The position numbers and the translations under genes were made by a program. A model generated the notes under the pieces. It saw only the letters and a list, made by a program, of their open reading frames with translations, was not told where the DNA came from and made no database searches. 64,000 bases of DNA from Pantoea rodasii (lineage in GTDB: Bacteria > Pseudomonadota > Gammaproteobacteria > Enterobacterales > Enterobacteriaceae), in NCBI RefSeq assembly GCF_002095465.1, contig NZ_MLFP01000003.1, positions 1 through 64,000 of the forward strand, in the 5' to 3' direction. Of the stretch, positions 1 to 64,000 are shown piece by piece (position 1 is the first letter of the stretch; each line of letters begins with the position of its first letter).

Positions 1-10
1 CGTAATGAGT

Positions 11-165
11 CTGCCAGGATAGCCCGCAAGGATGCGGGCGTAAGGCGGGGCGGCACACGATGTGCCATCCCCCGGCGGTCCGTCAGGCAGACGAATGAAG
101 TGAAGGTACCGCTTTAGCGGCGCGAGGACAGCCAGCCCCAGAACGACCCCAGACTGCGTTATCAC
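11..165 (+). repeat. Structured repeat, copy 1 (possible satellite-phage immunity remnant)
   Basis: About 155 bp with nested hairpins: an outer pair 11-15/86-90, a 7-bp hairpin 22-28/33-39, a stem 46-50/70-74 enclosing a 6-bp hairpin 52-57/61-66, and a conserved block at 105-129. The reverse complement matches a second copy at 16597-16716: the 105-129 block is identical at 23 of 25 positions, and the hairpins occupy the same places but with different paired bases, which is what RNA structure conservation looks like. A 17-base motif at 149-165 recurs exactly at 16829-16845, but in the opposite orientation relative to the body. I infer a structured RNA or palindromic mobile repeat. A P4-type satellite immunity region (CI RNA/Ash-like) is one candidate. 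The left end may continue outside the window. Confidence 0.55.
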
Positions 166-190
166 TCGTCACTTAACTAAAGAGGACACC

Positions 191-271
191 ATGAATACCC
201 CCGTAACAATCCAGAATGTATTTCACAGGGGACACATTCATGCGCACCGATTATCCGCGCGGGACGTTTAA
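191..271 (+). CDS. Possible 26-residue peptide downstream of structured repeat
   Basis: A short open frame of 26 codons begins with ATG at 191, preceded by a good ribosome binding site (AGAGGA at 181-186). It starts MNTPVTIQ, is rich in histidine and arginine, and its stop overlaps the end of the H-NS-family gene on the other strand. It directly follows the structured repeat at 11-165. I recognise no family. It may be a leader peptide or the truncated start of a longer lost gene belonging to the repeat. The only support is the ribosome binding site and position. Confidence 0.22.
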   Translation: MNTPVTIQNVFHRGHIHAHRLSARDV

Positions 272-669
272 ATCAGAAACTCATCCATCGAACCGCCCGC
301 ATCTAATACGGATTTGATCGGTGATGGTGTACGACCCTGACCAGTCCAGAATTTCTGGTTACCGTCTTCGTCGATGAACTTATATTTCGCCGGACGCGGA
401 GCGCGTTTCGCTTTAGGTTTGGTTTCGCTCTGGTTTAATTTCGTCAGTTCACTAATATCGATGCCATCATTTAGCAGCATCTCTTTATATAGCGCCAGTT
501 TTTCTTCTTTCTCGCGCTGAGCGGCATTATTGGCTTCCGCTTCTTCACGGCGTTCTGCAACCACCACGGCGAACTTTTCCAGCATTTCGTTTAATACCGC
601 AATCTCAGTATCACGTGCCTGGGCACGCAGCGTACGAAGATTGTTCAATGCTTTGAGTGCATCGCTCAT
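268..669 (-). CDS. H-NS family DNA-binding protein (paralogue)
   Basis: A 133-residue nucleoid-associated protein of the H-NS/StpA family, which binds curved AT-rich DNA and silences horizontally acquired genes. The N-terminal half (about 1-65) is the coiled-coil dimerisation/oligomerisation region, starting MSDALKALNNLRTLRAQAR as in enterobacterial H-NS. A lysine/proline linker follows (about 82-93), then the C-terminal DNA-binding domain with the diagnostic loop motif WTGQGRTP. Length is normal for the family (about 135). The gene stands alone next to a citrate carrier and a structured repeat, not in the usual chromosomal hns context, so I take it as an accessory paralogue. It could equally be called StpA-like. 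Confidence 0.93.
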   Translation of the reverse strand: MSDALKALNNLRTLRAQARDTEIAVLNEMLEKFAVVVAERREEAEANNAAQREKEEKLALYKEMLLNDGIDISELTKLNQSETKPKAKRAPRPAKYKFIDEDGNQKFWTGQGRTPSPIKSVLDAGGSMDEFLI

Positions 670-887
670 GAATAAACCCTTATAACTTATATAACGAATG
701 TCAAAGCGAGCATTCTACGGTAATTTAAAGTAAATGAAAATATCGTGGGCGTAACAGAATTATCCGGAAAACAGGCGGGGGATATATCCAATTCTGAGTG
801 TGTGGTGACGTTAATTGATGATATTTCACCCGTCAACGCAGGAAAATAAGCCGCACTTAATAGCGGCTTATTTTCCGGGTTTTTATT
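670..887. other. Intergenic region between hns-like gene and citrate carrier
   Basis: AT-rich and presumably holding the promoter of the H-NS-like gene, transcribed leftward. A 35-codon GTG-initiated frame on the plus strand (745-849) ends inside the hairpin at 841-876, but it has no ribosome binding site and is not called as a gene. Confidence 0.5.
841..884 (+). terminator. Strong hairpin followed by T-tract
   Basis: Perfect 14-bp inverted repeat (841-854 with 863-876, 8-base loop) followed by GGGTTTTTA on the plus strand. This is a textbook rho-independent terminator for plus-strand transcription, although no convincing plus-strand gene lies upstream of it. It may also stop leftward transcription from the citrate carrier gene ending at 888. 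Confidence 0.75.
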
Positions 888-2183
888 CTATATGCTGCGG
901 TAGAACGGGAAGCAACCAGTGACTAACGCCACCAGCAATAACACGATTGAGGTAATAAATGACCAACGTAAGGTGAATCGTTGTGTCTGTGCGTAGTCAA
1001 GTTTTAACATGCCGACTAATAAGTAGGTCGAGGCAACCAAGGGACTCAGAATATGTACCGGCTGACCGACCAACGCGGCGCGCGCCATTTCAATCGGTTC
1101 GATACCATAATGCCCGGCGGCCTGCACCAGCACCGGCAACATACCAAAGTAGAACACGTCGTTGGAAACCATCCAGGTTACCGGAATACTGATTAATGCG
1201 GTAATCACCGCCAGATAAGGGCCGAGCGCGTCAGGAATGGTGTGAACGATGGCCTGCGCCAACGCATTCGCCATGCCGGTTTCAGCAAAGATCCCGGTGA
1301 ACACCGCGGCGGCGAAGATCAGTCCCGCTACGGCGAGGATGGCCGGCGCGTGGCGGCCAATCTGCTCCTGCTGCTGGCTCAGTTGCGGATAGTTAACCAC
1401 AAACATGATCGCGGTCGCTAACATAAATAGATAGGCCATGGGCATCACATCCAGCACCAGCATCGTCATGAGCGCAAGGGTGAGTCCCCAATTAAACCAG
1501 AAACGCCAGGCGACGCACGGCTTCTCCTCAAACTGAATAGCGGCGCGATCCACCGGCAGATGCTGCTGGAAACCGAGGCGCTTGCGCTCACTTCTGCCCA
1601 GCATGATCGCCAGTATGAAGGTCCATGCGACACAAGCCAGTAAGGGAACCAACAGTGGAACAAACAGCGTGGCCACGTCCGCCTGCACGGCCGCTGCCGC
1701 GCGCGCCGTGGGGCCGCCCCACGGGAACATATTGCCGAGCCCGGTACACTGTAATAGCAGTGCTGCAACGCTGAGTTTTGATAATCCGACGCGTTCATAT
1801 ATCGGCATAAAAGCAGCCAGCACAATCATATATACCGTCGCGCCATCACCATCCAGCGCCACAATAAAGCCCAACAGGACGGTACCGATAAATATCTTTA
1901 CCGGGTCTCCATCCACAGCAGAAACAATACGTTTAATGATGGGATCAAACATCCCGGCATCCGTCACGCTCATAAAATAGAGCATGGCAAATATCAACAT
2001 GACGCCAGTGGGCGCAACGGTACGTAATCCTTTGATCACCATCGGGCCCATATCTGCGCCATGGCCGGACAACAACGCAAATAGCGTCGGGATGATGATT
2101 AATGCGGTGAGCGCAGAAAGCTTTTTGCTCATTAATAAGCCAATAAAGCAGATAATCATAAGCAGACTGATGATCAGCAACAT
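888..2183 (-). CDS. CitMHS family citrate/metal-citrate transporter
   Basis: A 431-residue integral membrane protein of the CitMHS family, which imports citrate complexed with a divalent metal by proton symport. Hydrophobic segments run through the whole protein, and the region containing VALDGDGATVYM and the glycine/proline-rich PWGGPTARA stretch is characteristic of the family. Length matches CitM/CitH (about 430). It is monocistronic or reads with the royal-jelly-family gene behind it, both transcribed leftward and divergent from the LysR gene at 3785. The substrate could be another tricarboxylate. Which metal is used cannot be read from the sequence. Confidence 0.85.
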   Translation of the reverse strand: MLLIISLLMIICFIGLLMSKKLSALTALIIIPTLFALLSGHGADMGPMVIKGLRTVAPTGVMLIFAMLYFMSVTDAGMFDPIIKRIVSAVDGDPVKIFIGTVLLGFIVALDGDGATVYMIVLAAFMPIYERVGLSKLSVAALLLQCTGLGNMFPWGGPTARAAAAVQADVATLFVPLLVPLLACVAWTFILAIMLGRSERKRLGFQQHLPVDRAAIQFEEKPCVAWRFWFNWGLTLALMTMLVLDVMPMAYLFMLATAIMFVVNYPQLSQQQEQIGRHAPAILAVAGLIFAAAVFTGIFAETGMANALAQAIVHTIPDALGPYLAVITALISIPVTWMVSNDVFYFGMLPVLVQAAGHYGIEPIEMARAALVGQPVHILSPLVASTYLLVGMLKLDYAQTQRFTLRWSFITSIVLLLVALVTGCFPFYRSI

Positions 2184-2517
2184 GACGATATTTCCTGTCC
2201 AGAGGGATATTGCACGTTCGTGGGTAGCAAACGCGACGTGTTCGGAATAAATAAAAAACAGCGAATGATTATTTATTGTTCAAATTAACCTTCTGCAACC
2301 TCGTCAGTCTGGTTATATTATCCAGCGTTTTTTTCGGCAGGCACAAGGTTAGGTTATCGCGAAATATGTGCGTAACCTCTTAGTTTTAATAAATTTAAAA
2401 TAGCGTACGGTGATGATTTATCGTGGTGTTATTTTCTCCAGTTGATGATGACAGTAGGATTGATTAAGGGCGGTTTTTACACCGCACCCAGGTTAATGGC
2501 TGCAAACCGCTCAGCTT
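2184..2517. other. Intergenic region, AT-rich
   Basis: 334 bases between the citrate carrier start and the end of the upstream gene. Very AT-rich around 2230-2420. Expected to contain the citrate carrier promoter. No RNA gene, clear operator or coding frame was recognised. Confidence 0.4.
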
Positions 2518-3648
2518 TTATTTATGGTCGAGCGGTGAGGGCTTAATCGGCAACGGTAAACGATAAAGTTTGACCGGATATTCCACAGTTGACGGTTTGC
2601 CGCCGGTGGTCGCTGGCGTGCGATTGATCTGTCCGGATGGCATCCACAGCGCACCGTTGGAGACCCACATCGCGTCAATCCACACCAGACGCGGATCCTG
2701 CACCACGGTGGTGACCTGTCCATCCGGTGCAATGCGCTTAATGCTGCGGGTGTTGATGTCTGACGCATAAATATTGCCATCGGCATCAATTGCGGTCCCG
2801 CCGGTGCTCCAGGTTTCGCGCACCTTCTCAGCGTGCTTCGCCACCTCCGCCGCGGACAACGTGTTGTCATTCAGATAACGCGTTTCAATGCGCGCCAGCG
2901 GCCCTGGAATCGCCTGATAATAGAGCCATTTGCCATCCGGCGAGACTTCCAGCTGATCGAGGCCCACACGCTTCTCCCGGCCATCGCGCAGAATCAACTT
3001 CTTGCCATCTGCATAAATTGGCTGGTGGTCAATCGAGAGCGGATGGTTGTCCAGCACGCGCCAGCTTTTACCGCTTTTCAGGTTCAGCACCACTAATCCC
3101 ACCGCACCCGGATCGGTAATATAGGCAAAATCACCGTTGAAGCGCACATCATCCAGATAGCTGGTGGATTGCAGCGTCGGTGATTTAAAGACATAGCTGT
3201 TCATCACTTTGCCTGTTGCCAGACTAATGTGGACCAGCTTGGCGCCCCCGGTCACGGCCTGATCGCCAGTGCCAATCCCCTTATTACCCGAATCCATTAC
3301 CCACAGATCGCCATCCGGGCCGATACGTAACGCGTTAACGTGGTAAAAGTGATGCTCAGGATCGTTAGCATTCCACTGGTTCCAGCTCTCATCCGGAAAC
3401 GCCTTCAACTGATTGTTAACCACTTCCGCCAGCTGCAAACCCGCCCCTTCCGATTGGGTCAGTGAGGCGAACAGGCGATTATCTTGACTCACGGTGATGC
3501 CATTCCATACGCGCGGCGAAGTTGCTACCTGTTGCAAACGGCTATCCTGCTGAGTCGGCAGCGTTGCGGGCAAGGTGTCATGCGCCAGCGCTTGTGCGCT
3601 GGAGGCCAGTGCAATCATCGTCACCAGTGCTTTCAGTGAATGTTTCAT
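2518..3648 (-). CDS. Major royal jelly/yellow family periplasmic protein
   Basis: A 376-residue secreted protein of the MRJP/yellow superfamily (bacterial members are six-bladed beta-propellers, often labelled L-dopachrome tautomerase-related). The chosen ATG at 3648 follows AGGGAGAGAAGG and gives a clean signal peptide (MKHSLKALVTMIALASSAQALA); an earlier in-frame ATG nine codons upstream adds only charged residues. Propeller-like repeats are visible (RIGPDGDLWVMDSG, EVSPDGKWLYYQ, IDADGNIYASD). It lies between a citrate carrier and a divergent LysR regulator that probably controls it. The substrate is unknown. A lactonase-like or sugar/phenolic-binding role is possible. Confidence 0.82.
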   Translation of the reverse strand: MKHSLKALVTMIALASSAQALAHDTLPATLPTQQDSRLQQVATSPRVWNGITVSQDNRLFASLTQSEGAGLQLAEVVNNQLKAFPDESWNQWNANDPEHHFYHVNALRIGPDGDLWVMDSGNKGIGTGDQAVTGGAKLVHISLATGKVMNSYVFKSPTLQSTSYLDDVRFNGDFAYITDPGAVGLVVLNLKSGKSWRVLDNHPLSIDHQPIYADGKKLILRDGREKRVGLDQLEVSPDGKWLYYQAIPGPLARIETRYLNDNTLSAAEVAKHAEKVRETWSTGGTAIDADGNIYASDINTRSIKRIAPDGQVTTVVQDPRLVWIDAMWVSNGALWMPSGQINRTPATTGGKPSTVEYPVKLYRLPLPIKPSPLDHK

Positions 3649-3784
3649 CCTTCTCTCCCTTGTTAAGCGCCACAAGGTGACGCGAACAGAGTGTTGCTCT
3701 GTTGTTAATGTCTTTCCATCCTGGCAGCGTAAAGTGATAAATTATATTCTCTGATTTTTATCAATCGATTCCTGGTGGGAATGA

Positions 3785-4666
3785 ATGGAACTGAAAGATC
3801 TGCATTATTTGCTGGCGGTGCGGGAGACGCAGCACCTGGGTAAAGCGGCGCAATCCCTTGGTATCACTCAGCCGGCACTGACCAAATGCCTGCAACGTCT
3901 GGAGAAGTTTTACGCTACGCGCTTAATTCTGAAGGTGGGCCGTGGCATGCAACTCACTGAAGCGGGACTGCTACTTTGTGAACGTGCTCATAAAGTGGTG
4001 CATATGATGCAGGTCACAAGACAGGATTTGCAGGCGCTGGGTGCCGGAACCGCAGGGGTGATTCGCCTGGGCGTGGCGGCGACGGCGGCAGAATTTATGT
4101 TACCGCTACTCAGCAAAGACCTGTTGCACAAAGCGCCTACCGCCAGACTCGAAGTCACCGTCGGCATGAACGATTTGCTGCAAAAGTTACTGCGCGAGAA
4201 CAAAATCGATCTGATTTTAGGATTCCTGCCGCAGGGGAACAGCGAGTTTATCACTCGTCCGCTGATTGAAGATCCGGTAGTGATTGCCGCCAGCCGCCAT
4301 CATCCTCTGGCCAACATTCATCCCTCGCCTGAGCAACTTGATGCTTACAACTGGCTGTTACCTTCGGATAACGTGGCCACGCGCCAGTGGCTGGAACAGC
4401 GCCTGCGCAGCGGCGGTTATGCGTTACCGCGCGCGCAAATGGAGAGCAACACGCTATCACCCCTGCGCGCTGTTGTGGCGCAAACGCAACTCCTGAGTTT
4501 TATATCCCGGCGATTATTAAAAGGTGAGGGTGGGGAATTGATCGAAATCCCTCTGCCGCTGGTAATGATGCCACGCACCTTTGGCTGGCAATTCCGTTCA
4601 TTAAGCGAGCTATCGCCTGCATCACGTTTATTGGTCGATTTGGCGGAAAAACGCTGGCCCTGGTAG
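3785..4666 (+). CDS. LysR family transcriptional regulator
   Basis: A 293-residue LysR-type regulator. Residues about 1-60 form the winged helix-turn-helix (ELKDLHYLLAVRETQHLGKAA...ITQPALTKCLQRLE), followed by the linker helix and a periplasmic-binding-protein-like effector domain (about 90-290). It is divergent from the royal-jelly-family gene with 136 bp between the starts, the usual arrangement for a LysR regulator and its target, so the royal-jelly gene and possibly the citrate carrier behind it are the likely regulon. The ATG at 3785 is preceded by TGGTGGGA. The effector is unknown. Confidence 0.9.
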   Translation: MELKDLHYLLAVRETQHLGKAAQSLGITQPALTKCLQRLEKFYATRLILKVGRGMQLTEAGLLLCERAHKVVHMMQVTRQDLQALGAGTAGVIRLGVAATAAEFMLPLLSKDLLHKAPTARLEVTVGMNDLLQKLLRENKIDLILGFLPQGNSEFITRPLIEDPVVIAASRHHPLANIHPSPEQLDAYNWLLPSDNVATRQWLEQRLRSGGYALPRAQMESNTLSPLRAVVAQTQLLSFISRRLLKGEGGELIEIPLPLVMMPRTFGWQFRSLSELSPASRLLVDLAEKRWPW

Positions 4667-4690
4667 CCTGCCAGGTCGCGTATTGACGAT

Positions 4691-4713
4691 AACCTGTGAG
4701 TTATCACAGGTTT
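4691..4713 (+). terminator. Hairpin after LysR gene
   Basis: Nine-base stem AACCTGTGA paired with TCACAGGTT around a four-base loop, followed by a short T run. It lies 25 bp beyond the LysR stop codon. Probably a terminator, though the T-tract is weak. Confidence 0.5.
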
Positions 4714-4754
4714 GCTCCATTAACGTGCGTGAAAATTACCGAAAATAACTCACC

Positions 4755-4773
4755 TGTATTATTAATCATTGAA
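4755..4773. promoter_or_regulatory. Candidate Fur box upstream of fhuE
   Basis: The 19 bases at 4755-4773 match the Fur consensus at about 11 of 19 positions by eye, including an uninterrupted TAATCATT. It lies about 255 bp before fhuE. FhuE synthesis is Fur-repressed in known enterobacteria, so a box is expected, but the match is modest and the distance large. Confidence 0.3.
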
Positions 4774-5028
4774 GAATAAGGATTTATCCAAATGTAAAAT
4801 TGCCGGATAACCGGTAACAATTTCTTGCAATACTAATCTTAATGCGTATATTTCTCATTTGCTTTCTTAACGGCATCTTTACGGTCGTTCTGTTTGCGCC
4901 TGGATGGCGCGGTCAGGTAATTACCTCATCCTGATATTCCCTCTCAGCTCGTTATTCATGGCAGGAGCCAACAGACGTCAACAGGCATGCCGCCAGTAAA
5001 AATAACGATAAGTTGATTGAGGAATATT

Positions 5029-7227
5029 ATGTCTTTCGAAGAAAAGCGCGTCAGGGAATCTGGCCGAGTGCCGCAACGCGTGTTGCGAGTTTCTCTGCTG
5101 GCAATGATGGTGGCATCCGGTATTGCCCAGGCCGCCGATAACACCGCGTCAGAACAAACCCTGAATGTTGATGCCAGCGCCAGCAACGATGCGCAGCAAG
5201 AGCAGGCAGCAAAAGATTACAGCGTACCGATCACTCGTGCCGGTACCAAAATGGCATTAACCGCGCGTGATATTCCTCAATCGGTTACCGTTGTCAGCAA
5301 GCAGCGTATGCAAGACCAGCAGCTGCAATCACTGAATGATGTGCTTTCGAATACCACCGGTATTAGAGGCGTCAGCAGCGATATGGATCGTACCAACTAC
5401 TATTCGCGCGGTTTTATCATCGACAATTACATGGTCGATGGTATTCCAACGGCGTTTGCTTCTCGCTGGAACCTCGGTGATGCCCAGACCGATATGGCGC
5501 TGTATGAGCGAGTTGAAGTGGTGCGCGGTGCAACGGGCCTGTTGACCGGCCCAGGCAACCCGTCTGCTGCCATCAACATGGTGCGTAAGCACGCCGACAG
5601 CAAAGAGTTCACCGGCAATCTGGAAGCGAGCTACGGCAGCTGGGACAAACAGCGTTATGTCGCCGATCTCTCAGCGCCCCTGTCGCCTGAAGGCAACGTG
5701 CGTGGCCGCGTAGTCGCAGGTTACGAAGATAAAAATAGCTTTATTGAGCGCTATGGTTTCGAGAAGAAATTCATCTACGGTGTGGTGGATGCTGACCTGA
5801 CTGACAAAACCAAGCTGTCTGTGGGCTATGAATTTACCCAGGTCGATACCGACTCCCCAATGTGGAGTGGTTCGCCGCGTTGGTATACCGACGGTTCGCA
5901 AACGCATCTACGTCGCGGATACAACACCTCACCAGAGTGGGCTTACAATAACAAAGAAAACAAAAAGGTCTTTGTTAACCTGCAGCAGAACTTCGATAAC
6001 GGCTGGAACATCACGCTTAACGGCACGCATAACGAGATGTTCCTCGACAGTAAGCAGCTCTACATTGATGGTTATTTCGATAAGAACACCGGTATCGGCA
6101 CCTCACCTTACGCAAACTACCCTGTTGTAGGCGGCACTGGATACAATACCGGTAAACGTAAAGTCGATGCCGTCGATGCGTTCGCCAGCGGCCCTTATGA
6201 ATTGTTAGGTCGCCAACATGAACTGATGGTGGGTGTGAATTACAGTCGTCAGGATAATAAGTACTACAGCGCGTGGGCGAATATCTCGCCGACAGAGCTG
6301 GGTAATTTCAATAACTTCAATGGCAACTTCCCGGAAACCGACTGGAACCCTCGTGAGCCGGCATCGGATACGCAGTTGGTGCGTCAGAAATCCGCTTATG
6401 TTGCCACTCGCATTTCACTGGCCGATCCGCTGCATGTAATTTTGGGTGCGCGTTATACCAACTGGAATCGTGAGACGCTGAATGCAGAGATGGAGAAAAA
6501 TAACACCACCCCGTACGGTGGTGTAATTTGGGACTTCTATGATAACTGGTCGGCTTACGCGAGCTATACCTCAGTATTCCAGCCGCAAGATTATCAAGAT
6601 GCTTCAGGGGGTTACCTCTCACCTGTGATTGGTAAGAACTATGAAGCCGGTGTGAAATCTGACTGGCTTAACAGTCGTTTGACCACATCAATTTCAGTGT
6701 TCCGTTCAGAACTGGATAACGTTGCAGAAGCGACTGGAGCGACCAACCCGGATACCGGTAATGCCATCTATGTTGGCAAGAGTGGTGTAGTTAGCCGCGG
6801 CGTAGAGTTTGAAGTCAACGGAGCGCTGACGGACAACTGGCAGATGACCTTCGGTGGCACCACCTACGTGGCTGAAGATCGTGATGGTGAGAACTACAAC
6901 TCACAGCTGCCACGCACTTCATTCAACCTGTTCACCAGCTATCGTCTGCCGATGCTGGATCAGCTGACGCTGGGTGGCGGTGTTAACTGGCAGTCGAAGA
7001 CGTATAAAGACGTTGGCGCACCGGACGGCAATGGCACATGGCGCGCACGTCAGGGCAGCTACGCGCTGGTGGATCTTTTCGCACGTTACGACGTGACGAA
7101 AAACCTGAGCGTGCAGGGAAATCTGAACAACCTGTTCGACAAAGAGTATGACGAAAACGTCGGCAGCGGCGGTATCGTTTACGGTACGTCACGCAACTTC
7201 TCAGTTACCGCATCTTATCGTTTCTGA
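5029..7227 (+). CDS. fhuE: TonB-dependent ferric-coprogen/rhodotorulate receptor FhuE
   Basis: A 732-residue outer membrane receptor that takes up hydroxamate siderophores (ferric coprogen, ferric rhodotorulic acid, ferrioxamine) powered by TonB-ExbBD. It resembles E. coli FhuE throughout: signal peptide (about 1-36), plug domain with RDIPQSVTVVSKQRM and YYSRGF.IDNYMVDGIP, then a 22-strand barrel ending in an aromatic residue (SYRF). The ATG at 5029 has a ribosome binding site (TTGAGGA at 5017-5023). A TTG four codons earlier is in frame but lies inside that site. The gene is isolated; no coprogen or hydroxamate inner membrane transporter is adjacent, so it would rely on FhuBCD encoded elsewhere. 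A hairpin at 7242-7259 follows. Confidence 0.95.
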   Translation: MSFEEKRVRESGRVPQRVLRVSLLAMMVASGIAQAADNTASEQTLNVDASASNDAQQEQAAKDYSVPITRAGTKMALTARDIPQSVTVVSKQRMQDQQLQSLNDVLSNTTGIRGVSSDMDRTNYYSRGFIIDNYMVDGIPTAFASRWNLGDAQTDMALYERVEVVRGATGLLTGPGNPSAAINMVRKHADSKEFTGNLEASYGSWDKQRYVADLSAPLSPEGNVRGRVVAGYEDKNSFIERYGFEKKFIYGVVDADLTDKTKLSVGYEFTQVDTDSPMWSGSPRWYTDGSQTHLRRGYNTSPEWAYNNKENKKVFVNLQQNFDNGWNITLNGTHNEMFLDSKQLYIDGYFDKNTGIGTSPYANYPVVGGTGYNTGKRKVDAVDAFASGPYELLGRQHELMVGVNYSRQDNKYYSAWANISPTELGNFNNFNGNFPETDWNPREPASDTQLVRQKSAYVATRISLADPLHVILGARYTNWNRETLNAEMEKNNTTPYGGVIWDFYDNWSAYASYTSVFQPQDYQDASGGYLSPVIGKNYEAGVKSDWLNSRLTTSISVFRSELDNVAEATGATNPDTGNAIYVGKSGVVSRGVEFEVNGALTDNWQMTFGGTTYVAEDRDGENYNSQLPRTSFNLFTSYRLPMLDQLTLGGGVNWQSKTYKDVGAPDGNGTWRARQGSYALVDLFARYDVTKNLSVQGNLNNLFDKEYDENVGSGGIVYGTSRNFSVTASYRF

Positions 7228-7241
7228 TTTCAACCAGCCGG

Positions 7242-7259
7242 GCACGCAGCGATGCGTGC
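7242..7259. terminator. Hairpin between fhuE and NicO gene
   Basis: Seven-base stem GCACGCA/TGCGTGC with a four-base loop, 15 bp after the fhuE stop and before the convergent NicO gene. There is no T-tract. A second GC-rich hairpin (GGCCGG...CCGGCC) lies at about 7297-7321. Confidence 0.45.
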
Positions 7260-7350
7260 TCTGCCAGGACTTACGCTTGTGTTCGTGAGTCACTGGCCGG
7301 GGAGGCAAGGATGCCGGCCCGGCGTTGTTCGCATCAAACTTTATCCATTC

Positions 7351-8328
7351 TCAACATCCCGCCGCAATATAATCCCCGTTTGCACTGATCGGCACCACGG
7401 TTAAAAACAGCACCAGCGCAAATAACATCAGCAAAGCACCTCCGGCAATACGTAATATCCCCAGTATTTGCTGCGAGCGTGGCGATGACTCTGCCAACCA
7501 TAATTCGCCTGCACGATGACGGAAATGGCGGACAAACAGGGCCAGCGCGACCAGTGCCATACCGGTGCCGAGCGCCATGGTCATCACCGCAAACATGCCC
7601 CAGCGGGTAATGCCAATCACACTGGCAAACAGCAACACCGTAAGTGCGCCGCTGCAAGGCCGAACGCCGGTGGCAATAATAATGCCGATCCACGCCTTCC
7701 AGTTATCGACGGATTCCGCCGTAATGCCGTGATGGTGGCCGCAGCCATGATGATGTTGCTCATGTTCATGTTCATGCTCCTGATCGTAACCATGCCCATG
7801 CCCATGCCCATGATTGTGATTTAGATTATGGTGCTGATACTGACTGCGGCTTCGCCATGCCTGCACCATCATCATCACGCCCAGCGCGGCAATAAACAGC
7901 GAGCTGGCCTTTTCCAGATACCAGCGGCTGGTGCTGAGATCGCCGGTCGTCAGGTTAAAGCCAACGGCCAGGATAAACACAAAAGCGATGGCGCTGAGTC
8001 CCTGCACCAGGCTACCGAGAAACGGTACGGTGAGGGCGACACCGCGCGGCGGTTGATGAGTGGTGAGCCAGGTGGTGACAATAAATTTGCCATGACCCGG
8101 CCCAACCGCATGCAAAATGCCATAAATAAAGGTCACGCCAATCAACCACAACCCCGCGCTGTATTGCCCGCTATTAATCTGCAGCAGATGCGTCACCAGC
8201 AGTCGATGGAGTTGAATCTGCGTTTGCAGTGACCAGGCGAGAAACGCCGTCCAGTGGGAAAACAGTACGGCGAGCGCCGTCAGCATCACCAATGCAGCAA
8301 GGGTAAATCCAGTTTTAGTAGCAATCAT
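7351..8328 (-). CDS. NicO family nickel/cobalt transporter with His-rich loop
   Basis: A 325-residue membrane protein of the NicO/RcnA family (Ni2+/Co2+ transport). Features: N-terminal membrane segment, the family motif HAVGPGHGK after the second segment, a long cytoplasmic loop at about 170-205 packed with histidine and acidic residues (NHNHGHGHGHG, EHEHEHEQHHHGCGHHHG), then the second half with ATGVRPCSGALTVLLFA, the conserved C-terminal NicO motif. The start at 8328 was chosen because the frame upstream, though open to 9495, is out-of-frame read-through of the neighbouring monooxygenase. The direction of transport (efflux like RcnA, or uptake) cannot be told, and no RcnR-type regulator is adjacent. 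Confidence 0.85.
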   Translation of the reverse strand: MIATKTGFTLAALVMLTALAVLFSHWTAFLAWSLQTQIQLHRLLVTHLLQINSGQYSAGLWLIGVTFIYGILHAVGPGHGKFIVTTWLTTHQPPRGVALTVPFLGSLVQGLSAIAFVFILAVGFNLTTGDLSTSRWYLEKASSLFIAALGVMMMVQAWRSRSQYQHHNLNHNHGHGHGHGYDQEHEHEHEQHHHGCGHHHGITAESVDNWKAWIGIIIATGVRPCSGALTVLLFASVIGITRWGMFAVMTMALGTGMALVALALFVRHFRHRAGELWLAESSPRSQQILGILRIAGGALLMLFALVLFLTVVPISANGDYIAAGC

Positions 8329-8390
8329 ACCAATCAGATATCGCGGCCCTGAAAGCCGACAGCATGCGGGAAATTGCGGAGATTTTGTAG

Positions 8391-8410
8391 GGTGCGCACG
8401 TCTGCGCACC
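8391..8410. repeat. Short palindromic repeat
   Basis: Perfect GGTGCGCA/TGCGCACC hairpin with a four-base loop between the NicO gene and the monooxygenase stop. It resembles the hairpins at 11947-12004 and 36313-36332, and may belong to an intergenic palindrome family serving as terminators. Confidence 0.4.
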
Positions 8411-8422
8411 GAAATAATCTGC

Positions 8423-9495
8423 CTAAGCAGCGGCAGCCAGTGCCTTAACGCGTGCACGAATACGCGGTAACAGGTGCTGGCCATAATCAGTGGCATCCCG
8501 CAGTTGATCAAAACCACGGAACAGGAAGGTGGTAATGCCGAGTTTGTAGTATTCCAAAGCCGCATCGGCCACGGTATCGGCTGAACCCACCAAAGCGGTA
8601 GAGTTGCCCGCCGCGCCGGAGAGCGCTGCGATTCCGTCCACAGGCAGCTGTCATAGACTTTGCGTGCAGTCGCCAGTTGATAAAGCCGCTGTGAGCCGGT
8701 GTTGCTGTCGGGCTGAATGGATCTGCCACCAATATTGGCTTGCGCCTCGCGCAGCAAACGGTTTGCGCGCGCCCATGCCTGCTCATCGGTATCACCAAGA
8801 ATCGGACGCAGTGACAGGCTAAAGCGAATATGCTTTTCGCGGCCATATTTTCTTGCCGCTGCGCGCACCTGCTCAATGCGTGATTTCACCTGCTCCAGCG
8901 GCTCGCCCCACATCATGTAGACATCGGCATGACGCGCAGCGATATCAATCGCGGCCTCAGAAGCGCCAGAGAAATAGACCGGCACGCGTGGTTGCTGCCA
9001 GGGTTTAACCTCGGTGAGGTTATCTTCTACTTGATAAAATTTACCGTCGTAGCGGAACGGGGTACGGGATTCCCAGGTGAGTTTCATGATGTCGAGATAT
9101 TCGCCGGTGCGAGCATAACGCTCATCCTTGCTGAGAAAATCTCCGTCGCGTTGTAAGTCTCCACTGTCACCACCCGTAATCACGTTGATCGCTGCGCGTC
9201 CGTGGCTTAACTGATCCAGGGTGGCAAACTGACGTGCGGCGAAGGTCGGCGCCTGGAAGCCGGGACGATGCGCCACCAGCAAACCGAGTTTGTCGGTAAA
9301 TGCCGCGACATAGCTGGCAAGGATCATCGAATCCGGCGCGCGGGTATTCACCGCCAGCAGCACTTTATCGAATCCCGCGTACTCCTGGGCGTGTGAAAAG
9401 GCTTTGATAAAAGGCAGATCGACAATGGGGCCTTGCGCAGCCAGTGATTCACTGCTCTCCTGCGCGCCCACCAGGCCTATAAATTCAAGCGTCAT
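8423..9495 (-). CDS. Luciferase-like FMN monooxygenase, SsuD type (one-base frameshift)
   Basis: A flavin-dependent monooxygenase of the alkanesulfonate/dimethylsulfone monooxygenase group (SsuD/SfnG-like), which cleaves carbon-sulfur bonds using reduced FMN supplied by a partner reductase. N-terminal family motifs are intact (RAAINVITGG, YFSGASEAA, ARHADVYMMWGE). The frame breaks at 8634-8635: reading ACGGGA instead of ACGGA restores WTGIAALSGAAGNSTALVG and a normal C-terminus ending RVKALAAAA at 8423, giving about 357 residues. Its start overlaps the stop of the SfnB-like gene by four bases (ATGA), so the two are translationally coupled. The break is probably a sequencing deletion. No FMN reductase gene is present in the window. 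Confidence 0.85.
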
Positions 9496-10640
9496 GACGT
9501 ACTCCTCTCAGCAGATAGGGCGGTTTTGCCCACGGAAGTGAAAATAGCGTCGCTCTGCGGGGTGTGAATGCGACCGCAAAGCACGTTACGGTAGTGACGT
9601 TGTAACGGATGTTGACGCGTTAGCGCATGATTACCGATGCTCTCCACCATAAGTTCAACAGCACGAATCGCATTCTCGGTAACCACCTGTTTGATTTGTG
9701 CCGTATGGCTGCTGGGTATCTGATCGCGAACGGCGCTATTAAGCAGCGTGCTGTTGGTGAACAGCAGTGTATCGATGCGTCCGACTAACTCTTGAAAACG
9801 CGGCAAGGAGGCCAGTGGAGCACCGAGATTGGCGGGAACACGCTGTTGTAAAAAGCCGATAAACCAGTCGCGAGCGCTCTGGGCAATCGCGTCATACAGC
9901 GAGCCGAGCAGCACAGCTAACCACACAGACTCTTCTTCATTTAACCCAGTTCTCGGTGTGCTCCAGGGCGCAACGTTGACCGCGTGACCCAGCGGAATGT
10001 GCACCTCATCTAACACCACGCGATGGCTACAGGTGCCGCGCATTCCCAGATGATCCCATTCATCGACGATTCGGATGCCAGGCGCATCGGCGGGCACCAG
10101 ATAGCCGCCGACCAGCGGATCGGCATCATCACTGCTGGCCCAGACGAGAAACCAACTCAGCCCATGGCTGCCGGTGGAGTAAATCTTCTCGCCGCTGATG
10201 CGCCAGCCCTCGGGTGTCCGTCGCGCTCGGGTTGCGGGCAAACCGCCACGCGCTGGCGTGCCCAGTTCAGGCTCGACGCGCAGCGCATTGATCAACGCGC
10301 CTTGAGAGACCACGCTGCTCGCCACAGTCGCGCGTACATCAACAGGCCAATGAGATTCCTCACTTAACCGCCGCGTGTTGAGATACTGCATGATCAGAAT
10401 CAGCGCAGCGGAGGGTTCGCCACGCGCTACCGCCTGAATGATCGACTGACAATCGCGTAAATCGCCACCGCCGCCGCCTGCGGAGACGGGGAGAGCGAAC
10501 TGCAACAATCCCAGTTGTCGCAGATGAACGAAAGCCGCGCGCGGAAATTCACCGCTGCGATCAACTTCTTCAGCATGTTCAGCCAATAGTTCGGTGAGCG
10601 CTGGCAATATTTCAGCGAGAAAAGGCGTGTTATTTGCCAT
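9492..10640 (-). CDS. SfnB-like acyl-CoA dehydrogenase-fold flavoprotein
   Basis: A 382-residue flavoprotein of the acyl-CoA dehydrogenase superfamily, closest in feel to the SfnB sulfur-acquisition oxidoreductases. Visible features: N-terminal helical domain with LLQFALPVSAGGGGGDL, a central domain with ISGEKIYSTGSHGLSWFLVWA, and a C-terminal helical domain ending in RHYRNVLCGRIHTPQSDAIFTSVGKTAL, as in DszC/SfnB relatives. The start at 10640 (MANNTPFLAE) is preceded by AAGG; the frame is open for 24 more codons upstream without a better site. It is coupled to the monooxygenase downstream. The role is probably oxidation of an organosulfur compound, with two-component monooxygenase activity also possible. 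Confidence 0.8.
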   Translation of the reverse strand: MANNTPFLAEILPALTELLAEHAEEVDRSGEFPRAAFVHLRQLGLLQFALPVSAGGGGGDLRDCQSIIQAVARGEPSAALILIMQYLNTRRLSEESHWPVDVRATVASSVVSQGALINALRVEPELGTPARGGLPATRARRTPEGWRISGEKIYSTGSHGLSWFLVWASSDDADPLVGGYLVPADAPGIRIVDEWDHLGMRGTCSHRVVLDEVHIPLGHAVNVAPWSTPRTGLNEEESVWLAVLLGSLYDAIAQSARDWFIGFLQQRVPANLGAPLASLPRFQELVGRIDTLLFTNSTLLNSAVRDQIPSSHTAQIKQVVTENAIRAVELMVESIGNHALTRQHPLQRHYRNVLCGRIHTPQSDAIFTSVGKTALSAERSTS

Positions 10641-10851
10641 TGAGAAAACCTTATTTATCTCTGGATAACATAAGGTCGATTGTTTCCTGATAGGGCGAGA
10701 CTGTAAAAGCAATAAAACCGCTTAACACATGCGGAATCGGCATAATTACGCGTCTGGTTGCGCTGTTAATTAACGATTAATCTGCCTGTTTCTGAAATGA
10801 ATGATTACAACGCAAAACCTTTCACCTGCATATATTTTTGGGAGCAAAACC

Positions 10852-11910
10852 ATGCCAGAAAATTATTTACTTTCGCGTCGTCGCTTTCTCGGATATTCCG
10901 CAGCGGCGATGATGGCGTCAACGTTACCGGGACGCAGTTTTGCCGAAGACTCAATGCACAATATGCCAATGTCCGGCGACCTGTTGCAGGGCGGTGCAGG
11001 AAAATGGGCACTGGCGAAACCCACTCATATTCGCCTCGCAGTAAACCTCAACGCCATCTGCCTCGCACCGGTTGTGGTGGCCGATCAGCATAACTTTTTC
11101 AAGGCGCATAACCTCGAAGTGGAGTTCGTTAACTTTGGAAACTCCACCGAATTACTGCTGGAGTCGATTGCCACCGGGAAAGCAGAAGCGGCAGTTGGCA
11201 TGGCGCTGCGCTGGTTAAAAGCGCTGGAGCAGGGCTTTGATGTGAAGCTCACCGCAGGCACGCACGGTGGATGCATGCGCTTATTAGCGCGTAATGACGG
11301 TCCCGCTACGCTGGAGCAGTTGAAGGGCAAAACCATCGGCGTCACCGATATGGCGGGTGCGGATAAGAACTTCTTTTCACTGATGCTGAAAAAGCACGGC
11401 GTCGATCCCAACACCGACGTGAACTGGCGTGTGTTCCCGCAAGATTTGCTGCCAATGGTGTTGGAGAAGGGAGAAATTCAGGCCGCCAGCGGCTCAGATC
11501 CGATAATGTGGCGCCTGGCGCAGAAACCGGGTTACCGCGAAGTCGGCACCAATCTGATGGATGAATATGCCAACCTGAGCTGCTGTGTGGTGGGAACGCG
11601 CGGTAGTCTGATTCGCGAACAGCCAGAGGTGGCTGCCGCGATTACGCATGCCATCTTGCAAGCGCATGCTTATGCCGCGCAGCATCCGGAAGCTATTGGC
11701 AGCGAATTCAATGGCCAGGCACTGAACACCACGCCGCAGGAAATTGCCAGCGTGCTCAAAACACATACCCATGGGCACTATTCGGTGGGCAACGCGTTCG
11801 TCAAAGAAATCGATGTCTATGCGCGGGATTTAAAAGCCATCAACGTGCTGCGGCCAGAAACCGATCCGCTGCTGTTCGCAAAGGGGATCACCAGCAATGT
11901 GCTGGTGTGA
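10852..11910 (+). CDS. NitT/TauT-type ABC substrate-binding protein (Tat signal)
   Basis: A 352-residue periplasmic binding protein of the nitrate/sulfonate/taurine (NrtA/SsuA-like) class. The start at 10852 follows GGGAGC. The N-terminus carries a twin-arginine signal (SRRRFLGYSAAAMMAST) and then a methionine/histidine patch (MHNMPMSG). Family features: ATGKAEAAVGMALRWLKALEQGFDVKL and GTHGGCMRLL. It is clearly related to the binding protein at 14204-15277 of the sulfonate-type importer nearby, sharing GIGMALRWLK-like, THGGCMRLL and HTH(G/H)H motifs. It has no permease of its own, so it may deliver a second substrate to that importer. It is divergent from the SfnB-like gene across 211 bp. Confidence 0.85.
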   Translation: MPENYLLSRRRFLGYSAAAMMASTLPGRSFAEDSMHNMPMSGDLLQGGAGKWALAKPTHIRLAVNLNAICLAPVVVADQHNFFKAHNLEVEFVNFGNSTELLLESIATGKAEAAVGMALRWLKALEQGFDVKLTAGTHGGCMRLLARNDGPATLEQLKGKTIGVTDMAGADKNFFSLMLKKHGVDPNTDVNWRVFPQDLLPMVLEKGEIQAASGSDPIMWRLAQKPGYREVGTNLMDEYANLSCCVVGTRGSLIREQPEVAAAITHAILQAHAYAAQHPEAIGSEFNGQALNTTPQEIASVLKTHTHGHYSVGNAFVKEIDVYARDLKAINVLRPETDPLLFAKGITSNVLV

Positions 11911-11946
11911 GGGGTGATCTAATAGCAAGCCATCTCTGGTAGCGGC

Positions 11947-12004
11947 GTGATTTATCGCGCATTCACCCGGCAGTGTTGCTGCTAAGGAATGCGCAATAAA
12001 TCAC
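11947..12004. terminator. Long hairpin between convergent genes
   Basis: An 18-base arm (11947-11964) and its near-perfect complement (11987-12004, one mismatch) enclose 22 bases, between the convergent binding-protein and cysteine-synthase genes. From memory, palindromes of this kind (GATTTATCGCGCAT core) recur in Erwinia/Pantoea intergenic regions. It probably acts as a bidirectional terminator. Confidence 0.6.
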
Positions 12005-12029
12005 ATCGTGATCAAGATAAGTCAGCGAA

Positions 12030-13079
12030 TCAGGCAATCTTCTGCGATGTCTGAATCGCATTTGCCAGTTTGAAGGTCTCAGCTGGCACCTGATGGGCAA
12101 ACAGCTGGGTACTCAGATAGCTGCTGCCGCCATCCGCCAGCAAAACCACAATACGTTTGCCGTGATTTTCCGGCCGTGCCGCTACCTGTTCTGCCGCCCA
12201 TAACACTGCCCCGGAAGAGTCGCCGACTAACACGCCTTCGCTGAGCGCCAGTTGACGCGCCGCTGCATAGGCTTGCCAGGTTTCTACTGCGATCACTTCG
12301 TCATAGACGCGGTGATCGAGGTTCGCTGGAATGCGTTCAGGCGGCTGATTACTGAACGCATGCACGCCGGTGATCTCCAGCGGTTCCGGGCGCAACTCGC
12401 TAGGCTGCGAACCGACACCAGGCTCCACGGCGATCACCTGTAAACCCGGATGCTGCTGTTTCAAATAGCGTCCAGTGCCGGATAAGGTGCCGCCGGTGCC
12501 GACCGCGGCGATGAAGATATCCAGCTCACCGCCGCTGTCGCGCCAGATCTCCGGCCCGGTGGTTTGCACATGCACCGCTGGGTTGGCTGGATTATCCAGC
12601 TGCAACAGGAAATGCACGTCCGGTTCCGCTGCTGTGACCTGTTCCGCCAACCATTTGGTGGCCGCGACAAAATCACCGTTGCTGGCATCGTAAAATTCTT
12701 TGAAGCCTTCGATGGTGCTGAAGGGCACCACTTGCGCGCCGAATGCCTGAATCAGCTGGGTGCGTTCGATGCTGACAAAATCATTGATGTAAACGCGGAA
12801 TTTGTATCCCTTTGCCGCAGCAATCGCCGCCAAACCGATACCGGTGTTACCGCTGGTGGTTTCCACCAGCGTATCGCCCGGCTGAATGATGCCATTGCGT
12901 TCAGCGGCTTCGATCATGCTCAGGGCGATACGATCTTTCACGCTGTGATTAGGATTGAACAGCTCCAGTTTGGCGATCAGTTCGGCTTGAATTTCATGTT
13001 GCTGAGCATAGCGCGAGAGCCTCAGCAGCGGCGTATTACCAATCAGTTCGGTGATTGACGAGGAAATTTTTGCAACCAT
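12030..13079 (-). CDS. PLP-dependent cysteine synthase family protein
   Basis: A 349-residue fold-type II PLP enzyme of the cysteine synthase/cystathionine beta-synthase group, making cysteine from O-acetylserine (or a related activated serine) and sulfide. Visible motifs: IGNTPLLRLS near the N-terminus, PLP-lysine motif NPNHSVKDR, TSGNTGIGLA (substrate loop), GTGGTLSGTGRYLK (phosphate-binding glycines), and a C-terminal GVLVGDSSGAVLWAA. It lies downstream of the sulfonate-type permease in the same orientation (107 bp gap), consistent with local assimilation of sulfide released from organosulfur compounds. Length is slightly above CysK (about 320). It could be O-phosphoserine- or CysM-like. 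Confidence 0.88.
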   Translation of the reverse strand: MVAKISSSITELIGNTPLLRLSRYAQQHEIQAELIAKLELFNPNHSVKDRIALSMIEAAERNGIIQPGDTLVETTSGNTGIGLAAIAAAKGYKFRVYINDFVSIERTQLIQAFGAQVVPFSTIEGFKEFYDASNGDFVAATKWLAEQVTAAEPDVHFLLQLDNPANPAVHVQTTGPEIWRDSGGELDIFIAAVGTGGTLSGTGRYLKQQHPGLQVIAVEPGVGSQPSELRPEPLEITGVHAFSNQPPERIPANLDHRVYDEVIAVETWQAYAAARQLALSEGVLVGDSSGAVLWAAEQVAARPENHGKRIVVLLADGGSSYLSTQLFAHQVPAETFKLANAIQTSQKIA

Positions 13080-13186
13080 AGTTCACCTCTGTGGTGGAGT
13101 AGCCTGCGTGGGTCGCCATGATTGACGACCCTTCATATGTGGTATGCGTTGCGACAAGGTGCGCCATCGGGCGCATCGCCCTGTCG

Positions 13187-14193
13187 TTACCATTTCACCG
13201 CGCTGCGCTGCCACGAAAGCAGGCGATCGCGAATCACGAACAGTAGAGAGATCAACGAAGAGAACAGTAGCGCCATCACAATCAGCGCCGCGTACATGTT
13301 GGCGTAAGCTGCCCAACCCTGCGCCCATTGCAGATACCAGCCGAGGCCGGATTTTACCCCCATCATTTCAGCGGCGACCAGGACTGAAAACGACGCGCCC
13401 AGCCCCATAAACAACCCGACAAACAGGTGCGGCAGCGCTGCCGGCACCGCCACGCGCAGCACCAGGAACAGCGAGTTAGCACCGAGCGTGCGTGCCACGT
13501 CGTAATAGCGAGTATCGACGCTGGAAACGCCGGACCACGTCAACACCGTCACCGGGAACCAGGTGGCAAGCGCAATGAGAAACACCGCCGCAGAGAAGCT
13601 GGAAGGGAAGAAGTACAATGACAGCGGCAACAGCGCGGTAGAGGGCACCGGACCCAGAAAACGCAAAATCGGATGTACCCAATAACCCAGCCCGCGCGAC
13701 CAGCCAATCGCTACCCCGGTGACGAAGCCCACGACGCTGCCATAGATAAAGCCAAATGCCAGCAAACGCAGAGAGTTGAGTACGCTATCCAGCAAGCGCG
13801 GCCAGTCGGTGGCATAGGCTTCCACCAGGGCACGCGGCGGTGCAAAGAACGGGGCGGGTAACCATGCCAGCTTGCCGGTTACGGTTTCCCACAGACCTAT
13901 CAGCAGCGCCAGCACAATCAGCCAGGGCCCACTGCGTTTGAGCGGTGCCAGCAGCGCCAGCCGGGGAAAAAGCCGGAGGCGATCGCTAGCCCAGTCAGTA
14001 ACAGCGCAATCGCAGCAAACAGTTCATGGGTTTCATTGACGAAGCGCGGGGCGGCGAAACCCTGCGGCTTATCCGGCACCCCCACCATCAGCGCCACCAG
14101 CGCCCACCACAGCAGCAGTGCGACTAACACGCTGGGTTGCAGGCGGCGCGGGGCGTCACGGTGTTGGGCTATCGTCAGGGTTTCACTGGCCAT
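13187..14193 (-). CDS. Sulfonate/taurine-type ABC permease (one-base frameshift)
   Basis: An inner membrane permease of the SsuC/TauC (BPD_transp_1) class, about 335 residues after repair. The N-terminal part begins MASETLTIAQHRD at 14193 behind AAGGAGG and has one membrane segment followed by a soluble stretch. The frame breaks in a run of four C (complement of 13964-13967); five C would give FFPRLALLAPLKRSGPWL and join to the core with six membrane segments. The cytoplasmic coupling loop (YYDVARTLGANSLFLVLRVAVPAALPHL, EAA-type) is intact. It lies 10 bp after the binding-protein gene and works with the divergent ATPase at 15474. The break is probably a sequencing deletion. Confidence 0.83.
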
Positions 14194-14203
14194 CAAAGCC
14201 TCC

Positions 14204-15277
14204 TTAGCTCGACATGTTGTTCATGTGCGCCATATTACTGGCGTGCTGGTGGGCGGATTCCGCTGGCAGTAGATCTGGCACATAGTGCTCAGCAAAACGC
14301 TGTGCATCGGTATCCGGACGGATCACGTTGATTTTCTTCAATTCATTCACATAGGTCGCCACTTCGCTGCGAAGCTGTGCGCCCGTTGAGTGATGGTGGT
14401 GAGTGTGCTCCTTGAGCATCGCGGTAATGTCATCCACCGACACCGAACCCGGTACAAACGGCTGGAAGATTTTGGCGGTTTCGGCGGGATGATCGGCCGT
14501 CCATTGCTGTGCATCGACAATGGCCTGAGTGATGGCCCGTGCGGTGGCAGGATCGTCGCGCACCAGCGAACCGCGCAGCCCCAGCACGCAGCAGGTCATG
14601 GTGGCGTATTCACCTTTCAGGTTGTTGTCCACTTCCAGCAGGTTATGTTGCTTCTTCAACAACCAGCCCTGAGGGTCATCCGTCGCTAACGCCTGTACTT
14701 CGCCTTTGCGCAGTGCCTCGCCAAACAGGTCGGGCGGATATTGCAGCCAGTTGACCTGTTTATCCGGATCGATGCCCTGTTTCGCCAGCTGCACGGCGAA
14801 GAAGTTGCGGATTGGGCTGGCCTGATCGCTGACCGCGACAGATTTACCGACCAGGTCTTTTACATCGCGAATGCCACTGTTTTGCGGGGTCAGTAAGCGC
14901 ATGCACCCGCCGTGAGTGCCGACGGTGAGATCGACGTCAAAGCCCTGCTCCAGCGGTTTTAACCAGCGCAACGCCATGCCAATGCCGCCATCCGCTTGCC
15001 CGGTAGCGATCGCCTGCAGCAGGGCATCGGTTGGGCCACTGAAGTTAACCGGTTCGACGTTGAGGCCGTATTTTTTGAAGAATCCCTGCTTCAGCGCGAC
15101 GGAAATCGGTGCCTGACACACCGCCGTTTGTCCCCACGCCAGTTTGATGGTTTTAAGCGGTTTGTCGTCGGCGAAAACATTGCTGCTTAGCAATGGGTTC
15201 ACCGCCACACCGGCGCTGAATAAACTTAGGCCGCGTAACAGTGCGCGGCGGCTCAGAGTGTAATTGTGCATTGCCAT
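14204..15277 (-). CDS. NitT/TauT-type ABC substrate-binding protein with His/Met-rich tail
   Basis: A 357-residue periplasmic binding protein of the sulfonate/nitrate class. The ATG at 15277 follows AAGGAAAG. It has a Tat-like signal (LSRRALLRGLSLFSAG) and mature motifs (LPLEQGFDVDL-like region, GTHGGCMRLL, KSVAVSDQASPIRNFF). Towards the C-terminus there is EHTHHHHSTG, and the protein ends in a histidine/methionine-rich tail (AHQHASNMAHMNNMSS). It is paralogous to 10852-11910. It is first gene of the set binding protein, permease, cysteine synthase, and divergent from its ATPase. The tail suggests metal binding or a metal-thiol ligand. That is inference. Confidence 0.87.
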   Translation of the reverse strand: MAMHNYTLSRRALLRGLSLFSAGVAVNPLLSSNVFADDKPLKTIKLAWGQTAVCQAPISVALKQGFFKKYGLNVEPVNFSGPTDALLQAIATGQADGGIGMALRWLKPLEQGFDVDLTVGTHGGCMRLLTPQNSGIRDVKDLVGKSVAVSDQASPIRNFFAVQLAKQGIDPDKQVNWLQYPPDLFGEALRKGEVQALATDDPQGWLLKKQHNLLEVDNNLKGEYATMTCCVLGLRGSLVRDDPATARAITQAIVDAQQWTADHPAETAKIFQPFVPGSVSVDDITAMLKEHTHHHHSTGAQLRSEVATYVNELKKINVIRPDTDAQRFAEHYVPDLLPAESAHQHASNMAHMNNMSS

Positions 15278-15402
15278 GCTACTTTCCTTGTCGAAATAAA
15301 AAAAGATCACAGGCACTATCTCTTAGCGATTTCGCTCAACCAAATAACAATCCCGCATGAGTTCATGCAGTTTTTCTTTATGAGCGATCGGGGATAAGTT
15401 TG

Positions 15403-15420
15403 CTGAAATGGCTATTTCAG
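15403..15420. promoter_or_regulatory. Palindromic operator candidate
   Basis: Perfect dyad CTGAAAT-GGCT-ATTTCAG in the 196-bp divergent promoter region between the binding-protein gene and the ATPase gene, 53 bp before the ATPase start. It is well placed for a regulator controlling both transcripts. The damaged LysR gene just downstream of the ATPase could have supplied it. Confidence 0.35.
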
Positions 15421-15473
15421 CCGTAATGAAGAGAGGCTTACTCTTAATTTATTAAGATAATCAGGAGCCAAAT

Positions 15474-16250
15474 ATGACCATTACCTCTGCTGGCGTGAAT
15501 ATTTCGATTGAAAAAGTGAATCATCATTTCACTCTCGAAGGCCAGGATCTTCCAGTGCTGGAAAATATTAATTTACAGGTAAAAGCGGGGGAGTTCGTTG
15601 CGCTATTGGGACCGTCCGGCTGCGGTAAATCGACATTGCTGCGTTTGCTCGCCGGGCTGGAACCGCCGGCCAGCGGTTTGCTGGCGGAGGAGGGCAAAGC
15701 CATCACCGCGCCCGATCCGTCTCGCGTGGTGGTGTTCCAGGATCCCACGCTTTATCCGTGGCGCACGGTATATGACAACGTCGGTCTTGGATTGCAGATT
15801 CGCGGCGAGAACCGCGCAGTTAAAGAGCAGCGAATTAACGCCATGTTGGATCGTGTCGGCTTGAAGGATTTTGCTCGCGCCTGGCCGCATCAGCTGTCTG
15901 GCGGCATGGCCCAGCGAGCAGCATTGGCTCGCGCGTTAGTGAATGTGCCACGTCTGCTTATTCTTGATGAGCCTCTGGGCAAACTCGACTCGTTGACGCG
16001 ATTGCGTATGCAGCAGGAAATTGTCGAACTGTGGCAAGAGCAGCAGTTCACCACGCTGATGGTGACGCATGACGTTGAAGAGGCGCTGGTAATGGCCAAT
16101 CGCGTAGTGGTGTTCAGCCCGCGCCCGGCCAAAGTGGTAGATGTGATTGAGGTCGATCTGGCCTGGCCGCGCCGCCGCGATGATCCGCAGTTGGTGGCGC
16201 TCCGCAGCCGGATTTTGGATTTGCTGGGTACAGAGCGCGTAGCGGCTTAA
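15474..16250 (+). CDS. Sulfonate/taurine-type ABC transporter ATPase
   Basis: A 258-residue ATP-binding subunit of the SsuB/TauB class that energises import through the permease encoded divergently at 14193. It has Walker A (GPSGCGKST), Q-loop (VVFQDPTLYPW), signature (LSGGMAQRAAL), Walker B (LLILDEPLGKLD) and H-loop (LMVTHDVEEAL). The ATG at 15474 follows CAGGAG. Its stop codon overlaps by two bases the stop of the truncated LysR gene coming from the other side. Confidence 0.92.
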   Translation: MTITSAGVNISIEKVNHHFTLEGQDLPVLENINLQVKAGEFVALLGPSGCGKSTLLRLLAGLEPPASGLLAEEGKAITAPDPSRVVVFQDPTLYPWRTVYDNVGLGLQIRGENRAVKEQRINAMLDRVGLKDFARAWPHQLSGGMAQRAALARALVNVPRLLILDEPLGKLDSLTRLRMQQEIVELWQEQQFTTLMVTHDVEEALVMANRVVVFSPRPAKVVDVIEVDLAWPRRRDDPQLVALRSRILDLLGTERVAA

Positions 16251-16427
16251 AGGGCAGTGGAGAACAGTAATTCACGCAACCAGCGGTGTCCGGCATCGCG
16301 GTGCGTGCGTTTATGCCAGACGACGATTTTGCTGAAGCCCTTAATGGTCAATGGCGGCGGCAGGATTTTCAGTCCGGGTAAATCGGCCGTTGAGCAAGCA
16401 AGCGCGAAACCCAATCCGATGATTAAC
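16247..16427 (-). pseudogene. LysR regulator remnant, 3' end only
   Basis: On the minus strand, 16427-16247 encodes about 58 residues that read as the C-terminus of a LysR-type regulator: GLGFALACSTADLPGLKILPP followed by IKGFSKIVVWHKRTHRDAGHRWLRE and a stop. Everything upstream is missing: the frame meets a stop just before it, and the sequence switches to the region leading into the structured repeat at 16567-16845. The parent regulator therefore lost its DNA-binding and most of its effector domain, most simply through insertion or deletion associated with the repeat. It sat beside the sulfonate ATPase gene and may have regulated the sulfur locus. Confidence 0.6.
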
Positions 16428-16566
16428 GGTCATCAGGATTGGCTGGACGGGCTGGTTGCGGCAGCTAAAGCGCGCAAATAAACCTGAATGCTCGTCATTT
16501 AAGGCGATATTTGCAAATGCTGTGAATGTTGAAAGTGGCCGCTTTTTGGCGCGAATGCTTGAGTGC

Positions 16567-16845
16567 GGGCCTGAGCACCTCTGCTGCTGCCGGGCCGTCC
16601 TCGCGCCGCTAACGCGGTGCCCTCGGCTTCCACGTCGTGCCGGGCGGACCGTTCGGGTAAGGCCATCCAGGCCAACCCGAACTGCCAGTCGCATCCCTGC
16701 GACTGGCTCCTGGCACAACGTAAAAGCCTCAGCGCTGCGGATAGCCCTTGCAGCAGCAGAGGCGCTCAGGCCTCTACTATCGTGCCCTTTTTAACAGCAC
16801 GCACTGAAGCTAAAGAGCAGATAGGGCACCAGACTGCGTTATCAC
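16567..16845 (-). repeat. Structured repeat, copy 2, with inverted-repeat ends
   Basis: The body at 16597-16716 aligns with the reverse complement of 11-129. It contains hairpins 16651-16658/16675-16682 (8 bp), an inner 16661-16664/16670-16673, and 16684-16693/16698-16707 (10 bp), closed by 16637-16641/16712-16716. The bases in each stem differ from copy 1 but still pair. The unit is bracketed by a 23-base inverted repeat (16568-16590 with 16750-16772, 22 of 23 matching). A 17-base motif shared with copy 1 lies at 16829-16845. The open frames across it on both strands look non-coding. I suspect a structured RNA/satellite-phage immunity remnant or a MITE-like element. Confidence 0.55.
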
Positions 16846-16944
16846 CTGTCGCTTTACTGACAAGCGTTATGCCAATAAGCCCGACATTCTCGCTTCAAAC
16901 CCGTGCACAGATGCGCAACAGGGGGGATTCAGATGAAAGTGGGA

Positions 16945-18015
16945 TTAGCTTTTAGCGAAAATCCACAGATCCTCTTTGGGCAGCGAGATGCGGAAGCGCT
17001 GATTCCCGCGGAATTCTTTGCCATACGCCCTCAATGCGAAATCATCCCCTTCGGTACGGAACAGATATTCCCAGCGATCGCCTAAATACATGCTGGTGAG
17101 TAATGGCAGCTCAAGTGCGTTGTCATCGGAAGTGTCTGCGATGTTCATGCGCTCGACGCGAATCACCGCCGTCCCATCCTGTCCTACTTGCACATCGCCG
17201 CTTGGTTTACCCCACAGTGCCCATTTCGCCCCGGCAATACGCGCCCGGCCGCCTTCAACGTGGGTGATTTTGCCGTGCAGACGATTGTTGCTGCCCATAA
17301 ACTCAGCGGCAAACAGCGTTGAGGGCTGGCTGTACATCTCTTGCGGTGTGCCTTGCTGCTCAATCACACCGTTGTTCAACAGCAGAATACGGTCAGAGAT
17401 CGCCATGGCTTCATTCTGGTCGTGCGTCACCATTAAGGCAGACAGTCCGAGACGAATAATCAGCTCGCGCAAGAACACGCGCGCCTCTTCACGTAGCTTG
17501 GCATCGAGGTTAGAGAGCGGCTCATCCAGCAGAATCACCGGCGGGTTGTAGACCAGCGCACGCCCAATCGCCACGCGCTGTTGCTGTCCGCCGGAAAGTT
17601 GATGCGGATGGCGTTTGCCGAGGTGGCCGAGCCCTAACTGATCCAGCACAGCTTGCACGCGTTGATTGATTTCTGCTTTCTCCACTTTGCGCAATTTCAA
17701 CGGGTAGGCGACGTTCTCAAACACCGTTTTGTGCGGCCACAGCGCGTACGACTGGAACACCAGGCCAAGATTGCGCTCCTCAGCCGGAACTTCGCTTTTG
17801 GGTGTGCCATCGAACACCACATTCTTGCCGATGTTGATGCGGCCCTGTGAAGGTTTCTCCAGCCCGGCAACGGCGCGCAGCAGGGTAGTTTTCCCGCTGC
17901 CCGAAGGGCCCAACAGCGAAACCACTTCCCCTTTTTTCAACTGCATCGATACGCCTTTCAGCACTGGATTATCGCCGTACATCAGATGCAAGTTATCTAC
18001 CGATAATTCAATCAT
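16945..18015 (-). CDS. Iron(III)-type ABC transporter ATPase (FbpC/PotA class)
   Basis: A 356-residue ATPase with an N-terminal nucleotide-binding domain (Walker A GPSGSGKTT, signature [15 protein letters not shown], Walker B VILLDEPLSNLD, H-loop MVTHDQNEAM) and a C-terminal TOBE-like regulatory region (about 240-356) typical of FbpC/AfuC/PotA. Its start overlaps the end of the double-length permease by eight bases. With the permease and the binding protein it forms a complete importer of the ferric iron/phosphonate/hexose-phosphate family. Iron is the best guess from the iron-rich neighbourhood. Confidence 0.85.
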   Translation of the reverse strand: MIELSVDNLHLMYGDNPVLKGVSMQLKKGEVVSLLGPSGSGKTTLLRAVAGLEKPSQGRINIGKNVVFDGTPKSEVPAEERNLGLVFQSYALWPHKTVFENVAYPLKLRKVEKAEINQRVQAVLDQLGLGHLGKRHPHQLSGGQQQRVAIGRALVYNPPVILLDEPLSNLDAKLREEARVFLRELIIRLGLSALMVTHDQNEAMAISDRILLLNNGVIEQQGTPQEMYSQPSTLFAAEFMGSNNRLHGKITHVEGGRARIAGAKWALWGKPSGDVQVGQDGTAVIRVERMNIADTSDDNALELPLLTSMYLGDRWEYLFRTEGDDFALRAYGKEFRGNQRFRISLPKEDLWIFAKS

Positions 18016-19777
18016 GTAATTTCACTCCAAAGCGTAAGGCAATGCCGAGGCCAACCACCACCAGCACAATATTTATCAGGGAGAGCGCCGCCACGATATC
18101 AATCGCGCCGGCTGACCACAGTGACACCAGCATGGAACCAATGGTTTCTGTGCCCGGTGACAGCAAATAGACGCCGGTTGAATATTCGCGTTCGAAAATC
18201 AGGAACATCAGCAGCCAGGAACCAATCAAACCGTGGCGAGAAAGCGGCACAGTGACGTGGCGCATGGTCTGGCCAGGCGTGGCACCGGCACTGCGCGCGG
18301 CTTCTTCTAGCTCAGGGCCCACCTGTAACAGCGTTGAAGTGATCAGGCGCAAGCCGTAAGCCATCCACACCACGGTGTAAGCGAGCCAGACGCTGAAAAT
18401 GGTTTGACGCAACGAACGTAGCCAGACAATGAAGTTTTCCCGTAGCCAATCCGCCATGGGTAAGCTGGAGAGCCAGCCGTTTTTCAATGACTGATCGAGC
18501 CACATCGGAATGAACAGGAATACCCAGAGGAATGCCAGACCGGCCAACAGGCCGGGCACCGCGCGCGGCACCAGCACGCTGTAATCAAGGAAGCGCGTGA
18601 CGTTATCCTGTTTGCGGTGCATCGCGATACCGACAAATAAATAACAGATCACCGCAATCGCCCCGCCGATAACGCCAATGAGCATCGAGTTGACGATGGC
18701 GCGCAGTAGATTCGGCTGCTCCCAAATACTGTGGAAGGTGGCTAAAGACACTTCATCCCACAGCGAGACGCCAACGCCCCAGTGCGAGATAAATGCGCGC
18801 AGCACCACGCCAAGTAACGGCACACCGATGGTGACAGTGAGCCAGGTCAACACCACTGCACCCGCAATCCAGCGCCATTTGCCCAGCGGCAGAGCCCGGG
18901 CTTGAGAGGCTTTGCCCTTCATGGTGACGAAACGATTAGCGGTGCGCATCAGCCAGCGTTGCAGCATCACCAGCGGCACGGTGAAGCAAATCAGCACCAC
19001 CGCGACCGCAGCCATTAAATGATATGACGGGGTGCCGAGTTTATTGGTGAGCTTATACAAATAGGTGGCTAACACCATGTTGCCTTCAGGATCGCCCAGC
19101 ACCAGCATCAGGCCGAACACTTCTAGTCCGAGGAAGAACAGCAGCACGCAGGCATAAAGAATAGAAGGGCGCACCATAGGCAGGCTGACGGCGGTCATTA
19201 CCTGCAACGGTGAGGCGCCAACGGTACGCGCGGCCTCTTCCACATCTGAACTGACGCTGCGTAAGGCAGAGGAAATATATAAATAGGCATGAGGCACATG
19301 GGTAAGCCCAGCGATCACCACAATGCTGGTCATCGAATAGATGTTCCACGGCACCACGCCGAACAGTTGATTTGCCCACTGCGAGAGAAAGCCAACCGGA
19401 CCCGCTGCCACCACGTAGCCAAAGGCCAGCACCATCGGTGAAACAAAGATCGGTACCAGAATCAGAGGTTCGATCAGACGCCGGCCGGGGAGATTGGTTC
19501 TCACCATCAAAAAGGCCAAAATGCCGCCAAGGGGAATGGCAATGATCACCAGGCCGAACGCCAATATAAAACCCGACTCGAGCGCTTTATAGAAATCCGG
19601 ATCGGAGAAAATGAAACTAAATGAACCGAACGTCAGCTCTTTCTTTTTGGCAAAGAAGGGCGCGGAAAGAAAACTCTGCACCACAATAAACATCAGCGGC
19701 ACGTAAATAACCAATGCCGTGATCAGAACAATCAATGCACGTGGCAAACTTTGCCACCTTTTCAGTAACCTGTTCAT
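18008..19777 (-). CDS. Fused double ABC permease (FbpB/AfuB class)
   Basis: A 589-residue inner membrane protein with two tandem BPD_transp_1 permease units, as in FbpB/AfuB/PhnV-type importers. About twelve membrane segments are apparent. The two cytoplasmic coupling loops are visible (VEEAARTVGASPLQVMTAVSLPM in the first half; LEEAARSAGATPGQTMRHVTVPL in the second). Length matches the fused family. It lies 73 bp downstream of the binding-protein gene, and its 3' end overlaps the ATPase start. Confidence 0.88.
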   Translation of the reverse strand: MNRLLKRWQSLPRALIVLITALVIYVPLMFIVVQSFLSAPFFAKKKELTFGSFSFIFSDPDFYKALESGFILAFGLVIIAIPLGGILAFLMVRTNLPGRRLIEPLILVPIFVSPMVLAFGYVVAAGPVGFLSQWANQLFGVVPWNIYSMTSIVVIAGLTHVPHAYLYISSALRSVSSDVEEAARTVGASPLQVMTAVSLPMVRPSILYACVLLFFLGLEVFGLMLVLGDPEGNMVLATYLYKLTNKLGTPSYHLMAAVAVVLICFTVPLVMLQRWLMRTANRFVTMKGKASQARALPLGKWRWIAGAVVLTWLTVTIGVPLLGVVLRAFISHWGVGVSLWDEVSLATFHSIWEQPNLLRAIVNSMLIGVIGGAIAVICYLFVGIAMHRKQDNVTRFLDYSVLVPRAVPGLLAGLAFLWVFLFIPMWLDQSLKNGWLSSLPMADWLRENFIVWLRSLRQTIFSVWLAYTVVWMAYGLRLITSTLLQVGPELEEAARSAGATPGQTMRHVTVPLSRHGLIGSWLLMFLIFEREYSTGVYLLSPGTETIGSMLVSLWSAGAIDIVAALSLINIVLVVVGLGIALRFGVKLHD

Positions 19778-19850
19778 ATGCCAACCCTGTCAAACACCGG
19801 AGGCGAAAGGAAACGTTATGCATCAGCGCTGACGCATAACGTGGGGAGCA

Positions 19851-20939
19851 TTATTTACCGGCTGCGGTACGCCACTGTTTAATAAATTCCAGGCGCTTAG
19901 CCGGTCCCAGATATTCCAGCAGTGACTCATCCACCGGAATCGGCTTCAACGCATTGCCCAGCATTTTGGTCATGCCATCAATATCGTTTTTGCCTTCAAT
20001 ATCATTACGCAGTGAAGGAATATCCGCCTGATTAGCCAGAATGTTTTGTCCCTTCTCTGACAAGACATAGTCCAGCCACAATTTGGCGGCATTCTCATGC
20101 TCAGCCTCTTCGGTCACAAAGGATACGCGGGATAACACCAGGATGTAATCTTTGGGATAGGCGATGCCTAACGCGGGATCGTTCTTCGCACGAGCCTCGG
20201 CGTAGGAACCGAGAATGTTGAAGCCGATCAGGTTTTCACCGGATGACACGCGCTCCATCATGGTGCCGGTGGAGGACTGCACGGTCAGGCCACCTTTCGC
20301 CATCCCCGCCAGATTCTGCTTGTATTGCGGATCTACCTTGCTGTCTTCCACGGTGAGCATAAAGCCCAGGCCAGACTTTTCGATATCATAGGTCGTGACT
20401 TTGTTTTTGAATTTCTCAGGATTGGCAGAAATCATTTTAGCCAGTGCGGTGTGGGAGTCTGGTGCTTCACCTTTTGGAATCAATTTATTGTTATAAATGA
20501 ACACCACCGGTTCGTAGGTGGTTCCATAAGCTTTATTTTGCCACACCGCCCATTTAGGAATTTTGCTTTGTTCCGGCGAGGCATATTCCGCTGCGTATTC
20601 CGTCGCCAGCTTGAGTGCGGTATCCATTGATGAACTCCACACCACATCGCCACTGCCACTGCCCGAGGCCTGCTCACTGATGTAACGGTTATACAGCTCG
20701 GTGCTGTTCATATCGTTATATTCAACTTTGATACCCGGATAGAGCGATTCAAAGCCTTTGATCAACGGACCCGCCGCTTTGGTATCCGTGGTGGAGTACA
20801 CCACTACTTTCCCCTCTTTGGTGCCGGCATCGATAATTTTCTGATATTCAGCAGGATAACCAGCAGGCACGGCTGCGAGAGCAGAGAAGGAGAGTCCTGC
20901 TAATACAGAGGTGGTCAAAAAACGCAGTGAGGTTTTCAT
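19851..20939 (-). CDS. Family 1 extracellular binding protein (FbpA/AfuA-like)
   Basis: A 362-residue periplasmic binding protein with a Sec signal peptide (MKTSLRFLTTSVLAGLSFSALA). It starts its mature part with EGKVVVYSTTD and contains GFESLYPGIKVEYNDMNSTEL and GDVVWSSSMD, as in Fbp/AfuA-like proteins. It is the first gene of a three-gene leftward operon (binding protein, double permease, ATPase). The ribosome binding site is AAGGATC. Whether it binds ferric iron directly, a hexose phosphate (as AfuA can) or a phosphonate cannot be settled, because the metal-ligating tyrosine pair was not verified. Confidence 0.82.
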   Translation of the reverse strand: MKTSLRFLTTSVLAGLSFSALAAVPAGYPAEYQKIIDAGTKEGKVVVYSTTDTKAAGPLIKGFESLYPGIKVEYNDMNSTELYNRYISEQASGSGSGDVVWSSSMDTALKLATEYAAEYASPEQSKIPKWAVWQNKAYGTTYEPVVFIYNNKLIPKGEAPDSHTALAKMISANPEKFKNKVTTYDIEKSGLGFMLTVEDSKVDPQYKQNLAGMAKGGLTVQSSTGTMMERVSSGENLIGFNILGSYAEARAKNDPALGIAYPKDYILVLSRVSFVTEEAEHENAAKLWLDYVLSEKGQNILANQADIPSLRNDIEGKNDIDGMTKMLGNALKPIPVDESLLEYLGPAKRLEFIKQWRTAAGK

Positions 20940-21319
20940 ACAGATCCTTTTGGTTACATTTGTTACAAGAATTTAACAGTAACCCATTGCGACTCCGATG
21001 CAATCCGCCATCAAAGGTTTTTACAGCTTTTGTGACCTTCGTAAGGTTATTCATTTCAACGTAAAGTTATTTCAGGGCGCATCGTTAATTAATAACGGAT
21101 GCAACTGAAACATACTCATCATTTTCTTAATTAAACATTAAGGCTGATATTTTATTACCAAAGCAAAAATGGGTAATGAGAGAACTAATCACCTTTGAAT
21201 TAAAATTCAATTTTATCCGCTCATGACAACTGAAATCTGTTGGTATTGATACCGAACAGAATGGGAAGAGGCAGATGACAAATTGTCATCTTCAGATGCG
21301 TTGCTTCTTCTGTGGGTTA
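20940..21319. other. Intergenic region with promoter of the Fbp-like operon
   Basis: About 380 AT-rich bases upstream of the binding-protein gene. It should contain that operon's promoter. No convincing gene: the plus-strand frame beginning at 21275 is the shadow of a small protein on the other strand. Confidence 0.4.
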
Positions 21320-21349
21320 CGAAAAAGAAAAACGCCACAGCGTGGCGTT
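21320..21349 (-). terminator. Rho-independent terminator of small membrane protein gene
   Basis: Stem AACGCCAC/GTGGCGTT (21331-21338 with 21342-21349) with a three-base loop; on the minus strand it is followed by TTTTCTTTTTC. It begins immediately after the stop codon of the 32-residue gene, which argues that the small gene is a real transcription unit. Confidence 0.8.
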
Positions 21350-21448
21350 TTAGTGGGTGAACCAGATGGTCAGAAAACTCACAACGGCGAACAGGCTCAG
21401 CGCAACGGCCAGATACTCACTGGCGGGACGAACAAACATCGATTTCAT
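21350..21448 (-). CDS. 32-residue single-pass membrane protein
   Basis: A tiny gene: ATG at 21448 preceded by GAGGATATTTTT, 32 codons, then a strong terminator. The product starts MKSMFVRPASEYLAVALSLF and continues as one uninterrupted hydrophobic helix ending in TIWFTH, so it should be a small inner membrane protein with a short N-terminal cytoplasmic or periplasmic end. I recognise no named family. The combination of ribosome binding site, helix and terminator makes it more than chance. It sits between two iron-related transport loci and could modulate one of them. Confidence 0.6.
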   Translation of the reverse strand: MKSMFVRPASEYLAVALSLFAVVSFLTIWFTH

Positions 21449-21541
21449 AAAAATATCCTCGTGGTAATGAGGCTATTTTCACGAACAAAGATTAATTCAA
21501 CCTTAGGGCTGAGGCGCTTCGCTTAGCCGCCCCAAAAAAAA

Positions 21542-22633
21542 TCAATTGTGAGTCCAATAAGTCCCGGTTTCCGGAATCGGCAGGAACTGCTGGTTCATCT
21601 CCCGCAGCGTGTCATCAGGCGACAGATCGTGGAACAGTTGTGGGTGGAAAGTTTTGGCGAAAAACTCGGCGGCCAGCAGGTGCCACGGACTCATATAGAA
21701 ATTCTGCCAGAAGGCGGCGGCACGTTGCTGCTGCACGGCGGGCAGGGCTGAGACCGTAGTGTCTTGCGCTAAAGCTCGCAGGAAAGTGGTTTTGGCTTGT
21801 TCCGCCTTCACCAACGGGCCGAGTTGCAGCGCGCTGGTCTCTTCCGGGCCCGAAGAGCCGGTGGCGATATAAATATCCGGATTGGCGGCAATCACCGCTT
21901 CCGGATTGAGCTGACCAAACACCGCGGGAAAACGCCCGGCGGCGATGTTGTCGCCACCGGCGAAGGCGATCAAATCCGCCAGATTGCCATGCGCCACCGT
22001 GGTACAGCATTCGGCTTTCTTACCCAGATGCAACTGCAACATCACTTTCGGCCGCGTGCCGTGCCAGTTAGCTAAGCGATCGCGAATGCGCTGCATATGC
22101 TGCTGATAGAACGCGATAAAGCGTTCACTTTTGGCTTCATCATTGAGTGCGGCACCGAGCGTACGCAGGCTGGCAACGGTATTCGCCAGCGGATCAACGC
22201 GGAAATCGAGAAACAGCACCGGGATGTTCGCTGCCTGAAGCTGCAGCATAAACTGCGAGTTATTGGGCGGGGTACGCGCATACACCGGCAGGATCACCAA
22301 ATCCGGCTGCAGCGCGATAATTTTCTCTACATTAAGCTGCGAGAAGTTGGAGTTGCCAATCTGGGTAATCTTGCCAATCTCCGGGAACGCTTTGACGTAA
22401 CGATCCCAGGTCTGTTTATCCAGATTGCGCAGATCCGCGGGCCAGCCCACCACCCGTTTCGCCGGGTTGCCGTCTTCCACTAGCGCAAGGGTATAAATCA
22501 TCCGGCTTTCGCCAATCACAATCCGCTGTGGATTGTCCGGGACGTTCACCTGGCGTTGCAGGCTATCCGTGAGGGTCTTGCTCTGCGATGCCAGTGGCAA
22601 TAGCAGCAGTAATGTCAGTAGCACTCTTTTCAT
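21542..22633 (-). CDS. Iron-siderophore ABC substrate-binding protein (FecB/FhuD class)
   Basis: A 363-residue helical-backbone (cluster A) binding protein. It has a signal peptide (MKRVLLTLLLLLPLASQS), then LTDSLQRQVNVPDNPQRIVIGESR, the typical opening of this class, and VEKIIALQPDLVILPVYAR. The start used is ATG 22633; a GTG eight codons earlier is also in frame, and neither has a strong ribosome binding site. It follows the TonB receptor gene by 47 bp, and both are transcribed leftward, so they form a siderophore uptake pair. No FecCDE-type permease or ATPase accompanies them, so it must use one from elsewhere, or serve a periplasmic handover role. Confidence 0.83.
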   Translation of the reverse strand: MKRVLLTLLLLLPLASQSKTLTDSLQRQVNVPDNPQRIVIGESRMIYTLALVEDGNPAKRVVGWPADLRNLDKQTWDRYVKAFPEIGKITQIGNSNFSQLNVEKIIALQPDLVILPVYARTPPNNSQFMLQLQAANIPVLFLDFRVDPLANTVASLRTLGAALNDEAKSERFIAFYQQHMQRIRDRLANWHGTRPKVMLQLHLGKKAECCTTVAHGNLADLIAFAGGDNIAAGRFPAVFGQLNPEAVIAANPDIYIATGSSGPEETSALQLGPLVKAEQAKTTFLRALAQDTTVSALPAVQQQRAAAFWQNFYMSPWHLLAAEFFAKTFHPQLFHDLSPDDTLREMNQQFLPIPETGTYWTHN

Positions 22634-22680
22634 CGCATTGCTCACAGTGGGCTCCACCGTTAAAGGCGGAGCGCAGCAGA

Positions 22681-24804
22681 TTAGAAGTCGACAGCGGCCT
22701 GTAAGTACATCACGCGTGGTTCACCTTCAATCACACGCAGGTTTCCGGCGCTGGATTCGTAGTATTCGCGGTTGAACAGGTTCTTCACGTTGAGCTTCAG
22801 TTGGGTGTGTTTACCGATCAACTGGCTATCCCAGGCGATAAAGGCATCGGCCACGGTATACGCAGGCATCACGAAGCTGTTTTCCGGATCGCCAGCACGG
22901 GTACCGACATAACGTCCACCGCCGCCGAGGCGCAGTTCACCCGGCAGCCACGAGAAGCGTAGGGTGTGGCTCAGATACAGGCTGCCCATATTAGTCGGTG
23001 CGTTGACCAGACGGTTGCCGACGTTGTCAGGGTTAACGTTGTCGGAAACAATCTCGGTTTTGTCGTAGCTGTAATTGGCGATCAGATTCCAGTCTGGCGC
23101 GAACTCCCCGTTGACCTCCAGCTCAGCACCGGTGGAGCGTGCTTTCGGGATGTTGCGCGTTACGCCGTTAATGAAGATCGACATGTCCTCTTCATCAATA
23201 CGGTACAGCGCCAGCGTGGCCGCCAGATTGGACGCAACTTGCCACTTGGATCCGACTTCCCAGCTGGTGCCTTTCTCGGTAGACGCAACGTTGCCGTCAT
23301 CATCGGTTTGGGTGGATGGCGTAAAGGATTTGCTGAAGCTGCCGTACAGCGAGACATCCGGCAGCACTTTGTACACCACGCCGAGCTGTGGCAGGAAAGC
23401 GTTGCCACGATCGTTGAGCGTGCTCTCTGGATCGATAAATCCGTTGCTGGAGGTTTGGGTATAGCGCTGGAAACGACCGCCCAGTACCGCGATCCATTTA
23501 TCCGTCAGGTGGATGCTGTCTTTGGCAAATATCGAACGGCTATAAAGATTGGTGCGCAGGTTGCTCAAGGCATCGTTATAGGTGCTGTCGCTGACAATTG
23601 GCTCTTCGCCGTACACGGGATCGTACATATTGAAGGTGCGAGAAACGGTGCCGCGATAGGATCGCGCTTTGTAGGTTTCATTCTGCTCATAATCAACACC
23701 CACCAGAAGGTCATGCTGCATACCCGCAATAGTGGGTGAACCGCTGACATCCCAGGAGACATATTCGGTCTGATGGTTGAATCCGCGGTTGGCGTCAGCG
23801 CGGCGCGAGACAATGCCGGTGGTGGTATTGATGGCGGTGGCGCGCACTTCGTTACTGTCATAACGGCGCTGCATCCAGCCGTAGTTAAGATGCGTATCCC
23901 AGACGTCATTCAGGTTGTAACCGTAAGTGACGTTCAACCGTTTGTTTTTGCCCCAGGCATGGTTAGCACTGTCATCAAGGCGACGGTTATAGGGAATATC
24001 CACGGGTTTACCGCCGATAAATGCCGTGCCACGGTCGTAAGGCACATCGTATTTGTACTCGACGTAGCTAATGTTGAATGACGCGCGATCGCCGTACCAG
24101 CTTAATGACGGCGCCAGCAAGGTGTGCTCGTTAACGCCAAAATTGCGCCAGTAATCCTCGCGCTGGCGTTCTGCCACCATGCGGAAAGCAAAGCCGTTGC
24201 CGAGTGGCCCGGTGATGTCGACCATGCCAGTGCCGCCGCCGTAACTGCTGGATTCACCGCTGATGTGGGTGTTCCATTCGTATTGCGGCTTTTTGCTCAC
24301 CAGATTGATGATACCGCCAGGATTAAGGATGCCGTACAGCAGCGATGACGATCCCTTCAGCACTTCAACATGATCGATGCTGGAGTCCATGGTCAAACCC
24401 TGGTTACTGCGCACGCCATCGATAAAAATTGAACCGTCAGTGTTTGAACCAAAACCGCGCTTCACAAAGCCATCTTCAGTGCCGCCAAGGGTATTGCCCT
24501 GTGTGACGCCGCTGACGAATTTCACCGCATCATTCAGGCTGGTGACCTGATAGTCCTTTATAACTTGTGGCGTCACCACGCTGATCGACTGCGGCGTTTC
24601 ATTGCGTGGCGTGTTGGTGCGCAGTGTGGCGGCGGCATCATCCTGGTTATAACTGTTTGTCGAAGTGGACGGGGCAGCTGTGACCGTCAAGGTCGGGTCA
24701 GCACCGCTGGCGGCGTAACTGTACAGCAGTGTGGAAGCCAGTAATACCTGAGAGCCAGAGAGGGTATATTTTACCGCTGGAGAAAATAAGCAAAGATACT
24801 TCAT
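22681..24804 (-). CDS. TonB-dependent siderophore receptor
   Basis: A 707-residue outer membrane receptor: signal peptide (about 1-35), plug domain with NETPQSISVVTPQVIKDYQ and VKRGFGSN...IFIDGVRSNQG, then the beta-barrel closing with the C-terminal pattern LQAAVDF. The sequence VKNLFNREYYES near the end is typical of siderophore receptors of the FhuA/FoxA/FcuA class (TIGR01783-like). It is paired with the binding protein downstream. A candidate Fur box lies at 24850-24868, just upstream. The ligand is probably a hydroxamate or related siderophore, but that is not certain. Confidence 0.9.
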   Translation of the reverse strand: MKYLCLFSPAVKYTLSGSQVLLASTLLYSYAASGADPTLTVTAAPSTSTNSYNQDDAAATLRTNTPRNETPQSISVVTPQVIKDYQVTSLNDAVKFVSGVTQGNTLGGTEDGFVKRGFGSNTDGSIFIDGVRSNQGLTMDSSIDHVEVLKGSSSLLYGILNPGGIINLVSKKPQYEWNTHISGESSSYGGGTGMVDITGPLGNGFAFRMVAERQREDYWRNFGVNEHTLLAPSLSWYGDRASFNISYVEYKYDVPYDRGTAFIGGKPVDIPYNRRLDDSANHAWGKNKRLNVTYGYNLNDVWDTHLNYGWMQRRYDSNEVRATAINTTTGIVSRRADANRGFNHQTEYVSWDVSGSPTIAGMQHDLLVGVDYEQNETYKARSYRGTVSRTFNMYDPVYGEEPIVSDSTYNDALSNLRTNLYSRSIFAKDSIHLTDKWIAVLGGRFQRYTQTSSNGFIDPESTLNDRGNAFLPQLGVVYKVLPDVSLYGSFSKSFTPSTQTDDDGNVASTEKGTSWEVGSKWQVASNLAATLALYRIDEEDMSIFINGVTRNIPKARSTGAELEVNGEFAPDWNLIANYSYDKTEIVSDNVNPDNVGNRLVNAPTNMGSLYLSHTLRFSWLPGELRLGGGGRYVGTRAGDPENSFVMPAYTVADAFIAWDSQLIGKHTQLKLNVKNLFNREYYESSAGNLRVIEGEPRVMYLQAAVDF

Positions 24805-25314
24805 TGATCTAAATCCGCATCAAAAAGGGAAATATTCAGAAGAGCGGATGGTAATGAGATTGATTTCTATTTACAACAAAATATTGACGGTCAGGCATCA
24901 GTTTATCTATTTATTTTTATATTTATCTACTCTTCAATCCGGCACGGAAACCCTATTCATTGCAACCTTAAAATTAAATGTAGTTTTTAAATAAATTGAT
25001 TTTAAAAGATTTATTGTCGATATGTAGTAGTGATTGTAGTTTCAGGTCGAGTATTTATTTATCACTACATTTTGTCGATTGTCATATCAGGTTATCGTTG
25101 CCTGGTGATAAACACGGCCGTTTTGATTATTTTAATTAAATTAAGGTATTCTTAATTTTCAGGTTGATAATACCTTTTTAACTCATGAAATATCATCATG
25201 AGCGAGTCTGCATCGGCTTTGATTCTGCATGGGTTCTGGATTATCCTCGCATGACTTTGTCACGACGCAACCGTGCATTTGACCCAACTCACTCCTTTAA
25301 AGGTGTCCATTCCA
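24805..25314. other. Divergent intergenic region
   Basis: About 510 bases between the TonB receptor start and the RpiR regulator start, very AT-rich at 24860-25180. It holds the receptor promoter with a candidate Fur box (24850-24868) and presumably the regulator promoter. No RNA gene or coding frame was recognised. Confidence 0.4.
24850..24868. promoter_or_regulatory. Candidate Fur box for TonB receptor
   Basis: Nineteen bases beginning GGTAATGAGATTGATT match the Fur consensus at about 12 of 19 positions by eye, 46 bp upstream of the receptor ATG. Position and gene function make it credible. Iron repression is inferred. Confidence 0.4.
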
Positions 25315-26226
25315 GTGAGCGATACTGCACCGAAAACCAGCAAACGCCCTTATGATCTCTACGGCGAACGCTTTCATGCCTGTAAACATCAGCTCACGCC
25401 TCGCCTGTATAAAGTGGCGTACTACATTCAACAGCATCGGAGTGCGGTGCTGGATAAAACCGCGTTGGGCATCGCAATCGATACGCAAACCTCGGATGCT
25501 ACGGTGATCCGTGCCATTCAGGCGCTGGGATTTTCCGGCTACCGCGATCTTAAAATTGTGACGGCAGAGTATCTGGGCGTGACGCAGCGCTCGCCGGCGC
25601 GCGTCGCCTCTACGGTCAATGCGTTGTCGCAAGACGCCAAAGGGAGCGTTGATTTCGTGCTGGATAGTTATCGCATGAGTTGCGATGTCCTGGCGACGTC
25701 AGCGAACAGAGAGGCGATTCAGCAGGCCATCGATTTATTGCAACAGGCGGATAGGGTGGCGATCTTTGGCATCGGTGCTTCAGCCATTCTTGCCGATTAC
25801 ACCGCGCGGCTGTTTAAACGTAACGGCACCGCGTCCTATGTGCTTAACCGCACCGGCATTGCCCTCAGCGAACAGATTGCCGAGATGCGCCATGCCGATG
25901 TACTGATTATGTTGGTGCAAAGCAGCGCACATCCTGAAGGATTGGTCACCGTGACTGAAGCACAGCGGCTGGGGATGAAAATCATTGTGCTCACCGGCGC
26001 GCCCGACAGTATTTTTGCCCAACGTTCAGATGTCACCATTGAGATCCCGCGTAGCCGCGAAACGGACAAAATGCCGGTGCATGCGACACCGATGATCTGT
26101 CTGGAGATTTTGGTGCTGGGGCTGGCTGCCACTGCGCCGGTCGCGACCATGAATAGCATGAGCAAGCTTTATGAAATCAGTAACGCGTTAACCCGTCCCG
26201 GCGCGCGAAAAACTCAAAAGTCCTGA
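25315..26226 (+). CDS. MurR/RpiR family transcriptional regulator
   Basis: A 303-residue regulator with an N-terminal RpiR helix-turn-helix (ACKHQLTPRLYKVAYYIQQHR... TQTSDATVIRAIQALGFSGYRDLK) and a C-terminal SIS domain (about 140-270; VAIFGIGASAILADYTARLFKRNG, MLVQSSAHPEGLV) that usually senses a phosphosugar. A GTG start at 25315 is chosen because AAAGG precedes it; an in-frame GTG at 25273 has no ribosome binding site. It is followed after 28 bp by fetAB, so it probably controls them. This is an unusual regulator for iron export and suggests a sugar-phosphate signal. Confidence 0.85.
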   Translation: MSDTAPKTSKRPYDLYGERFHACKHQLTPRLYKVAYYIQQHRSAVLDKTALGIAIDTQTSDATVIRAIQALGFSGYRDLKIVTAEYLGVTQRSPARVASTVNALSQDAKGSVDFVLDSYRMSCDVLATSANREAIQQAIDLLQQADRVAIFGIGASAILADYTARLFKRNGTASYVLNRTGIALSEQIAEMRHADVLIMLVQSSAHPEGLVTVTEAQRLGMKIIVLTGAPDSIFAQRSDVTIEIPRSRETDKMPVHATPMICLEILVLGLAATAPVATMNSMSKLYEISNALTRPGARKTQKS

Positions 26227-26254
26227 GTCTCCCCACTTATTTTTGGAAGCCATC

Positions 26255-26922
26255 ATGACCACCGATATTCCCCTGCTTGATGCTCAAGGGGTCACTTATG
26301 CCATGCAGGGTCAAACGCTCCTGGCGCCGGTTTCACTGCAACTGCATGCCGGTGATTTTCTCCTGCTGACCGGCCCCTCGGGCAGCGGTAAGAGTACGTT
26401 GTTAAAAATTCTGGCCTCATTACTGGCTCCGACTACCGGAACGATCCGCCTTGAGGGGCGTGATATCGCGACCTTGAAACCCGAACAGTATCGTCAACAG
26501 GTCTCTTACTGTTTTCAGACGCCGCAGCTGTTTGGTGACACGGTCTTCGACAATCTGGCACTGCCGTGGCAGATTCGCCAGCAGAAGCCAGCTCGCGACA
26601 AGCTGATCGCCTCGCTGGAGAGTGTTCATCTCAACGCGGACATGCTGGATAAACCGGTTGAACAGTTGTCCGGTGGTGAAAAACAGCGCGTCGGGCTGCT
26701 GCGAAACCTGCAATTCTCGCCGCAGGTGCTGCTACTGGATGAAGTCACCAGCGCGTTAGATGAGGAAAACAAAATCGCGATACAGGCGCTGATTCGTCAG
26801 TTAGTGGATCACCAGCGGATGGCGGTGGTGTGGATCAGTCATGATGTGAATGAGATCCAGCACGCCGAAAAGTGTTGCGGCTGGAGACACCGGAAAAAGG
26901 GGTGACCCATGAGCCAGCATAA
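26255..26922 (+). CDS. fetA: Iron efflux ABC ATPase FetA (one-base frameshift near 3' end)
   Basis: ATPase of the FetAB (YbbL/YbbM) iron exporter that counters iron overload and oxidative stress. Walker [11 protein letters not shown]-loop CFQTPQLFGDTV, signature LSGGEKQRVGLLRNL, Walker B LLLDEVTSALDEEN and H-loop WISHDVNEIQHAEK are all present, and the adjacent gene is clearly fetB. As given, the frame ends at 26905 with an atypical CCGWRHRKKG. Adding one base at 26868-26872 (GAAAAG) gives VLRLETPEKGVTHEPA and a stop at 26922, overlapping the fetB start by 14 bases. I believe the latter is the true end, about 222 residues. Confidence 0.88.
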
Positions 26923-27676
26923 TATTAGCGATAACTCATTGTTGCTTTCACTGATGCTGGTGGTGATTGCACTGCTGATCAGTCAGAAAGAGAAGCTCGG
27001 CATGGGTAAGGACATCATCTGGAGCGTGTGCCGCGCCATCGTGCAACTGGTGATAGTGGGTTATGTACTTAAGTCGATCTTTGACATCAATAACCGCTGG
27101 CTGACCCTTTTAATGGTGCTATTTATCTGCGTGAATGCGGCACTGAATGCGCGTAAACGTAGCCGCAATATTGACCACGCGCTGATCATCTCTTTCGTGG
27201 CGATCGCCAGCGGCACCACGCTTACCCTGACGATTTTGTTGTTGAGCGGCGCTATAGAATTCATCCCGATGCAGGTGATCCCGATTTCCGGCATGATCGC
27301 GGGCAATGCGATGGTGGCAGTAGGGCTGTGCTACAGCAATCTTAACCAACGATTCAGCGATAACCGGCAGAAGATTTTGGAGATGCTGAGTTTAGGCGCC
27401 ACGATAAAAATGGCCTCGGGTCGTCTGATTCGCGACAGCATTCGCGCGGCAATGATCCCGACGGTAGATGCGGCGAAAACCGTGGGACTTGTCAGTTTGC
27501 CAGGCATGATGTCAGGATTGATTTTTGCCGGTATCGATCCGGTAAAAGCGATCAAATATCAGATTATGGTCACTTTTATGCTGATCGGCACCGCCAGCCT
27601 CTCGACGATTATTGCTGCGTATTTATCGTATCGTCGTTTCTACACCGCGCGAGCACAGCTCAAAAGCGCAATTTAA
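26909..27676 (+). CDS. fetB: Iron efflux ABC permease FetB
   Basis: A 255-residue inner membrane protein of the FetB/YbbM (UPF0014) family. About six or seven hydrophobic segments are visible, with the conserved cytoplasmic region RKRSRNIDHALI, the GMIAGNAMVAVGLCYSNL segment and LPGMMSGLIFAGIDPVKAIKYQI, diagnostic for the family. It forms the iron exporter with FetA and overlaps its coding end. A compact terminator follows at 27682. Confidence 0.92.
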   Translation: MSQHNISDNSLLLSLMLVVIALLISQKEKLGMGKDIIWSVCRAIVQLVIVGYVLKSIFDINNRWLTLLMVLFICVNAALNARKRSRNIDHALIISFVAIASGTTLTLTILLLSGAIEFIPMQVIPISGMIAGNAMVAVGLCYSNLNQRFSDNRQKILEMLSLGATIKMASGRLIRDSIRAAMIPTVDAAKTVGLVSLPGMMSGLIFAGIDPVKAIKYQIMVTFMLIGTASLSTIIAAYLSYRRFYTARAQLKSAI

Positions 27677-27681
27677 AGGGT

Positions 27682-27697
27682 GCGGCCCCTGGGCCGC
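27682..27697. terminator. GC hairpin between convergent genes
   Basis: Seven-base stem GCGGCCC/GGGCCGC with a two-base loop, six bases after the fetB stop and just before the convergent VOC gene end. Probably a bidirectional terminator, though no long T-tract follows. Confidence 0.5.
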
Positions 27698-27706
27698 CCG
27701 CAAAAC

Positions 27707-28561
27707 TCAAGCTGACTGCTGAAACCGCAGCGCCACGCCAAACGCATGTTCAGCGCTGACGATAAGGGCAGCATCCTCTTCATGAAACGGGATATCACCC
27801 AGTAACAAACTGGCCTTCACCTTGCGCAGGTCTGTACTACGCAAGCTCAATGCCGCCATGCGTGCACTGCCGTTGTAATCGAGCGGTAAGCCAGCGAAAC
27901 GTTGCGTGACATACTCTGCGGCCGCAAAACGCACGGTCGCCACGCCGGTTTTTAATACAAATGCACCTTCCTGGCAGGCGGTGAGCTTATCCCCGCCGAA
28001 AAGTCGACTGTAAGGCTGCGCCGCTGCCGCAGGATCCTGCGCCACCACCACAAACTCGACAATGTCGGTCACGCCGTTGGGATGCTGACGCCATGCATCC
28101 TGCCACACCGCTTGAGGTGTTTCGTGCTGGCAGAAGAAACTGCGGCCATTTGGCACCAGCGCAGGCCGTAACTGTACGGTGCGGAAACGCGCCTGATCTT
28201 CGGTGCCATCCGGTAACTGTACCGGACGGAAGAAGCTGGCCGGCAGATCGCCATCAATGTCCTGGCTCTCCAGATAACGCCATACCGCATCGGCATCGTC
28301 AGTCTTCCATACCAAACCGCTTAGGCCAATCGGTGACTGCCAAACATCATGGCGCAGATTGGCACGCCCCGCTTCAAAGCCCAGCAACTCAAGGTAGTTA
28401 TCACCAAACACCGCCAGATGGTTACTGGAGCCGAGTGAATGATGGCCGCGTTCAGTAAGCTGAAACCCTAATCGGCGAAACAGCGCACTGGCGTCATCCA
28501 ACTGATCTGCCACATTGATCACCACATGATCAAGACGGGGAGCCGGTACTGAAATCGCCAT
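27707..28561 (-). CDS. VOC superfamily (Glyoxalase_3-like) protein
   Basis: A 284-residue protein of the vicinal oxygen chelate superfamily. The start at 28561 follows an ideal AGGAGG; the upstream 68 codons of the same frame are read-through of other genes. It begins RLDHVVINVADQLDDASALFRRLGFQLTERG and shows HHSLGSSNHLAVFGDNYLELLGFE, with a second repeat around residues 130-280 (DIVEFVVVAQDP). Such proteins bind a metal through His/Glu ligands and act as dioxygenases, lyases or resistance binders. It is the last gene of the leftward oligopeptide-importer operon, so it may act on the same imported organosulfur or peptide-like compound. Confidence 0.82.
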   Translation of the reverse strand: MAISVPAPRLDHVVINVADQLDDASALFRRLGFQLTERGHHSLGSSNHLAVFGDNYLELLGFEAGRANLRHDVWQSPIGLSGLVWKTDDADAVWRYLESQDIDGDLPASFFRPVQLPDGTEDQARFRTVQLRPALVPNGRSFFCQHETPQAVWQDAWRQHPNGVTDIVEFVVVAQDPAAAAQPYSRLFGGDKLTACQEGAFVLKTGVATVRFAAAEYVTQRFAGLPLDYNGSARMAALSLRSTDLRKVKASLLLGDIPFHEEDAALIVSAEHAFGVALRFQQSA

Positions 28562-28584
28562 CGCTTTCCTCCTTGCTCTCATTG

Positions 28585-28962
28585 TCACAGCGCCCATGCT
28601 GGCGCGCCCGGTTCGGTTGCTGACAGGGGTTGCCAGTTGACGTGCGTTTCGGCACCAAAACCAGCGGCGATGCCGGCAATCAGGGTGGTGATTTGTGCAT
28701 CGGTGTACTGATCCTGACTGCGAACAATGCCTTCTATTTCCGCCGTCTGAGGTAGCACATTCCAACTGTTACCGGCGGTGATGCGCGTGACGCCCAGCGT
28801 CCATTGTCGATGTCGCCCCGGCAGCGCATACAGTGCGGAAATGATATGGCTGCCGATTACAATCACATCAATACCCTCATGTGGCCGTGCGGCGTGCGCG
28901 CCTTTTCCGGTCAGGGTGATATGAAAACGCTGTGCGGGAAGTGTTTTACCAGTCATGGTCAT
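28585..28962 (-). pseudogene. M20 amidohydrolase fragment (lid/dimerisation domain only)
   Basis: A 125-residue stretch starting MTMTGKTLPAQRFHITLTGKG and containing GAHAARPHEGIDVIVIGSHIISAL and GNSWNVLPQTAEIEGIVRS, which is the dimerisation domain of M20 amidohydrolases (compare 41386-42522, where the same domain sits mid-protein). The catalytic metal-binding domain is absent on both sides: upstream is the CMD-fusion gene and downstream the VOC gene. The ATG overlaps the repaired stop of the CMD-fusion gene (ATGA), so the fragment remains translationally coupled. It is either the relic of a deleted amidohydrolase or a small protein in its own right. Confidence 0.6.
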
Positions 28963-30064
28963 CCTTGTGATTGTTCGGGTAAAAAAGGTTCGCCCAGCGT
29001 CAGCATCAAGCGGTTTGCCCAGGCAAAGAACGCGGCGGACTGGATCACATCCAGCAGTTCCAGTGTGGTGAAGCCTGATCGCGCAACCTTTGCACCTGCT
29101 GCAGGCTCGCGGCTGCGGGGGTGATGGAAAGCGTCGCGACCAGATCAATCATTGCCGCCCAGCGTGGTGATTGGCCGTGTGCCAGCTCTGCGCCCGGTGC
29201 AACGTTGAGTAACTTCTGCACCGCTGGCTCATCCTTAGACAGCTGGCTGGCTTTACGCGCATGGACAGAGGCGCAATAGATGCAGCCATTCACCTTGCTG
29301 ACCACCGTGGCGGCCAGTTCACGTTCCGCGCGAGATAATCCGCCAGAGGTGTAGAAGATGCCTTTGTCGGTGAGGGTACGTTGTTCCAGTAACGGCAAAT
29401 TGCGCGCCAGCAAACGGAAGTAGTCGGAGTCGCTGTGACCATTCTTCTTCAGGGTAGCCTGTTCATCTGCTGTGAATTCATTAAGCGGTTTGGCCGCCAG
29501 CCAGGCTTCCCAGCCTAACTCTTGCTGCGTGAAGGCGGTGAGCGCGGTTTGACCACTCAGCGTACGTGGCGCGTCGTGCCATGTGCCTGCCACGGCGTGC
29601 GTCTGCGTGGCAGTTTCTTCTCCGGACAGTAAACGCAGGCCAGTTAACAGACGACTCTGGAAACTAACAAAGGCGATGAGTTGCGCGAGGGTTACGATGC
29701 CGCGAGGTGTCCATCCTGCCTGTTGAAGGCGTTCAATATGCTGCGGCGTCGCATCGACGGGGTGCAGGCTTAACAGCTCAGCAAAAGCGTGGCCGCTGGC
29801 GACACGCGCATCCGGCGTGGTGGTCGTCACCTGTTGTTGATAGTGGGCTTGTAAGCGGGTGGCGCCGTGCCAGCCGGCAATCAGTGCGGCTAAGGCAAAG
29901 CGAGATGGCAAAGGCAAGTCGGAATCATCCTGACTAAAGAGCACCTCGTAGCTGCCCTGCGTATGTTGCGTGGCGGCGTGGCGTTCAGCACGCGCCTGGG
30001 CCAATTCTGAAGCGGGATCGATGTCCGCTAATGCAGAGAGTAAATCAACGGGTTGAGACATCAT
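28959..30064 (-). CDS. Fused CMD/alkylhydroperoxidase-like protein (one-base frameshift)
   Basis: About 368 residues after repair, combining two AhpD-like (carboxymuconolactone decarboxylase) domains. From memory these correspond to the separate families Avi_7170 (CMD domain protein, N-terminal half) and Avi_7169 (alkylhydroperoxidase domain protein, C-terminal half) that accompany KPN_01854-type importers. The C-terminal domain holds the redox-type motif GCIYCASVHARKAS. The frame breaks at 29076-29080; one added base gives RSGFTTLELLDVIQSAAFFAWANR and ends at 28959. Its start follows CAGGAG, 9 bp after the monooxygenase. A role in detoxifying peroxide or handling an oxidised intermediate is inferred. 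Confidence 0.8.
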
Positions 30065-30073
30065 GTTCTCCTG

Positions 30074-31078
30074 TTAAACGTTACCCAGAGCGCGCAGCTC
30101 AGGGGCGATATGGTCAGCGATTAATTCAATGGAACGCAGAATGTCAGCGTGTGGCGGATCGATCGAGTGCACCTGGAAAGTGATATCGGTGACGCGTTGC
30201 AAGGTGGAGTCCGCGCGCAATGACGCCAACACCGCAGGCGCATCACCAAAGTGCGCATCAAGCTGGCGCGCATGGCTTTCCAGCGTATGGCCTGTGATAA
30301 CGTGGCCAGCAGCCTGGAACTGTTCAGCCTGACGCTGCAATCCCGGCTCCGCGAGGCGGCGCGCATAATCATTCGAATCAGCGACAAACGCGGTGCGCGA
30401 GGCGAGAATGCGCGGGGCAATATCAGCCGGTAGCGCGGCCAGATAGGCATCGATCATCGGATTTTGAATGGCATCCAGCGGTAAATCAGGCTGGCCCGGC
30501 GGACGTGACTGCGTGCGAGACAACATCAAACCATGGCCAGCGGCACCCGCACGTGTGGCACCTTCAACCGAGAATGTGGCGATCCACACGCGCTGTGCCA
30601 GCGTTGGGGCGGGCGGATAAAGATGATTATCCGGGTGCGCAAGCGTATCGCCGCGCCAGGCGCTGAGCAGCGTGTGCAACTGGTCGGCAAACACGCTGGC
30701 GCGTTGATCGATGGTTAAGCCAAAGGGCAGAAAAGAGGTTTGCGTGCCGCCCGATCCCAGCCCGACCTCCAGCCTTTCATGGCTAAGCAGATCCAGTACG
30801 GCGGCATCCTCCGCCACGCGCAGCGCGTTTTCCATAGCCAGCGTGATGATACCGGTGCCGAGACGAATCGTGCGGGTCTGCGCAGCCACGTGGGCGAGGA
30901 AAACCAGCGGAGAAGGTAAACCGCCTTCCTTCTCATGAAAATGATGTTGGGCGATCCAGGCGCTGTCGAATCCCAGACGTTCGGCGTGCTGAATCTGTTC
31001 GGTCGCGAGGCGATAGCGCTCTTTCGCTGACACTTCATCCAGCAGGCGGGTGAAAAACCCAATGCGTTTACGCGTCAT
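30074..31078 (-). CDS. Luciferase-like FMN monooxygenase, KPN_01858 type
   Basis: A 334-residue TIM-barrel flavin monooxygenase of the bacterial luciferase superfamily. It begins MTRKRIGFFTRLLDEVSAKERYRL and has the characteristic LGFDSAWIAQHHFHEKEGGLPSPL, TIRLGTGIITLAMENALRVAEDAAVLDLLS and RLEVGLGSGG motifs. The start overlaps the stop of the oligopeptide ATPase gene (ATGA). In family terms it fits the KPN_01858 group found with KPN_01854-type binding proteins. The substrate is unknown. Oxidative cleavage of an organosulfur compound brought in by the linked importer is the most reasonable guess. It needs an external FMN reductase. Confidence 0.85.
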   Translation of the reverse strand: MTRKRIGFFTRLLDEVSAKERYRLATEQIQHAERLGFDSAWIAQHHFHEKEGGLPSPLVFLAHVAAQTRTIRLGTGIITLAMENALRVAEDAAVLDLLSHERLEVGLGSGGTQTSFLPFGLTIDQRASVFADQLHTLLSAWRGDTLAHPDNHLYPPAPTLAQRVWIATFSVEGATRAGAAGHGLMLSRTQSRPPGQPDLPLDAIQNPMIDAYLAALPADIAPRILASRTAFVADSNDYARRLAEPGLQRQAEQFQAAGHVITGHTLESHARQLDAHFGDAPAVLASLRADSTLQRVTDITFQVHSIDPPHADILRSIELIADHIAPELRALGNV

Positions 31079-32684
31079 GCTGACTCCTTGATCGGCGGAC
31101 GGATAGCGGGAATAGCCTCAATCAGCGCTCGGGTGTAAGGATGCTGAGGGGCGCTAAATAAGGTGACGGTGTCACCTTGTTCGACCACTTCGCCAGCGCG
31201 TAGAACGGTGACGCTGTGCGCGATGCGGCGCACCGTGGCGAGATCGTGGGTGATAAACAGATAGGTCAATCCCAGCTCTTGTTGCAGCTGTTGCAATAGC
31301 TGCAAGATCTGCGCCTGTACGGTAACGTCCAGCGCCGAGGTGGCTTCATCCAGCACTAAAATCGACGGTTGCAGGATCAGTGCGCGGGCTATCGCCACGC
31401 GCTGGCGTTGACCCCCAGAGAGTTCACGCGGCTTGCGTGTGAGTAATTCCACGGGCAATGCCACGCGCTGAGCCACGGCTTCAACCCGCTGGCGGCGCAC
31501 ATCGGTACTGAGTTTTTCAAAATTGCGCAGCGGCTCTTCAATGATGGCGAACAGTGTCTGGCGCGGATCCAGTGATGCAAACGGATTCTGGTACACGAAC
31601 TGGATCTTGCGTCGGAGTTGGCGCAGGGCTTCACCGCGCAGCGCACTGGCATCAATGCCATCGATCACCACGCGTCCGCTGTCAGCCTGTTCAAATCCCA
31701 GTAGAATCCGCGCCAGCGTGGTTTTACCGGAACCGGATTCACCCACCAGCGCGTGCGTGGTGCCGCGTGCCACCGTCAGGCTGACCTGTTTGGCGACCTG
31801 CAGCAGCTGCTGTTTCCCGAGCGAGAACTGCTTGTTGATGGCAGCAAGCTGGATCGCCGGGGTCGAGAATTTTGCCTGGGGCGGGATCGACAGCGCCGTG
31901 GAGTCAGGCGAGGCATCCTGCAGCAGCTGCTGTGTATAAGGATGTTGCGGCGCGTTAAACACCTGTGCGGCTGGACCCTGTTCCTGAATCTCTCCGTGAC
32001 GAAAGACCAGAAGCCGGTCGGCGCGTTCGGCCGCCAACCCCAGATCGTGCGTGACAAACAGCACGGCGGTCCCTGATTCACGGCGCAGCATATCCAGCAG
32101 ATCCAGAATGCGCTTCTGCACCGTGACATCCAGTGCGCTGGTCGGCTCATCCGCGATGATAATTTGCGGACGCAAGGCGAGGGCGATAGCAATCAACACC
32201 CGCTGCTTCATGCCGCCAGAAAGCTGATGTGGATACTGCGTCAGTCGCTGTTGCGGATGGCTCAGTCCAACTTTTTCCAGCAGTTCCAGCACGCGCTGCT
32301 GGCGTTCAGACTTGCTGATTTTCTGATGCAGTTGCAGCATTTCACCCACCTGATCGCCGATGGTTTTACCGGGTTGAGTGAGTTGCCGGGATCCTGTGGT
32401 ACCAGACTGATACTGACGCCGCGCAGGCCGTCCATGCGCCTCGCCGACCAGTTGGCAATGTCGGTGCCGTTTAATACGATCTTGCCGCTGTCGCGGCGAC
32501 CATTTTCGGCCAGCAGGCCAATAATCGCCTGTGCAGTGGTGGTTTTACCGGAGCCGGATTCACCCACTAATGCCACCATTTCACCCGGCTGCAAAGTGAA
32601 GCTCACGTTGTGCACCACTTCACGCCACTGCCCGCGCTGTTGATAGCTGAGGGTAAGATTTTCTATTGCGAGTAATGCACTCAT
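31075..32684 (-). CDS. Fused double oligopeptide-type ABC ATPase (one-base frameshift)
   Basis: An importer ATPase with two nucleotide-binding domains in one chain (DppD-DppF or GsiA-like), about 536 residues after repair. Domain 1: Walker A GESGSGKTT, then QDPGNSLNPVK. Here a run of four T at 32364-32367 (A on the coding strand) needs one more base to read TIGDQVGEMLQLHQK and on to signature LSGGMKQR and Walker [10 protein letters not shown]. Domain 2: GESGSGKTT, YQNPFASLDP, LSGGQRQRVAIARAL, LVLDEATSALD. It is coupled by ATGA overlaps to the permease upstream and the monooxygenase downstream. The break is probably a sequencing deletion. Confidence 0.87.
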
Positions 32685-33538
32685 GCGTCACCTCCAGCAA
32701 TCTGTTGGCTAATACGATTCGCGGCCAGCACCACGGCCACCACCACGACGCCAGGGAAAGTGGTCAGCCACCAGGCGGTTGCCAGATAGTTACGCCCCTC
32801 AGCAATCAGTAATCCCCATTCTGGCGTGGGTGGCGGTGTGCCATAACCCAGGAAACTCAGGGTGGAAAGCGCCAGAATCGCCTGGCCAAACTGCAGTGCG
32901 GCGAAGGCAATCACTGCCGTCAGCGAGTTGGGTAAGATGTGTCGCCACAGCACGTGCCAAAAACTGCCGCCGCTGCCATAGGCCGCTTCGACATATTCAC
33001 TGCGACGCACGCGCACCACTTCGCCACGCGCAAGGCGGGCAAAGCTGGCAATGGAGGCAATCCCCACGGCCAGCGCGGCATGCACCGTGCCAAATCCCAG
33101 CAGAATCAGTACGCTAAGTGACAGCAGCAGTGATGGAATCGAGAGCAGCACATCAACAAGGCGCATCAGGGTGTTTTCCGTGCGTCCGCCTACGGCACCC
33201 GCTAATACGCCGAGAGCGGTGCCGCCAATCAGGCCCATCGCCACGGCGGCAAACGCGGCTGCCAGCGACTGTGATGCGCCGTAAACAATGCGGGTAAACA
33301 GATCGCGGCCGAGTTGATCGGTCCCGAGCCAATACGCGGCCTGTGGCGCTAAACGTTGCGCGCCGGGGACTCCTTGTGTCGGGCTGTAATGGGTCAATAA
33401 TCCCGGCGCGAATGCGGCCAGCAGGGCCAGCAGCATCACGGCCCAGGCCAGCCAAAGTCCGGGCTGGATCTGCAAGTGGCGTTGCGGACGTGGGGTGGCA
33501 CCGCGCTGGCGGGCGGTGGCGTAATCGACGAGGCTCAT
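32681..33538 (-). CDS. Oligopeptide-type ABC permease (DppC class)
   Basis: A 285-residue inner membrane permease with an N-terminal single segment followed by the five-segment BPD_transp_1 core. DppC-class marks include LGTDQLGRDLFTRIVYGASQSL and the coupling loop YVEAAYGSGGSFWHVLWRHILPN. Both ends overlap neighbours by four bases (ATGA), showing tight translational coupling in the importer operon. Confidence 0.9.
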   Translation of the reverse strand: MSLVDYATARQRGATPRPQRHLQIQPGLWLAWAVMLLALLAAFAPGLLTHYSPTQGVPGAQRLAPQAAYWLGTDQLGRDLFTRIVYGASQSLAAAFAAVAMGLIGGTALGVLAGAVGGRTENTLMRLVDVLLSIPSLLLSLSVLILLGFGTVHAALAVGIASIASFARLARGEVVRVRRSEYVEAAYGSGGSFWHVLWRHILPNSLTAVIAFAALQFGQAILALSTLSFLGYGTPPPTPEWGLLIAEGRNYLATAWWLTTFPGVVVVAVVLAANRISQQIAGGDA

Positions 33539-34482
33539 CGGTTTCCTCCGGCGATAGGTTGCAGACGGGGATCGAACAGTGGCATCAGCACATCGACCAG
33601 CAGATTAATCAGTACAAAGGCCAGTGCAGAGATCATCACCACCGCTTGCAGCACGGCGACATCCTGATTATTGACCGCCTGCTGCGTCAGTTGGCCGATG
33701 CCGCTGAGCCCAAATACGGTTTCAGTGATCAGCGCGCCGGCGATCAACTCGCCCAACAGCAGACCGGCTACGTTAAGTACCGGCAGCAGCGCATTGCGCA
33801 TCACGTGTCGCCACAGCACGCGACTGGCGCTGGCGCCTTTGGCCCGTGCGACGGCTACAAACGGCTGTGTCGAGATTTGATCGATACTGCGCAACAGAAT
33901 TTGTGCCAGCGGCGCGGAGATCGGGATCGCCACCGTGACCACCGGCAGGATTAACCCCTGCAACGGCGACGGATTGATCACCGGTATCCAGCGCAGCTGG
34001 AAGGAGAACAGCTGAATTAACGCGATGCCGAGCCAGAAGGTCGGCAGCGAGATAAACAGCGCAGGAACGGATTGCAGCAACGAACGCAGCATACGCAGCG
34101 CGGGTAGCCGGGACAGTGCCGCCAGCGTAAAGGCCAGTAATGTGGCCAGCGCAAAGCCCAGCAGTGCCAATTGCAGCGTGGCGGGCAGGTTGCTGATCAA
34201 CAGATCGCTCACTGACACACCGGCCTGCACCGAATAGCCAAAATCACCATGTAGCATCGCCAGCAGCGTATGGAAATATTGCTGCCACAGGGGATTATCC
34301 GCGCCATAGGCCAGCCGCATCTCAGCGATCTGATCCGGGCTCAAGCCCAGATCCGGATTCTGAAACTTAATCAACACCGCATCGCCCGGCAGCACCTGCA
34401 GCAGTAAGAACGACAGGGTAAACGCGGCCCACAATACCAGCACGCTTTGACCCACTCTTCGCAGCAGAGAACGTTGCATCAT
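33535..34482 (-). CDS. Oligopeptide-type ABC permease (DppB class)
   Basis: A 315-residue inner membrane permease of the DppB class: N-terminal segment MMQRSLLRRVGQSVLVLWAA, a periplasmic region, then the core with the coupling loop FVAVARAKGASASRVLWRHVMRNALLP. It follows the binding-protein gene by nine bases and overlaps the DppC-class gene. Confidence 0.9.
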   Translation of the reverse strand: MMQRSLLRRVGQSVLVLWAAFTLSFLLLQVLPGDAVLIKFQNPDLGLSPDQIAEMRLAYGADNPLWQQYFHTLLAMLHGDFGYSVQAGVSVSDLLISNLPATLQLALLGFALATLLAFTLAALSRLPALRMLRSLLQSVPALFISLPTFWLGIALIQLFSFQLRWIPVINPSPLQGLILPVVTVAIPISAPLAQILLRSIDQISTQPFVAVARAKGASASRVLWRHVMRNALLPVLNVAGLLLGELIAGALITETVFGLSGIGQLTQQAVNNQDVAVLQAVVMISALAFVLINLLVDVLMPLFDPRLQPIAGGNR

Positions 34483-34491
34483 CAGCCTGCC

Positions 34492-36114
34492 TTAGTGTTT
34501 TTCCAGCCACGCGCCGTAGAACGAAGGACGACCCACCGCTTCAAAGCTCACGCCTTTAAACCATGGAGCCCCCGCGAACACCTGCGGCTCTTCAAAGATC
34601 GGGATCACGTAAGCCTGATCGAGCAGATAGCGTTGGGCATCGCCGGTCAGGGCGAGGCGTTTAGCCGGATCCACTTCCGCTGAGATATCCACCAGCAGCG
34701 CATTCAGCTTATCGTCGCGGAAGTTTTGCACCTTGTCGCTGGAGCCGCCTTTTTGCAGCAGTACGTTGCGGTTGGTGGGGTAGAAACTGCTTTTGATCAC
34801 ATCGGGATCGGCGCGGCCCACTTCCGTGACGTTAAGCGGCGTTTTCAGCGGATCAAGATTATCCAGCGTGGCGCTGCCCGCATCACCGGCTTTCACCGTT
34901 AAGGCGACACCCACCTGACGCCACTGTTGCGCCACCAGTTGCAGCACCTCTTTGTTTTGCGGCTGTGGCACGGATTCGTAGATGGCGAGGGCGAGTTTTT
35001 TACCCTCTTTCTCACGGATGCCGTCGCTACCGACCTTCCAGCCCGCTTCATCAAGCAGCTGTTTTGCCAGGGTTGGGTCGTACTTCAACTTGTCGGCGAG
35101 ATTGACGTAACCGGCTGCCGAATTGGCGATAACCGATGTGGCCTGCGGATAGTTAGGCGAGAACAGTGTCTGCACCACTTGCTGCGCGTTAGTGGCGTGC
35201 AACAGCGCCTGGCGCACCTTCAGGTCACTGACCAGCGGATTATCAGGACGGAAGCTGATGCTGTCATTCACACCGCGCGTGGGTGCGGCGTAAATCGGGA
35301 AGTTTTGCTGCTGCGCCTGTTTTTCGTCATAGGCCTGCACCTGACGGATAAAGTCCGCCTGGCCTGCCAGCAGGGCACCGATACGCACGCTGTCTTCCGG
35401 CGTGACGATAATCTTGATGCCATCGAGATTAGCTGGGCCTTGTTGAGCGATATTTTTCGGGCCCCACTGATAATCTTTACGCGCGGTGAGATCGACTTCA
35501 CGCCCGAGTTTTTCATCACTGACCACAAACGGACCGGAGCCAATAATATGGCGCGCGTCACCCAGTTGATCGAGGCTACGTTGCAGGGTACTAAGAGAGA
35601 CTAATCCGGAACCGATGGTTGCGGTGCCCTGCAAAAATCCCGGAGACGGTTTTTTGAAATAGAATTTCACCGTCAGGGGATCGACAACTTCGCTGTGATC
35701 GTAGTTATTAATCACTTCCGAAACCGGCAAGCGCAGGGCTTTATTACCGAGGCCGTAGGTATCAAAGTTTTTGGCTACTGCGTTGGCATCGAGCGGCGTG
35801 CCATCGGAGAATGTCACGCCCGGCCGAATCTTAAAGGTGTACTCGGTTTTATCGGCGTTGCTGCTCCAGCTTTCGGCCACCCAGGGTTCCACCTGCAGCG
35901 TTTTCGGATTTTGCCACGTCAGTTTATCGGTGATCTGGTTGAGAATGCCGCCGTTCGGGTAGAAACCACCGGCAGGCGGATAGAGGTTGGTATGCGGTTG
36001 CTGCTCAAGATACACCAGCGTGCCACCCTTGACCGGAGTGTCCGCCGCGTGCGCGCTAAATATCCCTGTCAGCAGGGCTAAGCTCAATGCCTGCAAGTGA
36101 AAATGCTTACTCAT
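34492..36114 (-). CDS. Family 5 ABC substrate-binding protein, KPN_01854 type
   Basis: A 540-residue periplasmic binding protein of the DppA/OppA fold. The start at 36114 follows AAGGAATTC; a signal peptide (MSKHFHLQALSLALLTGIFSAHA) is followed by KGGTLVYLEQQPHTNLYPPAGGFYPNGG. Family 5 motifs include KIRPGVTFSDGTPLDANAVAKNF and DLKVRQALLHATN. This looks like the KPN_01854 family that travels with luciferase-like monooxygenases and CMD proteins, exactly the partners found here. It is first gene of the eight-unit leftward operon. The ligand is unknown and probably not a simple dipeptide given those partners. Confidence 0.87.
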   Translation of the reverse strand: MSKHFHLQALSLALLTGIFSAHAADTPVKGGTLVYLEQQPHTNLYPPAGGFYPNGGILNQITDKLTWQNPKTLQVEPWVAESWSSNADKTEYTFKIRPGVTFSDGTPLDANAVAKNFDTYGLGNKALRLPVSEVINNYDHSEVVDPLTVKFYFKKPSPGFLQGTATIGSGLVSLSTLQRSLDQLGDARHIIGSGPFVVSDEKLGREVDLTARKDYQWGPKNIAQQGPANLDGIKIIVTPEDSVRIGALLAGQADFIRQVQAYDEKQAQQQNFPIYAAPTRGVNDSISFRPDNPLVSDLKVRQALLHATNAQQVVQTLFSPNYPQATSVIANSAAGYVNLADKLKYDPTLAKQLLDEAGWKVGSDGIREKEGKKLALAIYESVPQPQNKEVLQLVAQQWRQVGVALTVKAGDAGSATLDNLDPLKTPLNVTEVGRADPDVIKSSFYPTNRNVLLQKGGSSDKVQNFRDDKLNALLVDISAEVDPAKRLALTGDAQRYLLDQAYVIPIFEEPQVFAGAPWFKGVSFEAVGRPSFYGAWLEKH

Positions 36115-36312
36115 GGTGAATTCCTTATGATTCAATAGCCCGACGGGCGGATTTCATCATCAAATGCCGCACTCGCGAGTAGAACCAAGGAATTGCACTA
36201 AGCTTTTGCGAAAAAAATAAATAGCCGTAAATTAATCCCACATTATTTTGTGGAAACCATCAAATATTGGCATTGTTTTGCGTAAACGATCAATATTGTT
36301 GAGACGGGATGT

Positions 36313-36332
36313 GGGCGCACCAGGATGCGCCC
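36313..36332. terminator. GC hairpin upstream of aldo/keto reductase gene end
   Basis: Seven-base stem GGGCGCA/TGCGCCC with a six-base loop in the 256-bp region between the importer operon start and the end of the aldo/keto reductase gene. It resembles the palindrome at 8391-8410. Probably a terminator or a repeat unit. Confidence 0.45.
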
Positions 36333-36370
36333 CTTACGCTATATATAGGAAAGATTTAATAACCTCAGCT

Positions 36371-37363
<993 letters not shown>

Positions 37364-37390
37364 TTACTCCTTCAGGTTGTTTTGAGCGGA

Positions 37391-38263
<873 letters not shown>

Positions 38264-38492
38264 TTAGAGAGCATAACGTCAGGAGATTGATTTGATTAGA
38301 CCCAGTAATCAGCTAGGGTTTATTAGCTCGGCTCATTAATAATGCATCGTAAAGTGAACCCGTCCGTTAGGCAGATGCTAAAGAGTAATGCGCGTAAATT
38401 GAAGGCCTGCGTTGACGTGCGTGAGATGAGACAACGCTTAAGTACAGTTTGTTTGTGATAGCTTCAGTAGACCTGGACGGAGAAGTGAGTAG

Positions 38493-39389
<897 letters not shown>

Positions 39390-39548
39390 TCAACTGATAG
39401 CGTCTATTAGTGAATTTTGTTCATAAACCCATCCTGATTTCACTACCTTATCAATCAATCCTCAGGGTCCTACACTTTTACCTGCAATCAATGTGGCCGC
39501 CCGTTCCAGAGCGGTCATCACCCGAACCTGAAGTACGGAGCCCAGATA

Positions 39549-40028
39549 TTGAGAATTGCTGCTGCACTCATACTGGCGTTATCTGTCTCAGCTGTTTCTG
39601 CAAAGGAGAACACATCGATGATCACTGTTTGGCAAAGTGGTGAAAAACCTTCTGTAAAAGGCAACTCAGAGTATTTCACCGGTACGGTGCGTATTGATGC
39701 GCCGTTTCAGGGAAGCGAACCTGCACGTATTGGCGGCGCGACCGTGACCTTTGAACCCTCCGCGCGCACGGCATGGCATACCCATCCGCTCGGGCAAACG
39801 CTGATTGTGACCGCCGGTCTGGGGCGTGTGCAGGAGTGGGGCGGTGAAGCACGTGATATCCGACCGGGCGATATCGTGTGGATCCCCGCAGGCGTGAAAC
39901 ATTGGCATGGCGCCGCACCGGAAAACAGCATGTCGCACATTGCTATCGCTGAAGCTGAAAACGGCAAGGTGGTTGAGTGGCTGGAGAAAGTCAGCGATGA
40001 AGAGTACGAGGCCGCTAAAACGGCGTAA
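39549..40028 (+). CDS. Cupin domain protein, possibly two start sites
   Basis: A small beta-barrel cupin. The core reads [23 protein letters not shown]...[20 protein letters not shown], with the metal-binding His/His/Gln...His set expected for quercetinase-like cupins. Two starts compete: TTG at 39549 gives a signal peptide ([17 protein letters not shown]; 159 residues), while ATG at 39618 has a far better ribosome binding site (AAAGGAG) and gives a cytoplasmic 136-residue form. Homologues of this type commonly have signal peptides. The gene follows the LysR regulator in the same direction and may handle oxidised small molecules with the reductases. Confidence 0.82.
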
Positions 40029-40376
40029 GCATACGCATCAGCTAAGAGAATGGGGCTGAGATAAGAATGTCACCGTGCCGGAATTCAAACCGGTGCGGTT
40101 CACGCCATTTAATAACCCTTTAAAATGCATTTTTGTGTAGGCTTATATTCATTTTTGCAAACCATTCCCAATTAGTTTCTGATGTGCACTTAACCCTATA
40201 AATTATCATTGATAATTAAATAACCTTCTGTTTTATCGCTACTATTTAACTTTTGTTATCTCGTAATATCTCAATATGCATTAATTAATAATGCATACGA
40301 CAATAATATGTTTTACCCATTACCCGCCGCCATCACACACTGCTCGCCATAATCATTGAGAAAAAGGATTTGGCGT
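40029..40376. other. Intergenic region before the organosulfur operon
   Basis: 348 bases. A hairpin ACCGTGCCGG...CCGGTGCGGT (about 40073-40100) probably ends the cupin transcript. The rest (40130-40320) is very AT-rich and should contain the promoter of the eight-gene operon starting at 40377. No gene seen. Confidence 0.45.
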
Positions 40377-41372
40377 ATGTCATATCGACTGAGCTTGTTA
40401 GATAAATCGCCGATAGCCGATGGAGAGAGCGCTTCGCATGCCCTGCATCGCACGTTACAGCTGGCGCAGCAGGCTGAAGGCTGGGGCTATCACCGTTTCT
40501 GGCTGGCAGAGCATCACAATACTGACCGCCTGGCGAGCCCCTCTCCTGAACTGCTGATTGCGTGGATCATTGGCCAGACACAGCATATTCGCGTCGGGTC
40601 CGGTGGCGTGATGTTGCAACACTACAGTCCTTATAAAGTCGCCGAAAACTTCAACCTGTTAGCTTCACTCGCGCCAGGCCGTATCGATCTCGGTGTGGGT
40701 AAAGCGCCAGGTGGCTTACCGCTCTCCACCCGCGCCTTACAGCAAGGTATTCATCAGGACGAGAAGGGCAACTTTGCTGAACAACTGTCACTGCTGGATA
40801 GCTGGCTTAATGTCCCACCGGTCGGAGATGAAGAGATTCTGCGCGCCACGCCGCAGCCGCCACGTCCGGCAAACCGATTCCTGCTGGGTGCCAGTGAGCA
40901 AAGTGCCCGACTGGCAGCAGAACTGGGCTGGCAACTGGTGTTTGCTGCACATCACAATGGCGATCCGCTGTTGATGGAACAAGTGCTTAATAGTTATCGC
41001 CAACATAGCAACGGCAAGCAGGCGCTGGTGGCCGTGCAGGTGGTGGTCGCCGATTCACCCGCTGAAGCTGACTTGCTGGTGGATAATCTGCGCGTCTATC
41101 ACGTCAATGTGAAAGACGGTCCGAGCGTCAACGTGGGCAGCGTTGAGCAAGCTGAACGTTACGTGCGTCAGGGCGGTTACACCGATTATGTCATTGAGCC
41201 GCGCACGCCATCGTTGCTAAAAGGCACTGCCGCACAGGTGCACGCCAAACTGGACGCTCTGCACCAGAATTTTGGCATTGAAGAGTTTGTGATTGATACC
41301 CCGATTGCCGAGGAGCAGGCGCGAGTGAAGTCTCTCGAACTGCTGGCAACTCATCGACTGGTTGCGGCGTAA
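40377..41372 (+). CDS. Luciferase-like monooxygenase (MsnO8/YtmO-like)
   Basis: A 331-residue flavin monooxygenase-like protein; the start ATG 40377 follows AAGGA. Motifs: HRFWLAEHHNTDRLASPSPELLIAW, RVGSGGVMLQHYSPYKVAENFNLLASLAPGRIDLGVGKAPGG, which define the MsnO8 group within the luciferase superfamily. Bacillus YtmO (CmoO), of the S-substituted cysteine salvage operon, belongs to this group. First gene of an eight-gene plus-strand operon with an M20 deacylase, a second monooxygenase, an acetyltransferase and an amino acid ABC importer. Its own reaction is not known for certain, even in the Bacillus system. Confidence 0.87.
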   Translation: MSYRLSLLDKSPIADGESASHALHRTLQLAQQAEGWGYHRFWLAEHHNTDRLASPSPELLIAWIIGQTQHIRVGSGGVMLQHYSPYKVAENFNLLASLAPGRIDLGVGKAPGGLPLSTRALQQGIHQDEKGNFAEQLSLLDSWLNVPPVGDEEILRATPQPPRPANRFLLGASEQSARLAAELGWQLVFAAHHNGDPLLMEQVLNSYRQHSNGKQALVAVQVVVADSPAEADLLVDNLRVYHVNVKDGPSVNVGSVEQAERYVRQGGYTDYVIEPRTPSLLKGTAAQVHAKLDALHQNFGIEEFVIDTPIAEEQARVKSLELLATHRLVAA

Positions 41373-41385
41373 TCCGGAGATAACC

Positions 41386-42522
41386 ATGACTCACACAAGC
41401 GAACAGCAACTGATTGACTGGCGACGCGAGCTGCACAGCTGGCCTGAGCTGTCTGGATATGAGGTAGAAACCACGGCACGTTTGCGCCGCTGGCTACAGG
41501 ACGCTGGCTTGCGGTTGCTCGATTATCCGCTGGAAACCGGTCTGGTGGTTGAAGTGGGTCAGGGTGAAACGCTGATCGCGTTGCGAGCTGATATTGATGC
41601 CCTGCCGATTCATGAAGCCACCGGCCTCCCATACCGTTCGCGAAATGCGGGCGTGATGCACGCGTGCGGCCATGATGTGCACAGCGCGGTGATGCTCGGC
41701 GCGGCACTGCAACTCCACGCGCTGCAAGATCAACTGCCGGGACGCATCCGTATTCTGTTCCAGCCAGCCGAAGAAAACGCCACCGGTGCGCGAAAGTTTA
41801 TCCATGCTGGCGTGCTGCAAGATGTGCAGGCGATCTTTGGTATGCACAACGAACCAGGCTTACCGACGGGTGCTTTCGCCACGCGCGGCGGGGCGTTTTA
41901 CGCCAATGCCGACAAGTTTGTTGTGCGCGTCGCCAGCCCTGAACAGGGCGTGGATGCCATCCTCGTGGCCAGTCAGATCATTCAGGCACTGCAATCCCTC
42001 ACCAGCCGCAGTTTTAACACGCTGGATAGTTTGGTGTTGAGCGTGACCCGCATCGATGCCGGTCAATCCGGCAATACTTTACCGGGTGAAGCCGAGTTTG
42101 GCGGCACGGTACGCACCCATGACAAGCAGGTGCGTGCACAACTTGAACAGCGCGCGCGACAGATTGTCGAGCAAATTGCTGCGGCGAACGGTGCTACCGC
42201 GACGTTCAGCTGGCATCCGGGCCCGCCGGTGTTAGAAAACGATGCGCGCTGGGCGCAGTTTGCCAGCGAGATTGCACAGCAGGTGGGTTATCGCGTGCAA
42301 ACCGCAGAACTGCACCTCGGCGGCGAAGATTTTGCATATTACCTGCAGCAGATTCCCGGCGCGTTTGTCAGCATTGGCAGCGCCAGCGAATTTGGTCTGC
42401 ACCACGGCGGCTTCAACCCCGATGAAACATTGATTGCCCCTGCCGCGCATTACTTCACCCAACTGGCGCAGCAGGCTTTGCAGCACCTTAATGCACGATG
42501 TCGTGACGCCATTCTGAGTTAG
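41386..42522 (+). CDS. M20 family amidohydrolase (YxeP/SndA-like N-acetyl deacylase)
   Basis: A 378-residue metallo-amidohydrolase. The start at 41386 follows GGAG, 13 bp after the previous stop. Metal-binding motifs are intact ([40 protein letters not shown]; final [10 protein letters not shown]), and a central dimerisation domain is present at about 180-290. In the Bacillus yxe and ytm operons the orthologous enzyme removes the acetyl group from N-acetylcysteine at the end of the pathway, and the gene neighbours here support the same role. Other N-acyl amino acids are possible substrates. Confidence 0.9.
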
Positions 42523-42602
42523 CACCCCTTACCAATATCCTCCGCTCTGTATGGCGACGAAACCGTCGCCATCAGGCTATGCCATGGAAAAGAGAGAACA
42601 CT

Positions 42603-43916
42603 ATGACTGCAAGACAACTGCGACTCGGCACCATTCTGCATGGCGCATCTGGCAATATGTCCGCCTGGCGTCATCCGGCGGCACAGGCCAATGCCAGCAT
42701 CAATTTTGACTATGCGAAGCACATCGCGCGCAAGGCAGAAGCCGGCAAGCTGGATTTTCTGTTTGTCGCCGATGGGTTGTTTATCAATGAAAAATCGATT
42801 CCTCATTTTCTCAACCGCTTCGAACCGCTGACGCTGCTTTCCGCGCTGGCGGGCGTGACAGAACATTTAGGATTGGTCGGAACGGTCTCCACTTCATACA
42901 GCGAACCGTTCACCGTCGCGCGCCAGTTTGCCAGCCTCGATCATCTCAGTGGCGGGCGTGCGGGCTGGAACGTGGTGACCTCGCCATTAGAAGGGTCGGC
43001 CAAGAACTTTTCGCGTCAGCAGCATCCGGAGCACGCGCTGCGCTATCGCATCGCCGACGAGTATTTGCAGGTGGTGAAAGGGCTGTGGGATTCGTGGGAA
43101 AACGATGCCTTTGTGCGGAACAAAGAGAGCGGCCAGTTCTTTGACGCGGCCAAACTTCATACCCTCAATCACCACGGTGATTTCTTCCAGGTGCAGGGAC
43201 CACTGAACATCGAACGCACGCCGCAGGGACGTCCGATCGTATTTCAGGCCGGTGCATCAGAGGATGGTAAAAAGCTGGCAGCCCGTCACGCCGATGCCAT
43301 CTTTACCCATCAGCCGACGCGCGAAGAGGCGCAGGCTTTCTATAAAGATGTGAAAAAGCAGCTGGTAGCAAACGGACGTGAGCCGCAGGATCTGCATATC
43401 TTCCAGGGCGTTGGCGTGATTGTTGGCGACGATGCTGAAGACGTTGAGCGTCAGTATCAAACTACCGCCGCACTGGTTTCCATTAAAGATGCATTGAATT
43501 ATCTCGGTCGCTTCTTCGATCACCACGACTTCTCGCAGTATCCGCTTGATGAGCCTTTCCCGAACATTGGCGATATCGGCCAAAACAGCTTCCGTAGCAC
43601 CACTGATGAAATCAAACGCAAAGCAATCGAGCACGGTCATACGCTGCGTCAGGCCGCGCTGGAAGCTGCCACGCCGCGCCCGCTGTTCTTTGGCACGCCA
43701 GAAGAGGTGGCGGATGGCTTACAGCTGTGGTTTGAAACGGAAGCCACCGATGGCTTCATTATCCAGGGCGGCACGCCGGATACCTTCGAACGCTTTGTCG
43801 ATCGCGTTATCCCTATCTTGCAAGCGCGCGGCCTGACCCGCAGGGAATACCCTGGCACCACGCTGCGTGCCAGTTTCGGTCTGAAAGATCCCGTTAATCA
43901 GTTCACACAACAATAA
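42603..43916 (+). CDS. NtaA/SnaA/DszA-type FMN monooxygenase (YxeK/CmoJ-like)
   Basis: A 437-residue flavin-dependent monooxygenase of the nitrilotriacetate/DszA branch. Motifs: FLFVADGLF near the N-terminus, [63 protein letters not shown], and the C-terminal [26 protein letters not shown]. The start at 42603 follows AGAGAG. In Bacillus the counterpart (YxeK, CmoJ) oxidises N-acetyl S-substituted cysteines so that the carbon-sulfur bond breaks and N-acetylcysteine is released. With the acetyltransferase, deacylase and importer next to it, that is the likely job here. No FMN reductase lies nearby. Confidence 0.9.
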
Positions 43917-43935
43917 ATTAAAGAGAAAACACGCT

Positions 43936-44867
43936 ATGCAGAAGAAATCCCTTATTGCGCTGATGTTGCTGAGTTTAAGCAGTGCAGCTTTGGCTGAAGA
44001 AGTGGCGGTTAACGGTCAGCAGATCAGTATCGAAGCCAATAAAACGCCGGTGAATACCGCCAAAAATCCGGCTGCGGTGGCACAAATTCCTGCCGGACAT
44101 AAGTTTGCCGTACCGGGCTCATTTACCGTGGCGGTGGCCGCACTGAACTCGCCGCCGTTGACGGTGTTCAGCGATGACAACAAAACCCTGCTCGGTAGCG
44201 AAGTGGATATCGCGCGTCTGGTCGCCGATAGCCTGGGGCTGAAGCTCAATGTGGTCCCGACTTCGTGGGAAGACTGGCCGCTCGGTGTGGCTTCCGGCAA
44301 ATATGATGCGGCCATTACTAACGTCACCGTCACCAAAGAGCGTAAAGAGCGCTTCGATTTCGCCACCTATCGCAAAGATTCCCTGGGTTTCTACGTGAAA
44401 TCCAGCAGCCAGATTAAATCATTGAACAAGGCCGAAGACATCGCCGGGCTGCGCATCATTGTAGGTTCTGGCACCAACCAGGAAGCGATCCTGCTGGCGT
44501 GGGATAAAGAGAACCAGGCGAAAGGGCTGAAGCCATTCACGCCGGTTTACACCAAAGATGATGCCGCCCAAACGCTGGCGCTGCAGGCGGGGCGCGCCGA
44601 TGCCTATTTCGGTCCGAACGTGATTGGCGCGTGGAAAGCCGCGTTAACTCATCAAACCAAACTGGTGGGCAGCGTGGACGGTGGTTGGCCGAAAGCCGCA
44701 CACATCGCGGTGACGGTGAAAAAGATAACGGTCTGGTACAGCCAGTTAACACCGCGCTCAACGGCGTGATCAAAAACGGTGACTACGACAAGGTGCTGAA
44801 TCGCTGGGGTGAAGGCGTGGAGCGTCTGGACCACTCTGAAATCAACCCGGCCGGTCTTGGCGACTAA
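43936..44867 (+). CDS. Amino acid ABC substrate-binding protein (TcyJ/YxeM-like, one-base frameshift)
   Basis: A family 3 periplasmic binding protein, about 310 residues after repair. Signal peptide MQKKSLIALMLLSLSSAALA; mature features SPPLTVFSDDNKTLLGSEVDIARL, SWEDWPLGVASGKYDAAITNVTVTKERKERFDF and IVGSGTNQEAILLAWD. The frame breaks in a run of five A (44719-44723); six A restore KKDNGLVQPVNTALNGVIKNGDY and a stop at 44867. It is clearly paralogous to the second binding protein at the operon end (47097), which carries the same kind of break. It probably captures an S-substituted cysteine or cystine-like ligand. Confidence 0.85.
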
Positions 44868-44876
44868 GGAGATAGC

Positions 44877-45389
44877 ATGAGCCAGCAATTTTTCCGCGAA
44901 GTGCATCCTGAAGCCGCTGAGTTACAGCCGATTATCACCGGCCTGTTTGGTGAATACGCTGCCCGTTACGGCGACTTCTTCAAAAGCGCCAACGAGGTTG
45001 AGCTGACCGAATGGTATCTGCCACCGCGTGGGCTGTTTATCGTGCTGGAGCGTGACGGCGAGATCATCGCGATGGGCGCTTATAAACCTTATGACGCGGT
45101 GACCGCCGAGTTTAAGCGCATCTGGACCCGAAGCGATTTGCGTCGTCAGGGTTTAGCGCTGCTGATTTTGCAAGAGCTTGAGCGTCGTGCGTTGCGTGCG
45201 GGCTATCAGCGCGTGTTCCTGACCACCGGATTTCGTCAGCCGGAAGCGGTAAAGCTCTATATCGGCCACGGTTATCAGCCGCAGTTTGCGCTGCTGGAAG
45301 ATATGGAAATCTACAGTCAGCCACCTCATGACGGGCGTTTACGCTTCCTCAAGGTGATTGATGTGCATAGCGTGGCGCAAGCCAGTTAA
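44877..45389 (+). CDS. GNAT N-acetyltransferase (SnaA/YxeL-like)
   Basis: A 170-residue GCN5-related acetyltransferase using acetyl-CoA. The acetyl-CoA loop is seen as RIWTRSDLRRQGLALLILQELERRA, with the following beta-strand RVFLTTGFRQPEAVKLYIGHGYQP. It lies 9 bp after the binding-protein gene with a GGAG-type ribosome binding site. Operon context (deacylase, FMN monooxygenase, amino acid importer) matches SnaA/YxeL, which acetylate the amino group of S-substituted cysteines before oxidation. Confidence 0.85.
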   Translation: MSQQFFREVHPEAAELQPIITGLFGEYAARYGDFFKSANEVELTEWYLPPRGLFIVLERDGEIIAMGAYKPYDAVTAEFKRIWTRSDLRRQGLALLILQELERRALRAGYQRVFLTTGFRQPEAVKLYIGHGYQPQFALLEDMEIYSQPPHDGRLRFLKVIDVHSVAQAS

Positions 45390-45398
45390 GGAGTTGAA

Positions 45399-46319
45399 AT
45401 GAGTAAGCAACAACACTTAACCGTGGTCCCTGCACGTTATCCGGGGCGGATCATCGGGGCGTTGGTCGCACTGTTTATTTTGGCCAGCGTGATTGATTCG
45501 GTGGCCTTCAATCCACGTTGGGAATGGAGCGTGTTTGCCCGCTGGTTCTTTGATCCGGTGATCCTGTATGGGCTGGGGCAAACGCTATTGCTGACGTTGT
45601 TCGGTACGGTTTTGAGCCTGTTTTTCGGCGGCCTGCTGGCGCTGGCACGGCTCTCTTCTTCATGGTTATTGAGCACGCTGGCGTTTGGCTACATTTGGCT
45701 ATTCCGCTCGCTGCCGCTGATTGTGGTGCTGATCATTCTGTATAACTTCTCCTATCTGTACGACACGCTCTCGCTCGGCGTGCCCTTCACGGCATGGTCG
45801 TGGGGGCATTTCCAGACCATTAATGTGCTGGGGCAGTTCCCGGCAGCGGTGATTGGTTTGACGCTGGTGCAGAGCGCCTACAGTGCGGAGATTATTCGCG
45901 GCGGCTTTTTGGGTGTCGATCACGGCCAGTTCGAAGCGGCGTCAGCACTGGGATTATCTTCATCCCGTCGGACCTTCCGCATCATCCTGCCACAAGCATT
46001 GCGCGCCATTATTCCCACCACGTTTAACGAAATCATCAGCCTCGCCAAGGGCACTTCAATGGTGTACGTGCTGGCGATGCCGGAACTGTTTTACACCATC
46101 CAGATGATCTACAACCGCACCCAGCAGGTGATCCCATTATTAATGGTGGGCGCGGCCTGGTATCTGATTATTACCACCGTACTGTCACTGTTGCAGCACA
46201 GCGTTGAACGTTCGCTGGCCCGCAGCGTGACGCGTGAACCGCAACCCTCGCGCTGGCGTCAATGGCGCAACCGTTCTGCCACCGCCAATGAGGAGCTGTC
46301 CCATGTCCGAAGCCATTGA
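45399..46319 (+). CDS. Amino acid ABC permease (TcyL/YxeN-like)
   Basis: A 306-residue inner membrane permease of the polar amino acid (HisM) family, with a first segment at about 16-36 and a core of about five segments. The coupling loop reads [29 protein letters not shown], and family motifs include [13 protein letters not shown] and [14 protein letters not shown]. Its end overlaps the ATPase gene start by 17 bp. Only one permease gene is present, so the transporter would be a homodimer unlike the two-permease TcyLM. Confidence 0.9.
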
Positions 46320-47097
46320 TTATCGCTCTCTGCACACTACCGGTGCCATCAGCATTACCGGCGTCAGCAAGTCGTTTGGCATACATAAAGCGCTGGACGA
46401 GGTGTCACTGGAGCTGGAGCCGGGCTCGGTGACGGTCATTCTCGGCCCGTCGGGTTCCGGTAAATCCACGCTGCTGCGCACCATTAATCATCTGGAGCGG
46501 GTTGACGAAGGCTTTATTCAGATCGACGGCGATTACATCGGTTATCAGCGTCGTGGCAATAAGTTGTATGAGCTGAAAGAGAAGGCGATTTTACGCCAGC
46601 GCATCAACGTCGGTTATGTGTTCCAGAACTTTAATTTGTTCCCACATCTTACGGTGCTGGAAAACCTGATCGAGGCACCGATTGCCCATCGTCAATTATC
46701 ACGACGTGAGGCGATTGAGCGCGCGGGTGAATTGTTGGATATCGTGGGCTTGCGCCATAAAGCCGATGCCTGGCCGCGCCACCTTTCGGGTGGACAGCAG
46801 CAGCGTATCGCGATTGCGCGTGCATTGATGCTGAATCCGCGCGTGATGCTGTTCGATGAACCGACCTCGGCGCTCGATCCCGAGTTAGTGGGCGAGGTGT
46901 TGGACGTGATCAAGAAGCTGGCGCGATCCGGTACGACGCTGGTGATTGTGACGCACGAGATTGGCTTTGCGCGCGAAGTGGCGGATCAGGTGGTGTTTAT
47001 GGTCGATGGCCGCATCGTCGAGCAGGGCAGCACGCACCAGGTGTTGAATCAGCCGCGCCATGAACGTACGAAACGATTTTTGGCGCGAGTGCTGTAA
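46303..47097 (+). CDS. Amino acid ABC ATPase (TcyN/YxeO-like)
   Basis: A 264-residue ATPase of the polar amino acid importer class (GlnQ/HisP-like): Walker [11 protein letters not shown]-loop [13 protein letters not shown], signature [16 protein letters not shown], Walker [15 protein letters not shown]-loop [11 protein letters not shown]. The start at 46303 follows GAGGAG inside the permease gene; a start further upstream is open but implausible. The stop TAA overlaps the ATG of the next binding-protein gene (TAATG). Confidence 0.92.
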
Positions 47098-48001
47098 TGG
47101 AAAGAGTCATAGTCAGCGCGCTGGCGGCGTGGTTGTTCAGTTCGCCCCTGCTGGCCGCTGAAACGCTGGATGCAAAAACAACGAAACGCCGATCAACATT
47201 CCGGCTAACCCGCAGGCGATTGCCAACATTCCGGCCGGTTTCCATTTTGTCACGCCGGGCTATTTGACGGTGGCGACTTCGGCATCGAATTCACCACCGA
47301 TTGGCTTGTGGGCATCGGATAACAAAACGCTGATTGGTAGCGACCCTGATTTTGCCCGTTTACTGGCCGACAGTTTAGGCTTAAAACTCAAACTGGTACC
47401 GGCCGCCTGGGAAGACTGGCCGCTGGGCATCACCGCAGGACGTTATGATGTGGCGATGTTCAATATCGCTGTGACGGAAGAGCGTAAGAAGAAGTTCGAT
47501 TTCGCCACTTACCGGGCGGATAATCATGCGTTTGCCGTGAAAACAAACAGTGCGATTACGGCGATTAAAGGGCGTGAAGATGTGGCGGGTAAACGCATTA
47601 TTGTCGGTTCCGGCACCAACCAGGAGAAAATTTTGCTGAGTTGGGATGCGAAAAACCGCGCGCAAGGTCTGGCACCGGTTCAGCCAATTTATCTCAATGA
47701 TGATGCCTCAGCGACGCTGGCGTTGCTCTCCGGGCGGGCGGACGCGTCTTTTGGTCCACAAGCGATGGCCGCATGGAAAGTGGCTTCACGCGGTCAAACC
47801 AAAATCGTTGGTCACGGTCCGTTCCGCGCCTGGGTGGCAGTAACCACTAAAAAAGGCAATGGTCTGGATACGGCATTGCAGCAGGCGATCAATGGGGCGA
47901 TAGCCAGTGGGCAATATCAACAGGTGTTGGCGCGTTGGGGAGAACAGGAGGAGGGCGTGGAAGCGTCACAGGTCAATCCGCCTGGGATTGTGTATCAGTA
48001 A
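47097..48001 (+). CDS. Second amino acid ABC substrate-binding protein (TcyK-like, one-base frameshift)
   Basis: A family 3 periplasmic binding protein, about 301 residues after repair. ATG 47097 overlaps the ATPase stop and opens a signal peptide ([22 protein letters not shown]). The frame breaks at the five A of 47174-47178; six A give DAKNNETPINIPANPQAIANIPAGF and join the rest (SWEDWPLGI-like, IIVGSGTNQEKILLSWD, ending at 48001). It is paralogous to 43936-44867. Two binding proteins sharing one importer parallels TcyJ/TcyK of Bacillus. A strong terminator follows at 48025, marking the operon end. Confidence 0.83.
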
Positions 48002-48024
48002 AGGATTTATTTATTAATTGAGAG

Positions 48025-48060
48025 AAAACTCACAGCTTAATGGTTGTGAGTTTTTGTTTT
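48025..48060 (+). terminator. Rho-independent terminator of the organosulfur operon
   Basis: Stem AACTCACA/TGTGAGTT (48027-48034 with 48045-48052), ten-base loop, followed by TTTGTTTTT, 24 bp after the last stop codon. Confidence 0.85.
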
Positions 48061-48075
48061 TCAGCGTTATTGTGA

Positions 48076-48111
48076 ATTCATTCATTCATTCATTCATTCA
48101 TCCATTCATTC
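48076..48111. repeat. ATTC tetranucleotide tandem repeat
   Basis: Nine tandem four-base units: six ATTC, one ATCC, two ATTC. It lies in non-coding DNA just past the operon terminator. Such tracts can change length by replication slippage. No coding frame crosses it, so phase variation of a protein is not expected. Confidence 0.85.
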
Positions 48112-48466
48112 TTTTATTTATTTTACGCATGATTTAAAAGGTGAATTTCGATTTTTAACCGTGAAATAATCTCGCCTTGCATTTAATTAATCGCTTCAGA
48201 TGGTTTTTTTATCTTCTCTTACAAGGATCGGTATCGTTTTGCTTGTCGGCGAAATGCGATATTGGCGTTTCCAGAGGGAATGTGAGGTTGAAAAAGAGTA
48301 AAAAAGGAGTTTAAACAGGTCTGGCTTAACCTGCATTACCCAATCAACGCATAAACAGATTGGGGTTAACATGTTAATTGAAAATATAAGAGGTCAACTT
48401 AATATCTGCCACGCACGATCCGTACAGTGCAGACAAATTAAGTGGCCGAGATTGGGAGGCGTTGTC
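48112..48466. other. Intergenic region upstream of coiled-coil gene
   Basis: About 355 AT-rich bases. An open frame starting at 48371 runs into the coiled-coil gene, but its first 32 codons lack a convincing ribosome binding site. The promoter of the coiled-coil gene should lie here. Nothing else was recognised. Confidence 0.4.
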
Positions 48467-48799
48467 ATGGAGTCAAGAGTCAGGAAGCTGGAAGAGTCGG
48501 TTGCAATCATCGCTACAGATGTTGCCGTTATTAAGTCGAATTATGCCACTAAACAGGATATGGCAGAGATCAGGACGGAAATCGTTGAAGTCAAATTAGA
48601 AATAGCGGAAGTGCGGTCGGAGGTTCGAGAAGTGAAAGGCGATGTTGCGTCTGTAAAGGAAAATTACGCGACCAAAGCGGATGTACTGGCGATCAGGGGC
48701 GATCTGTATCAGGCACTGAACAAACAAACCAAATGGATGGTTTCAATGCAACTCGTCACGTTAGGACTGGCGTTAACTATCGCTAAAGCGATATTTTAA
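48467..48799 (+). CDS. Small coiled-coil protein with C-terminal membrane anchor
   Basis: A 110-residue protein; the ATG at 48467 is preceded by GGGAGG, which is why the longer upstream frame is not used. Residues about 5-70 are heptad-rich (repeats of EI.EVK/EVR type: RTEIVEVKLEIAEVRSEV), flanked by two copies of NYATK (about 24 and 60), and residues about 90-108 form a membrane helix (VSMQLVTLGLALTIAKAIF). It resembles DUF1640/CCDC90-like tail-anchored coiled coils. The function is unknown. It stands alone, convergent with the EAL gene. Confidence 0.75.
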   Translation: MESRVRKLEESVAIIATDVAVIKSNYATKQDMAEIRTEIVEVKLEIAEVRSEVREVKGDVASVKENYATKADVLAIRGDLYQALNKQTKWMVSMQLVTLGLALTIAKAIF

Positions 48800-48810
48800 T
48801 CCTGCGCATA

Positions 48811-48832
48811 ATGGCGGCTCAGTCGCCGCCAT
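48811..48832. terminator. Hairpin between convergent genes
   Basis: Eight-base stem ATGGCGGC/GCCGCCAT with a six-base loop, between the coiled-coil gene stop (48799) and the EAL gene stop (48843). Probably bidirectional; no long T-tract. Confidence 0.55.
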
Positions 48833-48842
48833 TGCAAACCTC

Positions 48843-50204
48843 TTATGTTGTGGCTTTACGAATCCACAATGCAGCTTCTCCCGCAGGCAGTGGACGGGCA
48901 AAGTGGTAGCCCTGGAACAGGTGACATCCCTTATCGCGCAGGTAATCGAAATACTCTTCGCTTTCGATACCTTCAGCCAGCACGTTTAATCCCATTTCAC
49001 GCGACAGTTCGATGGTTTTATGCACGACAATGGCGGCAGATTCGTTTTCAAAAATATGCATGATCAGCGATTTATCGATTTTGATATCATCAATAGCAAA
49101 ATCACTGATCGACTTCAGCGATGAATAACCTACGCCAAAGTCATCGATCGCCCATTTAATGCCAAGCTGACTAAAATGAGCAATCACCGATCCGATTCTT
49201 TTCTGGTCATAAATAAAGGCGGTTTCAGTGATCTCGAATTTTAGTCGTTTTGGACTGATTCCGTGGTGTGAAAGCGTTAGCAGCGTATCCTGAGTGAAAT
49301 CGCGGTGCATTAATTGCAAAGGGCTAATGTTGATGGAAAACATTAATTTTTTGAAGTTATATCTGCTATCCCAATCGGAGATCTGTTGCAGAGTCCGTTC
49401 CATCACCCATTTTCCAATCTCGATAATCAGGCCACTTTTTTCTGCGATGGGTATGAATACTTCCGGTGAAATAAACCCTTTCACCGGATGTTTCCAACGC
49501 AGCAAGGCTTCAAAACCAATCAGTTTTTTTTCCGCATCAACTTGTGGCTGGTAGTAAAGTTCCAGCTCATTTTTCTCAATGGCGTTTGAGAGTTCTCGCT
49601 TGATCAAATCTGTTTCAGAATAATCGCCACGCGAGGTAAACACTGTTAATAACAACGCAATAATGGGCACGCTGCAGTTGACAATATAGAACCCTTTTTC
49701 CTCAGGGATATCCAACTGGAATGCGCCGTTCTGAAATGTCAGTCCCGTGACGATAAACATCAAATAGACTATAAGACAAATTAACGGGAAAACTTTACTG
49801 AGATAAGCTGAATGCTGTCGCATGACCAGTACCGATCCAATCGTTAATGCCAGTAAGTAATTATATTCCGAGCGCTTGCCTGCTACATGATAATTGTCCA
49901 GCAGCATCAAAGTGACAATCATCACTAATAGCGCATGAACAATGATGTACAGGTTGCGCTGTAACCCGCCGCAAAAGGCTGCACCAGTGATATAACTCCC
50001 CAAAGCGATGCCAAATACGTAAAGACAGGCAATATCCTGATGCCCATTGGCAACATTAAAAAATGCCATATAAATACCAGCCAGAATACTGGAAATCCCG
50101 GTGATCAATAAGGTTAAGCGCAGCTTCTTTTCCAGGTTGTCACCCTTCAAAAGAAAAGGCAGGTTGCGAATCATAGAATATCTTGAACTGAAATAAGAGA
50201 TCAT
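48843..50204 (-). CDS. Membrane-bound EAL-domain c-di-GMP phosphodiesterase
   Basis: A 453-residue protein with about six to seven N-terminal membrane segments (about 15-190) and a C-terminal EAL domain (about 200-450). Catalytic motifs appear complete: FEALLRWKHP, MFSINISPLQL, KFEITETAF, WAIDDFGVGYSSL, IDDIKIDKSLI, VLAEGIESEEYF and HLFQGYHFARPL. No GGDEF domain is present, so it should hydrolyse cyclic di-GMP, with the membrane part acting as sensor. The N-terminal segment type was not identified. It is divergent from the HAM1-SIR2 pair. Confidence 0.9.
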   Translation of the reverse strand: MISYFSSRYSMIRNLPFLLKGDNLEKKLRLTLLITGISSILAGIYMAFFNVANGHQDIACLYVFGIALGSYITGAAFCGGLQRNLYIIVHALLVMIVTLMLLDNYHVAGKRSEYNYLLALTIGSVLVMRQHSAYLSKVFPLICLIVYLMFIVTGLTFQNGAFQLDIPEEKGFYIVNCSVPIIALLLTVFTSRGDYSETDLIKRELSNAIEKNELELYYQPQVDAEKKLIGFEALLRWKHPVKGFISPEVFIPIAEKSGLIIEIGKWVMERTLQQISDWDSRYNFKKLMFSINISPLQLMHRDFTQDTLLTLSHHGISPKRLKFEITETAFIYDQKRIGSVIAHFSQLGIKWAIDDFGVGYSSLKSISDFAIDDIKIDKSLIMHIFENESAAIVVHKTIELSREMGLNVLAEGIESEEYFDYLRDKGCHLFQGYHFARPLPAGEAALWIRKATT

Positions 50205-50613
50205 TAGCTGTTCTCAATTTTATGTCATAATTATTTAATATTTTCAGTGGGGTATTTTAGGGAAAAGCGAGACCACTGTCTCAATAGTTTTCACGTTATT
50301 TACACTCATTCCGGCTGCAATCTGATTTGACATATGCTACGACGTTTTAACGTTGTTTGCCGTTAAGTTGGCAGAGTAACGCGCCCTAAGTCGATTACGC
50401 TGCTCTCGTCACTGTTCTGCAGCTTTATTAAGCGGGAACAGCGCATTTTCTCCACACTGACATTGTTCCTACCCAGGGACAAATTCGCACGTTAGAATGA
50501 AACGTAAGCGCCTTAGCGTGTAGACAGCACCTCAGGCCAATGAACGCAGGCTGAAACCGAATCCCGCCGTGCGTGCTTTGATGGCTACACCCACTTTAAA
50601 ACATCGGGTTGCA
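50205..50613. other. Divergent intergenic region with a small dyad
   Basis: About 400 bases between the EAL gene and the HAM1-like gene. It contains a perfect TTAACG-N8-CGTTAA dyad (50347-50366), which could be an operator for either side. The HAM1-like frame is open back to 50569 (GTG) and has an ATG at 50581, so its true start may lie in this region. No other gene seen. Confidence 0.4.
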
Positions 50614-51174
50614 ATGAAAATTCGTTTCCTATCTGCAAATGAGCTCAAGCTGGCTGAAGTGCGTACCATCCTTGAACCGGTAGGCGTTGAGGTGATTCCC
50701 ATCGCGCGTCGTATCGAAGAGATTCAGACTGAAAATGAGGTGGAATTGGTGCGGGATAAACTCACCAAAGCTTTCTCAATCATTGGTCGCCCACTGTTTG
50801 TTGAGCATACTGGTTTGTATCTGGATGGACTGAACGGCTTGCCCGCCGGGTTAACGCGTATCTTTTGGAGCCGATTAAATGCAGAGCGTTTCACCAAACT
50901 GGTGAACGGACTGGATAGCCCCAGCGTGACCGCCAAAACGGTACTGGGCTATTGTGATGGCCGTAAAATGTACCAGTTTGAAGGTGAACTTCGCGGCACT
51001 ATTGCACCCGCTCCAGCCGGGCCACGCGAATTTCAGTGGGACTGTGTTTTCATTCCTGAAGGGCATTCACAGACCTTCGCCGAAATGGGTGAATTGAAAA
51101 ATGAAATATCCATGCGCAGACTGGCACTGGATCGTTTCGCCACCTTTCTTAAAACTTCACGGGGACTGGCATGA
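50614..51174 (+). CDS. HAM1/RdgB-like nucleoside triphosphate pyrophosphatase
   Basis: A 186-residue member of the HAM1 (ITPA/RdgB) family, enzymes that hydrolyse non-canonical or other nucleoside triphosphates to monophosphates. Family landmarks in divergent form: RFLSANELKLAEVRTIL (canonical T/S-x-N-x-x-K), FVEHTGLYLDGLNGLPAGL (canonical DDSGL.VDAL.G.PG), EGELRGTIAPAPAG and FQWDCVFIP (canonical GFGYDP.F). It is not the housekeeping rdgB. ATG 50614 is used; starts at 50581 (ATG) and 50569 (GTG) are possible and none has a strong ribosome binding site. The stop overlaps the SIR2 gene start (ATGA), so both proteins are made together. Confidence 0.85.
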   Translation: MKIRFLSANELKLAEVRTILEPVGVEVIPIARRIEEIQTENEVELVRDKLTKAFSIIGRPLFVEHTGLYLDGLNGLPAGLTRIFWSRLNAERFTKLVNGLDSPSVTAKTVLGYCDGRKMYQFEGELRGTIAPAPAGPREFQWDCVFIPEGHSQTFAEMGELKNEISMRRLALDRFATFLKTSRGLA

Positions 51175-51965
51175 AACCGGAACTCAAACGCGCCTACGAT
51201 GCAGGCAAACTGATCCTGTTTGCGGGCGCGGGTATTTCACGCAATCTTGGTCTGCCGGAGTGGCATGAGCTGATTGCGCATCTGGCCAAAGAATTGGGTT
51301 ACGATCCGAAGATCTTTAATACCTACGGTACGCACCTTTCGCTGGCGGAATATTACAAGCAGCGCAAAGGTTCGCTAGGTCCGTTACGCAGTTGGATGGA
51401 TCGCGAATGGCATCGCCCGGATATCGATGTGCGTAGCTCTGAAATTCACACCATGATCACGCAGGGCAATTTCTCGCGCATTTACACCACCAATTACGAT
51501 CGCTGGCTGGAGATGGCGCACGAAGCGCATAATGTGCCGTACAGCAAAGTGGCGAACGCGGCGGATTTAGTCTCATTGACTGAAGACAAACGTCACATTA
51601 TTAAACTTCATGGCGATTTTGACGATGATACGTCTATCGTGCTGGATGAAAGCAGCTACTTCGAACGCCTCTATTTTGATTCGCCGCTGGATATCAAACT
51701 GACGCATGACGTGATGGGCAATTCAGTGTTGTTTGTCGGGTACAGCATCAGTGATTTTAACATTCGTCTGTTATTCTACCGCCTGACGAAAATGTGGGGC
51801 CGCACTGGATTGGCTACCGCGCGCCCTAAATCCTATCTGTTCACCAACCGCAATAATCCGGTGGCGAGAGAGGTGTTAGGGCAGTGGGGCATTGAAATGA
51901 TCGTGTCCGAAGAGGATGATCCGCGCAAAGCGCTGGCCACGTTCCTGGAAGAATTACTGGCTTGA
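51171..51965 (+). CDS. SIR2-family NAD-hydrolase-like protein
   Basis: A 264-residue SIR2_2-type protein. NAD-binding motif ILFAGAGISRNLGLPEW (about 15-31), TTNYDRWLE (about 103-111), KLHGDFDDDTSIVLDESSY (catalytic His, about 144) and GYSISDFNIRLLFYRL (about 189-204) are all intact, so the fold and active site appear functional. Bacterial SIR2 proteins of this kind usually deplete NAD+ in anti-phage defence (for example ThsA, DSR2, SIR2-APAZ). It has no extra N- or C-terminal domain, so the sensor must be another protein; the coupled HAM1-like enzyme is the obvious partner. A small deacylase or ADP-ribosyl role cannot be excluded. Confidence 0.87.
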   Translation: MKPELKRAYDAGKLILFAGAGISRNLGLPEWHELIAHLAKELGYDPKIFNTYGTHLSLAEYYKQRKGSLGPLRSWMDREWHRPDIDVRSSEIHTMITQGNFSRIYTTNYDRWLEMAHEAHNVPYSKVANAADLVSLTEDKRHIIKLHGDFDDDTSIVLDESSYFERLYFDSPLDIKLTHDVMGNSVLFVGYSISDFNIRLLFYRLTKMWGRTGLATARPKSYLFTNRNNPVAREVLGQWGIEMIVSEEDDPRKALATFLEELLA

Positions 51966-52005
51966 TGAGCAGAAAGTGATTGCTCAAAAAAGTTTGCTTA
52001 GAATA

Positions 52006-52025
52006 TACTGTATATAAATACAGTA
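52006..52025. promoter_or_regulatory. LexA (SOS) box of yebG
   Basis: The 20 bases at 52006-52025 match the LexA consensus TACTG-TATATATATA-CAGTA at all but about one spacer base, 15 bp before the yebG start. yebG is a known SOS gene in enterobacteria, so this is well supported. It lies 41 bp past the SIR2 stop codon, so DNA-damage induction would affect yebG rather than the upstream pair. Confidence 0.92.
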
Positions 52026-52039
52026 AGCCGAGGTGCATC

Positions 52040-52402
52040 ATGGCAGTCGAAACCAAATATGTTGTTGTCAGAAAGGGTGAAGAGAAGATGACGTTTGCCA
52101 ATAAAAAAGACGCGGATGCCTGGGATAAAATGCTCGATATGGCCGACGCCTTCACCGACTGGCTGCAGCAAAATCAGCCTGAACTGGGTGAAGCACAGGC
52201 CGAAGCATTGGGCATGTTACTGGCAGAACAGAAAGACGCGGTGCAGCATATTTTGCGTACCAGCAAATTGCCGGATGCGGTAAAGGAAGAAGCGACTGCC
52301 GAAGTTGAAGTTGAGACTGAAGCTTCTGCTGAATCTGAAGCCTCTGCGGAAGCTGAAACCGGAAAACCAGAAAAGAAAGTGCGCGCGGTTAAAGCAGCCT
52401 GA
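52040..52402 (+). CDS. yebG: DNA damage-inducible protein YebG
   Basis: A 120-residue protein of the YebG family, beginning MAVETKYVVVRKGEEKM and containing KKDADAWDKMLDMAD and LLAEQKDAVQHILRTSKLP as in E. coli YebG. The C-terminal 35 residues are a longer, low-complexity Glu/Ala/Ser tail ending KKVRAVKAA. The start at 52040 follows CGAGGTG and an SOS box immediately upstream; the frame is open for 20 codons further but that would run through the LexA site. The molecular function is not established, though expression in the SOS response is. Confidence 0.93.
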   Translation: MAVETKYVVVRKGEEKMTFANKKDADAWDKMLDMADAFTDWLQQNQPELGEAQAEALGMLLAEQKDAVQHILRTSKLPDAVKEEATAEVEVETEASAESEASAEAETGKPEKKVRAVKAA

Positions 52403-52914
52403 TAAGGCTGTTGTTCTGACAGGTGCGCTTCGATGCGCGCCTGAATAATTTATCCTGTTTATCAAGCGATAACTCGGCAGTCACGCTGCTGCCATAACGA
52501 CCTCATTATTTCCCCCTTCTGATCATCTGAACCGAACACTGACTTTAATTGGCTCATGCAGTGAGCCGATTAAATTTTATTCGGCTCACTGCATGAGCCG
52601 AATGTGGGTAGCATTGGCTCATTGACCAGCAGCAATCGTGGCGATTTCAGCCTGAAATTTCTATCCAGAGACGTGGATAAAGCCTTATTGGCCGCTAGTT
52701 AACAGGCTACCCCTGAGTAAACCGTCATGAGGGTTGAGCACCGACTGTGCACGGGGCGGATTTGCGCCGCAGATTCAGGTGAGTCACGTCTGACGTTTTA
52801 CGCCAATGGCTTATCAGATGATCAAATAAGCTCGTGCCTTTTTGTATTATGAAGTCTTTAGAAACTCTTTTAATCTGCACTCCCTATAGGATGGCGGGGT
52901 ATGTAGATTAAATT
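52403..52914. other. 512-bp non-coding region with large palindrome
   Basis: After a short hairpin that may end yebG (about 52422-52442), the region holds the striking inverted repeat at 52551-52599 and one further GGCTCA site at 52616. The rest (52620-52900) has GC-rich hairpin-forming stretches (about 52738-52790) but no open frame with a ribosome binding site. An unannotated small RNA is possible. No known family was recognised. Confidence 0.5.
52551..52599. repeat. 49-bp palindrome built from GGCTCA/TGAGCC half-sites
   Basis: Two perfect 19-base arms (52551-52569 and 52581-52599) separated by an 11-base AT loop. Each arm is itself a dyad, GGCTCA-TGCAG-TGAGCC, so the structure has four half-sites arranged as two operators; a fifth half-site lies at 52616-52621. 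It could be a double operator for a dimeric regulator, or a cruciform/terminator. No gene starts immediately next to it. Confidence 0.8.
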
Positions 52915-53571
52915 ATGCAATATATCAGGAACGTTATTTTCGATTTAGATGGGACGTTAGTCGATTCATTTCCCGGCATAGAAAAAAGCATACTTTTCGC
53001 ACTGAAAGAATTAGGCTATGAAAAACCAGATAATCAGAATATTAAGGCACTGATTGGCCCACCGATGAGGGTTATATTTGAAAAGCTTCTGGCACCTTTT
53101 GATGATGCTCGTATCGATCAGGCTATTGAAATCTATCGTGAACACTATCGGCGTTACGGTGTGTTCATCGCAAGATGTTATGAAGGAATAGATGATGTTT
53201 TAGCGAGGTTGATAGAATCAGGCATTCAATTGTTTATCGCCACTTCAAAGCGACAACACTTTGCCGACCTTATGCTGGAAAACAATGGACTTCAGCATTT
53301 TTTTCATCAAGTCTATGGCAGCACAAATGATGGCCGTTTCGATAATAAAGATCATTTAGTCGCACATTTGGTATCTGAAAATAAATTGGCGGTGAGTGAA
53401 TGTGTGTTAATCGGTGACCGAAAAGATGATGTCGTGGCTGCTCAGCATAATGCCATTACGTCCATCGGCGCAGCATGGGGTTATGCCAGTCAGGGGGAGT
53501 TGATGGCGGCTCAGGCGAACTCTATTTGTGAATCACCGGACAAATTGCTTCCACTCATTCTTCGTAGATAA
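52915..53571 (+). CDS. HAD-superfamily hydrolase (phosphoglycolate phosphatase-like)
   Basis: A 218-residue haloacid dehalogenase-like phosphatase of the Gph/PpaX kind. Motif I NVIFDLDGTLVDS (nucleophile Asp10), motif II FIATSKR, motif III Lys in NKDHLVAH, motif IV LIGDRKDDVVAA, with a helical cap at about 18-85. Codon usage and composition are more AT-rich than the neighbours, suggesting horizontal acquisition. It is a single gene. The substrate is unknown; small phosphorylated metabolites are likely. Confidence 0.87.
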   Translation: MQYIRNVIFDLDGTLVDSFPGIEKSILFALKELGYEKPDNQNIKALIGPPMRVIFEKLLAPFDDARIDQAIEIYREHYRRYGVFIARCYEGIDDVLARLIESGIQLFIATSKRQHFADLMLENNGLQHFFHQVYGSTNDGRFDNKDHLVAHLVSENKLAVSECVLIGDRKDDVVAAQHNAITSIGAAWGYASQGELMAAQANSICESPDKLLPLILRR

Positions 53572-53586
53572 TCAGTGCTTGCTGCC

Positions 53587-53615
53587 AATAAAAAAGCCAT
53601 TTCAAGGAAATGGCT
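53587..53615 (-). terminator. Rho-independent terminator of the 34-residue gene
   Basis: Stem GCCATTTC/GAAATGGC (53596-53603 with 53607-53614), three-base loop; on the minus strand it is followed by a run of T (complement of 53591-53595). It lies 35 bp past the stop of the small gene. It may also slow transcription from the HAD gene on the other strand. Confidence 0.75.
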
Positions 53616-53649
53616 ATGCCAGTAGTTGTTTGCAATTTCAGATGCAAGA

Positions 53650-53754
53650 TCAATGCGTAAACAGTGAAAATGTTCCGGAGTAGTAAGTCACCATCCACGC
53701 TACGTATACCAGCCAAACCACTAACAATCCCGCCAATCCCATTTTACCTGTCAT
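53650..53754 (-). CDS. 34-residue single-pass membrane protein
   Basis: ATG at 53754 behind AAGAGGAA, 34 codons, then a terminator. The product starts MTGKMGLAGLLVVWLVYVAW and ends in a short polar tail (TFSLFTH): one hydrophobic helix with a lysine at the N-terminal side, so probably an inner membrane microprotein. A longer frame opens 29 codons upstream, but its start lacks a ribosome binding site. No named family was recognised. Both this and the 32-residue protein at 21350 end in a threonine-histidine pair (LFTH, WFTH), which may be chance. Confidence 0.6.
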   Translation of the reverse strand: MTGKMGLAGLLVVWLVYVAWMVTYYSGTFSLFTH

Positions 53755-54064
53755 GATTTTATTCCTCTTGTTATGCGGCGTTGTGCGCCTGTGAGGAATA
53801 AGCTGACAGCAGTCCGAGTTAGCGATCTTGCGCCAGATCAAAAACCACCGTTTTTAGTAGGGAAAAAATGGGAGCCATCATTGATCCAGAGACAAGTTGC
53901 CCGTTTAGTTATAGAAAAAGTAGGGAAAAGAAGCGGATAAAAAGTGCCGCTTATTTGCTCTCTTTGCCAATCAGATCAGCAAAATCACTCAGAGATTCTA
54001 GAATTAAGCGCGAAGTTTAAAAAAAATTTAATCCTGCAATTATTTATGGCAAAGGAACATTATT

Positions 54065-56524
54065 TTGAACATCGCAAATCAAATACCCAGACTTTCGCTC
54101 TGGAATAAACTCTTTGCCCTCATTCTGCTGTTGCTGGGGATTATCCTGGCCGCAGGTGGGGGCTGGCTGGTGGCATTAGGTGGTAACGGGTACTACGTGC
54201 TGGCCGGTATCGGGCTGATCATTTCCGCTGTGCTGATATTCATGAAGCGCACCAGCGGTGCAGGCTGGTTCGCGCTGGTATTTGTCGGCACGCTGATCTG
54301 GACCATTCAGGAATCAGGGCTGGATTACTGGCGCTGGGTGCCGCGCTTCGCATTGATGCTGATTCTCGGCATTGCGTTTGCCTTCCAGTTGCCGAATCTG
54401 GTACCGCGCATCAGTCGTGGTGCTTCACGCGCGCTGGCGGCAGTGCTGATTGTCGCTTTTGTGGTCGCTGCGGCGCTGCCCTTTGCACCACTCAATGAAA
54501 CGCCGGCCACAGATGTACCTGCAGCAGGGTCAGCCAACTACATGGCGGACACCGGCAGTGGGAAAGCTTCTACGCCAGACAGTGGCGATTGGTATACCTA
54601 CGGCGGTTCCCTGGCGTCACAGCGTTTCGCCAATGCCAGTCAGATCACGCCTGATAACGTGAAAGACCTCAAGCTTGCCTGGCAATTCCGCACCGGTGAT
54701 TTACCGAAAGCGCGTTGGGGTGGTGAGAACACGCCGATCAAGGTGGGCGATACGCTGTATACCTGTACCGCACGCAATATGGTGTTTGCATTGGATGCAG
54801 CCACAGGTAAAGAGAAGTGGCACTTTGACCCGAAGGTCAGCGATAAATCGATTCCCTACACCGCTGCCTGTCGCGGGTTAACGTGGTACGACAGCCAAAC
54901 CAACAGCCACGCAACTGTCGGGCAAGTGGCTGACGCGCCGAGCGGTGATAACAGCGACTGCCAGCAGCGCATCATCCTTGGTACGCTGGATGCCCGTATC
55001 ATCGAACTTAACGCCAAAACCGGTGAAGTGTGCCGCAGTTTCGGCAATCAGGGCACGGTTAATCTCGCTGAAGATATGGGGGAAACTTACGACGGCTATG
55101 TGGCAGTCAACTCCGCACCGGTGGTGATTCGTGACACCCTGGTGGTGGGGCATCAGACCATCGATGGACAGCGCGCATTCGGTCCACCGGGCGTGATAAA
55201 AGCCTATGATGTGCGTACTGGCGCACTGAAATGGGCTTGGGATGCTGCCGACCCGGATACGGCTACACCGAAGAAAGGACCCAATGCGTACAAACGCGGC
55301 TCACCTGATGTCTGGACCTCATTCACCGGCGATGACAAGTTAGGATTGGTGTATCTGCCCGTCGGAAACTCATCCGGTGACTACTGGAGCGGCACGCGGT
55401 CGCCTGCCGAAAACAAGTATTCGGTCTCACTGACCGCACTGAATATTGATACCGGCTTGCCGGCCTGGACTTTCCAGACCGCACATAAAGATGTGTGGGA
55501 TTACGATCCCGGTTCTCAGCCTACACTGGTGGATTATCCGGATAAAAACGGTGGCAAAACGCCTGCCATTATTATGCCGACCAAACAGGGCGAAATTTAT
55601 GTGCTGGATCGCCGCACTGGCAAATCGCTGTTTGGTGTGGAGGAACGTCCGGTGCCTGGTGGCGGCGTAGAGCCAGATCAACGCTCGCCAACCCAGCCTT
55701 ATTCGTTGTTCCATCACCTCAGCAAACCGGATCTCACGCCGCAGGATATGTGGGGCTTAACGCCAGTGGACCAATTGGTGTGCCGCATTCAATTCCAGCA
55801 AGCCAGCTATAAAGGGCAGTACACGCCGCCGGAGGCCGATCGTCATTCGATTGAGTATCCGGGTTATAACGGCGGTTCTGACTGGGGCAGCGTGGCGGTG
55901 GATCCGACTCGCGGCATCATCATTGCTAACTATAACGATATGCCGAACTACAACATTCTGGTGCCGCGTGCTAAAGCCGATGCATTGGGATGGAAACCCC
56001 GCGATGAAATCCCTTATAACCCGCACGATACAGGCCATGCTGAAGGGGCAGGCGATCCACAAATCGGTGTGCCTTACGCGGTGAACGTGAATGCGGGCTG
56101 GCGCTTGCCCTATACCGGAATGCTGTGTAAAGAGCCGCCGTATGGAGGTATCCGCGCCATCGATCTGCGCGATGGACGCACTATCTGGGATCGTCCACTG
56201 GGCACCGCACGGCGCAATGGTCCGTTTGGTCTGCCAACCGGATTGCCGATTAACATTGGTACGCCGAACAATGGCGGTTCAGTGGTGACATCCAGCGGAC
56301 TGATCTTTGTCGCGGCGGCCACGGATGATTTGATCCGCGCTATCGATATGCAAACCGGTAAGGAAGTGTGGAGCACCGAATTGCCTGCAGGTGGCCAGGC
56401 CAACCCAATGATCTACACGCAAAATGGACGCGAGTATCTGGTGATTGTCGCCGCAGGGCATCACTTTATGGAAACGCCAGTGGGCGATTATGTTTTGGCG
56501 TACGCGTTGCCGGAACAGAAATAA
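54065..56524 (+). CDS. gcd: Membrane-bound PQQ-dependent glucose dehydrogenase
   Basis: An 819-residue quinoprotein that oxidises glucose (or a related sugar/quinate) in the periplasm and passes electrons to ubiquinone. Five N-terminal membrane helices (about 15-145) precede an eight-bladed propeller with W-motif repeats (DAATGKEKWHFDPK, DVRTGALKWAWDAADPD, DRRTGKSLFGVEE, DMQTGKEVWSTELPAGG). Motifs GDWYTYGGSLASQRFA and ETYDGYVAVNSAPVV are typical of mGDH. The start is a TTG at 54065 with AAAGGAAC eight bases before it. Slightly longer than E. coli Gcd (796). A paralogous quinate/polyol enzyme remains possible, and PQQ genes are not in the window. Confidence 0.87.
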   Translation: MNIANQIPRLSLWNKLFALILLLLGIILAAGGGWLVALGGNGYYVLAGIGLIISAVLIFMKRTSGAGWFALVFVGTLIWTIQESGLDYWRWVPRFALMLILGIAFAFQLPNLVPRISRGASRALAAVLIVAFVVAAALPFAPLNETPATDVPAAGSANYMADTGSGKASTPDSGDWYTYGGSLASQRFANASQITPDNVKDLKLAWQFRTGDLPKARWGGENTPIKVGDTLYTCTARNMVFALDAATGKEKWHFDPKVSDKSIPYTAACRGLTWYDSQTNSHATVGQVADAPSGDNSDCQQRIILGTLDARIIELNAKTGEVCRSFGNQGTVNLAEDMGETYDGYVAVNSAPVVIRDTLVVGHQTIDGQRAFGPPGVIKAYDVRTGALKWAWDAADPDTATPKKGPNAYKRGSPDVWTSFTGDDKLGLVYLPVGNSSGDYWSGTRSPAENKYSVSLTALNIDTGLPAWTFQTAHKDVWDYDPGSQPTLVDYPDKNGGKTPAIIMPTKQGEIYVLDRRTGKSLFGVEERPVPGGGVEPDQRSPTQPYSLFHHLSKPDLTPQDMWGLTPVDQLVCRIQFQQASYKGQYTPPEADRHSIEYPGYNGGSDWGSVAVDPTRGIIIANYNDMPNYNILVPRAKADALGWKPRDEIPYNPHDTGHAEGAGDPQIGVPYAVNVNAGWRLPYTGMLCKEPPYGGIRAIDLRDGRTIWDRPLGTARRNGPFGLPTGLPINIGTPNNGGSVVTSSGLIFVAAATDDLIRAIDMQTGKEVWSTELPAGGQANPMIYTQNGREYLVIVAAGHHFMETPVGDYVLAYALPEQK

Positions 56525-56537
56525 CCATCATTGAAAA

Positions 56538-56563
56538 CGGGATTAGGCAGCTGCCTAATCCCG
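56538..56563. terminator. Perfect 26-bp palindrome, bidirectional terminator
   Basis: CGGGATTAGGCAG followed directly by its complement (13 + 13 bases), between the convergent gcd and MFS genes, preceded by AAAA. It can terminate transcription from either side. Confidence 0.75.
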
Positions 56564-56605
56564 CCACTTAAACCTTGTCTTAACATCCCTTTGGTCATCA
56601 CACCC

Positions 56606-58064
56606 TTAAGGATTCACCTCTTCTAAACGGCGATTCAGCGTACGCGGACCAAAGATACCGATGGTAAACACCACGATCGCCATCGCGCCTGAGATTACAG
56701 CGAATACCGAGCTGACACCCATCTCACTCAGCACCCAGGCAATGGTAAAGCCTGACAGCATGCCGCTGATACGGCTCACCGAGTAAACCAGCCCAATCGC
56801 TTTAGCGCGAAAACGCGTCGGGAACAACTCAGCCTGATAAGCGCGGTAAGAGAAAGTCATACAGGTACTGGCTAACGACAGCAGCAGTCCCAAAGTCACC
56901 AGCATCACCGGCTGTGACTGCCATGAAACACCGTACCGACCAGCGCAATCGCCAGCGCAGAGCCACTGACCAGCCACTTACGCTCGATGCGATCGGCAAA
57001 GGTCATCGCTAAAAGCGGCCCCAGCGGGCTGGCAAAGGCGATCAGGAAGGAGTAGAGCAAACTGTGGGTAAAGGTCACGCCTTTTGCTGCCAGCAGTGTC
57101 GGGATCCAACTGGCAAATCCGTAATAGCCGATCGACTGAAAGAAGTTGAATACCAGCAGCATGATGGTGCGACGACGATACGGCGGACGCCACATCTCGT
57201 TTTTCACCGCCGGTGCCAAAGGAGTCGGGACCAGCAGCGCAGGATCAATAGCAGGCAGCGCGGAACCGGTGGATTTGGCCACACGCGCTTCCAGTCGGCG
57301 TACCACGTCTTCCGCTTCTTTGTAACGGCCTTTCTCCACCAGCCAGCGTGGGCTTTCCGGTAATCCCATCCGCAGGATCCACACCAACACCGCGCCGATA
57401 CAGCCAAACAACACCACCCAACGCCAGCCGCTTAAGCCGAGGATTTCCTGCGGGACTAATTGCCATGAGAGGAAAGCGATTGTCGGAATCGAGGTGTACT
57501 GGATCGCCTGCACAAAGGCATAGGATCGTCCGCGCAAACGCGCCGGGATAAATTCAGAAACATAGGCATCAATGGTCACCAGCTCAGCACCCACGCCGAT
57601 GCCAGAGATGATGCGCCAAAACACCACAGCAAACGGATGGTGCTGAAAGGCCATAATGCCACTGGCCACCGCGTAAACCAGTAACGCGATAATAAACACC
57701 TTTTTACGCCCGATGCGGTCAGCCAGATTGGCGATCAGCAAGGTGCCGAGGAACACCCCGAGGAACATCGCCGCGACAAATGCACCGAGGCTTTGGGGAT
57801 CGAAAAAGTTATGGCTACCGTGGGAAAAAATCCCTTCACGAACCATGCCTGGACCGATATAGGCGGTCAGGAACACATCATAAACTTCAAACCAACCTCC
57901 CATCGCCAGCGCAAAATAATCAGCCACAACGGGCGCGCGGCAGGTAAGCGTTCCAGACGCGCAGAGAGTTGCGCACCAAAGGCCTTACCTTCTTCTGGTG
58001 TGAAGTTGTCACGCCAGGTCATCGGCGGGGGGATCGACTCGCTCAGCGAAATTTTTTTCAGCAC
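56606..58064 (-). CDS. MFS transporter, sugar/aromatic acid type (two one-base frameshifts)
   Basis: A twelve-segment major facilitator of the sugar porter-like group, about 486 residues after repair. It begins with GTG 58064 behind CGGAG and an N-terminal cytoplasmic stretch (LSESIPPPMTWRDNF). The first break is at 57930-57933 (one base needed to read ARPVVADYFALAMGGWFEVYDVF); the second at 56926-56928 (three A, four needed, giving VGTVFSWQSQPVMLVTLG). Family motifs: NLADRIGRKKVF, SEFIPARLRGRSYAF, ESPRWLVEKGRY and AELFPTRFRAKAIGL. It is third gene of an operon with a hydroxyacid dehydrogenase and an RraA-like aldolase, so it probably imports their substrate. Confidence 0.87.
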
Positions 58065-58151
58065 GGTAGGGTACTCCGTTATTTTTATAATGGTTTGTGA
58101 AGGGCGGATATCATTGCGCGCCCTTCAGCACAGGTGTATCGACCGACAGCC

Positions 58152-58844
58152 TTAGACCGGACAACCTTTGGCACGCAGGATGGCATTGAAACGCTCAGGA
58201 TCGTTGCTGCCTGCTAAATTGCTGGCGCGGATCTTCTCTTCACGCTGTGCATGTTGCTGCACGCGAGGGAGCAGCACGCTCAACTCATCCTGGGCGATGG
58301 CAATCACGCCGTCAGCATCGGCAACGATCAAATCGCCGGGCGACACCACCAGTCCCGCACAGTGCACCGTGGTGTTGACCTCGCCTGGGCCTTCTTTGGA
58401 AGGACCGCGCAGGGTGTTACCGCGTGCCCAGCAGGCAATACCGCCTTCCGCCCATTCATTGAGGTCGCGCACTGCGCCATCAATCACGAAGCCGGCAATC
58501 TTTTTGGTGACAGCGGAGGTGCGCATCAGGCCGCCGATCAACGCTTGTGTCAGGTCGCCTGAGCCGTCTACCACGATCACATCGCCCGGCTGCGCCATCT
58601 CGATGGCTTTATGAATCATCAGGTTATCGCCAGGGCGCACTTTCACCGTGATCGCCGGGCCGCACAGCACCAGATTGGCATCGTTGTGATAAGCCTGTAA
58701 GCCAAGCGCACCGACACTGCGCCCCATGGAGTCGCCAATATTCGGCACCGGCAGTGCACGGAAGGCATCAATCACGCCCGCATCGATCGGCGCGCCGCGT
58801 TCACCAATGAAATAGCCAATCGGCCAGTCTTTATGGATGGTCAT
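58152..58844 (-). CDS. RraA-like protein (putative HMG/CHA-type aldolase)
   Basis: A 230-residue RraA/MenG-like fold protein. Motifs: NIGDSMGR, GPAITVKVRPGDNLMIHKAI, GDVIVVDGSGDLTQALIGGLM, GFVIDGAVRDLNE and GLVVSPGDLIVADADGVIAI, which include the metal-binding Asp and catalytic Arg/Asp of the class II pyruvate aldolases (HMG/CHA aldolase) in this family. It sits between a D-2-hydroxyacid dehydrogenase and an MFS carrier, so a catabolic aldolase or oxaloacetate-decarboxylase role is likelier than RNase E inhibition. The start at 58844 follows GGAG, three bases after the dehydrogenase stop. Confidence 0.85.
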   Translation of the reverse strand: MTIHKDWPIGYFIGERGAPIDAGVIDAFRALPVPNIGDSMGRSVGALGLQAYHNDANLVLCGPAITVKVRPGDNLMIHKAIEMAQPGDVIVVDGSGDLTQALIGGLMRTSAVTKKIAGFVIDGAVRDLNEWAEGGIACWARGNTLRGPSKEGPGEVNTTVHCAGLVVSPGDLIVADADGVIAIAQDELSVLLPRVQQHAQREEKIRASNLAGSNDPERFNAILRAKGCPV

Positions 58845-58847
58845 AGG

Positions 58848-59824
58848 TTAACTCCGGTTTAGCACCTGCGGATTCACGCAGGCGGTTGGGTTGATCTGTT
58901 GAATATCAAGAAAATCCAGACACTGGCGTGCCGCACTTTGTGCCACGGCATCCAGTGCCTGCGGCGTTGAGCCACCGATATGCGGGGTCACGATCAGGTT
59001 GCTGAGCGTGCGGAAGGGATGATCGGCAGCCAGCGGCTCAAGCGCCACGGTATCCAGTGCCGCGGCACGCAGTTGGCCAGTTTGCAACGCGACAGCCAAC
59101 GCCTCTTCATCAATCAATTCACCGCGAGCGGTATTGATCAGCGTGGCGTGTGCGGGCAGCTGCGCCAAACGTTGTGCGTTGATCATCAGACGAGTTTTGG
59201 GTGTAACCGGACAGTGCAAACTCAGCACATCCGCTAGCGGCAATAGCTCGTCTAGCGAACCACAGCGCTGAGCACCTTCAAAGTCGCCATCAGCCGGGGC
59301 GGCAGGATCAAAAAATGAGACCTGCATCCCAATCACACGTGCGAAGCGCGCCACGCGACGGCCAATCTCACCAAAGCCGACCAGTCCAAGGGTTTTGCCC
59401 TGTAACTCTTCGCCATCGCCGCTGCGGGTCCAGCGTCCGGCGGCGACTTCCTGTTGGAAAAGGGCAGGCGGCGCGCGCAGTTCAGCATCAGCGCCAGCGT
59501 CAGTTCAGCAACAGATTGTGCATTGGTAGCCGGCGTGGTCAGCACCGGAATGCCGCGTTCGGTAGCGGCCGCCACGTCGATATTGGTGACGCCCACGCCG
59601 TGCTTGCAGATGATTTTCAGCGTTGGGCAGGCGTTGATGGCTTTCGCGTTCAATTCAACGGTGCGCGAGATCACCGCGTCGTACGCCACGCTGCTCATCC
59701 GACGCTCTACTTCAGCAACGTCATTGGCGTCATCAAGATAATCGACCACACAGCCTGCATCAGCGAGGCGTTGACGGCCTCCCTGGCCGAGGTCAGTGGT
59801 GGTCACGAGAAAGCGATAAGTCAT
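58848..59824 (-). CDS. D-2-hydroxyacid dehydrogenase (one-base frameshift)
   Basis: An NAD(P)-dependent D-isomer-specific 2-hydroxyacid dehydrogenase (SerA-like), about 325 residues after repair. The N-terminal part has CKHGVGVTNIDVAAATERGIPVLTTPATNAQSVAE. The break lies in a run of four A at 59458-59461 (T on the coding strand); five restore FQQEVAAGRWTRSGDGEELQGKTLGLVGFGEIGRRVARFA with the Rossmann motif. The C-terminal part has the catalytic Arg (INTARGELIDEEAL) and His (TPHIGGSTPQA). The start at 59824 follows CGGAGA. First gene of a leftward catabolic operon with the RraA-like and MFS genes. Its substrate is unknown. Confidence 0.87.
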
Positions 59825-60303
59825 GTCGGTTCTCCGATAGGGTTTACGTCATCCTGGCATCGACAACCGATAAAAAATATTCTGCGAAGGTTATTAATTC
59901 ATTCCTTCCAGGAATAATGCTGCCCGGCGCGGCATAAATCACGACGCAAGACAGTGTTATATTTTTGTTAATGATCAGATCGCTTTTGGCTGACATTGCG
60001 CTGCGCTTTACGCTTTAGGATTTTTACTTAAAAAAGCGTTAAAAACGTAGAGTTAGCGGAGCGCAGCGGCCCTATATCCGCAGGTCAAAGACCGCATAAA
60101 TAGTGTGATCTACTTCAAAAAGATCCCTCAGCGCCCTGATACCCATCAGATATTTTATCGCCGTTGTTTTAAGCGAAGTGCGCTGCAATGTTGCACAAGT
60201 CATGCGCCGAACGTTTTTTAGCCGCACGAAATGATAAATGTAACTAAAGTTATAGAGTGTACCGTTTGGTTCATTAACAACTACATAATAGAACGGTTAC
60301 ATC
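59825..60303. other. Divergent intergenic region
   Basis: 479 bases between the hydroxyacid dehydrogenase operon and the doxX operon; both promoters should be here. It contains a near-dyad TACCGTTTGGTTC...GAACGGTTAC (about 60259-60301) just before doxX that may be an operator. No gene or RNA was recognised. Confidence 0.4.
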
Positions 60304-60702
60304 ATGTCTCACTCAAAAGATCTCTTCGCTGTGCTCGGCCGCGTCATGGCGGTGGGTCTGTTCTTCGCTTCCGGTCTCGACAAAATCACCCACTATGCAG
60401 ACAACCTGCAAACCATGGCGGATAACGGCGTCCCTGCTTTCTTCCTGCCGCTGGTTATCCTGCTGGAAGTGGGCGGCGGTCTGGCGATTGCCTTTGGTTT
60501 CCTGACCCGTTTCACGGCCATTTTTATGGCGGTGTTTTCGGTCATGGCAGGTTTCCTGTTCTATCAGGGTTATAGCCACGCACACCTGATGGTGTGGTTG
60601 AAAAATATCTCCTGCGCCGCCGGTTTCCTGATGCTGTGCCTGCACGGCGGCGGCAAATGGAGCCTCGATCATCTGATTCAGCAACGTCTGGCACGTCGCT
60701 GA
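60304..60702 (+). CDS. DoxX family membrane protein
   Basis: A 132-residue inner membrane protein with four hydrophobic segments. Family motifs: GLFFASGLDKITHYADNLQTMADNGVP and LVILLEVGGGLAIAFGFLTRFTA. DoxX proteins are often linked to quinone-dependent oxidations and thiol/redox stress. The location at the head of an operon with a heme-binding-like protein and a flavoprotein dehydrogenase suggests a role in electron transfer to quinone. That role is inferred. The ATG at 60304 is preceded by a weak site (GAACGG). Confidence 0.87.
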   Translation: MSHSKDLFAVLGRVMAVGLFFASGLDKITHYADNLQTMADNGVPAFFLPLVILLEVGGGLAIAFGFLTRFTAIFMAVFSVMAGFLFYQGYSHAHLMVWLKNISCAAGFLMLCLHGGGKWSLDHLIQQRLARR

Positions 60703-60741
60703 GCTTTCCCCCTAAACGATTCACTATTCAGGATCTTACCA

Positions 60742-61218
60742 ATGAAAAAAATCACGACAGTGCTGCTGTGCGGCGGACTTTTCTGTGCCGCAGCGCAAGC
60801 CGCCGAACCCGTTAACCAGGTCGCCGTTTTAACTCATCACCAGGCACAACAGCTGGTGGCAAAAGCCGAGCAGATCATTGGCAGCCATCACATCGGCGGC
60901 GCGATTGCGGTGGTCGATCCGTTTGGCCAACTGATTGCCTATGAGCGTCTCGATGGGGCAACGCTGGCGAACAGCGAACTCGCGCCGAAGAAAGCGCACT
61001 CGGCGGCAGCTTTTGGCGTGCCGACATCCAGCTTCCAGCAGAAAATCGCTGCTGGAAATATCGGCATGCTGGGTAATCCGGTGGTGGTGCCGCTGCCAGG
61101 CGGTGAGCCAGTAAAAGTGAACGGTGTGGTGGTCGGTGCCATTGGTGTCAGCACGCCAGATGGCAACGTGGATGCGGAAGCGGCGCAGGGCGCGCTGTCG
61201 GCATTGAAAGCGGGTTAG
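60742..61218 (+). CDS. Secreted GlcG/HbpS-like (DUF336) protein
   Basis: A 158-residue periplasmic protein: signal peptide MKKITTVLLCGGLFCAAAQA, then a GlcG/HbpS domain (ALVAKAEQIIG-like helix, GGAIAVVDPFGQLIAYERLDGA, KKAHSAAAFGVPTSSF, VVVGAIGVSTPDGNVD). HbpS-type proteins bind heme or degrade it; GlcG-like members accompany glycolate and alcohol oxidation genes. It is separated from doxX by 39 bp and its stop is two bases from the next start, so it is probably an accessory factor of the dehydrogenase downstream. Confidence 0.87.
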   Translation: MKKITTVLLCGGLFCAAAQAAEPVNQVAVLTHHQAQQLVAKAEQIIGSHHIGGAIAVVDPFGQLIAYERLDGATLANSELAPKKAHSAAAFGVPTSSFQQKIAAGNIGMLGNPVVVPLPGGEPVKVNGVVVGAIGVSTPDGNVDAEAAQGALSALKAG

Positions 61219-61220
61219 CC

Positions 61221-61877
61221 ATGGAAAGGAGACGTTTTTTACAACTGATGATGGCCACGCCGGTCATCGTCTCCATCCCGTTACAGCCGCTGTTGGCCGC
61301 ACCTGCGGATGCCGCTCAGGCGCTGCTGTTGCGTGCCAGTGAACTGTTAACCGGACGCCGTGGCCTTGATATTGGCATCACCGAACGGTTATGGACGCTG
61401 TTGTGTGAGCAGGATACGCAATTCCCGGCACAGCTGGCGCGCCTGATGACCCGTCTCAATGCGTTGCATAGCGAAGATCGTGAGCAGATCGTCGCGCAAC
61501 TCGATGATGCAGATGTGAAGACCGCGCTAACAATTATTTCCCCGTGGTATCTCGGCTATACCGGACATCCCTCCACCACCAAAGCGGTGGATGACGCGCA
61601 CTTCGTCACCTTCTTGTCGGCGCTGATGTATGAGCCAACGCGTGACCACACCATTCGTCCGAGTTATGCCAGAGCAGGCGGGGATTACTGGGCCGAAGTG
61701 CCGCCGGGTGTGACAGCGCCACCGATGTCCACCTTGATTCGCGAATGGGGCGATCAATCCCCGCTGGCCGCAAAGCAGATTAAACAGCCTGATGCCCCCT
61801 GGTTACTGATGGTGCAGGGCAAAGCCAAAACCCTCGTGGAAGCCGAGGCGATGTTGGCGCAGCACAACAACCTATAA
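61221..61877 (+). CDS. Small (Tat-exported) subunit of flavoprotein sugar dehydrogenase
   Basis: A 218-residue protein with a twin-arginine-type signal (MERRRFLQLMMATPVIVSIP) and conserved motifs PWYLGYTGHPSTTKAVDDAHFVTF and PSYARAGGDYWAEVPPG. This matches the small subunit of membrane-bound FAD sugar dehydrogenases (FAD-SLDH family: sorbitol, fructose and 2-ketogluconate dehydrogenases). It carries the FAD subunit through the Tat pathway by hitch-hiking. It is followed after 21 bp by the GMC flavoprotein gene and then the cytochrome, the standard three-subunit order. Confidence 0.87.
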   Translation: MERRRFLQLMMATPVIVSIPLQPLLAAPADAAQALLLRASELLTGRRGLDIGITERLWTLLCEQDTQFPAQLARLMTRLNALHSEDREQIVAQLDDADVKTALTIISPWYLGYTGHPSTTKAVDDAHFVTFLSALMYEPTRDHTIRPSYARAGGDYWAEVPPGVTAPPMSTLIREWGDQSPLAAKQIKQPDAPWLLMVQGKAKTLVEAEAMLAQHNNL

Positions 61878-61898
61878 CAAGAATCGAGCAGGTACATC

Positions 61899-63491
61899 AT
61901 GAGTGAATTTGATGCCGATGTGGTGATCGTCGGCTCCGGTGCGCTGGGCGCCAACGCCGCTTATCAGCTGGCGAAAGCGGGCAAATCGGTAATTATGCTG
62001 GAAGCAGGGCCTTATATTCCGCGCTGGAAAGCGGTGGAAAACTACCGAAACGGTGCCAGTAAACGTAACTGGTGCGCGCCTTATCCGAATCTGCCGTGGG
62101 CACCGAACTCTTACACCGAAGGCTATATCGATGCCAAAGGGGATGAAGATTTCGAATATGTCACCAGCTACTTACGTGTCGCGGGTGGTAGTACGCGTCA
62201 CTGGGCATCCGCCTGCTGGCGCTTGTTACCCAACGACTTCAAGCTAAAAAGCGTTTACGGCGTTGGCCGTGACTGGCCGATGGAATACAGCGAGCTGGAG
62301 CCGTGGTATGTCAAAGCCGAGCGAGAAGTCGGCGTCGTTGGCACCGCCGATGAGGACCAAAGCGGGCAAGGGCGCGGTCACTATCCGCCACGTTCAGCAG
62401 AGTATCCGCTGCCGCCGGAAGCCAAGCCGTATATGGTGCAGCGCATGCAGTCAAAGCTGGGCCCGATGGGTTATCAGGTGATTCATGAGCCGCACGCCCG
62501 CGTGTCACGTCCTTATGATGGCCGCCCGGCTTGCGCAGGTAACAACAACTGCGAACCGATCTGCCCGATTGGCGCAATGTATTCCGGCGATATGCACGTC
62601 GATAAAGCCGTGGCGCTGGGCGTGCAGCTACGCACCGAATGTGTTGCCTGGAAGCTGGAGAAAGGCGCAGGTAACAAGATCGTCGCGCTGCATTATCGTC
62701 AGCCTGATGGCAAAGATACGCGCCTCACCGCGAAGACTTTTATCATCGCCGCACACGGTCTGGAAACGCCAAAACTGTTGCTGATGAACGATATCGCCAA
62801 CAGTTCCGATCAAGTTGGTCGTAACCTGATGGATCACACCGGTTTGAGCCTGACGTTCCTCGCTGACGAACCGCTGTGGACCGGACGTGGATCCGTGCAG
62901 CACGGCACTATCGCCAATCGCCGCGATGAAGCCAGTCGCGCACAGCATTCAGCCATTCGTTACTCGCTGCGTAACCTGGTGCCGAACGTCGATGTTACCG
63001 TGCCGTTGCTAAAGCAAGGCATGATGGGACAAGCGCTGGATGACGCGATTCGTGACCGCGCTTCACGCATCATGAACATCAGTACCATGAGTGAAACGCT
63101 CCCAAGTCCGACCAACCGCGTAACGCCAAACTACGATCGCAAAGATTCGATTGGCCTGCCGATGATCAACGTTAATTACCATCTTGATGATTACGTGCGC
63201 GGCATGCGCCCGCAGGCGTACAAGGATTTCGCTAACTTCCTGCAGGCCTTTAACGGTGAAGTGATTGAAGCACCGACCGGCTGGCGCAATCAGTATCACA
63301 TCATGGGCACCACCATTATGGGCGATAACCCGCGTGATTCGGTGGTCGATGCGCACTGCCGTAGCTGGGATCATCCCAATCTGTTCCTCGCCACCACCGG
63401 CGTGATGCCCACCTCTGCCACGGTGAATCCGACGTTGACCGGCATCGCGTTGGCGCTGCGCATGGCCGACACCATCGCGAGGGAGATCTGA
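61899..63491 (+). CDS. GMC-family FAD subunit of membrane sugar (keto)acid dehydrogenase
   Basis: A 530-residue flavoprotein with N-terminal FAD-binding motif DVVIVGSGALGANAAYQLAKAGKSVIMLEAGP and C-terminal GMC signature NLFLATTGVMPTSATVNPTLTGIALALRMAD. A cysteine-rich segment CAGNNNCEPICPIGA (about 210-224) is the kind of motif that holds a [3Fe-4S] cluster in fructose and 2-ketogluconate dehydrogenases. The active-site histidine region is HIMGTTIMG. It lacks its own signal and should be exported with the Tat subunit. The likely substrate is 2-ketogluconate, gluconate or sorbitol; the first would follow naturally from gcd. Its stop overlaps the cytochrome start (ATGA). Confidence 0.9.
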   Translation: MSEFDADVVIVGSGALGANAAYQLAKAGKSVIMLEAGPYIPRWKAVENYRNGASKRNWCAPYPNLPWAPNSYTEGYIDAKGDEDFEYVTSYLRVAGGSTRHWASACWRLLPNDFKLKSVYGVGRDWPMEYSELEPWYVKAEREVGVVGTADEDQSGQGRGHYPPRSAEYPLPPEAKPYMVQRMQSKLGPMGYQVIHEPHARVSRPYDGRPACAGNNNCEPICPIGAMYSGDMHVDKAVALGVQLRTECVAWKLEKGAGNKIVALHYRQPDGKDTRLTAKTFIIAAHGLETPKLLLMNDIANSSDQVGRNLMDHTGLSLTFLADEPLWTGRGSVQHGTIANRRDEASRAQHSAIRYSLRNLVPNVDVTVPLLKQGMMGQALDDAIRDRASRIMNISTMSETLPSPTNRVTPNYDRKDSIGLPMINVNYHLDDYVRGMRPQAYKDFANFLQAFNGEVIEAPTGWRNQYHIMGTTIMGDNPRDSVVDAHCRSWDHPNLFLATTGVMPTSATVNPTLTGIALALRMADTIAREI

Positions 63492-64000
63492 TGATGCGCA
63501 AACCATTGTTGCGCCTTGCCGCTGCCAGTCTGCTACTGGCCGGTGCTGTGCAGGCGCAGGAGGCCTCGCCGGATCTGGTCAAGCGGGGTGAATATCTGGC
63601 CACCGCCGGGGACTGTTCGGCCTGTCATCGCGATCCGCACAGCGGCAAACCTTTCTCGGGCGGTTACGCGATTCAGTCACCGATGGGGATGATTTATGGA
63701 TCCAACATCACGCCATCGAAAACCGCCGGGATTGGCAACTATAGCCTGGCGGATTTCACCGATGTGATGCGTAAAGGCAAAGCGCCGGGCAATCATTACC
63801 TCTATCCCGCGATGCCTTACACCTCATTTGCCGGGCTGTCAGACGAAGATATCCACGCGCTTTATTCGTATCTGATGCTCGGCGTGCCAGCCGACGATCA
63901 TCCGGCCCCCGCAACCGATCTGCCGTTCCCGTTCTCTTTCCGTCCGGTGATGGCGATGTGGAATTTGTTGTTCCTCGATAGCAAGGCGGTGCCAGGCAGC
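63491..64000 (+). CDS. Cytochrome c subunit of sugar dehydrogenase (partial, runs off window)
   Basis: Open frame of 170 codons from ATG 63491 to the window end, beginning with a signal peptide (MMRKPLLRLAAASLLLAGAVQAQ). It contains one heme c motif, CSACH (about residues 42-46), in YLATAGDCSACHRDPHSGKPFSGGYAI, and methionine/proline context of the family (GKAPGNHYLYPAMPYTSFAGLSDED). Full-length homologues are three-heme cytochromes of about 420-450 residues that pass electrons from the FAD subunit to ubiquinone, so two further hemes should lie beyond the window. Confidence 0.9.
   Translation, partial: MMRKPLLRLAAASLLLAGAVQAQEASPDLVKRGEYLATAGDCSACHRDPHSGKPFSGGYAIQSPMGMIYGSNITPSKTAGIGNYSLADFTDVMRKGKAPGNHYLYPAMPYTSFAGLSDEDIHALYSYLMLGVPADDHPAPATDLPFPFSFRPVMAMWNLLFLDSKAVPGS

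Follow-up and report, generated by a model that had tools for sequence, protein, structure and literature searches.

Two overlapping genes for a HAM1-like and a SIR2 protein

The window, a stretch of 64,000 nucleotides from Pantoea rodasii (contig NZ_MLFP01000003.1, positions 1 to 64,000), carries two overlapping genes for a HAM1-like protein and a short SIR2 protein, which were assigned by Pfam to Ham1p_like (E = 2.1e-34) and SIR2_2 (E = 4.2e-24), respectively, and are named here after their homologues komB and komC (Table 1). An EAL-domain gene (Pfam) is located upstream of komB on the opposite strand, and the yebG gene downstream of komC is the sole yebG match in the genome of the window. 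At a distance from the pair, two similar-looking substrate-binding protein ORFs (43936–44769 and 47264–48001) flank acetyltransferase-like, permease-like and ABC-ATPase-like ORFs, all read by eye; the region 43936–48001 may be a single transporter cluster whose binding protein was duplicated.

Table 1. Features of the komBC locus, in positions of the window
Feature	Position	Strand	Description
Possible komBC promoter block	50462..50498	+	ATTGTTCCTACCCAG ... CGTTAGAAT; from a 9-locus alignment
komB homologue	50614..51174	+	186 aa; predicted HAM1-fold nucleotide sensor
komC homologue	51171..51965	+	264 aa; short SIR2 protein, presumed NADase
LexA (SOS) box, presumably	52006..52025	+	TACTGTATATAAATACAGTA; before yebG, after komC; outside komBC
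yebG	52040..52402	+	Pfam YebG, 3.8e-34; downstream of komC

Relatives of the pair were collected from genome_contigs, and the best 80 of 114 loci were fetched. Read from its first start codon, the HAM1-like ORF spans 50569–51174 on the forward strand, with an in-frame GTG extension from 50569. This GTG, taken as the start in the initial annotation, is probably wrong, since ATG 50614 is the start common to relatives and 28 of the 42 Pantoea-type komB ORFs have no in-frame ATG, GTG or TTG upstream before a stop; the solved KomB also aligns from its own residue 1. The four-base ATGA shared by the two ORFs was confirmed, as were the motifs named at the outset. Moreover, a check of co-occurrence with this overlap found ATGA in all 40 Pantoea-type pairs in which both genes are full length (43 loci including the window), indicating that the overlap is not due to chance.

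The SIR2 motifs G-A-G-I-S, TTNYD and HGDF are all intact in the window protein, and TTNYD and HGDF were found in 80/80 of its relatives (best 80 of 114 loci). The HAM1-like protein departs from its housekeeping counterpart. DDSG and SHR are the catalytic motifs of the housekeeping RdgB/HAM1 pyrophosphatase, the DD of RdgB being the site of the catalytic aspartate. Among the full-length KomB ORFs from the best 80 of 114 loci, none of 77 has DDSG, 76 have VEH[TS], the remaining one has IEHT, and all 77 have [FL]xWD; SHR occurs once, by chance and away from the site. In the window copy, the motifs read EHTG and SMR. Thus, EHTGL in place of DDSGL and F-x-W-D are features of the KomB family and not peculiar to the window copy. 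In an alignment with the RdgB of the genome, EHT or EHS stands in place of the lost DDSG. Both substitutions pointed out in the initial annotation thus mark KomB as a receptor-type HAM1 protein, and both are common to KomA-linked and KomA-less copies. In addition, a separate RdgB is encoded elsewhere in the genome (C1:305816-306382). In NCBIfam, the best model for the HAM1-like protein scored 131 bits against a cut-off of 203, and all 8 families listed fell below their cut-offs.

Resemblance to Kongming and to other SIR2 systems

A phmmer search of the PDB matched the HAM1-like protein to KomB (8zsg, 8zsg_V; E = 5.5e-70; 100 of 179 aligned residues identical) and the SIR2 protein to KomC (8zsf, 8zsf_D; E = 1.4e-100; 144/257). 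These nearly full-length matches, at 56% identity each, indicated that the pair is, by sequence, homologous to the sensor KomB and the NAD-destroying effector KomC of Kongming. An unknown composition was thereby ruled out, although the initial annotation had known of no named system of this kind. Kongming was reportedly first described as an anti-phage system by Zeng et al. in Science in 2025 (eads6055). As reported in PMC12948488 and PMC12774641, KomA, a phage kinase and the host NDK make dITP from dAMP, and dITP binds KomB, which switches on KomC to cleave NAD+. As dITP-bound KomB is an activator there, the proposal that the HAM1 protein acts as an antidote is unsupported, whereas the other role proposed for it, a nucleotide sensor controlling a SIR2 NADase, agrees with the KomB and KomC homologues.

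The gene order and overlap of KomABC loci recur in the window pair, the HAM1 catalytic residues are likewise lost in its KomB, and the SIR2 motifs are the same in its KomC. The window therefore holds a probable counterpart of the short SIR2 NADase KomC and, as judged from its residues, a candidate for the HAM1-like dITP receptor KomB. In contrast to Kongming, no system-encoded deaminase for dITP synthesis was found at the window locus or in the window genome, and the pair occupies one place on a genus-wide plasmid. The patchy, horizontally spread distribution that we ourselves, and no paper, would expect of a defence system was not seen, as KomC is present in 53/61 genus genomes beside yebG.

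A second HAM1 and SIR2 complex has been solved in the PDB (9v0g, 9v0y, 9v0z, 9v12, 9v2k, 9v2m and 9v57; in 9v12, A replaces both the N and the H of the SIR2 motifs). A HAM1-like protein likewise shares these entries with a short SIR2, but the SIR2 of 9v0g is only 35% identical to the window KomC; used as a query, it matched one of 369 class genomes, namely through the window's own KomC. A literature search found no paper on the 9v0g complex. In PADLOC-DB (2023), the SIR2 protein matched ThsA (5.5e-27), Dsr1 (4e-13), Dsr2 (4.5e-12) and SIR2-pAgo, and no profile matched the HAM1-like protein. The SIR2 profiles are about 480 to 1275 positions long, except one ThsA profile of 242 positions. Thoeris ThsA, DSR1/DSR2 and SPARSA have the SIR2 NADase domain in common with the window KomC but are longer, with further domains or other partners, whereas the sensor here would be a separate HAM1 protein. 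Similarly, the housekeeping dITP/XTP pyrophosphatase RdgB/ITPA shares the HAM1 fold with the window KomB but has the DDSG and SHR motifs, both lost in the latter.

Short SIR2 proteins like KomC were also observed on alphaproteobacterial plasmids, mostly from Sinorhizobium (64 records) and Rhizobium (21), with 40–50% identity where examined; in the four loci L091, L092, L093 and L094 (SIR2 at about 5001–5790), neither KomB nor KomA was matched over 5 kb around the gene. On the Vibrio parahaemolyticus plasmid pHLA (L090, 3464–5783), an annotated operon of adenosine deaminase, NTP pyrophosphatase and SIR2 genes matches KomABC, with 56% identity for KomB/KomC and tet(B)-type resistance genes a few kilobases off.

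KomA was not found in the window locus or the genus genomes searched

An adenosine-deaminase-like KomA gene lies directly upstream of komB in 17/80 loci, a count of near relatives only because it covers the best 80 of 114 loci, and overlaps komB by 4 nt in all 17. In one of these loci (L050), the komB ORF has only 137 aa. In the other 63 of these best 80 loci, a search of as much as 1.5 kb before komB detected no intact KomA; two of the 63 (L030 and L048) have less than 1.5 kb of DNA there. The 63 comprise 42 loci of the Pantoea/Mixta/Erwinia type (a few under other labels), 16 of the Stutzerimonas type, the singles L052, L054 and L056, and the short-komB loci L047 and L048. In L047 (Halomonas sp. 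Y3, 7852–8004) and L048 (Halopseudomonas bauzanensis, 90–242, near a contig end), a full-length komC accompanies a komB ORF of only 50 C-terminal residues. KomA was detected neither in the flanks of the window locus nor in any of the 42 fetched Pantoea-type loci.

The search was then widened to whole genomes, with the genome of L040 and the Vibrio plasmid record as positive controls. The window genome has a single PF00962 match, which lies on another contig, is Add-like and is 33% identical to KomA (29–33% across KomAs). The 17 KomAs are 60–94% identical among themselves and 48% identical to the Vibrio plasmid KomA. Across the 61 genus genomes, the KomA query gave at most one match each, in 57/61 genomes, at 32–35% identity, and no match at KomA level (0/61); with these matches at 32–35% against 48–94% between KomAs, none of the 61 has a KomA by this test. 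The reduced genomes G030 and G041 keep KomC, and the KomA query, the only one used there, found no adenosine deaminase in either. KomC was present in 40/56 Stutzerimonas-group genomes and KomA in 0/56, with matches of only 30–32% over part of the query. Records labelled Pseudomonas, such as L066 (Pseudomonas duriflava), are counted in the Stutzerimonas set. Besides the controls, the 13 genomes or records behind the loci yielded only Add-type matches and the remnants in L052 and L054 described below; one weak match in L056 (E = 0.037) was left out of the counts. Over all sets, Add-type matches fell at 28–35% identity. Adenosine deaminases were found in 7 of 50,697 phage records, at no more than 31% identity to KomA and in no record named for Pantoea, matches so few and so distant that supply of KomA by phages fails as a general explanation. 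The missing KomA is the real peculiarity of the locus.

Recurrence of the KomA-less state

In Chitinimonas taiwanensis (L054, 7109–7428), KomA survives in fragments interrupted by stop codons, which end 15 nt ahead of an intact komBC. In Pseudomonas laurylsulfativorans (L052, 7281–7397), what is left of KomA is a C-terminal stub of 39 residues (56% identity, E = 1.8e-8), ending 46 nt short of komB, again in an intact komBC. These remnants beside intact pairs indicated that KomA was lost and komBC kept in both. No KomA remnant was found upstream of komB in Pantoea-type or Stutzerimonas-type loci.

In a concatenated tree of 77 rows, one branch (SH-aLRT 100) separated the Pantoea-type rows from all others, and a second (99) did the same for the Stutzerimonas-type rows. 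It left out loci with komB below 170 aa (L047, L048 and L050), without komB (L036) or with komC below 250 aa (L063), and its Vibrio row is a long branch. The distribution of KomABC and KomA-less loci on the tree takes four changes, three of them forced by the starred branches, so that the KomA-less state is a repeated one. These changes are most naturally read as losses, although this quick, unrooted tree without bootstrap does not distinguish gain from loss.

Distribution of the pair in Pantoea

KomC was found in 53/61 genus genomes, yebG in the same 53, and both were missing from the same 8. In all 54 copies from these 53 genomes, yebG follows komC on the same strand, at less than 600 bp in 52/54; the pair had been described as lying between unrelated genes, which thus holds only in part. 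Linkage to the large Pantoea plasmid was assessed with crtB as its marker. Both crtB and KomC were present in 52/61 genomes, on one contig in 38 of these, while two genomes had crtB only, one had KomC only and six had neither; that is, KomC occurs in 52/54 crtB-positive genomes, and 6/8 KomC-negative genomes also lack crtB. In a plasmid collection, KomC matches fell in 95 Pantoea records, and a DNA search with the neighbourhood found SIR2, pyrophosphatase and YebG named together in 11/12 among the matches listed. A term search of the main text of the LPP-1 paper (PMC3505739) gave no mention of Sir2, Ham1 or YebG. A search of 50,697 phage records yielded no KomC, and KomC was likewise found in no viral_contigs entry (a search sensitive to close relatives only) and, in a DNA-level search, in no E. 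coli genome.

These results showed that the pair is near-core cargo of the large Pantoea plasmid and not a mobile island. With KomC in 53/61 genomes beside yebG, a mobile gene of a defence island is unlikely, but a mechanism of the defence kind is not thereby called into question. The initial annotation had counted a core genus locus of invariable presence among the findings that would refute its conflict module, and the distribution comes close to this. Nevertheless, a member is broken or missing in 3/42 fetched Pantoea-type loci (L029, L036 and L063) and komC is split in G060, indicating that some strains can dispense with the pair. What is new here is a KomA-less, near-core KomBC; among the titles and abstract openings searched, a set without the founding Kongming paper, none dealt with KomA-less or Pantoea komBC.

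Several Pantoea-type loci carry other labels and are possibly mislabelled: L009 and L058 (labelled Enterobacter, Acinetobacter or Pseudomonas) and plasmid match H3 (Acinetobacter venetianus), each with KomC at 99–100%, and plasmid match H108 (Pseudomonas silvicola), with 84% DNA identity over 73% of the 6.5-kb query.

Selection on komB and komC

The dN/dS ratio was calculated by the Nei-Gojobori method for pairs with dS of 0.1–0.8. Median dN/dS in Pantoea-type loci was 0.005–0.006 for KomC (36 of 820 pairs in range) and 0.025 for KomB (51 of 820), compared with KomABC systems, where KomC gave 0.062 (11 of 120 pairs) and KomB 0.099 (16 of 120). The Pantoea-type KomC value is thus about tenfold lower than that of KomC from KomABC loci, a comparison over few unsaturated pairs (36 of 820 for KomC). 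Among neighbouring genes, yebG (first 75 codons, 154 of 703 pairs) gave 0.048 and the EAL gene (5 of 105 pairs) 0.068. All four genes are present in 15 loci, and the medians there were 0.004 for komC, 0.018 for komB, 0.030 for yebG and 0.068 for EAL. When only pairs with the window were taken and dS was allowed to reach 2, komB and komC each had a median of 0.016.

The low ratios indicated that the pair was not released from selection in Pantoea despite the absence of KomA, and that KomC is more constrained there than in the canonical KomABC system. Of the new results this is the strongest, and a function in constant use is favoured by it. The constraint is not general to KomA-less lineages, as the KomA-less Stutzerimonas-type KomB gave 0.214 (14 of 120 pairs; no KomC pair in range). 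A near-frozen, non-mobile distribution is not what an arms race would be expected to produce, and the pair could have a housekeeping role.

Promoter and LexA sites

The possible komBC promoter block recurs in 7/41 Pantoea-type loci (L009 a loose match), is kept only among close relatives and was not flagged in a scan for the sigma-70 consensus; it may represent a partial promoter footprint in these relatives. Three LexA cores were observed in the window against 0.77 expected, including the site between komC and yebG, which we take to be a LexA box. An exact core lies downstream of komC in 34/41 loci and upstream of komB in 1/41. Control of komBC by LexA thus found no support, the exact core before komB being absent in 40/41 loci.

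Proposed function and alternative explanations

We consider it fairly probable that the pair is a Kongming-type KomB–KomC sensor–effector complex that works without KomA as a near-invariant core part of the large Pantoea plasmid. KomB, with a HAM1 fold and without the catalytic aspartates of RdgB, would be the receptor of a (deoxy)nucleoside triphosphate with a deaminated purine, the likeliest ligand being dITP or an ITP-like nucleotide. Ligand-bound KomB would turn on KomC, and the resulting cleavage of NAD+ would halt or kill the cell. Because no dedicated deaminase was found, the trigger must arise elsewhere, and it might come from a phage enzyme, a phage-disturbed nucleotide pool or chemical deamination beyond the capacity of RdgB. 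The near-invariant place of the module on the large plasmid would apply to Pantoea and its kin. Complex formation, nucleotide gating and NADase activity of the Pantoea pair are inferred from its homologues; the ligand in the Pantoea lineage, the trigger source and an anti-phage role are guesses. Pantoea-type KomB has E42 and R82 in 41/41 rows, where other groups have V/L and Q, and with these lineage-specific residues its ligand may have changed.

The alternative that survives best, although we regard it as rather unlikely, is a domesticated, non-immune role, in which the pair would sense endogenous deaminated nucleotides, formed for example under oxidative or nitrosative stress, and lower NAD+ to a limited extent; for the plasmid-bearing cell this would be a metabolic or stress response. 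The near-core position in crtB-positive genomes, a KomC dN/dS clearly below that of its neighbours as well as of KomABC systems, the SOS gene yebG that always adjoins the pair where found, and the retention of KomC in G030 and G041, where the KomA query met no adenosine deaminase, are all consistent with such a role. However, the closest characterised homologues are anti-phage, and the LexA cores provide no regulatory link, as no exact core precedes komB in 40/41 loci.

It is more doubtful that the full Kongming pathway operates in trans, with the housekeeping Add or an adenosine-type deaminase of the infecting phage standing in for KomA. An Add-type match is present in 57/61 genomes and a few phages do carry adenosine deaminases, but Add acts on nucleosides and not on dAMP, and the Add of the window genome, at 29–33%, is distant from KomAs. 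In addition, the two reduced genomes keep KomC with no deaminase match to the KomA query, and Pantoea appears in the name of no record among the 7 from phages.

A decaying, inert Kongming relic left after loss of KomA is largely refuted for Pantoea and very improbable, for although KomA loss is real elsewhere (L052 and L054) and a few broken copies exist, dN/dS is 0.005–0.025 and the motifs are intact over 41 Pantoea-type rows. Equally improbable is a SIR2 toxin held in check by the HAM1 protein, as a toxin–antitoxin or plasmid-addiction pair, since the overlapping genes and the stable inheritance of the plasmid, which would suit it, are set against the activation of KomC by dITP-bound KomB reported for the homologous system in PMC12948488 and PMC12774641, and against the retention of komC with a 50-residue komB ORF in L047 and L048, which is unexpected if KomB is the antidote.

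Returning to a KomB–KomC complex that works without KomA, a wider reading is offered tentatively, as possible rather than probable. The sensor–effector half may have been freed from the messenger-maker more than once, in the Pantoea group, in Stutzerimonas and in single strains, and in Pantoea it may have been domesticated into a near-invariant surveillance of the purine-nucleotide pool, whether the cell's own or phage-altered, that burns NAD+ and possibly responds to a changed ligand. A KomA-less pair that is almost frozen across the genus would leave two possibilities: infection or stress gives rise to dITP-like signals with no need of KomA, or the receptor family binds other ligands. In both cases, it would become clearer where non-canonical nucleotides serve as alarm signals in bacteria.
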